Below are positions 1 through 40,580 of a DNA stretch of 40,580 nt, one piece after another (the stretch's first letter is position 1; every line of letters begins with the position of its first letter). Source of the DNA: Mesorhizobium sp. (GTDB taxonomy: Bacteria > Pseudomonadota > Alphaproteobacteria > Rhizobiales > Rhizobiaceae); the NCBI RefSeq assembly GCF_016793485.1, contig NZ_JAEULZ010000034.1:1-40580 (forward strand). Reading direction: 5' to 3'. The notes beneath the pieces are model-generated. The model saw only the letters and a list, made by a program, of their open reading frames with translations, searched no databases and was not told the DNA's origin. Made by a program: the position numbers and the translations under genes.

Positions 1-60
1 CACGGCCTCCAGCGCTACGCGAGCCTTGAAGCCCGCGTCATGATTCCTGCGTTTGCGCAT
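1..60 (-). CDS. IS3-family transposase OrfA, N-terminal fragment (runs off the window)
   Basis: Reading the minus strand from an ATG at 58-60 gives 20 codons with no stop before the window edge. The product starts MRKRRNHDAGFKARVALEAV, which I recognise as the start of IS3-family OrfA proteins, the small helix-turn-helix protein that binds the element ends and is joined to OrfB by frameshifting. A good ribosome site (GAGGAG-like, around 70-75) precedes the ATG. The gene follows the hsdM-hsdS-ATPase genes in the same direction, so the element sits immediately downstream of the ATPase. Only 20 residues are visible, so the subgroup and whether the transposase is intact cannot be judged. Confidence 0.8.
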   Translation of the reverse strand, partial: MRKRRNHDAGFKARVALEAV

Positions 61-98
61 GTTGTGATCTCCTCGTCCTTGGAGATCAGCAGACGTCA
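1..98 (-). mobile_element. End of an IS3-family insertion sequence
   Basis: The OrfA start at 60 and the 35 or so bases before it look like the left end of an IS3-family element. On the minus strand the likely terminus begins TGACGTCTGCTGATCTCC at 98, and IS3-family inverted repeats typically begin with TG. The exact boundary is inferred, because the other end and the target duplication lie outside the window. The TGA at 98-96 is also the stop codon of the neighbouring ATPase gene, so the insertion may have supplied that stop. Confidence 0.6.
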
Positions 99-1811
99 GT
101 TCGTAGCTTTCGTCACTGTCCGATTTTCGGGGAGTAGCTCAAGTCGCTTGCCCAATTCATCTCGCTCATCAGGCTCCATAGCTATAGAACGTCGAGCCAG
201 TTCTTCGGGGTCATCTGATCCGAACCTAGTTCGCATGGCTTCGCTTCTGAGGCGTAAATAGCGAGAATACTCTTCATCTGGATGGAAGAACCGAAAGCCG
301 AGCCGCTCCAGCTTGGCATTGATATCGGACAGGGCTTCAAGCTCCTCGCGTGAGAGATGCTCCTTGCCCGCGTAGGCTCTTTGTCGTTCAAGAAGAAGGT
401 GGGTCGGCTGATCAAGTGTCGATGCAATTCCAAACATCTCACTCGTCACAATCGCCCCATAACCCTGACCTCGGGGATCAAGATCTGGATGCACAGCAAC
501 AATTCGAGATGTCATAGCGTCTCGAGACAATTGAAGGATTTGTACCTGTTCCTTCACCAGCTCTGCGATCGCCAGCGGATTGTGGGTGGTTAGTAGGATG
601 TGACTGTTTTCACGGTCGCCGTCATTCTCACCGGCGAAGGTGCGAAGATAGTTGAGGTAATCTACTGCCCAACGCGGGTTCAAGTGGGTGTCAGGCTCAT
701 CAAGCAGGAATAGGCTTTCGCTCTCAGCCGTAAAGCGTAGCAGGCCTAGTACAGTAAGCAGTTGCTGTTCACCTTCACTTAGCTCCCGGAACGTGACAGT
801 TCCGTCACTCTTCTTGAGGCGTACACGGATACGCACTTCCTCTATGAGTTGCGAAACATGGGTACTTTCCAAGTCCCGAAAAAACTCCGCTGGCCGTTGA
901 TCGCCGACGAGTTTCCTAAGCGAAATGATATCTTTGACGTAAAGATACTTAAATTGAAGCGCCTTCTCATTCCAAAGAGAAACCGGCACGCGCCGGCTGA
1001 CCTCTATCGGCGCCAGGGCGACATCGTAGAGGCGGTCCAGGAAGGAGGCGACTACCCCTTTCGCCTTCCAAAAACGAGAGTCGCCTTCCTTCGATTTCCA
1101 CGGCGGCTCGCGTAGGACGAACAGTACGGACTCGATGCCTTCGTCCGGGTCGATTCCCAAGTGGTCAGATAGGAATTCCCGGACATCATTGGATTGCTGG
1201 ATCAGAAACGCCAATAAAACGAACTGGCTATGTACCGGCATGGCATAGAACAGGCGTTTTAGTCCGGGGTCATCGCCGCGACGCAATTTCTTGTCGAAAT
1301 CTTCAAGGTAGGGCCGGAAAACCTGATATAGTCTATCGCTTTCCCCAGAGTAGTAAGCGAAAACATAGCGCGGCAGAAATCGTGCTCCTGGGTCGAGGAA
1401 GGCTTTTAAAGAAAGTTTTTTTCCTCTCAACGCTGATGTCTCAGGCTCACCATCGGCTAATGGAGCAAGCGAACCTTCTAGCCTTGCTTCTGCATCAGTA
1501 GCGACATAGACAATGAGTGTTTCTCGCTCCCTGTCCGGATCTGCATCAATGTTGATGTGTAACGTGTCAGAGTCGTGGCTGATTCTATATTCGAGATTGA
1601 AGGCAAAAGCAGGCTTGCGCTCTCCCTGGATCAGATCGCGGAAAATCGTAGCAAGCGCCTCAATGACGTTGGACTTTCCGGTCCCATTCCAACCGATGAT
1701 GACAGTGATCCAATGCTCCTGATCAAAGTCGATTGAGACATTTTTTAGATTCTTGAAATGATGGCTAGGGCTGTCCTTTGGACTGCCGATTTTTAGCTTA
1801 TCTAGGCGCAT
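96..1811 (-). CDS. AAA/ABC-type (RecF/SMC-like) ATPase associated with the type I R-M genes
   Basis: The 571-residue protein has the layout of RecF/OLD/AriA-like ATPases. There is an N-terminal strand region with a Walker A motif GWNGTGKS (residues 40-47), a long central insertion (about 60-330), an ABC signature LSEGEQQ (344-350), a Walker B SLFLLDEPD (366-374) and a switch histidine in LTTHNP (H410). Such ATPases are found in defence loci beside type I R-M genes (RloA-like) and as sensors in systems such as PARIS; which group this belongs to cannot be settled from sequence alone. It starts 3 bp after the hsdS stop, so it is clearly part of the hsdM-hsdS operon. No TOPRIM or nuclease domain is seen in it. 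The stop codon coincides with the likely end of the IS3 element, so the C-terminus may be slightly truncated. Confidence 0.85.
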   Translation of the reverse strand: MRLDKLKIGSPKDSPSHHFKNLKNVSIDFDQEHWITVIIGWNGTGKSNVIEALATIFRDLIQGERKPAFAFNLEYRISHDSDTLHINIDADPDRERETLIVYVATDAEARLEGSLAPLADGEPETSALRGKKLSLKAFLDPGARFLPRYVFAYYSGESDRLYQVFRPYLEDFDKKLRRGDDPGLKRLFYAMPVHSQFVLLAFLIQQSNDVREFLSDHLGIDPDEGIESVLFVLREPPWKSKEGDSRFWKAKGVVASFLDRLYDVALAPIEVSRRVPVSLWNEKALQFKYLYVKDIISLRKLVGDQRPAEFFRDLESTHVSQLIEEVRIRVRLKKSDGTVTFRELSEGEQQLLTVLGLLRFTAESESLFLLDEPDTHLNPRWAVDYLNYLRTFAGENDGDRENSHILLTTHNPLAIAELVKEQVQILQLSRDAMTSRIVAVHPDLDPRGQGYGAIVTSEMFGIASTLDQPTHLLLERQRAYAGKEHLSREELEALSDINAKLERLGFRFFHPDEEYSRYLRLRSEAMRTRFGSDDPEELARRSIAMEPDERDELGKRLELLPENRTVTKATN

Positions 1812-1814
1812 TGA

Positions 1815-3425
1815 TCACGCTACCTTCAGTCGAAGGCGATCATAAAGCTTCCGTCCTCCGCTATCGGTCACGGTTTCCGCTTGTAATCTCCCCGCCTTGT
1901 CCAAGTCGCGCATCTGCGCGTAGATCTGCTCGACGTCCGCCGTCGAGGCACCGTCAGCGATGCCGCAACGCTGAAAGGCTGTTTGCGCGGAAAGCCATTC
2001 ATCTGCCTCGCTCAGAACCTGTTCGAGACTTTTTGCCAATGTCATCGGCTCCTCCTTGATTGCTCTGGCGTGGGGCTTTCGACCTCGATTTTGTCGTGGC
2101 TGTAAGGCCTTTTGGGTTTCGATCCGCTTCAGCAATGCGCTTGCGGGTTCGTCGTCTGGATCCTGAGGGACAAGTGCGCCATTGAAAGCCTTGGTGAGGA
2201 TCGAAGAGTTGAGTTTGGATAGTAACCGGACGGCGGTCGTATGATCGGCGGCAACTTGGTCAAGCCACGTGAAGGCCACCTCGATGCGGCGGACAATTTC
2301 GGTCTGCTCCTCAAGCGAGGGTAGCTTGAACTGGTATGCTCTGAGATGTGAGAGTGAGATCCGCGGGCGAGTGGCGCCGTGAACGGCCAGCTTCAGCTCT
2401 TCATAGCTTGTTGGGCTTGCGAGCCGGAAGGCGAGAAACGCCGGTAGGCATTTGGTGGAATCTGGGCGCACGCAAAAGCAGTCGGCCTTATTGATTGCAG
2501 CGGTTGGGAGGTCGGCAGGAAACTGACAGACACGGATTTCCTCTGCAATGAAAGACGAGAAAAGGACATCATCCGGTTCAAGCGTATGTCGTCTCAGTCC
2601 CTGATATTTTTCCTCGGAGATGTATGTTTTCTTTTGCTGAATAAAATGTAACGCGCCGATATTCTCTAATCGAACCACTCTTACGCCAGACTCAACATAG
2701 TCCGACGACTTCAAGTTCGATCCGAACGGGCCATCAAATGTCGTTTGAGCAATATCTTCGACGGAGACAATGCTCCAATCGGAGGCTTTTTTTGACAAGC
2801 GCCAACGTCTGGTTAACTCACCTGACGCAGCCAAGGCAAGCAGGCGCTGCTTGTAGCGGGCGATGAGAGCAGGAATACGGGCCAGTTCCCTGCTGCCGCG
2901 AGCTATTCGCGCGGTCAAGCTATCTACCTTAGCAACAATCCGCCGCTGCTCGGCGAGCGGCGCTAACGGAATGAGGTGAGTCCTCAGATAGTCCGCAGGC
3001 ACGCGCTGCTGACCGACAGCACCCGACATCACACCTTGGGCCGCTTTCCGGAAAGACTCCTGACGAACAAAGCGCCAAAGATAATCGGGATCGATAGCCC
3101 CTTGACTTCGAAGGACGTGGAACTCGGTGGACCCCATACCAGTGGCATTGGTAAGGGCTCGAGCAACTGCTGATTTACCATTTTCCATGGAAGGCGTGAT
3201 TTTGGCGAAGACCACATCGCCATCGCGGAAATGCGTGAATCCCTTAGAGACCTCGCTGTAAGGCCGATCAATAGGTGCGGCGATCGTGCCCGAAACCTCG
3301 TCAACGGCAGCCATAGGCACGAAGGATACGAGGTCTTCATGACTCAAATCGACCTCTTTACGAGGGTTTACGTCAGTGACTTCTCCAATGGGAATTTCAA
3401 GCCAAGAGTCAGGGCGATTGCTCAT
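1815..3425 (-). CDS. hsdS: Type I restriction-modification specificity subunit HsdS
   Basis: HsdS determines the two-part DNA recognition sequence of the methyltransferase (with HsdM) and of the restriction complex (with HsdR). Two target-recognition domains are visible: residues about 1-155 and about 215-375. Each ends in a characteristic stretch (GAVGQQRVP near 135-143; GATRPRISL near 350-358) followed by a conserved helical spacer (PLAPLAEQRRIVAKVD, 153-168; LPSLEEQTEIVRRIE, 368-382). At 536 residues it is longer than many HsdS proteins: the last 75 or so (about 462-536) form an extra segment after a basic linker, with a winged-helix-like pattern. It lies 103 bp after hsdM and 3 bp before the ATPase gene. 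No hsdR is visible; it may lie beyond the IS element or be absent. Confidence 0.93.
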   Translation of the reverse strand: MSNRPDSWLEIPIGEVTDVNPRKEVDLSHEDLVSFVPMAAVDEVSGTIAAPIDRPYSEVSKGFTHFRDGDVVFAKITPSMENGKSAVARALTNATGMGSTEFHVLRSQGAIDPDYLWRFVRQESFRKAAQGVMSGAVGQQRVPADYLRTHLIPLAPLAEQRRIVAKVDSLTARIARGSRELARIPALIARYKQRLLALAASGELTRRWRLSKKASDWSIVSVEDIAQTTFDGPFGSNLKSSDYVESGVRVVRLENIGALHFIQQKKTYISEEKYQGLRRHTLEPDDVLFSSFIAEEIRVCQFPADLPTAAINKADCFCVRPDSTKCLPAFLAFRLASPTSYEELKLAVHGATRPRISLSHLRAYQFKLPSLEEQTEIVRRIEVAFTWLDQVAADHTTAVRLLSKLNSSILTKAFNGALVPQDPDDEPASALLKRIETQKALQPRQNRGRKPHARAIKEEPMTLAKSLEQVLSEADEWLSAQTAFQRCGIADGASTADVEQIYAQMRDLDKAGRLQAETVTDSGGRKLYDRLRLKVA

Positions 3426-3528
3426 TCGCTAGCTCCCCTGTTGTTAATGAGAGCCTTCCGCCAGAAGCCATGTCTTTGCGTATTGTCCTCCCTTGCCGTA
3501 AAGGCGGCGACTTTCGAGCCAGAATTTA
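3426..3528 (-). other. Unusually long hsdM-hsdS gap
   Basis: hsdM and hsdS usually touch or overlap, but here 103 bp separate them. In a second frame, the minus strand stays open through the hsdM end and on to a TAA at 3446-3444, giving a tail of about 30 residues (LKNDKFWLESRRLYGKGGQY and on) after the point where hsdM stops. This could be a frameshifted former C-terminus of HsdM or plain chance; I see no promoter or terminator in it. Confidence 0.3.
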
Positions 3529-4941
3529 TCATTCTTCAATCTCTGAAGTCTCGGCCAGTTCGTCGGTGATTTCTTCGACTTCGTTGAGAGCCGCGCGCAA
3601 ATGCATAAGTATGGCTGCTGCGATTTCCTCTGGCTCTGTAAGAGTGTCCTCCGGATCGGTCTCGGTGTCTGCAAGCCAAGAAAGATCGAGATTGTCGGAT
3701 CTATCTGCGATGGCCTTTCGGCTAAAGGATCGCCAACGATCTCCAGCACCGTTCTTCCGTTTCGCTATCCCGCCCGGGTCGCTCCCGTATACAACTTCAA
3801 ACTGCGAAAAGTCGTCAGTCCGTAAAGGTCTCTTCTTCCCATATTTGGGGGCGTCATGACGCATATCATAGACCCAAACAGCCTTGGTGTTGCCCGTATC
3901 TCGCTGACCTCGCGTGAAGAAAAGAACATTGGTCTTGACCCCGGGACTGTAGAAAATCCCAGATGGCAGTCTCAGGATCGTATGAAGATTGCACCGATCC
4001 ATAAGATCTTGGCGTATCTTTTGCCCTGCGCCGTCTTCGAATAGAACGTTATCGGGCAAGACAACCGCTGCCCGTCCTCCCGGCTTTAGGCCCAAGTAAA
4101 TATGCTGCAAAAAAGAAAACTGCTTGTTGGCTGTTGTATAGACGATATCGTCCCGCTGCTTTCGAGCACTTCCGGCTTTTGCTCCAAAAGGTGGGTTCGC
4201 GAGAATGACATCTGCCGGGGATAAACCCTCTGCATCCTTGGTCAGAGCGTCCCCTAGGATCAGATGTGAGTCCAACTGATGCAAAAACGCGTTCATCAGG
4301 CAGATGCGGTACGTCCCCTTTTCAATCTCGACGCCTTCGTATCTTGGCGGATCGGCCTTGTATGCTCTCGCGGATACGTGGGCTCGGACGTAGTGATCAG
4401 CTGATATGAGAAAGCCTCCGCTTCCCGTTGCTGGATCCTGGATCAACTCTCCCAGTTTTGGTTGAGTCAGTCTCACGATGCAGTCCACGAGCGGGCGGGG
4501 CGTAAAGTATTGCCCAGCACCGGAACGGGCATCCTGAGAATTCTTTGCAAGGAGACCTTCGTAAATGTCCCCCATTCCGTCCATCGTTATTGAATGCCAA
4601 TCCAGCTTGGCGATTCCATCGATGACGGCCTTTAGATTTTCAGAATGCGAGAAAACAGTTGTTGGGAAGGCATATATTTTCCGAACCTGTTCGCTCGGCG
4701 CATGTCCTCCCAAATATGTCAGCATTTCACGGTAGTGGCTAAGGAGATCATCACCTTGGTAATCGACAAGATCTTTCCATCGTCTACCGGGTGGAAGTAG
4801 GCTCTCCGTCTCATTTTCTTCTGCAATTTTTAGAAAAAGAAGATAGGTGAGTTCTGAAACGTACTCGTGATAACTTACCCCATCACCTCGAAGAATGTGA
4901 CAAAGGCTCCATATCTTTCTAACTATATTATCAGAGTTCAT
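3529..4941 (-). CDS. hsdM: Type I restriction-modification N6-adenine methyltransferase HsdM
   Basis: HsdM methylates adenine in the HsdS-defined target using S-adenosylmethionine. The 470-residue protein has the N-terminal helical HsdM domain (about 1-130), then GQYFTPRPLVD (143-153), the AdoMet-binding motif I DPATGSGGF (169-177) and the catalytic motif IV NPPF (249-252), as expected for an N6-adenine methylase of the gamma class. It is the first of three genes (hsdM-hsdS-ATPase) and lies 150 bp downstream of vapC on the same strand, so it may have its own promoter, though I could not assign one with confidence. The C-terminus ends in an acidic run (SEIEE), and the gap to hsdS is longer than usual. 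Confidence 0.95.
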   Translation of the reverse strand: MNSDNIVRKIWSLCHILRGDGVSYHEYVSELTYLLFLKIAEENETESLLPPGRRWKDLVDYQGDDLLSHYREMLTYLGGHAPSEQVRKIYAFPTTVFSHSENLKAVIDGIAKLDWHSITMDGMGDIYEGLLAKNSQDARSGAGQYFTPRPLVDCIVRLTQPKLGELIQDPATGSGGFLISADHYVRAHVSARAYKADPPRYEGVEIEKGTYRICLMNAFLHQLDSHLILGDALTKDAEGLSPADVILANPPFGAKAGSARKQRDDIVYTTANKQFSFLQHIYLGLKPGGRAAVVLPDNVLFEDGAGQKIRQDLMDRCNLHTILRLPSGIFYSPGVKTNVLFFTRGQRDTGNTKAVWVYDMRHDAPKYGKKRPLRTDDFSQFEVVYGSDPGGIAKRKNGAGDRWRSFSRKAIADRSDNLDLSWLADTETDPEDTLTEPEEIAAAILMHLRAALNEVEEITDELAETSEIEE

Positions 4942-5091
4942 AGAAAATCCAGGTCAATACTTTTGTCGCGAGAGAGCCTGATCCAGCTACTGCATCGACG
5001 TGCAGAGCAAGGTCAGCTCCGGTCATATGGAGGTAAGCGCCCTCGGCGCCATTCCGCCGCAACAGAGGCACGCTATCGTTCGGCTCTCCGC

Positions 5092-5520
5092 TCATTTTGC
5101 CAACCTGATCGGGTTGATAATCTCGATTCCTTCGAAATCCTTTTCGTTATCGGTGACGACAAGGCAGCCGTTCGCTTCGGCGGTGGCTGCGATGATGGTG
5201 TCGAGGCCACTGCGCGGGCGGCCCTTCATCTTTCCAGCCGCCATGAGGCGCGCCCACATCAGGCCAGCGTTTTCGTCGAAGGGGAGTATGCGGCCAGCGA
5301 ACAGCGCCTGCGGACCCTCCGGCCCAGAGAACCATGCCTCAAGCTGATCGCGGCGCTTGCCAGCCGGTTTCTCCAGAACCCCCCGGCGGATTTCTGCGAC
5401 GGTCAGCGAGGCAATGAAGAGGTCGTCGTCGTTTTGCTCACTCATCCAAGAGAGCAAGGACTCTGAGGGAGTAGGTTTCGCAATGTCGCTTATGATATTG
5501 GTGTCGAGCAGGTAGCGCAT
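5092..5520 (-). CDS. vapC: PIN-domain ribonuclease toxin (VapC/FitB type)
   Basis: The 142-residue protein starts MRYLLDTNIISD, the hallmark of PIN-domain toxins, metal-dependent RNases that cleave RNA and stop growth when freed from the antitoxin. The expected acidic metal ligands are present: D6, E43, D107 and D124 (in VVTDNEKDF). Its length is normal. The start codon overlaps the antitoxin stop by one base (TGATG), indicating translational coupling. It lies directly upstream of hsdM, where such modules commonly stabilise defence islands. The sequence favours the FitB-like branch, but the substrate RNA cannot be told from sequence. Confidence 0.93.
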   Translation of the reverse strand: MRYLLDTNIISDIAKPTPSESLLSWMSEQNDDDLFIASLTVAEIRRGVLEKPAGKRRDQLEAWFSGPEGPQALFAGRILPFDENAGLMWARLMAAGKMKGRPRSGLDTIIAATAEANGCLVVTDNEKDFEGIEIINPIRLAK

Positions 5521-5819
5521 CAGATTTCGATGTCCCGCCCTTCTTCACGGACACGGACGAGATCGAGGTCAGCGCCTACCAAGGGGGAGCGTCGTAGCGC
5601 AGCCAGAATTCCACCCTTCTTCGGCGGCTCGCCGCCGATGGTTTGGCTCACTGCCGCGCGGAGGCGCGACGCCTCTGGGCCGTCTTCCGCAAGGCGACGG
5701 GCTAGGGACCGGATAAGATCGCGATCCGCATCTCGGGCCAGCACTTCAAAGCGCGCCAAGCCGCGCTCGCTCAAACGAGATCGATAATTTTGAATGGCGC
5801 GTTTTTGCGAGCTGCCCAT
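5520..5819 (-). CDS. vapB: Antitoxin of the VapBC-type pair
   Basis: This 99-residue protein (MGSSQKRAIQNYRSRLSERG start) precedes the PIN toxin. The ATG at 5819-5817 was chosen because an AGGAGGC ribosome site lies just upstream and a good promoter sits 25-53 bp upstream; an in-frame start at 5978 would have to read through that promoter. The N-terminal half is short, basic and helical, fitting a ribbon-helix-helix-like DNA-binding role. The C-terminal part (GADLDLVRVREEGRDIEI) looks like the toxin-wrapping tail. By analogy with VapB proteins it should neutralise the toxin and, with it, repress the shared promoter. Confidence 0.85.
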   Translation of the reverse strand: MGSSQKRAIQNYRSRLSERGLARFEVLARDADRDLIRSLARRLAEDGPEASRLRAAVSQTIGGEPPKKGGILAALRRSPLVGADLDLVRVREEGRDIEI

Positions 5820-5843
5820 GGCTGCCTCCTGAATATTTCCAGT

Positions 5844-5872
5844 AATATAGCCGGACGTCACGATTCTTTCAA
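5844..5872 (-). promoter_or_regulatory. Sigma-70-type promoter of the toxin-antitoxin pair, with overlapping inverted repeat
   Basis: On the minus strand a TTGAAA -35 box (5872-5867) and a TATATT -10 box (5849-5844) are separated by exactly 17 bp, close to the sigma-70 consensus. Transcription would start some 15-20 bp before the vapB ATG. A small inverted repeat ATATT-6-AATAT (5833-5848) overlaps the -10 region and is a plausible autoregulatory operator. The promoter assignment is from sequence; the operator role is inferred. Confidence 0.6.
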
Positions 5873-6221
5873 GGAGGCTGTGAAAAGCGACAGACCGGCT
5901 TGGGATCAAGGGAGGGGATTGGAAGGCCTGCCTAGACTGCTCGGCGCCGCACTTCCGATGAAGGCATCTCAAGCCCATTGCGCGGCTCGTCTTTCAAGCA
6001 GACCAGATGACAATTCTAAGCTGGGATGATAGGGCTATAACGTGGAGTCGGCTGATGCACGGTCGAAGCTACATGGCTTCCCGCTTCAAGCGATTGACGA
6101 TAGTCCCCGAAAGCAATAATTTCGGGGTCAGCCCAAAAAAACCAATGATTTCAAGAGCGCCGCTTTTTGACGGTTTCACGGTCGGCATTGTGAGAACACA
6201 AATATTTTTTCTGCATATTTT
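5873..6221. other. Gene-free island flank with one perfect hairpin
   Basis: I see no convincing gene in this stretch between the antitoxin promoter and the truncated permease. It becomes A+T-rich towards 6140-6250, unlike the GC-rich transporter genes to the right. One perfect 8-bp hairpin is present (CCCCGAAA at 6105-6112 pairing with TTTCGGGG at 6120-6127, 7-base loop). It has no T-run after it, so a terminator role is doubtful. No integrase, tRNA or attachment site was recognised. Confidence 0.5.
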
Positions 6222-7103
6222 TCAATATCTTAACTGCTTGGCCGATAATCGAGTGGGCATCATCAGGAATATCTGGTAGGGCACGACGCCGCCGGTGAGC
6301 TGCTGCAGGCGCACCTGGTAGGCGTCGAAGGCTGCGAAGAGGATCGCGCCGATCAGCGCCTTGCCGGGGCGCCACGAACCGAAGACGACAAGCGCGATGG
6401 CAATCCAGCCACGACCGTTGATCATCTCGAAAAAGAACGAGTTGAAGGCCGACATGGTGAGGAATGCGCCGCCGATTGCCATCAGCGCACTGCCGACCAT
6501 GACCGCACCGATGCGGATGGCCGTAACGGAGATGCCCTGCGCCTCGACGGCGGATGGATTTTCGCCGACGGCGCGCACCGCGAGACCGAGCGGCGTGCGG
6601 TAGAGCACCCAGGCGGTGAGCGCGACGGTCGCGAACGCCAGATAGGTCAGCGGCGTCTGGTTGAACAGCGCCTGGCCTATGACCGGAATGTCGGACAGGC
6701 CGGGTATGGCGACCGGCTGGAACGGCTCGATCTTGGGCGGGGATGTCACTTCCGGCAGCAGCAGGCGATAGGTGAAATAGGTCAGGCTGGTGGCGAGGAG
6801 CGTGATACCGATGCCGACCACATGCTGCGACAGACCCAGCGGGACGGTGAGCGTGGCATGCAGCAGGCCGAACATGGCTCCGGCTAGTGCGGCCACAAGA
6901 ACGCCGGTCCACAGGTCGCCGCCGGAATAGACGGTGAACCAGCCGGCGAAAGCGCCGGCCGTCATGATGCCCTCGATGCCAAGGTTTAGGACGCCGGCGC
7001 GCTCGCAGATCAGTTCCCCCATGGTGGCGAAGATAAGCGGCGAGGCAATGCGGATCGCGGCGACCCAGAACGAGGCAGAGAGGAGGATTTCAAACGCGTC
7101 CAT
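6222..7103 (-). CDS. BMP-family ABC transporter permease, 3' end replaced by island DNA
   Basis: This is the second inner-membrane permease of the nucleoside/nucleobase-type importer (YufQ/NupC-like). The 293-residue product has many hydrophobic segments and the family motifs ICERAGVLNLGIEGIM near the N-terminus and RAVGENPSAVEAQGIS in the middle. The ATG at 7103 follows a good AGAGGAGAGG ribosome site. Family members normally continue for roughly 25-30 more residues after the ...PYQ-FLMMP segment, forming the last membrane helix. Here the sequence changes after MMP (codon at 6255-6257) into ten unrelated residues (TRLSAKQLRY) and a stop in A+T-rich DNA. I infer that the accessory island was inserted here and the true 3' end was lost or lies beyond the left edge. 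The importer may be non-functional. Confidence 0.88.
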   Translation of the reverse strand: MDAFEILLSASFWVAAIRIASPLIFATMGELICERAGVLNLGIEGIMTAGAFAGWFTVYSGGDLWTGVLVAALAGAMFGLLHATLTVPLGLSQHVVGIGITLLATSLTYFTYRLLLPEVTSPPKIEPFQPVAIPGLSDIPVIGQALFNQTPLTYLAFATVALTAWVLYRTPLGLAVRAVGENPSAVEAQGISVTAIRIGAVMVGSALMAIGGAFLTMSAFNSFFFEMINGRGWIAIALVVFGSWRPGKALIGAILFAAFDAYQVRLQQLTGGVVPYQIFLMMPTRLSAKQLRY

Positions 7104-7139
7104 CAGTTCGCCTCTCCTCTGCCAGAGGTTTCTCGCTCT

Positions 7140-7190
7140 ATGGCGCCCCCCTCTGGCCTGCCGGCCATCTCCCCCACAAGGGTGGAGATC
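7140..7190. repeat. Rhizobial-type intergenic palindromic repeat
   Basis: The gap between the two permease genes contains GGCC-TGCC-GGCC followed by a hairpin, ATCTCCCCC (7167-7175) pairing with GGGTGGAGAT (7180-7189) with one mismatch. Sequences of this style (CTGCCGGCCATCTCCCCCAC) are common in rhizobial intergenic DNA, where RIME-like mosaic elements occur. It separates two genes that in such operons are normally adjacent. Confidence 0.55.
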
Positions 7191-7243
7191 AGCCTGCGCA
7201 CCGACCTTCGCAAATCGCCAACGTGACCGCATGCAATCATCGG

Positions 7244-8293
7244 CTATTTCCACCTCAGCCGGTAGCGCGTGAACAAGAGGGCGACGACCATGGTCAGCAG
7301 CGACGTCGCAACCATGACGTCAGCGATGTAGCTCGGCACGCCGGCCGTGCGGCTCATGGCGTCCGCGCCGACGAAGATGCCGGCGACGAAGATCGCGGAG
7401 ACGACGACACCGATCGGGTTCAGCATGGCAAGCATGGCGACCACGATGCCGGTGTAGCCATAACCCGGCGAGAGATCGAGCGTGAGGTTGCCCTTGAGGC
7501 CGGAGACTTCGGAGAAGCCGGCGAGCGCCGCGATTCCGCCCGACAGAAGCGCGGTCTTCATGAGCACCCTGTTGACCGGGATGCCGGCGAAGGATGCCGC
7601 CTGCGGGTTGTGGCCGACGGCGCGCATCTCGTAGCCGAGCGCCGTCTTCTTCATGATGATCCAGATGATCACGGCCGACACTATCGCAATGACAAAGCCG
7701 TAATGAAGCCGCCTGCCCTGGACGATGCGGGGCAGTTGCGCTTCTGCGATGACGCGCGAGGACTGCGGCCAACCCATTCCCATCGGGTCTTTCAGAACGC
7801 CTTCGAGCAGCATGGACACGAACAGCAGGACGATGAAATTGAGCAGCAGGGTGGTCACGACCTCATCGACGCCGAAGCGTGTCTTCAGGATCGCCGGCCC
7901 GAGCAGCAGGAGGGCGCCGGCGGCCATGGCGGCGACCATGATGACCGGGATGAGAATGAAGGAAGGCAGCGGCAGTGCGCCGGTCCCGAGGACGACGGTG
8001 ACGACAGCACCGATATAGAGCTGCGCTTCCGCGCCGATGTTCCAGAGCTTGGCACGGAAGGCAACCGCGACGGCGAGGCCGGTAAAGATCAGCGGCGTCG
8101 CGCGCGTCAGCGTCTCCAACAGGGCGAACTGCGAGCCGGCCGCGCCTTTCCAGACAAGGAAGAAGACCGAGAACGGCGACGCACCGGCAGCAAGAACCAG
8201 AAGCGCCGTGATCGCGAACGTCACCAGTATGGCCGCGACTGGATAGAGCAGCGTGACGATCAGCGACGGCGCGGTCTTTGGTTCAAGGCGCAT
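7244..8293 (-). CDS. BMP-family ABC transporter permease (YufP-like)
   Basis: The 349-residue, very hydrophobic protein is the first inner-membrane permease of the importer. It has the conserved TRATPLIFTGLAVAVAFRAK and KLWNIGAEAQLYIGA segments near residues 64-95, then repeated membrane helices and the cytoplasmic-loop motif RAVGHNPQAASFAGIPV that contacts the ATPase. The length is normal for the family. Its start codon directly follows the stop of the ATPase gene with no gap. Members of this family import purine or other nucleosides and nucleobases; the neighbouring RutR-like regulator and deaminase-like hydrolase fit a nucleobase or related heterocycle as substrate. Confidence 0.93.
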   Translation of the reverse strand: MRLEPKTAPSLIVTLLYPVAAILVTFAITALLVLAAGASPFSVFFLVWKGAAGSQFALLETLTRATPLIFTGLAVAVAFRAKLWNIGAEAQLYIGAVVTVVLGTGALPLPSFILIPVIMVAAMAAGALLLLGPAILKTRFGVDEVVTTLLLNFIVLLFVSMLLEGVLKDPMGMGWPQSSRVIAEAQLPRIVQGRRLHYGFVIAIVSAVIIWIIMKKTALGYEMRAVGHNPQAASFAGIPVNRVLMKTALLSGGIAALAGFSEVSGLKGNLTLDLSPGYGYTGIVVAMLAMLNPIGVVVSAIFVAGIFVGADAMSRTAGVPSYIADVMVATSLLTMVVALLFTRYRLRWK

Positions 8294-9811
8294 TTACGCA
8301 GCCTCCACGCCGTGGCCGGCCATCAGTTCGCCGAGTTGCGCGATCGTTCGTTCGCCTCGCGCTGATGCCGCCGAAAGATGACCCTTCGACATGACGATGA
8401 TGCGATCCGACAGCGCCATTATTTCTTCCAGGTCTTCGGAAATCAGAAGGATGGCCGCACCCCGCCCCCTTGCCTCAAGAAGCTTCCGGTGGACGTAGCT
8501 GACCGCGCCCACATCGAGACCGCGCGTCGGCTGGTTGGCAAGGATGACCGACGGCTCCTCGTCGAAGGCGCGTCCGAGAATGAGCTTCTGCATGTTGCCG
8601 CCTGACAGAAGCCGGATCCTGGCTTCGGGTGACGGGCATTTCACGTCGTAGTCAGCAATGACCTGTTCGGCGAACTTGCGCGCGGCGCGCCAGTCGAGGA
8701 AGCCGCGACGGCTGAAGCGCGGCGAACGATAGCGCTCTGCGATGACGTTCTCGGTCACGCTCATGTCGCCGATCGTGCCGACGGCGTGGCGATCCTCCGG
8801 GATGCGCCCGATGCCGGCACCAAGTGCTGCGCGCGGCGACCAATCGCGCGCCGCTGTTCCGCGTATGATGATTTCACCCGCCGTGGGGACTTCCGTTCCA
8901 GCGATGAGCGCGGCGAGTGTCGCCTGGCCGTTGCCGGAGACGCCAGCCAGACCGGTGATCTCGCCACCGCGCAGGGACAGCGTCGTGCGGTCCAGCGCAG
9001 TGCCGGAGGCGCGGCGGGCGGTCGAGACCGAGTTGAGGACGAATTGCAGCTCCCCCGGAGCGACGGGCGGAACCGGCGGTGGCTCAACCTCCTGACCGAC
9101 CATCAGGGCGGCGAGTTCGCTGCGGTTCGTCTCGGCCGTGACGCGTTCGCCGGAAAGTTTGCCGGACCGCAGCACGAGCACGCGGTCGCTGACGGCCATG
9201 ACCTCGTTGAGCTTGTGGGAGATGAAGATGATCGAGAGGCCCTGCGCGACCAGCAGCTTGAGCGTAGCGAACAGCGCGTCTGTCTCCACAGGCGTCAGCA
9301 CAGCGGTCGGCTCGTCGAGGATAAGTATCTTGGCGTTGCGGTAGAGCGCTTTCAGAATCTCCACGCGCTGGCGCTCGCCCACGGACAGCGAGCCGACCGT
9401 CGCCATCGGATCGACGGCAAGGCCAAAATCGAACGACATCTTCTCGATGCGCTCGCGAGCGCCTGTCCGATCGAGCCTCCATGCGTTCAGCTTCTGCGTT
9501 CCGAGCGCGATATTCTCCAGCACGGTCATGTTGTCGGCCAGCGTGAAGTGCTGGTGCACCATGCCGATGCCGGCCTCCAGCGCGGCATGCGGATCGCCTG
9601 GCGGCAGCGCCTTGCCGAAGGCCTCCACCACGCCTTCGTCGGCGACATAGTGGCCGAACAGGATGTTCATCAGCGTGGTCTTGCCGGCGCCATTCTCGCC
9701 GAGAAGCGCAACGACCTCGCCGCGCGCAAGGTCGAACGAGATCGCGTCGTTGGCCACAAGCGGGCCAAAACGCTTCGTGATGCCGGAAAGGCGGAGGACG
9801 GGAGAGGACAT
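8294..9811 (-). CDS. BMP-family ABC importer ATPase (two fused nucleotide-binding domains)
   Basis: The 505-residue protein has two ABC ATPase domains in tandem, as in RbsA/MglA and YufO. The first has Walker A GENGAGKTT (38-46), signature LSVGERQ (142-148) and Walker B ILILDEPT (162-169). The second is degenerate: its P-loop reads GVSGNGQAT (290-298), with Gln where Lys is expected, and its Walker B region reads ILANQPT (423-429) instead of DE, although the LLSGGNMQK signature (401-409) is kept. A weak second site is usual in this family, so this is not damage. It lies between the binding-protein gene and the permeases and should power the import of the substrate captured by the BMP protein. 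Confidence 0.95.
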   Translation of the reverse strand: MSSPVLRLSGITKRFGPLVANDAISFDLARGEVVALLGENGAGKTTLMNILFGHYVADEGVVEAFGKALPPGDPHAALEAGIGMVHQHFTLADNMTVLENIALGTQKLNAWRLDRTGARERIEKMSFDFGLAVDPMATVGSLSVGERQRVEILKALYRNAKILILDEPTAVLTPVETDALFATLKLLVAQGLSIIFISHKLNEVMAVSDRVLVLRSGKLSGERVTAETNRSELAALMVGQEVEPPPVPPVAPGELQFVLNSVSTARRASGTALDRTTLSLRGGEITGLAGVSGNGQATLAALIAGTEVPTAGEIIIRGTAARDWSPRAALGAGIGRIPEDRHAVGTIGDMSVTENVIAERYRSPRFSRRGFLDWRAARKFAEQVIADYDVKCPSPEARIRLLSGGNMQKLILGRAFDEEPSVILANQPTRGLDVGAVSYVHRKLLEARGRGAAILLISEDLEEIMALSDRIIVMSKGHLSAASARGERTIAQLGELMAGHGVEAA

Positions 9812-9830
9812 GAGGCGACACCGTTTACGA

Positions 9831-9946
9831 CCTCCTCTCCCCGTTCACGGGGAGAGGGTAAGGGTGAGGGGCGACGCCAAATCCGCGAAGTCAGCGCTGC
9901 CCCTCATCTGCCTGCCGGCATCTTCTCCCCGTAAACGGGGAGAAGA
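9831..9946. repeat. Composite inverted hairpin repeat between transporter genes
   Basis: The 141-bp gap between the binding-protein and ATPase genes is filled by two GC-rich hairpins: CTCTCCCCG-TTCA-CGGGGAGAG (9835-9856) and CTTCTCCCCG-TAAA-CGGGGAGAAG (9922-9945). The blocks next to them (GTGAGGGGC and GCCCCTCAT) are also inverted with respect to each other, so the whole is two copies of one element head to head. It resembles in style the repeats around the DUF559 gene near 30.3-30.8 kb. In transcripts such structures often adjust the ratio of binding protein to downstream subunits; that role is inferred. Confidence 0.7.
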
Positions 9947-9952
9947 AAAGCT

Positions 9953-10984
9953 TCAGCTCGACTTCGGCTCTTCGTCGTTGATGACGGTCACCAGCGAGCC
10001 GTCCTTGATCGCCTTTTCCTTCTCGGCGACCAGCGCCTTGATGTCGGCGGGAATCTTGTCTTCGAAGGTGCCGAATGGAGCCAGCGAGCTTCCACCTTCC
10101 TTCATGAAGGAATAGACGCCGTAGTCAGCGGCCTTGAAGGTGCCGGCCTTCACCTCGGCGATTGCCTTGTCGAGCGTCGGTTCGAAGTGCCACAACGCGG
10201 ACGCGACGACTGTCTCCGGATAGTCCGGCTGCGTGTCGATGACGTTGCCGATGGCCAACACGCCCTTCTCCTTGGCCGCGTCGGAGACGCCAAAGCGCTC
10301 GGCATACATCAGGTCGGCGCCAGCCTCGATCTGTGCGAAGGCGGTTTCCTTGGCCTTCGGCGGGTCGAACCACGAGCCGATGAACGCGACCTGGAACTTG
10401 GCGTCCGGCGCCGTCTCCTTCACGCCGGCCATGAAGGCGTGCATGAGGCGGTTGACCTCGGGGATCGGATAGCCGCCGACCATGCCGATGTTCTTGGTCT
10501 TCGACATCGCGCCGGCGACGATGCCGGTGAGATAGGACGCGTCCTGGATGTAGTTGTCGAAGACGGAGAAATTCGGGACGGCCTCGTCGGGCTTGAACGA
10601 AGAGCCCATCAGGAAGGCGACTTCGGGATAGTCCTTGGCAATCACGCGCGAGGCTTCCTCGATGCCGAACACCTCGCCGATGATCAGCTTGTTGCCGGTT
10701 TCGGCATATTCGCGCAACACGCGCTCATTGTCCGCGCTCGAAACATTTTCGGAGTAGACATATTCGATTTCGCCACGGTCCTTGGCGGCGTTGGCGGCCT
10801 TGTGGATACGGCTGACCCACTGCTGCTCGACCGGGACGGTATAGACCGCAGCGACCTTCAGCTTCTCCTGTGCGAAGACGCGCCCGGGCGCTCCAAGCGC
10901 GGCAAGGGCCGCGGCTGCGCCGGCGGCGCCAACCACTGCGCGGCGGGTCGGATTGAACACGTTACCAGAATACGATTTCGACAT
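9953..10984 (-). CDS. BMP-family substrate-binding protein of the ABC importer
   Basis: The 343-residue protein is exported to the periplasm. It has a Tat-type signal, NPTRRAVVGAAG (11-22) followed by an Ala-rich core, with likely cleavage after VFA (38). The mature part has the Bmp/PnrA fold signature: repeated alpha/beta segments such as KLIIGEVFGIEEASR and VAFLMGSSF, with a hinge region VGGYPIPEVNRLMHAF. Family members bind nucleosides or related compounds. It is followed by the ATPase and two permeases, all on the minus strand, and preceded by the amidohydrolase gene 104 bp upstream. The specific ligand cannot be read from sequence; the pyrimidine/purine-type neighbours are the best guide. 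Confidence 0.93.
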   Translation of the reverse strand: MSKSYSGNVFNPTRRAVVGAAGAAAALAALGAPGRVFAQEKLKVAAVYTVPVEQQWVSRIHKAANAAKDRGEIEYVYSENVSSADNERVLREYAETGNKLIIGEVFGIEEASRVIAKDYPEVAFLMGSSFKPDEAVPNFSVFDNYIQDASYLTGIVAGAMSKTKNIGMVGGYPIPEVNRLMHAFMAGVKETAPDAKFQVAFIGSWFDPPKAKETAFAQIEAGADLMYAERFGVSDAAKEKGVLAIGNVIDTQPDYPETVVASALWHFEPTLDKAIAEVKAGTFKAADYGVYSFMKEGGSSLAPFGTFEDKIPADIKALVAEKEKAIKDGSLVTVINDEEPKSS

Positions 10985-11088
10985 TTTTCCCTCTTCGAGT
11001 TTTGCCGTTCATTCCCAAATTGCAACAACACGCCACGTCCGAGCTTTGACGAAGAGGTCTCCAACGCCCCCAGCGTCAGTCCGCGCCC

Positions 11089-12405
11089 TTAGTGTCGATG
11101 ATCATGACTTCCTCCACAATGCCTGCAATGCGCCACGACCCCCTCCGAACGCATTACATTCTCACGGGTAAAATCCAGCTCGAGAACCTGACCCGGAAGA
11201 TACACCGATGCCTTCTGCGCCTCCTGCCGCGCAGCCACCTTGCCGCGCCTGATGACGGCTAGCCGGTTGGGGCGAAGGCGCACCGCCTCCATGGGGTCCG
11301 CCGCCTGCAGGACGACCAGATCCGCATTCCTGCCTTTTTCGATACCGTAGCCCTCGATCTGCAAGGCCCGGGCTCCCCCATAGGTGATACTGTCGAATAC
11401 CATCGCTTTCTTTTTTTCAGAGAGCAACCGCCCGAACACAATCGCCATGTGGGCAACGTCCAGCATGTCGCCTTTGCCGAACGGGAACCAGGGATCCATG
11501 ACGCAATCCTGACCGAAAGCAACGTTGACCCCTGCATCATAAAGCTGGCTAACACGCGTCATGACGCCCCAGCAGGTCGCAGCAGTCAGTGGCTGTACGC
11601 AAATGTTCATTCCGGACTGGGCGATCTGGCCGATCAGTTTGTCGGCATAATAATCGTTGAAATTCGCCATCGACGGACAATGCGAGGCGCTTACCTGCGC
11701 TCCCATGTCCAACCTGATCGCTTCCTGGGTCAGCGCCTCGATCTGGCGGGACTGCGGATCAGGCGTCTGATCGGTGTGCATGTCCACCAGCAAACCGCGC
11801 TTCTTGGCGATTTCGCAAAGCGTCTTCACCGCCTCGTAGCCGGCAGGGGCGGTCAGCTCGTAGTCCGGGATGCCCCCCACGACATCCATGCCCATGTCCA
11901 GCGCGCGTTCCATCGCGTCCACCGCGATCGGGTCGCGGAAATAGCCGTCCTGCGGGAAGGCAACGAGTTGCAAGTCGATGAACGGCTTGAGTTCTTCGCG
12001 CAGTTCGATCAGCGCCTGCACCTGCCTCAATTGCGGGTCGCAGATGTCGGTCTGGCAACGGACGTGGAGCAGGCCGTTGGCGATCGCCCAGCCGAGTGCG
12101 CGGCGCGCGCGTTGCTTGTAGGATTCGACCGTCGCGGTCTGCTTGAGTTCGGCCCAGGCGGTTATGCCTTCATAGAGGAGCCCGCTTTCGCAGGTGAAGC
12201 CATCGCCATGCAGAAGCGTGGCGTCGAGATGCCAATGCGCATCGACGAAAGGGGGCGTCACGAGCCGGCCGGTCGCATCGACCACTTCGCGCGCTTCACC
12301 CTCGATGGACGGGCCTATGTCGACGATCTTGCCGTCACGGCAGGCGATGTCGATGCCGCTGCGTCCATCCTGCAGATTTGCACGTTTCACAAGGAGATCG
12401 AACAT
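11089..12405 (-). CDS. Cytosine-deaminase-like amidohydrolase (CodA family) with Gln in place of catalytic Glu
   Basis: The 438-residue protein belongs to the metal-dependent amidohydrolases nearest to cytosine deaminase. Metal ligands line up with E. coli CodA by spacing: H57 and H59 (DAHWHLD), H210 (VDMHTDQ), H242 (SASHC) and D300 (FGQD); the substrate-binding Gln of the LVAFPQ motif (Q152) is also kept. CodA's general acid/base Glu (three residues after the third His) is Gln213 here, so the enzyme may use a different mechanism or substrate. The ATG at 12405 was chosen because it begins the conserved MFDLLVKRANLQDG and leaves the promoter and palindromes upstream free. It heads the BMP importer genes and probably acts on what they import. 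Hydrolysis of a ring amide is an alternative to deamination. Confidence 0.88.
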   Translation of the reverse strand: MFDLLVKRANLQDGRSGIDIACRDGKIVDIGPSIEGEAREVVDATGRLVTPPFVDAHWHLDATLLHGDGFTCESGLLYEGITAWAELKQTATVESYKQRARRALGWAIANGLLHVRCQTDICDPQLRQVQALIELREELKPFIDLQLVAFPQDGYFRDPIAVDAMERALDMGMDVVGGIPDYELTAPAGYEAVKTLCEIAKKRGLLVDMHTDQTPDPQSRQIEALTQEAIRLDMGAQVSASHCPSMANFNDYYADKLIGQIAQSGMNICVQPLTAATCWGVMTRVSQLYDAGVNVAFGQDCVMDPWFPFGKGDMLDVAHMAIVFGRLLSEKKKAMVFDSITYGGARALQIEGYGIEKGRNADLVVLQAADPMEAVRLRPNRLAVIRRGKVAARQEAQKASVYLPGQVLELDFTRENVMRSEGVVAHCRHCGGSHDHRH

Positions 12406-12427
12406 CGCGCTTTGCCCCCATAAATTA

Positions 12428-12475
12428 CTGTCTAATTGAACAGCAATTACTGACCATGCAGTCATATACTGTCAA
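12428..12475 (-). promoter_or_regulatory. Promoter and RutR-like operator of the nucleobase operon
   Basis: On the minus strand a perfect TTGACA -35 box (12475-12470) is followed after 18 bp by AGTAAT (12451-12446), a fair -10 box. Between and over them lies TGACCA-TG-CAGTCA (12451-12464), which matches the core of the E. coli RutR site (TGACCA-NN-TGGTCA) at 10 of 12 defined positions. A second imperfect palindrome, CTGTCTAATTGAACAG (12428-12443), follows downstream. The RutR-like regulator is encoded just upstream. The binding itself is inferred. Confidence 0.55.
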
Positions 12476-12573
12476 GCGAGGTTCGGACGTGGATATATGA
12501 CCCTCGCGAAATTGCATTCCAGGTTTGCGGGCCGCACTGAAATATCGCCTGAAGCGCTTTGCTGCGCGTCGAC

Positions 12574-13257
12574 TCAGGCCTTGATGCCAAGTCCGGTCAG
12601 GAGCACGCGTGAGACGGTTTCGCGCGCCGCCTGGAATACCTCTTCGTCAAGCTGCTCCTTGTCGAGGACGGCCTTGATCTGGGCTTCGCATTCCGCATAG
12701 GTCTGGGTTGTTGCCCACAACATGAAAAACAGGTGCGCCGGATCGATAGGGGCCATCTTGCCCTCCGCGATCCAGGCCCGAATGACGTCGCCCTTGTCCT
12801 CGACAGCCTTGCGCACTTTCTCGTTCAGGAAGGCCTGCATGCGCGGTGCGCCGGCGAGAACCTCCATGGCCCATACGCGGGTGAGATCCGGCGACTCCCT
12901 GGAATACTCCACCTTCCAGTCGATATATCGCGACAGCGCCGCCAGCGGACCGCTATCCCTTTCGATACGAGCGATCGCGCCTGCCCAATCGACGAAAACC
13001 TGGTCGAGGACGGCCATATACAGGTTTTCCTTGGTGTCGAAGTAGTAGTGCACCGTCGCCTTGGCGACGCCGGCCTCGCTTGCGACCTGACCCGTCGTGG
13101 CACCGTCGAAACCGCGACGCGCAAACACAGCCGCCGCCGACCTGAGGATCGTGGCCAATGCGCGATTACGGGATTCGACGTGGCGGTTCACCCGGGTGCC
13201 GGGGGCCTCGGACACTGCCAAATCCTGCAACGTCTTTACCGCCGCGTTCGGCTTCAT
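12574..13257 (-). CDS. TetR-family regulator, RutR-like
   Basis: The 227-residue protein has a TetR helix-turn-helix at about residues 33-78 (ILRSAAAVFARRGFDGATTG, then VAKATVHYYFDTKENLY). The C-terminal domain carries the RutR-type pattern IAEGKMAPIDPAHLFFMLWA followed by TTQTYAECEAQIKAV. RutR senses uracil or thymine and controls pyrimidine use, so this protein probably controls the amidohydrolase and BMP importer genes that follow on the same strand. The N-terminus is some 30 residues longer than in typical TetR proteins, and a later start is possible. It is transcribed divergently from the ABC exporter at 13542, with 284 bp between them. The actual ligand is unknown. Confidence 0.88.
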   Translation of the reverse strand: MKPNAAVKTLQDLAVSEAPGTRVNRHVESRNRALATILRSAAAVFARRGFDGATTGQVASEAGVAKATVHYYFDTKENLYMAVLDQVFVDWAGAIARIERDSGPLAALSRYIDWKVEYSRESPDLTRVWAMEVLAGAPRMQAFLNEKVRKAVEDKGDVIRAWIAEGKMAPIDPAHLFFMLWATTQTYAECEAQIKAVLDKEQLDEEVFQAARETVSRVLLTGLGIKA

Positions 13258-13541
13258 TCCGGCAATTTCCGAAAATTCGTCGGTGCGCCGTCTTTGTGCA
13301 TCACACCTCCTCCCTCCTTCCTGCCCTTACGGAAACGACTAGGCGAAATCGGCATGCCCGGCAATTGGACGTGCCAGAGTTGCACAAATATTGGTCGCCG
13401 GGAAACTTTCCAGCGGGTCGTGCTGGCAATGCCAGGGCCGCGACCCTGCCACCCTTTCCGGTCGTGGTTTCCACCGTGACTTGCACAGGTCGATCCTATA
13501 TAGGGCCGGCTGCCCGAGATATTCGGACAGGGAACCGTCTT
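13258..13541. promoter_or_regulatory. Divergent intergenic region, TetR regulator / ABC exporter
   Basis: This 284-bp region must hold promoters for both divergent genes. On the plus strand a perfect 10-bp palindrome CCTATATAGG (13495-13504) lies 38 bp before the exporter start and could include its -10 box (TATATA); I see no convincing -35 box at the right distance. No gene is recognised in it. Confidence 0.35.
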
Positions 13542-15299
13542 TTGCTCAAGTTTTTCCGTTCGACCGCCAACCAGCGCCTTGTCGCCCGCCTGCTGCGGGA
13601 ATCATTTCGGGAGCATGCGTTTGGCTACGGCATCGCGATCGTCGCCATGATCGTCGTCGCTGCGACGACGGCGGCAAGCGCCTGGATCATGCGCGACATC
13701 ACCAACGAATTCACCGGCGCCAAGGACCTCATCGTCATCTATGAGATCGCCGCCTTCGTCGCTGTGATCTTCATCGTCAAGGGATTCGCGACCTTCTTCC
13801 AGACGCTCTTTCTTTCGCGCGCAGGCAACGCGATTATCGCCGACCGCCAGCGCAAGATCTACGACCGCATGCTGGCGCACGGCATAGAGTTCTATCACTC
13901 TTATTCATCGGCCGACCTCATCATGCGCATGACCCAGAGTGCGCAGGCCGCGCGCGGCGTCGTCGATACGCTGGTGACGTCGTTCATCCGCGACCTCTTC
14001 TCGGTCATCGGCCTGGTGGCCGTCATGGCGTTCCAACAGCCCATGCTGTCCCTCGTCGCCTTCGTCGTCGGGCCGATCGCGATCTTCTCGGTCAACAAGC
14101 TCCTGAAGCGTACCCGCAAGATCATGCAGAAGGAACTCGCTTCGGTTTCCAGGATCATGCGTGTGATGCAAGAAACCGTGTTCGGCGCGCGGATCGTGAA
14201 GTCGTTCAACCTGGAAAGCACGATGCGTAACCGCATGTACGAGGCGGTTGCGGATGTCCAGAAACGGGCGAACAGCATCGCGGCGCTGGAAGCGGTGACC
14301 AACCCAATCATGGAGACGCTCGCAGGGCTGGCGATCGCTTCCGTCGTCCTGATAAGCGGCTATCTCGTCGTTCAGGGCGGCCACACGCCGGGTTCGGTCA
14401 TGGCCTTCATCACCGCGCTCCTTCTCTGCTATGAGCCGGCCAAACGGCTGGCGCGGGCCCGCGTATCGCTCGAGGCCGGCATGGTCGGCGTGCGCATGAT
14501 GTACGAGGTCACTGACCGACCGTTGACCATGGAAGAGGCGCCCGACGCCAAACCGCTTGCCGACGGCCCCGGCGAGATCCGTTTCGACGACGTGTCCTTC
14601 TCGTATCGCGAGAACGAGACGGTGATAAAGGATCTCAACATCGTATTCCCGGCGGGAAAGATGACGGCGCTGGTCGGCGTGTCGGGCGGCGGCAAGTCGA
14701 CGGTTCTCAACCTGATCATGCGGCTCTACGATCCTGAGAGCGGGCGCGTGCTCTTCGACGGCCAGGACATCAAGCAGGCAACGCTGCAGTCTCTGCGCGA
14801 CAAGATCGCCTATGTGAGCCAGGACACGTTCCTGTTCGACAACTCGGTCATGCAGAACATCCGCATGGGGCGGCAGGACGCAACCGACGAAGAGGTGGTG
14901 GCCGCCGCGAAGGCCGCCAACGCGCATGCCTTCATCAAGGCCCTGCCCAAGGGCTACAAGACGGGTGTGGGCGAGAACGGCGTGCTGCTCTCCGGCGGCC
15001 AGAAACAGCGCATCTCGATCGCCCGCGCGATCCTCCGCAACGCCCCTATCCTGCTCCTCGACGAGGCGACGAGCGCGCTCGACGCGGAGTCGGAAGCGCT
15101 CTTCCGCGATGCGCTGGAGAACCTGCAGGAAGGCCGCACCACGATCGCGATCGCCCACCGCCTGTCGACGGTCCACCGCGCCCACAAGATCATCGTGATG
15201 GACGCAGGACACGCCGTGGAACAGGGCAGCCACGCCGAATTGCTGGCGAAGTCGGGCGGCATCTACAAGAAGCTGCACGAATACCAGCTGATGCCCTGA
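13542..15299 (+). CDS. MsbA-like ABC exporter (fused membrane and ATPase domains)
   Basis: The 585-residue protein joins an exporter-type membrane domain (six predicted helices, residues about 25-310) to an ATPase domain. The latter has Walker A GVSGGGKST (379-387), Q-loop Q427, signature LLSGGQKQ (482-489), Walker B LLLDEAT (504-510) and an H-loop in IAHRLST. It works as a dimer in the inner membrane, exporting lipids, peptides or drugs; the substrate is unknown. The TTG at 13542 was chosen because it precedes the conserved LLKFFRSTANQRLVARLLRE; the longer frame from 13158 runs back into the divergent TetR gene. The dipeptidase gene follows by 38 bp and may be co-transcribed. Confidence 0.92.
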   Translation: MLKFFRSTANQRLVARLLRESFREHAFGYGIAIVAMIVVAATTAASAWIMRDITNEFTGAKDLIVIYEIAAFVAVIFIVKGFATFFQTLFLSRAGNAIIADRQRKIYDRMLAHGIEFYHSYSSADLIMRMTQSAQAARGVVDTLVTSFIRDLFSVIGLVAVMAFQQPMLSLVAFVVGPIAIFSVNKLLKRTRKIMQKELASVSRIMRVMQETVFGARIVKSFNLESTMRNRMYEAVADVQKRANSIAALEAVTNPIMETLAGLAIASVVLISGYLVVQGGHTPGSVMAFITALLLCYEPAKRLARARVSLEAGMVGVRMMYEVTDRPLTMEEAPDAKPLADGPGEIRFDDVSFSYRENETVIKDLNIVFPAGKMTALVGVSGGGKSTVLNLIMRLYDPESGRVLFDGQDIKQATLQSLRDKIAYVSQDTFLFDNSVMQNIRMGRQDATDEEVVAAAKAANAHAFIKALPKGYKTGVGENGVLLSGGQKQRISIARAILRNAPILLLDEATSALDAESEALFRDALENLQEGRTTIAIAHRLSTVHRAHKIIVMDAGHAVEQGSHAELLAKSGGIYKKLHEYQLMP

Positions 15300-15337
15300 A
15301 ACCTCCCGCCAGATCGACAAGGCAACAAGGACGACAG

Positions 15338-16429
15338 ATGCAGCAGGTGTTCGACGGCCACAACGACGTGCTGTTCCGCCTGTGGAACCACATGAAGCGC
15401 GGCACCGACCCGGTGGCCGAATTTGTCGAGGGGTCCGAGAGCCAGGGCTACGAAGGGTCGGGACGAGGCCATATCGACATGCTGCGCGCGAAAGCCGGCG
15501 GCCTGATCGGAGGCCTGTGCGCCATCTATGTCCCGTCCGGCCACCTCGATTTCGCAAAGCCTGACGCGCGCGGTCACTACATCACGCCGCTCGCCGCCCC
15601 GCTGGAACGTCAGCCGTCGCTCGATATCGCCCTGGGCTTCGCTGCGATCGCTCTTCGCATCGAGCGCGCCGGCGGCTGGCGTCTCTGCCGTAGCCGGGAA
15701 GACATCGCGGCATCGGTGAATGACGGCATCTTTGCAGCAGTCCTACACATGGAGGGATGCGAGGCCATCGACGACGAACTTTCGGCGCTGGAAACATTTT
15801 ATGCCGCCGGTCTGCGGTCGCTGGGACCCGTCTGGAGTCGCAACAACATCTTCGGGCATGGCGTTCCCTTCGCCTATCCGATGAGCCCCGACACCGGCCC
15901 CGGCCTGACCGACGCGGGCAAAAGGCTCGTGAAGGAATGCAATCGGCTCGGCATCCTGATCGACCTCGCGCACATCACCGAGAAAGGGTTCTGGGACGTG
16001 GCTCAGCTTTCCGACCAGCCTCTGGTGGTCAGCCATTCGAACGCGCATGCGATCACGCCGGTCGCGCGCAATCTGACTGACCGCCAGCTTGATGCAGTGC
16101 GAGAGAGCAATGGGCTGGTCGGGCTCAATTTCGCGGTCGGGATGCTGCGGGCGGACGGACAGGAGAACGCCGCGACCTCCATTCCGGAGATGATCCGGCA
16201 TGTCGACCATCTTGTCGGCAAACTCGGCATTGACGGGGTTGCCCTCGGCTCCGATTTCGACGGCGCGACGATCCCGGTCGAGATCGGCGACGCAGCCGGT
16301 CTCCAGAAGCTCGTTGAAGGCTTGAGTGGCGCCGGATATGGTGAGGACGACTTGGCGAAGATTTGCCGCGGGAACTGGATGAGGGTCCTGGCATCTGCCT
16401 GGCATGAAGGGTCCGACCACAAGGTGTGA
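15338..16429 (+). CDS. Membrane dipeptidase, peptidase family M19 (renal dipeptidase-like)
   Basis: The 363-residue protein is a dinuclear zinc dipeptidase. The metal ligands H8 and D10 (FDGHND), E139 (HMEG), H212 (LAHIT) and H233 (VSHSN) show the same spacing as in renal dipeptidase (73 residues from Glu to His and 21 between the last two His); D306 in GSDFDG is the likely additional active-site acid. No signal peptide is seen, so it is probably cytoplasmic. It follows the ABC exporter by 38 bp with a good AAGGACG ribosome site. Family members cleave dipeptides, including D-amino-acid-containing or cysteinyl-glycine types; the substrate here is not known. Confidence 0.93.
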   Translation: MQQVFDGHNDVLFRLWNHMKRGTDPVAEFVEGSESQGYEGSGRGHIDMLRAKAGGLIGGLCAIYVPSGHLDFAKPDARGHYITPLAAPLERQPSLDIALGFAAIALRIERAGGWRLCRSREDIAASVNDGIFAAVLHMEGCEAIDDELSALETFYAAGLRSLGPVWSRNNIFGHGVPFAYPMSPDTGPGLTDAGKRLVKECNRLGILIDLAHITEKGFWDVAQLSDQPLVVSHSNAHAITPVARNLTDRQLDAVRESNGLVGLNFAVGMLRADGQENAATSIPEMIRHVDHLVGKLGIDGVALGSDFDGATIPVEIGDAAGLQKLVEGLSGAGYGEDDLAKICRGNWMRVLASAWHEGSDHKV

Positions 16430-16488
16430 TTGTCTGTCACGGCAGCCGCTCCATATGTAACCGGGGGCAAAATCCTACGGAGAATTGC

Positions 16489-16743
16489 ATGACAAAGGTC
16501 ACGTATGAAATTGTCGAGCATGACGGCGGCTGGGCCTACAAGGTAGGCGCGACCTTCTCGGAGACCTTCCCTTCGCATGCCGATGCGCTCGCGGCAGCCA
16601 AAATTGCTGCCGGCGAGCAGCAGGTAGCTGGCAGGACAGAGGGAATCGAGTACGAAGATAGCGCCGGCAAGTGGCACGGCGAGGTGTCGCAGGGCGACGA
16701 CCGTCCAGAGACGGACATAGCCGACACGACGAGATCGGACTGA
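16489..16743 (+). CDS. Small DUF2188-like protein
   Basis: The 84-residue protein starts MTKVTYEIVEHDGGWAYKVG and carries the pattern FSETFPSHADALAAAKIAA, typical of the DUF2188 family (beta strands then a helix with the shared F-x-S-x-x-x-A-x-x-x-A spacing). The function of this family is unknown. The ATG at 16489 has a good ACGGAGA ribosome site, while the in-frame start at 16426 overlaps the dipeptidase stop and adds an unlikely leader. The C-terminus is acidic and Asp/Glu/Thr-rich. It lies between the dipeptidase and denD on the same strand, 14 bp before denD. Confidence 0.8.
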   Translation: MTKVTYEIVEHDGGWAYKVGATFSETFPSHADALAAAKIAAGEQQVAGRTEGIEYEDSAGKWHGEVSQGDDRPETDIADTTRSD

Positions 16744-16757
16744 GATCAGGGATTCAC

Positions 16758-17747
16758 ATGAATATTCTTGTCGTCGGCGCGGCCGGCATGGTCGGGCGCA
16801 AGCTTGTCGAGGCGCTCGTCGCCCGGGGTGGGGTGAGCGGCAAGCCCGTGGAGGGGCTGACGCTCGTCGATGTCGTGCAGCCGACGCAGCCGGCCGGTTT
16901 CAACGGTAAGGTGCGGCTGGTCGCTGCTGATCTTTCCGACAAAGGCGTCGCGGCGGGGCTGATCGCAGAACGGCCGGACCTGATCTTCCATCTGGCGGCC
17001 ATCGTGTCGGGAGAGGCAGAAGCCGATTTCGAGAAGGGTTATCGTATCAATCTCGATGGCACCCGGGAACTGCTCGAGGCGATCCGACAGGAGGGAAAGA
17101 AGGCACCCTATAAACCGAAGCTCGTCTTCACGTCGTCCATCGCCGTCTTCGGCCAGCCATTCCCCGAAAAGATCGGTGACACGTTCCACAACACGCCGCT
17201 GACCAGCTACGGCACGCAGAAGGCGATCGGCGAACTGCTGCTGGCGGACTATTCGCGGCGCGGCTTCCTCGACGGCGTGGGCATCCGCCTGCCGACGATC
17301 GTGGTTCGTCCCGGCAAGCCCAACAAGGCCGCCTCAGGCTTCTTCTCCAACATCCTGCGCGAGCCGCTTTCCGGCATCGAGGCGGTGCTGCCGGTCAGCG
17401 AGGACGTGCGTCACTGGTTCGCCAGCCCACGCGCGGCTGTCGGCTTCCTGCTTCATGCGGCGGAAATGGACACGACGCCGCTCGGTGCAAGACGGTCGCT
17501 CACCATGCCCGGCCTGTCGGCGACCGTGGGCGAGGAGATCGAGTCGCTACGCCGTTTTGCCGGCGAGAAGGCGGTCAAGCTGATCCGCCGCGAACCGGAC
17601 GAGGCGATCGTCAAGATGGTCGCGGGATGGCCGCAGAATTTCGACGCAAGCCGCGCTACCGAATTCGGCTTCAAGGCCGAGAAATCCTTCGACGATATCA
17701 TCCGCGCACATGTCGAAGATGAGCTGGGCGGCAAGGTACCGAACTGA
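16758..17747 (+). CDS. denD: D-erythronate dehydrogenase (NAD-dependent, SDR/epimerase fold)
   Basis: The 329-residue protein has the extended short-chain dehydrogenase fold: a Rossmann NAD motif GAAGMVG (7-13) and the catalytic Ser-Tyr-Lys set (S126/S127 in FTSSIAVFG, Y151 and K155 in SYGTQK). Its overall sequence resembles DenD, which oxidises D-erythronate to 2-oxo-tetronate using NAD. DenD usually sits with OtnK and OtnC/OtnI, but those partners are not next to it here, so the exact substrate is less certain; a sugar-nucleotide epimerase-like role is the alternative. The ATG at 16758 follows an AGGGA ribosome site. It converges with the HD-GYP gene, whose stop is only 18 bp away. Confidence 0.8.
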   Translation: MNILVVGAAGMVGRKLVEALVARGGVSGKPVEGLTLVDVVQPTQPAGFNGKVRLVAADLSDKGVAAGLIAERPDLIFHLAAIVSGEAEADFEKGYRINLDGTRELLEAIRQEGKKAPYKPKLVFTSSIAVFGQPFPEKIGDTFHNTPLTSYGTQKAIGELLLADYSRRGFLDGVGIRLPTIVVRPGKPNKAASGFFSNILREPLSGIEAVLPVSEDVRHWFASPRAAVGFLLHAAEMDTTPLGARRSLTMPGLSATVGEEIESLRRFAGEKAVKLIRREPDEAIVKMVAGWPQNFDASRATEFGFKAEKSFDDIIRAHVEDELGGKVPN

Positions 17748-17765
17748 GCAGGCAATACGACGCCG

Positions 17766-18953
17766 TCAGTTCAGGTTCGAATCCGGCTGGTCCGACATGC
17801 CCTGGAAGATGATGTCGAAGGTTGGCGCCACATCGACGAAGACATCGACAAGGTCGGGGTCGAAGTGGCGGCCGCGTTCGCCGATGATGATGCCGACAGC
17901 GTCCGCATGCGGGATCGCGGGTTTGTAGACCCGTTTCGAGACCAGCGCGTCATAGACATCGGCGATTGCCATCAGCCTGCCCGGCAGAGGGATTTGCCTG
18001 CCGCGCAGCCCGCGCGGATAGCCCGAGCCGTCCCATCTCTCGTGATGAGTCCAGGCGATCTCCTTCGCCACTCGGAAGAAGGAACCGCATGTGCCGAGGT
18101 TGCGCTCGGCTTTCGAGATCGCCGCCCAGCCGAGTTCCGCGTGGGTCTTCATAACGGCGAACTCGTCGGCGTCGAGCTTGCCGGGCTTCAGCATGATCCT
18201 GTCGGGAATGCCGACCTTGCCGATGTCGTGCAGCGGCGCGGACTTGTAGAGAAGGTCGATCAGTTCCTCATCGAGCTCAGGCCGGAACATGGCGCGGCGG
18301 AAAAGCTCCTCGGCAAGGGCGCGGACATAGTGCTGCGTGCGCCGCACGTGATTGCCGGTCTCGTTGTCGCGCGTCTCGGCAAGCGACGCCATGGCCAGGA
18401 TGATCGCCTCGCGCGCCCGCACCGCCTCGTCGCGCGCTTCAACCAGCGAACTGACCAGCGCAACATTCGTCATGGCAACGGCCGCGATGTTGGCGATACG
18501 CTGGAGCATTGACAGTTCCGCATCGCTCGGCAGACGGCGCGTCGCCCAATAGGCGCCGATCGCGGCGACCGGGTCCTCCGCGCGCACCGGCACCATGGCG
18601 AGGCTTTTCACGAATGTCGGCCTGTAGGCTGCATGCGGGATGCGCGGATCGGCGTAGATATCCTCGATGACGACCGCCTGCCGGTTGAGCATCGACCAGC
18701 CGGAGATGCAGGTTTCCAGCGGGAAGCGCTGTCCCTTCCAAAGCGGAGAGATCGCGTCTTCCTCGGCATAATGACAACGATCGCCATCCCGCAGCACGAA
18801 AGTGATGCCATCGGCACCAACGAGCGGGCGCGCATATTCCCGCACAGTGGCCAGTATCTCGTCGACGCCCCGCGCCATAGACAGCTTCAGCGTCAAATCC
18901 TCGGTGGAGCCCGGATGCGTCCGGTCCTGCACCGACTTGTGCAATGCGCTCAT
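17766..18953 (-). CDS. GAF and HD-GYP cyclic-di-GMP phosphodiesterase
   Basis: The 395-residue protein has an N-terminal GAF sensor domain (about 20-165), a short linker helix (about 165-195) and a C-terminal HD-GYP domain. Key residues are intact: the HD pair in HDIGKVGIPD (242-251) and HHERWDGSGYP (303-313), which includes the GYP triad, and DVYDAL (332-337). Such enzymes hydrolyse c-di-GMP and so counter diguanylate cyclases such as the GAF-GGDEF protein encoded at 22.4-23.7 kb. No transmembrane segment is seen, so it is probably soluble. The GAF ligand is unknown. It is transcribed towards denD. Confidence 0.93.
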   Translation of the reverse strand: MSALHKSVQDRTHPGSTEDLTLKLSMARGVDEILATVREYARPLVGADGITFVLRDGDRCHYAEEDAISPLWKGQRFPLETCISGWSMLNRQAVVIEDIYADPRIPHAAYRPTFVKSLAMVPVRAEDPVAAIGAYWATRRLPSDAELSMLQRIANIAAVAMTNVALVSSLVEARDEAVRAREAIILAMASLAETRDNETGNHVRRTQHYVRALAEELFRRAMFRPELDEELIDLLYKSAPLHDIGKVGIPDRIMLKPGKLDADEFAVMKTHAELGWAAISKAERNLGTCGSFFRVAKEIAWTHHERWDGSGYPRGLRGRQIPLPGRLMAIADVYDALVSKRVYKPAIPHADAVGIIIGERGRHFDPDLVDVFVDVAPTFDIIFQGMSDQPDSNLN

Positions 18954-19123
18954 CCAAATCCCCCGCGCACGTCGATCAAATCGTCAAGCCGCGAAAACTA
19001 AGGCATTGAGAGTTATGAAATTCTGAACCCGAGGGACGGTTTTGCTTGGAAGCGAAAGATTATGGCGTGTTGAACCGATTGTGATCGGCAGATCAACCAG
19101 AGCTTGTGGAAGCAACGATGAGC

Positions 19124-19158
19124 AACGGCCTGCCGGCGCCATTTACCGGCAGGCCGTT
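19124..19158 (-). terminator. Strong hairpin just after the sugar-acid dehydratase
   Basis: A perfect 13-bp stem, AACGGCCTGCCGG (19124-19136) with CCGGCAGGCCGTT (19146-19158), and a 9-base loop lies 4 bp downstream of the dehydratase stop. It probably ends that transcript or protects its 3' end. There is no clear U-run after the stem on the minus strand, so intrinsic termination is not certain. Confidence 0.6.
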
Positions 19159-19162
19159 TAAC

Positions 19163-20965
19163 TCAGTGGTTGTCGCGCGGAACGCCGCTCGTCTGGGCGA
19201 CGTGCTGGTATTTGATGGCGGGCTTCAGAACCATGCCCTGGTCGAACTGATCGACCATGCCACGCTGGATTTCCTGCCACGGCGTCTGGTGCTGAGGATA
19301 GTGGTAACCGCCATTCCCGTTCAGCGAAGCGCGGCGCTTGGCCAACTCCTCGTCGGAGATGAGGATGTTCGCGGTCGCCTTCCTGAGATCGATGCGGACG
19401 CGGTCGCCGGTCTTGACCAGAGCCAGTCCGCCACCGACGGCAGCCTCCGGCGAGGCGTTGAGAATGGAAGGCGAGCCGGACGTTCCGGACTGGCGGCCGT
19501 CGCCTACGCAAGGCAGCGCATGGATGCCGCGCCTGATCAGGTAATCCGGCGGCTGCATGTTGACCACTTCGGCGCCGCCCGGATAGCCGATCGGGCCAGC
19601 GCCGCGCATGATCAGGATCGTGTGTTCGTCGATCCCTTCCGACGGGTCGTCGATGCGCGCGTGGTAATCCTCCGGCCCATCGAAAACAGCAGCCTTGCCT
19701 TCGAAGGCTTCCGGATCGTTTGGATTGGAGAGGTAGCGATCACGGAACTCGGCGGATATGCCGCTCGTCTTCATGATGGCGCTGTCGAACAGATTGCCCT
19801 TCAGATTGATGAACCCGGCATCCTTCTTGAGCGGCTTGGTGGCGCTCAGGATGACTTTCGGGTCATGGTTCGGAGCGTTTGCACAATTCTCGCCCATCGT
19901 CTTGCCGTTCACGGTCCGCGCATCCGGGTGCGGCAGCAGATTGGCTTTCATCAGTTCGGAGACGACGGCCGGCACACCGCCGGCATGGTGGTAGTCCTCG
20001 CCGAGATATTCGCCGACCGGCTGCAGATTGACGAGCATGGGGACATGGTGACCGAGCGACTGCCAGTCGTCATTGTCCAGCTTCACGCCAAGATGGCGCG
20101 CGATGGCGTTTAGGTGGATCGGTGCGTTGGTCGAGCCGCCGATCGCCGAATTGACGACGATGGCATTTTCGAACGCCTCGCGGGTCATGATGTCGGAGGG
20201 TTTCAGATCCTCGTGCACCATGTCGACGATGCGCTTGCCGGTCAGGTAGGAAATCTGCCCGCGCTCACGGTACGGAGCCGGGATTGCGGCAGAGCCCGGA
20301 AGCTGCATGCCCAGGGCTTCCGCCAGCGAATTCATCGTGGTGGCGGTGCCCATCGTGTTGCAGTAGCCGACCGACGGCGCCGACGATGCGACGATGTCGA
20401 TGAACTGGTCGTAGTTGATCTCGCCGGCAGACAGGCGCTGACGCGATTCCCAAACGATCGCGCCGGACCCGGTGCGCTTGCCTTCATGCCAGCCGTTGAG
20501 CATCGGTCCGACCGAAAGCGCGATGGCGGGGATGTTCACGGTCGCGGCCGCCATCAGCAGCGCCGGCGTGGTCTTGTCGCAGCCGATCGTCAGTACGACG
20601 CCGTCGAGCGGGTAGCCGTACAGGATCTCGACGAGCGACAGGTACGCAAGGTTGCGGTCGAGCGATGCGGTCGGGCGCTTGCCAGTCTCCTGGATGGGAT
20701 GCGTCGGGAATTCGAAGGCAATGCCGCCGGCCTCGCGGATGCCTTCGCGTACACGCTTGGCGAGTTCCAGATGGTGGCGGTTGCAGGGGGAGAGGTCGTT
20801 GCCGGTCTGCGCGATGCCGATCAGCGGCTTGCCGGACTGGAGTTCCTCACGGGTAAGACCGTAATTCAGGTAGCGCTCGAGGTACAGCGCGGTCATGCCC
20901 GGATTGTCTGGATTGTTGAACCATTCCTGCGAACGGTACTTCTTCTTGGTTGTTGGGCCTGCCAT
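19163..20965 (-). CDS. IlvD/Edd-family sugar-acid dehydratase (L-arabinonate dehydratase type)
   Basis: The 600-residue protein dehydrates a sugar acid to its 2-keto-3-deoxy form. Three cysteines expected to hold a [2Fe-2S] cluster, C61, C129 (in IGCDKTTP) and C202 (in GYCNTMGTA), have the same spacing (68 and 73) as in the Rhizobium L-arabinonate dehydratase, and K131 matches the carbamylated metal-binding Lys there. The catalytic serine region [11 protein letters not shown] is also present. This points to arabinonate, galactonate, fuconate or xylonate rather than branched-chain amino-acid synthesis. The ATG at 20965 was preferred to one 27 bp upstream because of the CGGAGAG ribosome site before it. 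No other pathway enzyme adjoins it. Confidence 0.88.
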
Positions 20966-21026
20966 GGAACTCTCCGGGTATGGGTCGAGCATCGATATGC
21001 CAACGCCGGAAAACCGGCAAGTAGCT

Positions 21027-21039
21027 TTTGTCTGACAAA
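21027..21039. promoter_or_regulatory. Palindromic operator candidate (GntR type) upstream of the dehydratase
   Basis: A perfect odd palindrome, TTTGTC-T-GACAAA, lies 62 bp upstream of the dehydratase start in an A+T-rich stretch. The core TTGTCnGACAA is of the kind bound by GntR/FadR-type regulators of sugar-acid genes. No regulator gene is adjacent, so the binding protein is unknown. Confidence 0.45.
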
Positions 21040-21153
21040 TTAAATTAATCGATGCTGCAATGCAAAATGCGACCCTCCGGACGCGGCCGGTTGCCCTGGA
21101 TTTGCTGCATTTCCATCAACCGACGGTGGCGTATACCCTGCCCGGCGGGGGCG

Positions 21154-22338
21154 CTATTCGAAGACGATCGTCGGTACGGCTGCATCCGACCGAGGGCGCT
21201 CCTCGGAAAGCCGCTCGGCGACTTTTCCGGCGATATCGCGGTAGACCGCGGCCTGCGGGCCGTCGGGATCGGAAACAGTGACAGGTTGCCCGGAGTCGGA
21301 GGTTTCGCGGATCTGCATCTCGAGCGGCACTTCGCCGAGGAAGGGCACGCCAAGCCGCTCCGCTTCCCTGCGCGCGCCGCCGTGGCCGAAAATGTCATAG
21401 CGCTTGCCGGTGTCAGGCGCGACAAAATAGCTCATGTTCTCTACGATGCCGAGAAGCGGCACATCGACCTTTTTAAACATGTTGAGCCCCTTGCGCGCGT
21501 CGATGAGCGCCAGGTCCTGGGGAGTGGAGACGATGACTGCGCCGGCCAGCGGCACCTGCTGGGCCATGGTGAGTTGGGCGTCGCCGGTGCCGGGCGGCAT
21601 GTCGACGACCAGCACGTCAAGTTCGCCCCATTCGACCTCGCGCAGCATCTGGGCCAGCGCGGAGACGACCATCGGCCCGCGCCAGATCATCGGCGTCTCC
21701 TCATCAACCAGGAAACCCATGGACATGACCTTCAGCCCGTAATTCTCCATGGGCTTGAGGATCTTGCCATCGACGGCCTGCGGCTTGCCGCGGATGCCGA
21801 GCAGCCGAGGTATGGAGGGTCCGTAGATGTCGGCGTCGAGGAGGCCGACACGCAGTCCGTTAGCCAAAAGGCCGAGGGCCAGATTGACCGCCGTGGTGGA
21901 TTTGCCGACGCCGCCCTTGCCGGAGGCGACGGCGATGATGGATGCGATTCCAGGCACGCCACGCTTGCCCGAGGTCTGCGAGGAAGCGGCAGGCGCCGGA
22001 CGGGCCGGAGCTTGGCGGGGAGCGGGCGACACTGGCTGATGGGAAGTAGCCTGCGGGCGCTGCTTGACCGGCGCCTCCATGCCACCGCCTTTCTTTTCCG
22101 CGGTCAGCGCAACCATCGCTCCCGCGACTCCCGGGATTGCCTTGACGACGCGCTCGGCGGCGGCCCGCAGCGGCTCCATCTCCTGCGCACGGGCGGCAGG
22201 CACCGTGATCGAGAAGAACACCTTGCTGTCGGCGATGAAGATGTCCGACACGAGGCCGAGTTCGACGATATTGCCTGTGAAATCCGGCCCGTTGACGGTC
22301 TTGAGACGGTCGAGGACGGCTTCCTTGGTAACGGACAT
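21154..22338 (-). CDS. mrp: Mrp/NBP35-type iron-sulfur carrier ATPase
   Basis: The 394-residue protein has an N-terminal MIP18/DUF59 domain (about 1-82), a Pro/Ala-rich linker (about 85-128) and a P-loop ATPase domain with the deviant Walker A GKGGVGKST (140-148). It should help deliver iron-sulfur clusters to proteins such as the formate dehydrogenase encoded nearby, as ApbC/Mrp proteins do. Unlike E. coli Mrp, it lacks the C-x-x-C pair in the segment after VENMS: here it reads MSYFVAPDTGKRYDIFG. As far as I recall the same is seen in other rhizobial Mrp proteins, so it is probably a lineage trait and not a mutation. It is on the same strand as the diguanylate cyclase gene 75 bp upstream. 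Confidence 0.92.
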   Translation of the reverse strand: MSVTKEAVLDRLKTVNGPDFTGNIVELGLVSDIFIADSKVFFSITVPAARAQEMEPLRAAAERVVKAIPGVAGAMVALTAEKKGGGMEAPVKQRPQATSHQPVSPAPRQAPARPAPAASSQTSGKRGVPGIASIIAVASGKGGVGKSTTAVNLALGLLANGLRVGLLDADIYGPSIPRLLGIRGKPQAVDGKILKPMENYGLKVMSMGFLVDEETPMIWRGPMVVSALAQMLREVEWGELDVLVVDMPPGTGDAQLTMAQQVPLAGAVIVSTPQDLALIDARKGLNMFKKVDVPLLGIVENMSYFVAPDTGKRYDIFGHGGARREAERLGVPFLGEVPLEMQIRETSDSGQPVTVSDPDGPQAAVYRDIAGKVAERLSEERPRSDAAVPTIVFE

Positions 22339-22413
22339 AACTGGCGGCTTCCCGATTGGCTGGGCCTCAGATAGTCGCTTTTGGGCACAAGACCAAGAGC
22401 GACCATCGACCGG

Positions 22414-23664
22414 CTAGCGGAACTCCACCTCAAGCTGACGTTCGGTTCGAGACGTCACATGGCACTTCTTTTCAAATCCGTCAGCCGGTATGCCGAGAAT
22501 GAAGTCTTTCGGTATGCCGACGGTGCTGGAGACAGCGATGCCTGCGCCGACTTCCGAGAGCGAACGCACCGTGCAGTCGATGGTTGACTGCCGTCCGTTG
22601 AACTCGACACGGCCGGCCTTCAGCACTCGCCTGCGTACCGACATTTCCGGCTGCTGGCTGCGCCAGCCGACGCATCTGTTGCGGCCCGAGCTTTTTGCCT
22701 CGTAGAGGGCAGCGTCCGCATGGGCCAGCAGCGTGTCCATGTCCTTTGTGGCAATATCGAGCGAAGCGACGCCGAAACTCGCCGTGACGCCAACCTTGCG
22801 CGTACCGATGTCGATAACTGCCGCCTCGACATTCGCTCGCAGCTTTTCGGCGACCTCCAGTGCCGCCGCGCGGCTCGTGTGCGGAAGCAGCACGGCGAAC
22901 TCCTCGCCGCCGATGCGTGCGATACGATCGGACTGGCGAAGGCTCTCCTTGATCGCACCGGCAGCGGCCACCAGCACCTTGTCGCCTGCTGCATGCCCGT
23001 ATGTGTCGTTGATCTGCTTGAAATGATCGAGGTCGACCGCAATGCAACTCAGGTTGTTCTGATGGCGAAGCGACAGTGCAACGGCGGTGGCTCCGTCATC
23101 CTTGAAGGCCCTGCGAGACAGAGTTCCGGTCAGGATGTCCGTGCCCGCCATCCGGCGAAGCTCGATCTCGGCCATAACGATGTCGGCGAGATCCGACATG
23201 ATCTCGATGTCGCTTGGTCCGAAATCGCGAGGCTTGTCGTCGATTGCACAAAGAGTACCCACGACATAACCGTCGGACGTCTTGAGCGGCATGCCGGCAT
23301 AAAACCGCACATAAGGCTCTCCAACGACATGCGGATTTGCGGAGAAACGCGGATCGACGGTTGTATCCGTCGAGATGATCGGCACGGCCTCCCGGACGGT
23401 GAGCGTGCAGAACGTGTCCTTGCGCGGCACCTCGCTGACGGGCATGCCTACGCAAGCCTTGTACCACTGTCGATGCGCGTCGATCATCGACACAATCGCA
23501 ATATTGACGCCGAAGATATTCTTGATCAGGCGGGCGATGCGGTCGAATTCGGGTTCCGGTGGCGTGTCAAGAACGTCAAGCCGGTCGAGCGCCTCCAGTC
23601 GGGCTTCCTCTACCTGATCGACAGGAGTTTCCGCTTGTCGGGTGCCTTGGGGCGCAGTTTGCAT
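22414..23664 (-). CDS. GAF-GGDEF-PilZ-like diguanylate cyclase
   Basis: The 416-residue protein has an N-terminal GAF domain (about 20-170), a GGDEF domain (about 172-335) and a C-terminal PilZ-like domain (about 342-416). The catalytic motif is GGEEF (252-256), which is active in many cyclases, and an RxxD inhibitory site, R243-Q-S-D246, lies five residues before it, so product inhibition is likely. The PilZ-like part lacks the classical RxxxR and (D/N)xSxxG residues (it has RRRVLK and SLSEVG), so it may not bind c-di-GMP. The ATG at 23664 is preferred to a GTG 12 bp upstream because GGAAG lies at ribosome-site distance. It may oppose the HD-GYP enzyme encoded at 17.8-19.0 kb. Confidence 0.92.
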   Translation of the reverse strand: MQTAPQGTRQAETPVDQVEEARLEALDRLDVLDTPPEPEFDRIARLIKNIFGVNIAIVSMIDAHRQWYKACVGMPVSEVPRKDTFCTLTVREAVPIISTDTTVDPRFSANPHVVGEPYVRFYAGMPLKTSDGYVVGTLCAIDDKPRDFGPSDIEIMSDLADIVMAEIELRRMAGTDILTGTLSRRAFKDDGATAVALSLRHQNNLSCIAVDLDHFKQINDTYGHAAGDKVLVAAAGAIKESLRQSDRIARIGGEEFAVLLPHTSRAAALEVAEKLRANVEAAVIDIGTRKVGVTASFGVASLDIATKDMDTLLAHADAALYEAKSSGRNRCVGWRSQQPEMSVRRRVLKAGRVEFNGRQSTIDCTVRSLSEVGAGIAVSSTVGIPKDFILGIPADGFEKKCHVTSRTERQLEVEFR

Positions 23665-23735
23665 AAGCGCTTCCACACTGAATGGACCAACCGCCGACCT
23701 TCATTGGCCTCAAAGCGTTATGATTTCGTTTATGG

Positions 23736-23954
23736 TCAGCCCACCAACGAGGTGAGCGCATAAACGACGGCCGCGATCACAGCCGTGGCCGGCATGGTGA
23801 TGACCCATGGCGATGACGATGGGGTCGGCGATGCCCCAGCGAACAGTCGAGATACGGCGCGCGGCGCGCCGGCAACCAGAATGCGGGATTGCTTTTCGAA
23901 CAGGTCGAAAAACTTGTCCTCGCGGGGGAGCAGGGCGCGAAACCATCCCAGCAT
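23736..23954 (-). pseudogene. Fused remnant of a DUF47 gene and a Pit phosphate transporter gene
   Basis: This 73-codon frame begins MLGWFRALLPREDKFFDLFE, which I recognise as the start of DUF47 (PhoU-like) proteins that accompany Pit phosphate transporters in rhizobia. It ends WVITMPATAVIAAVVYALTS, the typical last membrane helix of a Pit transporter. The join lies at about residues 31-48. A deletion between the start of the DUF47 gene and the end of pit would give exactly this. The product cannot be a working transporter or regulator. It fills part of the 423-bp space between the diguanylate cyclase and LysR genes. Confidence 0.75.
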
Positions 23955-24087
23955 TGGGATAATCCTTCGCCGACGATATTTCCCGGCAAATAGCGTGCCA
24001 GAGCCGTTTGGGAAACTGCCCGAACGGGAAATCCGCCGGATTCCGAGGGGTATGGCGAAGAAAGCGGTGGACGTTTAGCTTCCGGCC
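23955..24087. other. Intergenic space before the LysR gene
   Basis: This is the stretch between the DUF47-Pit remnant (transcribed leftwards) and the LysR gene (rightwards). It would originally have held the promoter of the DUF47-pit operon. No further gene or clear promoter was recognised. Confidence 0.4.
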
Positions 24088-24987
24088 ATGATCGACAAGC
24101 TCGAATTCTTCATCACGCTCGCCCGCGAGGAGCATTTCGGCCGCGCCGCCGAACAGCTCGGCATCACGCAACCGACGCTTTCTGCGGCGATCAAGCAGCT
24201 CGAGGAGCAGCTCGGCGTTATGCTCGTCAAGCGCGGCTCCCGCTTCCAGGGACTGACGCCTGAGGGCGAGCAGGTGCTGGTGTGGGCACGCCGCATCACC
24301 GGCGACGCGCGGACCATGAAGGAGGAGATGCGCGCGGCACGGCACGGCCTTTCCGGCCATATCCGCATCGCCGCGATCCCGACCGCGCTCGCCATGATCC
24401 AGCGTCTGACGACCCCCTTTCGCGACAAGCATCCCGGCGTGACCTTCTCGATCCTGTCGCGGACCTCGATCGAGGTGCTGTCGATGCTCGGTAATTTCGA
24501 TGTCGATGCCGGGATCACCTATCTGGACAACGAACCACTCGGGCGAGTGACCAGCGTGCCGCTCTATTCGGAGCGCTACCAGCTCATAACCGCAGCCGGA
24601 AACCCGCATTCCGAGCAGAAAACCGTGACCTGGGCGGAGGTTAGCCGGCTGCCGCTCTGCCTGCTGACGCCCAACATGCAGAACCGGCGCATCATCGACC
24701 AGCATCTGGCCGAGGCGGGCGTGGATGCGCGCCCTACGCTGGAATCAAACTCGATGATCGTGCTTTTTTCCCACATACGGACCGGGAAATGGTCATCCAT
24801 CATGCCGCTCAACCTTGCGGAGACGTTCGGGTTCGCAGAACCCATCCGGGCTATCCCTATCGTCGAACCAGACGCCAGCCATACGGTCGGGCTAGTTGCC
24901 TCTCCGCGCGAGCCGCACACGCCACTGGTCGCGGCGCTGCTGGACGAGGCGACGACGCTGGCGGAAGAGTTCAGACGCGGCGTCTGA
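24088..24987 (+). CDS. LysR-family regulator of the formate dehydrogenase operon (FdsR-like)
   Basis: The 299-residue protein has the LysR winged helix at residues 1-60 (MIDKLEFFITLAREEHFGRA, then AIKQLEEQLGVMLVKRG) and an effector-binding domain after about residue 90. Its place directly upstream of fdsG, on the same strand with 135 bp between them, matches FdsR, the LysR-type regulator of soluble formate dehydrogenase genes in Cupriavidus and others. Two inverted repeats in that gap are candidate binding sites. The effector (formate is an obvious candidate) cannot be told from sequence. There is no strong ribosome site before the ATG. Confidence 0.88.
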   Translation: MIDKLEFFITLAREEHFGRAAEQLGITQPTLSAAIKQLEEQLGVMLVKRGSRFQGLTPEGEQVLVWARRITGDARTMKEEMRAARHGLSGHIRIAAIPTALAMIQRLTTPFRDKHPGVTFSILSRTSIEVLSMLGNFDVDAGITYLDNEPLGRVTSVPLYSERYQLITAAGNPHSEQKTVTWAEVSRLPLCLLTPNMQNRRIIDQHLAEAGVDARPTLESNSMIVLFSHIRTGKWSSIMPLNLAETFGFAEPIRAIPIVEPDASHTVGLVASPREPHTPLVAALLDEATTLAEEFRRGV

Positions 24988-25009
24988 ATTTACATTGATC
25001 ATACGACCC

Positions 25010-25034
25010 GATTGATAGAAAAAATCTATCAATC
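25010..25034. promoter_or_regulatory. Perfect 10-bp inverted repeat upstream of fdsG
   Basis: GATTGATAGA (25010-25019) and TCTATCAATC (25025-25034) form perfect arms around an A5 spacer, 89 bp before the fdsG start. This is a typical position and size for the primary binding site of a LysR regulator; the adjacent LysR protein is the obvious candidate. The T-rich and A-rich halves contain T-N11-A spacing. Binding is inferred. Confidence 0.6.
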
Positions 25035-25057
25035 AACGAAACCACTTTATTGAATTT

Positions 25058-25091
25058 TCGCTATTCGTCTGCTTTCATAACGAAATAGCGA
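25058..25091. promoter_or_regulatory. Second inverted repeat in the fds promoter region
   Basis: TCGCTATT (25058-25065) and AATAGCGA (25084-25091) are perfect 8-bp inverted arms 18 bp apart. They lie 31 bp upstream of the fdsG start, between the first repeat and the ribosome site. It could be a second regulator site or a 5'-UTR hairpin. Confidence 0.45.
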
Positions 25092-25122
25092 TCAACCGCT
25101 CGATAGGGAGGGTGCTGCGACC

Positions 25123-25596
25123 ATGCAGCCCGCAGGTACCGAAATCGCATCGCGCACAACGGCGGTCATCAACGAATTCGCTGGCCTGGAAGGCCCTTTG
25201 CTGCCCATCCTGCATGGTTTGCAGGAAGAATTCGGCTTCGTACCCGACGAGTCCCTGCCCGTCATCGCCAAGGCGCTGAACATCTCCAACGCTGAAGTGC
25301 ACGGCGTCGTCACCTTCTATCACGACTACCGCCGCCACCCCGCCGGCCGGCATGTGCTGAAAATCTGCCAGGCTGAGGCATGCCAGTCGATGGGCAGCGA
25401 CGCCGTTGCCGCCAAGATCAAGCAGTTGCTCGGCATCGGTTTCCACGAGACGACCCGGGACGGTTCGGTGACGCTGGAGCCGATCTATTGCCTTGGCCTC
25501 TGCGCCTGCGCACCGGCAGCGATGCTGGACGGCGAGGTGATCGGCCGGCTCGATGCCGAAAAGCTTGAAGAGATTGCCGCGGAGGTGCGGCTGTGA
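25123..25596 (+). CDS. fdsG: NAD-dependent formate dehydrogenase gamma subunit
   Basis: The 157-residue protein is the NuoE-like subunit of the soluble molybdenum formate dehydrogenase, which oxidises formate to CO2 and passes electrons to NAD. It carries one [2Fe-2S] cluster on C82, C87, C123 and C127 (patterns CQAEAC and CLGLC), in a thioredoxin-like fold after an N-terminal helical bundle. It has a strong GGGAGGG ribosome site and is the first gene of the fds operon. Its stop overlaps the fdsB start by four bases, indicating coupled translation. Confidence 0.95.
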   Translation: MQPAGTEIASRTTAVINEFAGLEGPLLPILHGLQEEFGFVPDESLPVIAKALNISNAEVHGVVTFYHDYRRHPAGRHVLKICQAEACQSMGSDAVAAKIKQLLGIGFHETTRDGSVTLEPIYCLGLCACAPAAMLDGEVIGRLDAEKLEEIAAEVRL

Positions 25597-27149
25597 GCGT
25601 CACCCTCTACATCCCCTGCGATTCCGGCGCGCTGGCGCTTGGCGCGGAGAAGGTCGCGAAGGCGATCGAAAAGGAAATCGCCGCGCGCGGGATCGACGCG
25701 AAGATCGTGCGCAACGGCTCGCGCGGGATGTACTGGCTGGAGCCGATGGTCGAGGTCGAGACCCCGGAAGGCCGTGTCGCCTACGGGCCGGTGACGGCCA
25801 AGGACGTGTCCTCGCTGTTCGACGCCGGGCTGACTTCGAGCGGGTCGCACAAGCTCTCTCTCGGCAGGACCGACGACATCCCGTTCCTTGCCAAGCAGAC
25901 CCGCCTGACCTTCGCGCGCGTCGGCATCACCGACCCGCTGTCGCTGGACGACTACAAGGCGCATGGCGGCCTGAAGGGGCTGGAGAAGGCTGTCGCCACC
26001 GCGCCGGCCGAGATCGTCAAGACCGTCACCGATTCAGGCCTGCGCGGACGCGGCGGCGCGGGCTTCCCGACCGGCATCAAGTGGAAGACGGTGATGGATG
26101 CCGTCGCCGACCGCAAATACATTCTTTGCAACGCCGACGAGGGCGACAGCGGCACCTTTGCCGACCGCATGATCATGGAAGGCGATCCCTTCGTGCTTGT
26201 CGAGGGCATGACGATCGCGGGCATAGCCACCGGCGCGACGAAGGGCTTCGTCTACATTCGCTCCGAATATCCGCACGCCATCGCGACCATGACGCGCGCA
26301 GTCGAGATCGCCCGCAAGCGCGGCGTGCTCGGCGTCAACGTACTGGGCTCGCCCAACGCCTTCGACATCGAAATCCGCTCCGGCGCGGGCGCCTATGTCT
26401 GCGGCGAGGAAACTTCGCTGATGAACTCGGTCGAGGGCAAGCGCGGCATCGTGCGGGCCAAGCCGCCGCTGCCGGCAATCCAGGGGCTGTTCGGCAAGCC
26501 GACCGTAATCAACAACGTCATCTCGCTGGCCTCGGTGCCGATCATCATGGACCGGGGCGCTGAGTTCTACAAAGACTTCGGCATGGGTCGTTCGCGCGGC
26601 ACGATCCCGATCCAGATCGCCGGCAACGTGAAGCATGGCGGCCTGTTCGAGGCGGCGTTCGGCCTGACGCTCGGCGAGATCGTCGACGACATCGGCGGCG
26701 GCACGGCGACGGGCCGTCCGGTCAAGGCGGTCCAGGTCGGCGGGCCGCTCGGCGCGTATTTCCCGCGCAAGCTGTTCGACACGCCGTTCGACTACGAGGC
26801 TTTCGCGGCCAAGGACGGGCTGGTGGGACACGCCGGCATCGTGGTGTTCGACGACACCGCCGACATGCTGAAGCAGGCGCGCTTCGCGATGGAGTTCTGC
26901 GCCATCGAAAGCTGCGGCAAGTGCACGCCCTGCCGTATCGGCTCGACACGCGGCGTCGAGACCATCGACAAGATCGCGGCCGGCATCGAGCCTGAGAAGA
27001 ACCTCGCGCTCGTCACCGACCTCTGCAACACGATGAAGTTTGGCTCGCTCTGCGCGCTGGGCGGTTTTACGCCCTACCCGGTGATGAGCTCGATCAATCA
27101 CTTCCCCGACGATTTCCGTCCCCAACGGCAGCTTGAGGCGGCGGAGTGA
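25593..27149 (+). CDS. fdsB: NAD-dependent formate dehydrogenase beta subunit (FMN, NAD-binding)
   Basis: The 518-residue protein is the NuoF-like diaphorase subunit that passes electrons through FMN to NAD. It has a thioredoxin-like N-terminal extension (about 1-110), which in other complexes is the separate or fused NuoE C-terminal fold. The glycine-rich NADH/FMN motif is GRGGAGFPTG (152-161), with GAGAYVCGEETSL (264-276) further on. The [4Fe-4S] ligands are C441, C444, C447 and C487 (ESCGKCTPCRIGS). It overlaps fdsG by four bases at its start and is followed at once by the small unknown gene, not by fdsA. Confidence 0.95.
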   Translation: MSVTLYIPCDSGALALGAEKVAKAIEKEIAARGIDAKIVRNGSRGMYWLEPMVEVETPEGRVAYGPVTAKDVSSLFDAGLTSSGSHKLSLGRTDDIPFLAKQTRLTFARVGITDPLSLDDYKAHGGLKGLEKAVATAPAEIVKTVTDSGLRGRGGAGFPTGIKWKTVMDAVADRKYILCNADEGDSGTFADRMIMEGDPFVLVEGMTIAGIATGATKGFVYIRSEYPHAIATMTRAVEIARKRGVLGVNVLGSPNAFDIEIRSGAGAYVCGEETSLMNSVEGKRGIVRAKPPLPAIQGLFGKPTVINNVISLASVPIIMDRGAEFYKDFGMGRSRGTIPIQIAGNVKHGGLFEAAFGLTLGEIVDDIGGGTATGRPVKAVQVGGPLGAYFPRKLFDTPFDYEAFAAKDGLVGHAGIVVFDDTADMLKQARFAMEFCAIESCGKCTPCRIGSTRGVETIDKIAAGIEPEKNLALVTDLCNTMKFGSLCALGGFTPYPVMSSINHFPDDFRPQRQLEAAE

Positions 27150-27151
27150 AA

Positions 27152-27406
27152 ATGGTGCTTACGTTCCAGCATCGCCTTTTTGAAACGTACCTATGCAGCG
27201 ATAACGAGCCGGACAGCATGTACCTTGAAGTGACCGAAGTCATTGAAGGCAAAAAGGTGCCGGTACTCGAAATCCGATATTTGGAGGACGGTGGTGCAAT
27301 GACGTTCACCGCCTTCAAGGACAATCTGCCGTTCGAACTAATTGAACATTACGGGCAGTCGGCGAGAGTTAGCCTGACGCCCGTTGTCGATGCAGCAGCC
27401 GAATAG
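27152..27406 (+). CDS. Small unknown protein inserted between fdsB and fdsA
   Basis: This gene encodes 84 residues starting MVLTFQHRLFETYLCSDNEP (or 86 from a GTG at 27146 that overlaps the fdsB stop). GGAG lies 5 bp before the ATG at 27152. I do not recognise a family. It looks like a compact, mainly beta-strand, acidic soluble protein with one Cys, no signal peptide and no membrane segment. The codon choice is visibly less GC-biased than in fdsB and fdsA on either side, suggesting separate acquisition. fdsB and fdsA normally follow each other directly. It ends 9 bp before fdsA and must be co-transcribed. Confidence 0.7.
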   Translation: MVLTFQHRLFETYLCSDNEPDSMYLEVTEVIEGKKVPVLEIRYLEDGGAMTFTAFKDNLPFELIEHYGQSARVSLTPVVDAAAE

Positions 27407-27415
27407 GAGACTCTG

Positions 27416-30310
27416 ATGGGCCTCATCCACGAAATCGATTACGGCACGCCGGCTTCCAAGTCCGAGAAGATGGTGACGCTCACCGTCGACGGCTTCGAGG
27501 TTTCGGTGCCCGAGGGCACGTCGATCATGCGGGCGTCGATGGACGCCGGCATCGAGATCCCCAAGCTCTGCGCGACCGACATGGTGGACGCGTTCGGCTC
27601 CTGCCGGCTCTGTCTGGTCGAGATCGAGGGGCGGAACGGAACGCCTTCTTCCTGCACGACGCCGGTGGCGCCGGGCATGGTGGTGCACACGCAGACCGGC
27701 CGGCTGAAGCAGCTGCGCAAAGGCGTGATGGAGCTCTACATCTCCGACCATCCGCTCGACTGCCTGACCTGCGCGGCGAATGGCGACTGCGAACTGCAGA
27801 CGCAGGCCGGCGCGGTCGGCCTGCGCGACGTGCGCTACGGCTATGACGGCGACAACCATGTGTTTGCAAAAAGCCGCAACGCGCTGTCGGAAAGCACCGC
27901 CAATGCGCGGTGGATGCCGAAGGACGAATCCAACCCGTACTTCACCTACGATCCGTCGAAGTGCATCGTCTGTTCGCGCTGCGTGCGCGCCTGCGAGGAA
28001 GTGCAGGGCACGTTCGCGCTGACCATCGAGGGACGTGGTTTCGGCTCGCGCGTATCGCCCGGAATGCACCAGCCGTTCCTGGAATCGGAATGCGTGTCCT
28101 GCGGCGCTTGCGTGCAGGCCTGCCCGACCGCGACGCTGACCGAGAAGAGCGTCATCGAGATCGGCCAGCCGGAGCACTCCAAGGTGACGACCTGCGCCTA
28201 TTGCGGCGTCGGCTGCTCGTTCAAGGCCGAGATGCGCGGCGAAGAGTTGGTGCGCATGGTTCCGTGGAAGGACGGCAAGGCCAATCGCGGCCACTCCTGC
28301 GTCAAGGGCCGTTTCGCCTATGGCTACGCGACGCACAAGGAGCGCATCCTCAACCCGATGATCCGCGAGAACATTTCGGATCCGTGGCGCGAGGTTTCGT
28401 GGGACGAAGCCTACAAGCATGTCGCCAGCGAATTCCGTCGCATCCAATATCAGTATGGCAAGGCTTCCATCGGCGGCATCACTTCGTCGCGCTGCACGAA
28501 CGAGGAAACCTATCTCGTCCAGAAGCTGATCCGCGCCGGCTTCGGCAACAACAATGTCGACACCTGCGCCCGCGTCTGCCACTCACCGACCGGCTACGGC
28601 TTGGGACAGGCCTTCGGTACTTCGGCCGGCACACAGGACTTCGACTCGGTCGAGGACAGCGACGTGATCATGGTGATCGGCGCGAACCCGTCGGCCGCGC
28701 ATCCGGTCTTCGCCTCGCGCATGAAGAAGCGCATCCGCAAGGGTGCGAAGCTGATCGTGCTGGACCCGCGCGTCACCGAGACGGTGGATTCGGTGCATGC
28801 CAAGGCCGACTGGCACCTGCCGCTGAAGCCCGGCACCAACGTCGCCGTCGTCACCGCGCTGGCGCATGTCATCGTCACCGAAGGCCTGTTCAACGAGCAG
28901 TTCATCCGCGAGCGCTGCGAGTGGGACGAGTTCCAGGACTACGCGGAGTTCGTCTCCCACGAGAGCCGCAGCCCGGAAGCGATCGAGAAGCTGACCGGCG
29001 TCCCGGCCGAACTGGTGCGCGGCGCGGCGCGGCTCTATGCAACCGGCGGCAACGGCGCGATCTATTACGGCCTCGGCGTCACCGAGCACAGCCAGGGTTC
29101 GACCACCGTCATGGCGATCGCCAACCTCGCCATGCTTACCGGCAATATCGGCCGGCGCGGCGTCGGCGTGAACCCGCTGCGCGGCCAGAACAACGTGCAG
29201 GGCTCGTGCGACATGGGCTCCTTCCCGCACGAACTGCCGGGCTATCGCCACATCTCGGGCGACGCCGTGCGCGATATCTACGAGAGCCTGTGGGGCGTGA
29301 AGCTCGACAACGAGCCCGGCCTGCGCATCCCCAACATGCTGGACGCGGCCGTCGAGGGCACGTTCAAGGGCATCTACATCCAGGGAGAGGACATCCTGCA
29401 GTCGGACCCAGACACGAAGCATGTCTCGGCCGGTCTTGCGGCAATGGAATGCGTGGTCGTGCAGGACCTGTTCCTGAACGAGACGGCCAACTACGCGCAT
29501 GTCTTCCTGCCGGGATCGACCTTCCTGGAGAAGGACGGCACCTTCACCAATGCCGAGCGCCGTATCAACCGCGTCCGCAAGGTGATGAGCCCGAAGAACG
29601 GCTATGCCGACTGGGAGGTGACGCAGTTGCTCGCCCAGGCGATGGGGCTGAACTGGAACTACAAGCATCCCTCGCAGATCATGGACGAGATCGCCAAGAC
29701 GACGCCGAGCTTCGCCCTCGTCTCCTACGACTATCTGGAGAAGATGGGCTCGGTGCAGTGGCCATGCAACGAAAAGGCGCCGGAAGGTACGCCGATCATG
29801 CATGTCGAAGGTTTCGTGCGCGGCAAGGGCAAGTTCATCCGCACCGAATATGTCGCGACCGACGAGAAGACCGGCCCGCGCTTCCCGCTGCTGCTGACCA
29901 CCGGCCGCATTCTCAGCCAGTACAATGTCGGCGCGCAGACGCGGCGCACGGCAAACGTCATGTGGCACGACGAGGACCGGCTGGAGATTCATCCGCACGA
30001 CGCCGAGCAGCGCGGCATCCGCGACGGCGACTGGGTGAGGCTCGCAAGCCGAGCCGGCGAGACGACACTGCGCGCGCTGATCACCGAAAAGGTGGCGCCG
30101 GGCGTCATCTATACGACCTTCCATCACCCGGACACGCAGGCCAACGTCATCACGACCGACTACTCCGACTGGGCGACCAACTGCCCGGAATACAAGGTCA
30201 CCGCCGTGCAGGTGTCGCCGTCCAACGGCCCGAGCGAGTGGCAGCGCGAGTATGATGAACTCGCCAAGCGCAGCCGGCGGATCGAAGGCCATCTCGAGGC
30301 GGCGGAGTGA
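27416..30310 (+). CDS. fdsA: NAD-dependent formate dehydrogenase alpha subunit (molybdenum, catalytic)
   Basis: The 964-residue catalytic subunit holds the Mo-bis-MGD cofactor and a chain of iron-sulfur clusters. N-terminal [2Fe-2S] ligands are C52, C63, C66 and C80. A His-containing [4Fe-4S] site is H112, C116, C119 and C125. Two ferredoxin-type clusters follow (C183, C186, C189, C193 and C226, C229, C232, C236). The cluster next to molybdenum uses C260, C263, C267 and C295. The active-site pair C388-H389 (CARVCHSPT) matches Sec140-His141 of E. coli FdhF. The C-terminal domain (from about 830) is the usual MGD-binding barrel. It has an AGGAGAC ribosome site. FdhD, encoded after the DUF559 gene, should be needed for its activation. 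Confidence 0.96.
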   Translation: MGLIHEIDYGTPASKSEKMVTLTVDGFEVSVPEGTSIMRASMDAGIEIPKLCATDMVDAFGSCRLCLVEIEGRNGTPSSCTTPVAPGMVVHTQTGRLKQLRKGVMELYISDHPLDCLTCAANGDCELQTQAGAVGLRDVRYGYDGDNHVFAKSRNALSESTANARWMPKDESNPYFTYDPSKCIVCSRCVRACEEVQGTFALTIEGRGFGSRVSPGMHQPFLESECVSCGACVQACPTATLTEKSVIEIGQPEHSKVTTCAYCGVGCSFKAEMRGEELVRMVPWKDGKANRGHSCVKGRFAYGYATHKERILNPMIRENISDPWREVSWDEAYKHVASEFRRIQYQYGKASIGGITSSRCTNEETYLVQKLIRAGFGNNNVDTCARVCHSPTGYGLGQAFGTSAGTQDFDSVEDSDVIMVIGANPSAAHPVFASRMKKRIRKGAKLIVLDPRVTETVDSVHAKADWHLPLKPGTNVAVVTALAHVIVTEGLFNEQFIRERCEWDEFQDYAEFVSHESRSPEAIEKLTGVPAELVRGAARLYATGGNGAIYYGLGVTEHSQGSTTVMAIANLAMLTGNIGRRGVGVNPLRGQNNVQGSCDMGSFPHELPGYRHISGDAVRDIYESLWGVKLDNEPGLRIPNMLDAAVEGTFKGIYIQGEDILQSDPDTKHVSAGLAAMECVVVQDLFLNETANYAHVFLPGSTFLEKDGTFTNAERRINRVRKVMSPKNGYADWEVTQLLAQAMGLNWNYKHPSQIMDEIAKTTPSFALVSYDYLEKMGSVQWPCNEKAPEGTPIMHVEGFVRGKGKFIRTEYVATDEKTGPRFPLLLTTGRILSQYNVGAQTRRTANVMWHDEDRLEIHPHDAEQRGIRDGDWVRLASRAGETTLRALITEKVAPGVIYTTFHHPDTQANVITTDYSDWATNCPEYKVTAVQVSPSNGPSEWQREYDELAKRSRRIEGHLEAAE

Positions 30311-30329
30311 TCGGCGCTCCGCCCTTCCC

Positions 30330-30391
30330 CTCCCCCTTGCGGGGAGGGTGGACGGCCGCCGAAGGCGGAAGGACGGGTGGGGTAGCCTCGG
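30330..30391 (+). repeat. Left arm of the composite hairpin repeat flanking the DUF559 gene
   Basis: This arm has two conserved blocks, 30330-30351 (CTCCCCCTTGCGGGGAGGGT and on) and 30372-30391 (GACGGGTGGGGTAGCCTCGG), with a variable hairpin CCGCC-GAA-GGCGG between them. Both blocks recur inverted to the right of the gene, at 30821-30842 (21 of 22 identical) and 30789-30808 (19 of 20 identical). It begins 19 bp after the fdsA stop. Confidence 0.85.
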
Positions 30392-30428
30392 ACGCACTGC
30401 GCCCCTCTAGGATCGTAAGAGTTGGACC

Positions 30429-30860
30429 ATGCCTCGCACCCTCGTGACAGCAGAGATGCGAATAAAGGCCAAAGGCCAGCGGCGCTTCGCGACGAGGGGC
30501 GAGACCTTGGTTTGGTATGAATTGAGAGACCTGAAGGCAGAGGGACTGAAGTTTCGTCGTCAATCGCCCATTGGTCCTTACGTGGCCGACTTCGTATGTT
30601 TCGATCCGAAGGTCGTCGTTGAAATCGATGGCGATCAACACGAGACTGAAAGCGGAAAACGGCACGATTCTAATCGTGATGAGTATATGAGGGCTTCCGG
30701 CTTCATGGTGCTTCGCTACGATGCAGGTGATGCGCTCACACATGCTTGGCATATTGCGCGAGACGTCAGGGATAAGGCCGGTGCACTGCCGAGGTTACCC
30801 CACCCGTCTCGCTACGCGAGCCACCCTCCCCGCGAGGGGGAGGGTGAGGTCGGCGTATGA
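30429..30860 (+). CDS. DUF559 protein, Vsr/PD-(D/E)XK endonuclease fold, inside an inverted repeat
   Basis: The 143-residue protein belongs to DUF559, small proteins with the very-short-patch-repair/restriction-endonuclease fold. Conserved features are E25 and W29 (GETLVWYELR), FRRQSPIGPYVADFVC (43-58), with D54, and VVVEIDGDQH (62-71), with E65, D67 and H71, which together would form a metal-binding nuclease site. Function is not established for the family. The gene sits between fdsA and fdhD and is bracketed by two inverted copies of a composite hairpin repeat. Residues 121-143 are encoded by the right repeat itself (LPHPSRYASHPPREGEGEVG). The stop overlaps the fdhD start (ATGA). Codon use is less GC-biased than that of its neighbours. 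Confidence 0.9.
   Translation: MPRTLVTAEMRIKAKGQRRFATRGETLVWYELRDLKAEGLKFRRQSPIGPYVADFVCFDPKVVVEIDGDQHETESGKRHDSNRDEYMRASGFMVLRYDAGDALTHAWHIARDVRDKAGALPRLPHPSRYASHPPREGEGEVGV
30789..30842 (-). repeat. Right arm of the composite hairpin repeat, overlapping the DUF559 3' end
   Basis: This is the inverted copy of the arm at 30330-30391: block CCGAGGTTACCCCACCCGTC (30789-30808), a different inner hairpin CTCGC-TAC-GCGAG (30808-30820), and block 30821-30842. It begins exactly at codon 121 of the DUF559 gene and is translated as its C-terminus. The inner hairpin differs in sequence and length from that of the left arm, as in mosaic repeats. Confidence 0.85.
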
Positions 30861-31684
30861 GGCTGCGCCCTCCCCTTACGCAGACGATGCGCCTGACGCG
30901 GCGTGCGGCGGGTACGGCGTCAAGCAACCGCACCGTTCCCGAGGAAACGCCGGTGGCGTTTTCCTTCGCCGGGACGACGCATGCCGTGATGATGGCTTCG
31001 CCCGCCGATTTCGAGGATTTCGCGCTCGGCTTCTCGCTGACGGAAGGCATCATAGATGCGCCCGAAGAAATCGAGGCGATCGAGGTCGAGGATCACGGTG
31101 CAGGAGTTGATATCCAGATCCGCCTGAAGGACCAGGCGAACGATCGTTTCCAGGCGCGCCGTCGCAGGCTCGCCGGTCCGGTCGGGTGCGGGCTCTGCGG
31201 CATCGAATCGATCGAGGAGGCGATGCGCTCGGTGGACAGCGTTTCGCGCGACGCGATCACGCTGTCGGCCGCCGACATCGTGCAATCGGTCAAGCTGCTT
31301 TCCAGGGTGCAGCCGATGCATGCCGAGACCGGCGCGGTGCACGCGGCCGGCTTCTATGTGCCGGGCAAGGGCATCGTGCAGGCGCGCGAGGACGTCGGGC
31401 GGCACAACGCGCTCGACAAGCTTGCCGGCGCACTATCCCGCAAGGGCATCAACGGCTCCGATGGCGCGGTCGTGGTGACCAGTCGCGTGTCGGTCGAGAT
31501 GGTGCAGAAGACGGCTGCCATCGGCGCATCGTTCATCATCGCGGTGTCCGCGCCCACCGCGCTGGCGATCCGCACGGCGGACGAGGCCGGCATGACATTG
31601 GTCGCGCTGTTGCGCGGCGAGGATTTCGACGTGTTCACCCACCCTGAACGCGTGACAGACGGAGCAACGCGCGATGTCGCATGA
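30857..31684 (+). CDS. fdhD: Sulfurtransferase FdhD for formate dehydrogenase activation
   Basis: The 275-residue protein moves sulfur from a cysteine desulfurase onto the molybdenum cofactor of formate dehydrogenase, which is needed for activity. The conserved CGLCG motif (C111, C114) is present, as are the segments FALGFSLTEGII and REDVGRHNALDKL. In fds operons this gene is called fdsC. The start at 30857 overlaps the DUF559 stop (ATGA); another ATG at 30887 might be the original start, so the first ten residues may be a by-product of the inserted cassette. It overlaps fdsD by 11 bp. Confidence 0.94.
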   Translation: MRLRPPLTQTMRLTRRAAGTASSNRTVPEETPVAFSFAGTTHAVMMASPADFEDFALGFSLTEGIIDAPEEIEAIEVEDHGAGVDIQIRLKDQANDRFQARRRRLAGPVGCGLCGIESIEEAMRSVDSVSRDAITLSAADIVQSVKLLSRVQPMHAETGAVHAAGFYVPGKGIVQAREDVGRHNALDKLAGALSRKGINGSDGAVVVTSRVSVEMVQKTAAIGASFIIAVSAPTALAIRTADEAGMTLVALLRGEDFDVFTHPERVTDGATRDVA

Positions 31685-31970
31685 TGAAACGCATGTCGAT
31701 CAGGGCATCGCCAAGATCGTCCGCATGGCCAACCAGATCGGCACATTCTTCGAATCGAAGCAGGACCGCGCCGAGGGGGTGCACGGCATCGCCGAGCACA
31801 TCAACAAGTTCTGGGAGCCGCGCATGCGTCGCCACTTCTTCGAAGTGTTCGACGCCGGCGGAGAAGGCTTCAAGCCCATCGTTATCGAGGCCGCTGCGCA
31901 GATCAGGCGGCCGGCGCAGCCGGTCACGCCGGAGCAGGCTCACGAAGCCGAAGAGGATGTGAGCGGCTGA
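31674..31970 (+). CDS. fdsD: NAD-dependent formate dehydrogenase delta subunit
   Basis: The 98-residue protein begins MSHDETHVDQGIAKIVRMAN, followed by NQIGTFFESKQDRAEGVHGI and HINKFWEPRMRR, the FdsD signature. It has no metal-binding residues; family members are needed for assembly or stability of the complex and may handle the cofactor together with FdhD. It overlaps the fdhD end by 11 bp and has a GGAGC ribosome site. It is the last gene of the operon and converges with the FMN reductase gene, 31 bp away. Confidence 0.93.
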   Translation: MSHDETHVDQGIAKIVRMANQIGTFFESKQDRAEGVHGIAEHINKFWEPRMRRHFFEVFDAGGEGFKPIVIEAAAQIRRPAQPVTPEQAHEAEEDVSG

Positions 31971-32001
31971 CGAGTTCCAGGAACCGCTCGCCGCGTTGCT
32001 G

Positions 32002-32571
32002 TTAAGCCGGACGCATCGGCTTCAGGGCCACAGCCCAGCGCAGAAGTTCATCAAGCATGATCTTCGCACCCGCCCCGGCCTGTTCGCCCGGGTGGAAGCT
32101 TCCATCTGGCTTGATGTGCTGAGCAAAGGCCGGTAGCGGCACGCTTTCCGGGATCGGCATGATCTTGAGCGTCGTCAGGAGCAACTTCTCCGTCTGCTGG
32201 GCGCGCAGGCCGCCCGACACGCCACCATAGCTTACGAGGCCGGCCGGCTTGTAGGCCCATTCGCGCGCGAGATAAGTCAGCGCGTTCACGAAGGCGGGCG
32301 GCGCAAAATAATTGTATTCCGGCGTGACGAAGACGAACGCGTCCGCCGACGCGACGCTTGCCGACCAGCGTTTCGTATGCGCGTGCTCGTACTCATGCAG
32401 GCGCGGATGCTTCGGCTCGTCGAAGACGGGCAGTTCGAAATCGGCGAGGTCCACCAGCACGGCATCGAAGCCGGCGTGTTTGACGGCCTCGCCATGAAAC
32501 CAGTTGGCTATCTTTGGTCCCAGACGACCAGGCCTCGTGCTGCAGATGATGACGTTGAGACGAAGGGACAC
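32002..32571 (-). CDS. NAD(P)H-dependent FMN reductase (flavodoxin-like)
   Basis: The 189-residue protein has the flavodoxin-like fold of the NADPH-dependent FMN/quinone/azo-reductase family. The phosphate-binding loop is CSTRPGRLG (10-18) and a second flavin contact is TPEYNYFAPP (about 83-92), followed by SYGGVSGG. It is cytoplasmic and likely reduces FMN or quinones. Upstream of its start lies a perfect 16-bp palindrome (32590-32605), a probable repressor site, so it may be induced by a chemical stress. The epimerase gene is 128 bp upstream on the same strand. Confidence 0.9.
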   Translation of the reverse strand: MSLRLNVIICSTRPGRLGPKIANWFHGEAVKHAGFDAVLVDLADFELPVFDEPKHPRLHEYEHAHTKRWSASVASADAFVFVTPEYNYFAPPAFVNALTYLAREWAYKPAGLVSYGGVSGGLRAQQTEKLLLTTLKIMPIPESVPLPAFAQHIKPDGSFHPGEQAGAGAKIMLDELLRWAVALKPMRPA

Positions 32572-32589
32572 GGCGAAACGCTCCTATCA

Positions 32590-32605
32590 TGTATGAATTC
32601 ATACA
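32590..32605. promoter_or_regulatory. 16-bp perfect palindrome upstream of the FMN reductase
   Basis: TGTATGAATTCATACA is perfectly symmetrical and lies 19 bp upstream of the reductase start codon. The size and position suggest an operator for a dimeric repressor such as a MarR, TetR or HxlR protein sensing quinones or electrophiles. No regulator gene adjoins it. Confidence 0.5.
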
Positions 32606-32699
32606 CATAGAACAGCGATGCCGCACTGCAACAAAGCAGTTGGCAAGAAACGATCCAAAGCAGGAGACGGATCGTCGCGGCCGCGTGAACGACGACGAC

Positions 32700-33557
32700 C
32701 TATTTTCGCGGTGCTTTTTTCCAGTGGTCGCGGATGTGAGTGAAGCCCTCGCGGTAGACCGCCTCCGGGCTCTCGGCGAAGTCGCGCCAGACTTTCGTCG
32801 CGGCTGCGAGGTCCTTCAGGCCGCGCCCGAACGCCTCGATGGTCAGCCAGTCGTCGTAACCGCTCTTCTTGATGGCCGCGAACGTCTTCTTCCAGGGGAT
32901 ATTGCCCCGACCCGGAACGCCGCGATCGTTTTCGGAGATGTGGATGTGGCAGATGTTGCGGACGTGATCCGTGTAGGCGGCGATCGGATCCTGCTCCTCG
33001 ATGTTGGCATGGAAGGTATCGTACATCGCCTTGATGTGGGGACGGTCGATGGCGTCGATATGCTCCGACAGGTCAGCCATCGTGTTCACGAGATAGCATT
33101 CGAAGCGGTTCAGCGCCTCCAGTCCAATGATGACGTTACGCTTGCCGGCATGATCGCCGATGGCGCGCTGCGAGGCGATCGAGCGCTTCTTCTCGGCGGG
33201 TGTCGGGCCCTCGCCCGTGAACCCACCGAGCGTCGAATGCATTGGTCCCGAAAGGCGGCACGCGCCGAGTGCGGCTGCGCAGTCGATCGCCCACCTCATG
33301 TAGGCAATGCCCTTCCTGCGCGTCGCGGCATCCGGGGAGATCAGGTTCATCGACGGATCGCCCATGGCCGTGACGGCCGTGCGCTCCAGACCTATCTTGT
33401 CCAGCATGTCGCCGAGGCGGGCGTAATCGTCCGGCGTGCCCTCGAAGATCGGAATCTCGACGCCGTCGTAGCCGGTCGCCTTGATGTCCTGGAGCAGGCG
33501 TTTGTGTTTTGCCGTGACGTTGGTTGTCCACAGGAACATGCAGAAGCCGATTTTCAT
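32700..33557 (-). CDS. Sugar epimerase of the D-tagatose/D-psicose 3-epimerase family
   Basis: The 285-residue protein is a TIM-barrel sugar isomerase. Four metal ligands, E147 (GLEALN), D180 (MYDTFH), H206 (CHIHISEND) and E241 (TIEAFG), show exactly the spacing (33, 26 and 35) of the Pseudomonas D-tagatose 3-epimerase. It should interconvert ketoses at C3, or act on related tetrulose or erythrulose-type substrates. The ATG at 33557 was chosen for its GGGGGAGGA ribosome site and the MKIGFCMFLW start. The GMC oxidoreductase gene ends 98 bp upstream on the same strand. Confidence 0.87.
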   Translation of the reverse strand: MKIGFCMFLWTTNVTAKHKRLLQDIKATGYDGVEIPIFEGTPDDYARLGDMLDKIGLERTAVTAMGDPSMNLISPDAATRRKGIAYMRWAIDCAAALGACRLSGPMHSTLGGFTGEGPTPAEKKRSIASQRAIGDHAGKRNVIIGLEALNRFECYLVNTMADLSEHIDAIDRPHIKAMYDTFHANIEEQDPIAAYTDHVRNICHIHISENDRGVPGRGNIPWKKTFAAIKKSGYDDWLTIEAFGRGLKDLAAATKVWRDFAESPEAVYREGFTHIRDHWKKAPRK

Positions 33558-33655
33558 GAAGTCCTCCCCCGGCCGGCACTTTTCCGGCCGATCTCGGGCG
33601 CAATCTAGCCGGGAAAATCTGGTCGGACCAGATGGGCCGCGAAGGATTTTCAGCG

Positions 33656-35233
33656 CTATGACAGGATGAGGTCGGAGGCCTTTTCGGCGATCATGATCGT
33701 GGCGGCGTTGGTGTTTGACGAAACCACTCGCGGCATGACCGACGAGTCGCACACGCGCAGACCATCGATGCCATGCAGCCGCAGATCGGGTCCGACCACC
33801 GCCTTCTCGCCGACGCCCATGCGGCAGGTACCGACGGGGTGATAGGCTGAGCGGGCGTATTCGCGTGCAAGCTTCTCCAGTTCGCGCCGGCCGACGACAC
33901 CGCGACCCGGCAGATGCTCGCGCGCGATGATGCGCGAGAGCGCTGGCTGTGCCAGGATTTCACGGCTGATCTCGATGCCGTCGATGATGCGCTCGACATC
34001 GTAGCGCTCGGCCAAGGCGTTCGGATCGATCAGCGGCGCGTCCGCGAAGTTGGACGAGCGCAGCGTGACGGAGCCGCGCGACCTTGGCCGCACATGGTAG
34101 GAATTGAGCGTGCAGCCATTCCCCGAGGGGACGCTGCCAATACCTTCTTCCACGCCCGCGCCCGGCAGGAAATGGAACTGGATGTCCGGCGTCTTCTCCG
34201 ACCTGTCCCCCCACCAGAAACCGCCGGCCTCCACGATGTTGGACGCCACAGGCCCCTTGCCGAAGAGAACGTATTCAAGGCCGGCCATCGCCTGCCAGTG
34301 CTTCTTCTTGTAGCGGTCGATGCCATAGGGCCCGGACAACTCGGCTATGACGTCGAAATTGATGTGGTCGTGAAGGTTCTGGCCGACACCGGGCAGGTCG
34401 TGCACGGGCTTTACGCCGACTTGCGTGAGGTGATCAGCGGGGCCGATGCCCGACAGCATGAGCAGCTTGGGCGAACCGATCGCGCCCGCCGTTACGATCA
34501 CCTCACGATCGGCCCGGATGATTTCGGTGCCGGCGCCCGACGCGACCTCGACGCCGACGGCGCGACCGTTTTCGACTACTATGCGCAGAACCGTGACATC
34601 GGTGCGCAAAGTAAGGTTCGGGCGAGAAAGCGCGGGCCGCAGATAGCCGACGACCGTGGAGCAACGTTTCCCGTTGCGCGTAAAGGTCTGGTAGAAGCCG
34701 ACGCCTTCCTGCTCTCCGGCGTTGAAGTCGGCGCGGAACGGCAGGCCGGCCTGCTGGGCGGCGCGCACGAAGGCGCGCGTCAGCGGATGCGGCGAGCCGC
34801 TGGAAATGCCTTGGGGCCCGTCGATGCCGTGATGCGGCCCGGCGAAGGTGTCGTTGCCTTCGGAGCGCCGGAAAAAGGGCAACACGTCGGCATAGGACCA
34901 GCCTGCGCAGCCTTCGTCATTGGCCCAGTCGTCATAGTCCTGCGGGCAGCCGCGCGTGAAGACCTGCGCGTTGATCGATGAGCCGCCGCCGAGCACGCGC
35001 GCCTGTGGATAAACGATAGTCCGCCCGCCGATTTCGCGCCCGGGAACCGTGTCGTAGCCCCATATCAGAGGGCCTGATGTCATCTTGAAGAAGCCGACCG
35101 GCCAGTGGATGTAGCGGTCGGTGTCCTGCGGACCGGCTTCAAGCAAAAGCACGGAGACGTCCGGCTTTTCGGAAAGCCGAGCGGCGAGGACGCAGCCGGC
35201 CGCGCCGCCGCCAACGATGAGGTAGTCCGGCAT
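33656..35233 (-). CDS. GMC-family FAD-dependent oxidoreductase (choline/alcohol dehydrogenase-like)
   Basis: The 525-residue protein has the N-terminal FAD motif GGGAAGCVLAARLSE (8-22), the GMC signature 1 region QARVLGGGSSINAQVF, signature 2 GAIGSPKLLMLSGIGP and the catalytic His/Asn region YHPVGTCRMG and SSNTNAA near the C-terminus. Members oxidise alcohols such as choline, polyethylene glycol or sugars, usually passing electrons to quinones. No signal peptide is seen. GGGAGGATGA precedes the ATG. It lies between glyoxalase I and the epimerase, all on the minus strand, which may mean a shared polyol or sugar pathway; the true substrate is unknown. Confidence 0.92.
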   Translation of the reverse strand: MPDYLIVGGGAAGCVLAARLSEKPDVSVLLLEAGPQDTDRYIHWPVGFFKMTSGPLIWGYDTVPGREIGGRTIVYPQARVLGGGSSINAQVFTRGCPQDYDDWANDEGCAGWSYADVLPFFRRSEGNDTFAGPHHGIDGPQGISSGSPHPLTRAFVRAAQQAGLPFRADFNAGEQEGVGFYQTFTRNGKRCSTVVGYLRPALSRPNLTLRTDVTVLRIVVENGRAVGVEVASGAGTEIIRADREVIVTAGAIGSPKLLMLSGIGPADHLTQVGVKPVHDLPGVGQNLHDHINFDVIAELSGPYGIDRYKKKHWQAMAGLEYVLFGKGPVASNIVEAGGFWWGDRSEKTPDIQFHFLPGAGVEEGIGSVPSGNGCTLNSYHVRPRSRGSVTLRSSNFADAPLIDPNALAERYDVERIIDGIEISREILAQPALSRIIAREHLPGRGVVGRRELEKLAREYARSAYHPVGTCRMGVGEKAVVGPDLRLHGIDGLRVCDSSVMPRVVSSNTNAATIMIAEKASDLILS

Positions 35234-35411
35234 TCATCCTCCCTGGCCGCTCCGGCGTATGAGCGGACTCACAGGCATTCGTCTGCGCCCACAAAGAATT
35301 TTCTCCGATTTCGCCTGCGGTCAAGAGACGGCGTCGGTTATGGTCTTGAGGGGTTGTTGCAGCTATGGGTCTGGCGAGCTTACGCCAGGGGAGAGGCAGC
35401 GGCGCCGCTCC

Positions 35412-35828
35412 TCACCCCATCGTGTCGAGATCGATCAGCTCGATCTTGTAGCCGTCAGGGTCCTCGATGAAGGCGATGTGGGTGGTGCCGTGGAGCATCG
35501 GTCCCGGCGGACGAGGAATCTTCGCGCCGCGTTTTTCCAGTTCGGCGCAGACGCCGTAGATATCGCGCACGCCGAGCGCCAGATGGCCGAAGGCGGTACC
35601 GAGTTCATACGGGTCGTCCCTGCCCCAGTTGAGCGTCAGTTCCAGAACCGTGTCGGTCTCCTCGGGGCCGTAGCCGAGGAAGGCGTTGGTGAACTTGCCG
35701 CCCGGATAGTCGTCGCGGCGCAGGAGCTTCATACCGAGAAGCTCAGAGTAGAAGGCGATCGACTTGTCGAGGTCGAGCACCCGGATCATCGTGTGCATGT
35801 AGCGAAATTTCGTGGCAGTTCCGGCCAT
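35412..35828 (-). CDS. gloA: Lactoylglutathione lyase (glyoxalase I)
   Basis: The 138-residue protein converts the hemithioacetal of methylglyoxal and glutathione to S-lactoylglutathione. The metal ligands H12, E63, H82 and E130 are present with spacing like that of E. coli GloA (H5, E56, H74, E122, one residue longer in the middle), which points to the nickel-type enzyme. The start MAGTATKFRYMHTMIRVLDL carries a short extension over E. coli. GGAGGAGA precedes the ATG. It is transcribed divergently from the aldo/keto reductase, with 220 bp between, in which I see no gene. Confidence 0.95.
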   Translation of the reverse strand: MAGTATKFRYMHTMIRVLDLDKSIAFYSELLGMKLLRRDDYPGGKFTNAFLGYGPEETDTVLELTLNWGRDDPYELGTAFGHLALGVRDIYGVCAELEKRGAKIPRPPGPMLHGTTHIAFIEDPDGYKIELIDLDTMG

Positions 35829-36048
35829 CGTCAGTCTCCTCCGGATTTAGAAAGTTCGGCTTCCGATCGTGACAACAAAGCACCCGAGCCGGGATCCCTG
35901 CAGTTGATCCTCGAAGCCACAGTTGTGTGATAACACGACAAGTTCGACGCCTGTCCAGCGGATTCCGTGCTGAGAGACTCCAAGTCAAGCTGGATGGCCT
36001 TTGGCGGCGAAAAGAGCGAAAAGGCGCGTCCACGTCAGGAGATAAATC

Positions 36049-37035
36049 ATGCAGTCACGTGAGTTCGGCCGCACCGGCCGCAAGGTCAGCGAAATCGGCT
36101 TCGGGGCATGGGCCATCGGCTCGGCCTGGGGGGAAGTGAATGACGACGAGGGGCGCGCCGGGCTGCACGCCGCGCTCGACACCGGCGTCACCTTCCTCGA
36201 CACCGCCGACGTCTATGGCGACGGCCATTCGGAAAGGCTGATCGCGCAGGTGATGAAGGAGCGCGGTGGCGAGCGGCCCTATATCGCGACCAAGGCCGGA
36301 CGCAGGCTTCCCAAGCAGACCGTCGAAGGCTACAGCGCCGAGAACCTGTCGGCCTGGACCGACCGCAGCCTGAAGAACCTCGAGGTCGACACGCTCGACC
36401 TCGTCCAGCTTCACTGCCCGCCGACAGACCTCTACTACCATCCGGAGGTTTTCGAGCGGCTGGACAGGCTGGTCGAGCAGGGCAAGATCCGCAACTACGG
36501 GGTCAGCGTCGAGCGGGTCGAGGAAGCGCTGAAGGCGATCGAATATCCGGGCGTACAATCCGTACAGATCATCTTCAACGCGTTCCGGCTGCGGCCCGCA
36601 TCCCTGTTTTTCGAGCAGGCCAAAAAGAAAAAGGTTGCCATCATCGCGCGCGTGCCGCTGGCGAGCGGGCTGCTGTCGGGCAAGTTCAAAGCGGACACCA
36701 AGTTCGAGAAGACCGATCACCGCCTGTTCAATCGCAAGGGCGAAGCCTTCGACGTCGGCGAGACGTTTTCCGGCGTGCCCTACGAGATCGGGCTCGCAGC
36801 CGTCGAGAAAATCCGTCCGCTCGTCCCCGGCGGCACGACCATGGCGAAATTCGCGCTGCGCTGGATCCTGATGTTCGATGCGGTGACGGTCGCCATTCCC
36901 GGCGCCCGCAATCCGGCGCAGGCCGTATCGAACGCCGAAGCCGCTGCTCTGCCCGCGCTCTCATCCGAGACGATGGCGAAGATCGCCGCGGTCTACGAGA
37001 GCGACATCAAGCCCTATGTGCACCAGAAGTGGTGA
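36049..37035 (+). CDS. Aldo/keto reductase
   Basis: The 328-residue TIM-barrel oxidoreductase reduces aldehydes or ketones with NADPH. The catalytic tetrad is D51, Y56 (DTADVYGDGHSE), K82 (ATKAG) and H122 (QLHCPP). It belongs to the YghZ/AKR11-13-like branch rather than aldose reductases. An AGGAGAT ribosome site precedes the ATG. It is divergent from glyoxalase I, so a shared role in handling reactive carbonyls is plausible but not shown. Confidence 0.92.
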   Translation: MQSREFGRTGRKVSEIGFGAWAIGSAWGEVNDDEGRAGLHAALDTGVTFLDTADVYGDGHSERLIAQVMKERGGERPYIATKAGRRLPKQTVEGYSAENLSAWTDRSLKNLEVDTLDLVQLHCPPTDLYYHPEVFERLDRLVEQGKIRNYGVSVERVEEALKAIEYPGVQSVQIIFNAFRLRPASLFFEQAKKKKVAIIARVPLASGLLSGKFKADTKFEKTDHRLFNRKGEAFDVGETFSGVPYEIGLAAVEKIRPLVPGGTTMAKFALRWILMFDAVTVAIPGARNPAQAVSNAEAAALPALSSETMAKIAAVYESDIKPYVHQKW

Positions 37036-37056
37036 TGTAGGCTCCATTCGGCATCG

Positions 37057-37070
37057 TTGATCTTGATCAA
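37057..37070 (+). promoter_or_regulatory. FNR/FixK-type anaerobox
   Basis: TTGATCTTGATCAA matches the FNR/FixK/FnrN consensus TTGAT-N4-ATCAA perfectly and is fully palindromic except for the central two bases. It lies 22 bp after the aldo/keto reductase stop and 230 bp before the first universal stress gene. A site for a regulator that acts at low oxygen is therefore likely. It is rather far from the start codon, so a long leader is implied. Confidence 0.7.
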
Positions 37071-37300
37071 GGCCGGGGGCACCGGAAGGTCGTATCTCGT
37101 CCGTGACGCACCTGTCTCCTGCTCGCCCGTGTGGCCGCCTCGCCCGCCGGCGACGGTGACGCAGGAAAGCGAGCAGGGTGGAGAAGCCCGGATAGCGATG
37201 TGCTAATGTGAGCCTCGACAGGATGACGATCAAGTCCGATGGCAATCGGTCTACAAGTCGCTAGAAGGATGATCGAAAAGCACGAACAGGAAGGCCTGAC

Positions 37301-37750
37301 ATGTACAAGCACATCCTCATTTCAACGGACGGTTCGGATGTCGCCCAGAAGGGCGTCGATCATGGCCTTTCCCTCGCCAAGAGCCTTGGCGCCAGGGTCA
37401 CCCTCGTGACGGTGACGGAGCCCTTCCCCTTCAGCGCGACGGCGGCGGGCGCTGGCTGGGTTCCCGGTCCCGCCGATATTTCTTCCTACGAGGAAGGGCA
37501 GAAGGAATTTGCCGACACAACGCTCGCCAAGGCCAAGGAAGCGGCGCAGGCGGCTGCCGTCGAGGTTGCGACTGTCCATGTGGCCGACGCGCGGCCGGCC
37601 GAAGCGATCCTCGATGTCGCGAAGACAGAAGGATGCAGCCTGATCGTCATGGCTTCGCACGGCCGTCGAGGGCTGGGCCGCCTGCTGCTCGGCAGCCAGA
37701 CCTCCGAGGTTCTCGCCCACAGCACCGTGCCCGTACTCGTGGTGCGCTGA
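37301..37750 (+). CDS. Universal stress protein (UspA family, ATP-binding type)
   Basis: The 149-residue protein starts MYKHILISTDGSDVAQKGVD and has the nucleotide-binding loop A-S-H-G121 ... G131-S132 (G-x9-G-S spacing), which suggests ATP binding. A Gly/Pro-rich insertion (residues 45-60, ATAAGAGWVPGPADI) is somewhat unusual. Usp proteins help survival in starvation, oxygen limitation and DNA damage. An AGGAAGG ribosome site precedes it, and an FNR/FixK box lies upstream. The tandem-domain Usp gene follows by 44 bp. Confidence 0.92.
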   Translation: MYKHILISTDGSDVAQKGVDHGLSLAKSLGARVTLVTVTEPFPFSATAAGAGWVPGPADISSYEEGQKEFADTTLAKAKEAAQAAAVEVATVHVADARPAEAILDVAKTEGCSLIVMASHGRRGLGRLLLGSQTSEVLAHSTVPVLVVR

Positions 37751-37794
37751 TCGCGCCTTCTCGTCACGTCCATTCTTCAAGAGGAGAACGTCGC

Positions 37795-38628
37795 TTGAAA
37801 CTGAAGACCTTTCTTCCGCTCGTGACCTATCCCGACCCGGCGTCCGAAACGTCCATCGCGAATGCGGTGGCGGCTTCCAAGCTGCTCGGCGCGGAACTGA
37901 ATGCGCTGGCGCTGGAAGTGGAAATCCCACAGGTTTCTAACCCACTGTCGCGCGCGCTGCTCGATGTCGGAGAGATGATCAAGGATGCGCGCAACCTCAG
38001 TGCGCAGCGCAGCGATGAACTGCTGGCCGACGTGAAGACAGGGGCAGCCGCGGCAGGGCTCCCGGTCCGGATGGATTCGCTCAAAAGCGCGCCGGCCCTG
38101 CTCGGTGAGGTTGCCGGGGAGCGCGCGCGTCATTTCGATCTGGCGCTGCTCGGTCTGGAGCCGGACAACGCTGGGACGCGCATGGTGGCCGAGGGAGTTA
38201 TCTTCGGTTCGGGCAGGCCGTCGCTGCTGCTGCCCACCACGGCCAAGCTGGAAAAGCTCGACCACATAGCAATCGCCTGGGACGGCAGCCGGGTCGCCGC
38301 CCGCGCGGTCGCCGACGCGCGGCTCCTCCTGGAGCGCGCGTCTTCGGTCAGCATCGTCACCGTCACCGACGAAAAGCCGCTGAAGGATAAGGATTCTGGC
38401 GAAAGGCTGGCCGAGAGCTTGCGCGACGCAGGCCTGAAGGCTGAATTCAATGCGATCCGCGCCGAAAGCGGCCCGATCGCGGCAACGCTGCAGCGCTACG
38501 CTGCCGAAAAGGCCGACCTGCTGGTCATGGGCGGATACGGGCATTCGCGCCTGCGCGACTTCGTGCTCGGCGGCGCGACCGAGGGCGTGCTTTCCGACCT
38601 GAAACTCCCGGTGCTTCTGTCGCATTGA
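37795..38628 (+). CDS. Universal stress protein with two tandem Usp domains
   Basis: The 277-residue protein has two Usp-type halves (about 1-150 and 155-277). The second has VTVTDEKPL and the loop GGYGHSRLRDFVLGGATEGV, typical of ATP-binding Usp domains; the first is divergent. The TTG at 37795 was chosen because a GAGGAG ribosome site precedes it and the protein begins LKLKTFLPLVTYPDP in register; the longer frame overlaps the preceding usp gene. It is probably co-transcribed with that gene under the upstream FNR/FixK box. Confidence 0.88.
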   Translation: MKLKTFLPLVTYPDPASETSIANAVAASKLLGAELNALALEVEIPQVSNPLSRALLDVGEMIKDARNLSAQRSDELLADVKTGAAAAGLPVRMDSLKSAPALLGEVAGERARHFDLALLGLEPDNAGTRMVAEGVIFGSGRPSLLLPTTAKLEKLDHIAIAWDGSRVAARAVADARLLLERASSVSIVTVTDEKPLKDKDSGERLAESLRDAGLKAEFNAIRAESGPIAATLQRYAAEKADLLVMGGYGHSRLRDFVLGGATEGVLSDLKLPVLLSH

Positions 38629-38686
38629 GCGCAGGCCCGGGATTTCCGGGCGTCTCAGCGGCAAGCCTGTCTTCTCTTTCGGACTT

Positions 38687-38704
38687 CGATGCTCTAGAGC
38701 ATCG
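38687..38704. terminator. 18-bp perfect palindrome CGATGCTCTAGAGCATCG
   Basis: This fully symmetrical palindrome lies 58 bp after the second usp stop and 28 bp before the SAF-domain gene. It has no loop and no T-run. It resembles GCTCTAGAGC elements seen often in Mesorhizobium intergenic DNA, so it may be a repeat, a transcription end or a protein-binding site. Confidence 0.4.
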
Positions 38705-38732
38705 GAGCCCCGCAAGGGGAAAGGACCAGGAT

Positions 38733-40055
38733 ATGAGCATCAATATTTCACCTACCGGCCTCGCGCGCGACCTCAGGGAGCGTGGAAAGTCCGGAAAGCC
38801 GATCCGCGTCGGCCTGATCGGCGCTGGCGAAATGGGAACCGACGTCGTCACCCAGATCGCGCATATGGAAGGCATCGAGGTCGGCGCCGTCGCCGTTCGC
38901 AGCAAGCTTAAAAACGCGGCCGATGCGGTGGAAATGGCCTATGGAGAAAAGGGGCATTCCGCCGAAGCGGGAACAGCCTCAGCCGTCACGCAAGCGATCG
39001 AGGCCGGCAAGATCGCGATCACAGGGGATGCCGGGCTCGTCATCGGCAACGAGTTGATCGATGTGGTGGTCGATGCCACCGGCGTGCCGGCCGTCGGTGC
39101 GGATGTCGGGCTGCGCACCATCGAGAACGGCAAGCATCTGGTGATGATGAATGTCGAGGCCGACGTCACCATCGGCGCCTTCCTGAAGAGCGAGGCCGAC
39201 CGGCGGGGTGTGACCTATTCGCTGGGCGCGGGCGACGAGCCGTCCTCCTGCATGGAGCTCATCGAGTTCGTCTCCGCCATGGGTTACCCGATCGTCGCCG
39301 CCGGCAAGGGCAAGAACAACCCGCTCAACGTCGACGCGACGCCGCCTGCCTATGAAGAGGAAGCGGCTCGGCGCAACATGAACGTGCGCATGCTGGTCGA
39401 GTTTGTCGACGGCTCCAAGACCATGGTCGAGATGGCGGCGATCGCCAACGCCACCGGCCTTATCCCGGACAAGCCGGGCATGCACGGACCATCCGCGTCG
39501 CTTGCCGAGCTGCCGAAGGTGCTTATCCCCCGGGAAGACGGCGGCGTGCTATCACGCAAGGGCGTCGTGGACTACTCGATCGGCAAGGGCGTTTCGCCCG
39601 GCGTCTTCGTTGTCGCCGAAATGCGTCATCCGCGCGTGATGGAGCGGATGGAGGATTTGAAGATCGGCCACGGGCCCTACATCACCTTCCACAGGCCCTA
39701 TCATCTTACCTCGCTGGAAGTGCCTCTGACCTGCGCGCGCGTCGTGCTCTACGGCAGGCCGGACATGGTGCCGCTGCCAAAACCCGTGGCCGAGGTCTGC
39801 GCGGTGGCGAAGAAGGATCTCAAGCCCGGCGACACGCTCGATGCGATCGGCCAGTATTGCTATCGCTCATGGACGATGACTGCCGCAGAAGCGCGCGCCG
39901 CGAAAGCGGTGCCCTGCGGCCTGCTGCAGGGCGGCACCGTGACCGCGCCGATCAGAAAGGGCGAGCTTCTGACTTACGACAACGCCGCGCCGCCGGCGGG
40001 ATCGAAGCTGGTCGAACTGCGCGCCCGCCAGGACAGGCAGGTCTACGGCGGCTGA
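38733..40055 (+). CDS. NAD(P)-binding oxidoreductase with C-terminal SAF domain (homoserine dehydrogenase-like)
   Basis: The 440-residue protein has a Rossmann NAD(P) motif GAGEMG (30-35) within VGLIGAGEMGTDVVTQ, a central catalytic-type region (about 110-340, including GAGDEPSSCMELIEF) and a C-terminal SAF domain (about 350-425, with VAKKDLKPGDTLD). This architecture occurs in sugar-acid catabolic gene clusters of rhizobia, often annotated as homoserine dehydrogenase-like or Gfo/Idh-like; a specific reaction is not known to me. The ATG at 38733 follows CAGGAT. It stands alone on its strand, converging with the coiled-coil gene 6 bp away. Confidence 0.85.
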   Translation: MSINISPTGLARDLRERGKSGKPIRVGLIGAGEMGTDVVTQIAHMEGIEVGAVAVRSKLKNAADAVEMAYGEKGHSAEAGTASAVTQAIEAGKIAITGDAGLVIGNELIDVVVDATGVPAVGADVGLRTIENGKHLVMMNVEADVTIGAFLKSEADRRGVTYSLGAGDEPSSCMELIEFVSAMGYPIVAAGKGKNNPLNVDATPPAYEEEAARRNMNVRMLVEFVDGSKTMVEMAAIANATGLIPDKPGMHGPSASLAELPKVLIPREDGGVLSRKGVVDYSIGKGVSPGVFVVAEMRHPRVMERMEDLKIGHGPYITFHRPYHLTSLEVPLTCARVVLYGRPDMVPLPKPVAEVCAVAKKDLKPGDTLDAIGQYCYRSWTMTAAEARAAKAVPCGLLQGGTVTAPIRKGELLTYDNAAPPAGSKLVELRARQDRQVYGG

Positions 40056-40061
40056 AGCGCG

Positions 40062-40403
40062 TCAGGTAATCTTCTTCGTGAGTTCAATCAGGTTTTGGCG
40101 CAGTTCCACGATGACCGAGGTCTGGCGCGACAGGACGCCGAGCCTGCGCTCGCAGGCAAGGATTGATGATGTGAGCTCCGCCTCCCTGCCTTTCGATCGC
40201 CTGGAAACGTCCTCGTTCTCGATCGCCTCATCGAGAAACGCAGCGTCGGCCGAGACCGAAGCATAGCGGCGTTCCAGTCCCGACTTCTCGACCGCGATTT
40301 CATCCGCCAGTTCGTCCAGGAGCCGCTCAAGCCGATCGAAACGACGCTGGTCGGTAGCATCGTCTCGTTCCGCACTTCGGGTCCTGAAGCTGAAAAGGGA
40401 CAT
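40062..40403 (-). CDS. Small coiled-coil protein of unknown function
   Basis: The 113-residue protein is mostly helical and highly charged: heptad-like patterns run from about residue 18 to 110 (RRFDRLERLLDELADEIAVE and on). No enzyme motif, signal peptide or membrane helix is seen. I do not recognise the family. The gene starts 4 bp after the galU/exoN-type gene stop, so it is co-transcribed with it and may relate to its function or to cell-envelope assembly. Confidence 0.75.
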   Translation of the reverse strand: MSLFSFRTRSAERDDATDQRRFDRLERLLDELADEIAVEKSGLERRYASVSADAAFLDEAIENEDVSRRSKGREAELTSSILACERRLGVLSRQTSVIVELRQNLIELTKKIT

Positions 40404-40407
40404 TCGT

Positions 40408-40580
40408 TTAGCCGGTCTTCTTCATCGGTGCGGGCTCAATCTCCCCCAGCAGTTCGCCGATGGCGCAGGCCATCTTTGCGGAGAGGTCGTGTCGGGCGAG
40501 CGCGAAGGCGACGTTGGCCTCGACAAAGCCCTCCGGCGAGCCGCAGTCGAAGGTGCGGCCTTGGTAGTGGTAGCCGAAGA
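40408..40580 (-). CDS. UTP-glucose-1-phosphate uridylyltransferase, C-terminal part (runs off the window)
   Basis: The 56 residues before the stop at 40410-40408 read [20 protein letters not shown] and then [17 protein letters not shown], the characteristic C-terminal end of GalU/ExoN enzymes, which make UDP-glucose for exopolysaccharide and lipopolysaccharide synthesis. The rest of the gene lies beyond the right edge. The coiled-coil gene follows 4 bp downstream. Confidence 0.85.

What the first reader, a model, noticed from the sequence alone, without database searches (positions are those of the whole stretch)
30322..30860. DUF559 endonuclease-fold gene bracketed by an inverted composite repeat inside the formate dehydrogenase operon
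Seen in sequence: a DUF559 gene with PD-(D/E)XK-like residues (E25, D54, E65, D67, H71) sits between fdsA and fdhD. Two conserved blocks on its left (30330-30351 and 30372-30391) recur in inverted order on its right (30821-30842 and 30789-30808), with only one mismatch each, while the inner hairpins differ. This has the architecture of a small mobile cassette: terminal inverted repeats plus one gene encoding a nuclease-like protein. I infer that the protein may act on the repeat hairpins, much as REP-associated tyrosine transposases act on REP sequences. As far as I know the role of DUF559 is not established.
Basis: partly seen in the sequence, partly recalled or inferred. Interest (0 to 1): 0.75.

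Follow-up and report, generated by a model that had tools for sequence, protein, structure and literature searches.

The report
Repeat-bracketed nuclease cassette, DUF559 family
A small gene of unknown function, lying between two copies of a short DNA repeat, appears to belong to a so far unlinked pairing of nuclease genes and matching repeats in many bacteria, which suggests what this gene family does and how such repeats may spread.

Summary
A DUF559 gene (30429-30860) lies between two inverted, hairpin-bearing REP-like repeats, inserted between fdsA and fdhD; 16 of 20 readable junctions in related genomes show no such insert.

The pattern is general. In this family 39 of 78 DUF559 loci have strongly inverted flanks, against 2 of 721 neighbouring genes. 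Repeat type follows DUF559 clade: 13 changes on the tree against 34-46 in 300 shuffles, and the match stays when shared sites are reduced. In two genomes DUF559 copies at different places share only the gene and its repeats. One site can hold another DUF559 clade with another repeat type in another genome. RAYT-type transposases, the known REP partners, are missing from 43 of 46 genomes, this one included.

The predicted fold is closest to a solved DUF559 protein, then the homing endonuclease I-Bth0305I, then Vsr. My reading: DUF559 proteins are cognate REP-processing nucleases, RAYT-like in role, unrelated in fold. Cutting of REPs is inferred; transposition-like and homing-like spread are not separated. 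My searches found no paper linking DUF559 to REPs; the library is partial.

The parts
30319..30391 (+). left REP-like composite repeat (type A): outer hairpin 30328-30348, inner variable hairpin 30356-30368, tail GGGTGGGGT 30375-30383 pointing to the gene
   Evidence: 28 matching places in this genome, its own included
30429..30860 (+). DUF559 gene, 143 aa; EDxHD/Vsr-like nuclease fold predicted
30789..30853 (-). right REP-like composite repeat (type A), inverted: tail complement 30797-30805, inner hairpin 30808-30820, outer hairpin 30824-30844; overlaps the 3' end of the DUF559 frame
30311..30316 (+). TCGGCG, left copy of a possible target-site duplication (weak)
   Evidence: no close empty site to prove it
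30850..30855 (+). TCGGCG, right copy of the possible target-site duplication (weak)
27416..30310 (+). fdsA (formate dehydrogenase alpha subunit), left neighbour of the insertion
30857..31684 (+). fdhD, right neighbour; start codon overlaps the DUF559 stop

Best explanation
The stretch 30319-30853 is a single-gene mobile cassette: a DUF559 nuclease gene between two inverted REP-like repeats of its own kind. Each DUF559 clade is the partner of one REP type. The protein is proposed to recognise the hairpin plus G-rich tail of its REP and to nick or cut there, so that the cassette and the gene-less REP pairs are copied to new intergenic places through repair. Shown by sequence: the association, the clade-to-repeat match, junctions without the insert, copies at different sites of one genome that share only gene and repeats, and conserved nuclease-type residues. 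Inferred: binding and cutting of REPs, and the copying route (transposition-like, or homing-like with repair on a cassette-bearing template).
For: Flanks: 42 of 81 DUF559 loci (42 of 78 without three weak matches inside long frames) beat every slid control in their own locus, expected 0.42. Gene-matched control: score >=30 in 39 of 78 vs 2 of 721; >=35 in 31 of 78 vs 0 of 721. Clade and REP type: 13 changes over 67 labelled tips, 300 shuffles 34-46, mean 41; one tip per site and type: 11-12 changes over 37 tips vs mean 23.8, minimum 19. Mobility: the window clade sits at the fds junction (G000, G033, Mesorhizobium ephedrae) and at another junction in G001 and G030. Of 88 same-genome pairs, 6 have a match across the gene; 4 of these (three pairs in G029, one in G036; 73-89% over 446-607 bp) share no more than gene and repeats, and the best one ends at the repeat tail. 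Same site, different clade with different REP type: L131 vs L084, L093, L095, L099, L112, L157, both flanks matching. Copy number: strict type A pattern in 8 of 9 genomes with type-A DUF559 vs 2 of 37 without; flanking copies removed, 5 of 9 vs 2 of 37. Y1_Tnp in 3 of 46 genomes, not in G000. Outside the family: score >=30 in 14 of 24 loci. Fold: 3hrl, I-Bth0305I, Vsr. Inner hairpins keep pairing while letters change.
Against: 39 of 78 loci lack strong inverted flanks, and 9 of 78 lack any listed tail within 300 bp. REPs can be plentiful without a matching gene: G000 has 39 type D copies and no D-clade DUF559; G039 and G047 have type D REPs and no DUF559 match. By genome the type D match is weak (P 0.02). 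Many cassettes stay at one site across genera: 78 loci fall into 34 sites, so movement is slow. The closest same-genome pair (G030, 94.5% over 508 bp) is not a clean cassette copy: a 1 kb neighbour block is shared too, on the other side and inverted. No exact target-site duplication could be proved. No nuclease of this fold is known to me to join strands on its own (recalled). Caulobacter VsrA, with a DUF559 domain, drives a DNA damage response in cells without the ScmA methyltransferase and is predicted to act in mismatch repair (PMC12907096, passages).
Confidence: 0.66

Rival explanations
1. Free-standing homing endonuclease: DUF559 cuts at REPs that lack the gene, and repair against a cassette-bearing copy inserts the gene between REPs. 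The REPs are targets and homology arms and spread by some other means.
For: The second solved fold in the ranking is the homing endonuclease I-Bth0305I. REP pairs without the gene are common. The fds junction of G022 and G047 holds type D REPs without a gene. Ends of shared units lie at or in REPs. One site holds different DUF559 clades in different genomes.
Against: Each clade has its own REP type across genera and sites, so REPs and gene travel as a set. Three congeners have neither gene nor REP at the fds junction.
Confidence: 0.3
2. Host repair enzyme (Vsr-like) with REPs nearby by accident or because REPs gather beside small genes.
For: VsrA of Caulobacter, which carries a DUF559 domain, is predicted to be a mismatch repair endonuclease (PMC12907096, passages). 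Vsr is among the fold matches.
Against: 0 of 721 neighbour genes reach flank score 35 (0 of 212 under 600 bp), against 31 of 78 DUF559 loci; clade and REP type match; patchy presence, 29 of 46 genomes; copies sharing only gene and repeats.
Confidence: 0.06
3. Passenger: DUF559 cassettes and REPs are moved by another transposase or by recombination between REPs, and the protein serves something else (defence, RNA processing, control of its own message through the REP hairpins).
For: A nuclease of this fold alone is not known to me to join strands (recalled). The G030 pair looks like a larger duplication with the gene turned around between repeats. A weak PADLOC match to DpdF, E 8e-4 over 61 of 1078 positions. 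IS elements of Sinorhizobium meliloti insert in REPs (PMC1525189, passages).
Against: The Y1 transposase family is missing from 43 of 46 genomes; other transposase families were not searched. A passenger need not match its REP type clade by clade.
Confidence: 0.16
4. Simple terminal inverted repeats of one recent insertion, peculiar to this locus.
For: Arms 88-95% complementary.
Against: Related repeats at 28 places in the genome and the same design around DUF559 genes in other genera.
Confidence: 0.01

Closest known systems
REPtron: RAYT / TnpAREP with its REP and REPIN elements
   Same: One gene bordered by palindromic REPs, a REP type proper to each enzyme group, gene-less REP pairs in the genome, a motif beside the hairpin (tail here, GTAG there).
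   Different: The enzyme is a DUF559 nuclease with an EDxHD/Vsr-like fold, not a HUH tyrosine transposase; no Y1_Tnp match in this genome; the tail is G-rich.
EDxHD homing endonucleases (I-Bth0305I)
   Same: Fold (Foldseek E 5.8e-3; profile E 9.4e-5 over the second half of the domain); a nuclease gene that is itself mobile.
   Different: The gene stands between REPs, not in an intron or intein (none was searched for); no room for an extra DNA-binding domain in 143 aa; repeated possible targets throughout the genome instead of one allele.
Vsr mismatch endonuclease and Caulobacter VsrA
   Same: Related fold (Foldseek E 0.07-0.09); DUF559 domain in VsrA according to PMC12907096 (passage).
   Different: A partner methyltransferase was not looked for here; REP bracketing and mobility are not mentioned in the passages seen.
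MITE with its autonomous transposon
   Same: Gene-less short copies sharing ends with a gene-bearing copy.
   Different: The cassette's one gene is DUF559, not a DDE transposase; ends are hairpin REPs whose inner stems change freely.

Membership tests
REPtron (RAYT with REP) | gene bordered by REPs in inverted order | tested here: met
   window; family: 39 of 78 loci
REPtron (RAYT with REP) | enzyme is a Y1/HUH tyrosine transposase | tested here: not met
   protein is PF04480; no PF01797 match in G000
REPtron (RAYT with REP) | REP type co-varies with enzyme group | tested here: met
REPtron (RAYT with REP) | enzyme cleaves single-stranded REP | not testable with these tools
   needs purified protein
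DUF559 (PF04480) | score above the Pfam cut-off | tested here: met
   91.9 bits, cut-off 20.6
EDxHD homing endonuclease | EDxHD-type fold and residues | tested here: inconclusive
   fold match to 3r3p; E25, D54, H71, D80 conserved; I assigned these residues to the motif from recall, not by superposition
EDxHD homing endonuclease | gene inserted inside its own recognition site; empty allele cut | not testable with these tools
   cleavage assay needed
Vsr (very short patch repair) | nicks at T:G mismatch, partner cytosine methyltransferase | not tested
   no search for a partner methyltransferase was made
DDE insertion sequence / MITE | DDE transposase and exact target-site duplication | tested here: inconclusive
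   the cassette's one gene is DUF559; TCGGCG on both sides but no close empty allele

The most novel reading that the evidence does not exclude
DUF559 proteins are a second, independently evolved class of REP-mobilising enzyme: hydrolytic EDxHD/Vsr-like nucleases that cut the hairpin and tail of their own REP type and thereby drive the spread of REPs, REP pairs and their own gene in Proteobacteria that have few or no RAYTs.
Probability: 0.45. Interest if true: 0.93.

Novelty: new variant of a known kind. Interest (0 to 1): 0.82.

Why it matters
Which enzyme spreads palindromic repeats in bacteria that have few RAYTs is open: PMC6006769 states that Alphaproteobacteria have none or only a few tnpAY1 genes (passage), and PMC3733652 notes a REP superfamily that seems to lack a dedicated transposase (passages). 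DUF559 is named for its unknown function. If the pairing is right, both questions become one bench test: does a DUF559 protein cut its own REP type and not others? It would also warn against reading lone DUF559 genes as repair or defence genes.

Tried and rejected
Reciprocal empty site at the second junction (G001, between what look like branched-chain amino acid transporter genes; name recalled): the flank had no counterpart in the other three genomes of the genus. PLSDB search for close strains with and without a cassette: 43 records, all under 60% identity, so no polymorphic pair. Rfam on the region: one sub-threshold match, taken as chance. Single-strand folding of the left repeat is no better than shuffles (z -0.06), of the right one somewhat better (z -2.24), so folding energy alone proves nothing. 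The stem count is crude; the window's own left insert scores only 1 in it because its stem lies further in. A shared motif just inside the repeats (GGCAGYG) was seen in 2 of 5 gene-facing and 7 of 23 other type A copies (the second group includes right arms of cassettes), too few to lean on. Toxin B chains at E 0.2-0.8 are taken as chance matches and were not followed. The 508 bp match of two G030 copies looked at first like a clean cassette copy; one search showed a shared 1 kb neighbour, and I withdrew that use of it.

Biases: the seven tail motifs were drawn up after looking at DUF559 flanks, so the counts (either side 69 of 78 vs 46 of 721; both sides 39 vs 0; tails facing the gene on both sides 29 vs 0) favour the idea; the alignment test does not depend on them. 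The label of each locus in the tree is the commonest tail within 350 bp; 9 loci without a tail and 2 with ties were left out of the change count. Three weak matches inside long frames (L161-L163) were in the 81 and dropped from the 78. Neighbour genes were called by a crude frame finder. The sites were joined by single linkage. For loci outside the family only one locus per genome was looked at, 28 in all, and the control was the slid control of the family set, not of their own genomes.

Full report
What is in the window. The frame 30429-30860 encodes a 143-residue DUF559 protein (Pfam E 3e-26) between the formate dehydrogenase alpha gene and fdhD. On both sides stand composite repeats in inverted order, 88% complementary over 33 nt and 95% over 20 nt. 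Each has an outer hairpin (CCCTCCCC..GGGGAGGG), an inner hairpin whose letters differ between the two copies, and a tail GGGTGGGGT that faces the gene. The two flanks align better in inverted order than at any of 219 slid positions in the same 16 kb.

The repeats are REP-like. A search of the genome with the left repeat gave 28 places, its own two included; seven inverted pairs among them lie 74-134 bp apart, too close to hold a DUF559 gene. For type D (CAGAGGGGGG tail), a pattern search over 46 family genomes found copies in 23, up to 93 in one genome; in the part of the list that was printed, many stand as pairs of opposite strand about 120-150 bp apart. The inner loop varies freely but tends to keep its pairing: 41 distinct type A inserts have a mean stem of 5.5 against 3.1 for shuffled letters (highest of 500 shuffles 3.5); 25 type D inserts 3.96 against 2.46 (highest 2.88).

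The link to DUF559 is general in the family. PF04480 was found in 29 of 46 genomes of the family. I fetched 80 stretches, up to 8 kb on each side, holding 81 DUF559 places from 32 genomes: the hits and those of the genus, broken halves counted once. 42 of 81 have an inverted-flank score above every control position of their own stretch, expected 0.42; 23 of 32 genomes contribute. Against 721 neighbour genes treated alike, score >=30 is reached by 39 of 78 DUF559 loci and 2 of 721 genes, >=35 by 31 and 0 (Fisher P 7e-42 for >=30). So half of the loci lack strong inverted flanks. With seven tail motifs, 69 of 78 have at least one tail within 300 bp and 9 have none, but these motifs were chosen on DUF559 flanks. 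Of 28 loci laid out by the phylum search, one per genome, 15 reach 30, 14 of 24 outside the family (control borrowed from the family set).

Clade and repeat type belong together. On a tree of 78 DUF559 domains, seven tail types need 13 changes over 67 labelled tips; 300 shuffles need 34 to 46, mean 41. About half of the forks are weak, since only 108 columns were available. Because many loci are the same site in different genera (34 sites for 78 loci), I kept one tip per site and type: 11-12 changes over 37 tips, shuffles mean 23.8, lowest 19. In the window's own clade the five loci with a listed tail (G000, G033, G001, G030, G048) are all type A; a sixth (L129, G019) has none. The four genomes of the 46 with a window-clade gene and type A tails have the highest counts of the strict type A pattern: 13, 13, 5 and 4, all others 3 or fewer. 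Part of these are the flanking copies themselves; without them 5 of 9 genomes with a type-A DUF559 and 2 of 37 without still have copies (P 0.0016). For type D the match by genome is weak (8 of 9 vs 15 of 37, P 0.02), and G000 itself has 39 type D copies without a D-clade gene. Type D is, however, rare in genomes without any DUF559: 2 of 17 against 21 of 29.

It moves. I looked at the fdhD region of 25 genomes: 22 of the 35 with a match, and the three congeners; the 13 weaker ones were left out. In 20 the fdsA end was found: 2 carry the cassette (G000, G033), 2 carry type D repeats without a gene (G022, G047), 16 show no such insert, the three congeners among them (judged by reading the 150 bases after the fdsA stop; G035 has a short CT-rich stretch there that could be a repeat remnant). 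Mesorhizobium ephedrae also has the cassette there (L081). Relatives of the gene, 57-58% identical to it, sit at another junction in G001 and G030. Of 88 same-genome pairs of DUF559 loci, 6 have a match across the gene. Four of these (L104/L116, L104/L137, L116/L137 in G029; L085/L098 in G036; 73.5, 76.0, 88.9 and 77.8% over 446-607 bp) share no other match of 150 bp or more except repeat pairs; one (L119/L122) matches only inside the domain. In L116/L137 the shared stretch ends at the tail CAGAGGGGGG / CCCCCCTCTG. The sixth, L092/L096 in G030, is the closest (94.5% over 508 bp, ends in or beside REPs) but not clean: a 1 kb block is shared as well (88%), on the other side of the gene and in the opposite sense, which looks like a larger duplication in which the gene was turned around between inverted repeats. 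At one site six genomes hold a D-clade gene with type D tails while G048 holds a window-clade gene with type A repeats, both flanks matching; a second site shows the like. Gene and repeats thus change together.

The usual suspect is missing. Y1_Tnp (PF01797), the family of RAYTs, is absent from G000 and from 43 of 46 genomes in all, in line with a published statement that Alphaproteobacteria have none or few such genes (PMC6006769, passage). Other transposase families were not searched.

The protein. R44, D54, E65, D67, G68, H71, D80, R83 and R96 are invariant and E25 nearly so among 50 members. Between G033 and M. ephedrae, at the same site, dN is 0.15 and dS 1.18; in five of the nine pairs tried dS is saturated. 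The model (mean pLDDT 89.6) matches the solved DUF559 protein 3hrl (E 1.2e-6), then the homing endonuclease I-Bth0305I (5.8e-3), and Vsr (0.07-0.09), with mitochondrial ribosome chains ranked between; the profile search agrees for the first two. EDxHD homing endonucleases are described as metal-dependent, with active sites like type II restriction enzymes (PMC3943268, passages).

Reading. The simplest account is a cassette whose nuclease recognises its own REP type. Hairpins with interchangeable stems and fixed tails suggest recognition of shape plus tail; for E. coli TnpAREP the need for REP structure and a preceding motif is published (PMC8266576, abstract and one section). How cutting leads to new copies is open. 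A hydrolytic nuclease would need host repair, which makes a homing-like route attractive; the congeners that lack gene and repeats alike favour arrival of the whole unit. I give the shared core (cognate REP-processing nuclease) 0.66; it stood at 0.68 before one search showed the G030 pair to be part of a larger duplication.

Literature. Ten searches of the held library gave no listing that joins DUF559 with REPs; several lists were capped. The search for DUF559 alone listed all its 14 papers; I saw titles and abstract openings of these and passages of one, on Caulobacter VsrA (PMC12907096). The main text of a 2025 survey of REPs does not hold words beginning with DUF, RAYT or transposase (PMC12306157). 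The library lacks most subscription journals and a paper may use other names for the family, so this is not proof of novelty.

Noticed in passing
L080/L133 (G033) and L081 (Mesorhizobium ephedrae): DUF559 and FdhD form one open frame (457 and 480 aa between stops) read through the right repeat, in M. ephedrae even through extra nested repeats; in the window the DUF559 stop overlaps the fdhD start instead.
   Followed up: partly
L189 (G047), L199 (G022): The same fdsA-fdhD junction holds type D repeats without a DUF559 gene, so this junction takes up repeats of different kinds.
   Followed up: partly
L092 and L096 (G030): Two DUF559 copies share a 1 kb neighbour with a long open frame (272-273 codons), but on opposite sides and in opposite sense: a possible inversion of the gene between its inverted repeats.
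   Followed up: partly
L107 (G005): Two DUF559 genes 2 kb apart at one site, about 68% identical over 239 bp.
   Followed up: no
type D matches: Some type D hairpins contain TGCCGGCA, which fits the YGCCGGCR site of the Caulobacter methyltransferase tied to VsrA (PMC12907096); other variants lack it, so it may be chance.
   Followed up: no
G000:C49:599713-600026 (L007): A frame-broken DUF559 copy with repeat pairs to its right and no clear one close on its left, perhaps a decaying cassette.
   Followed up: no
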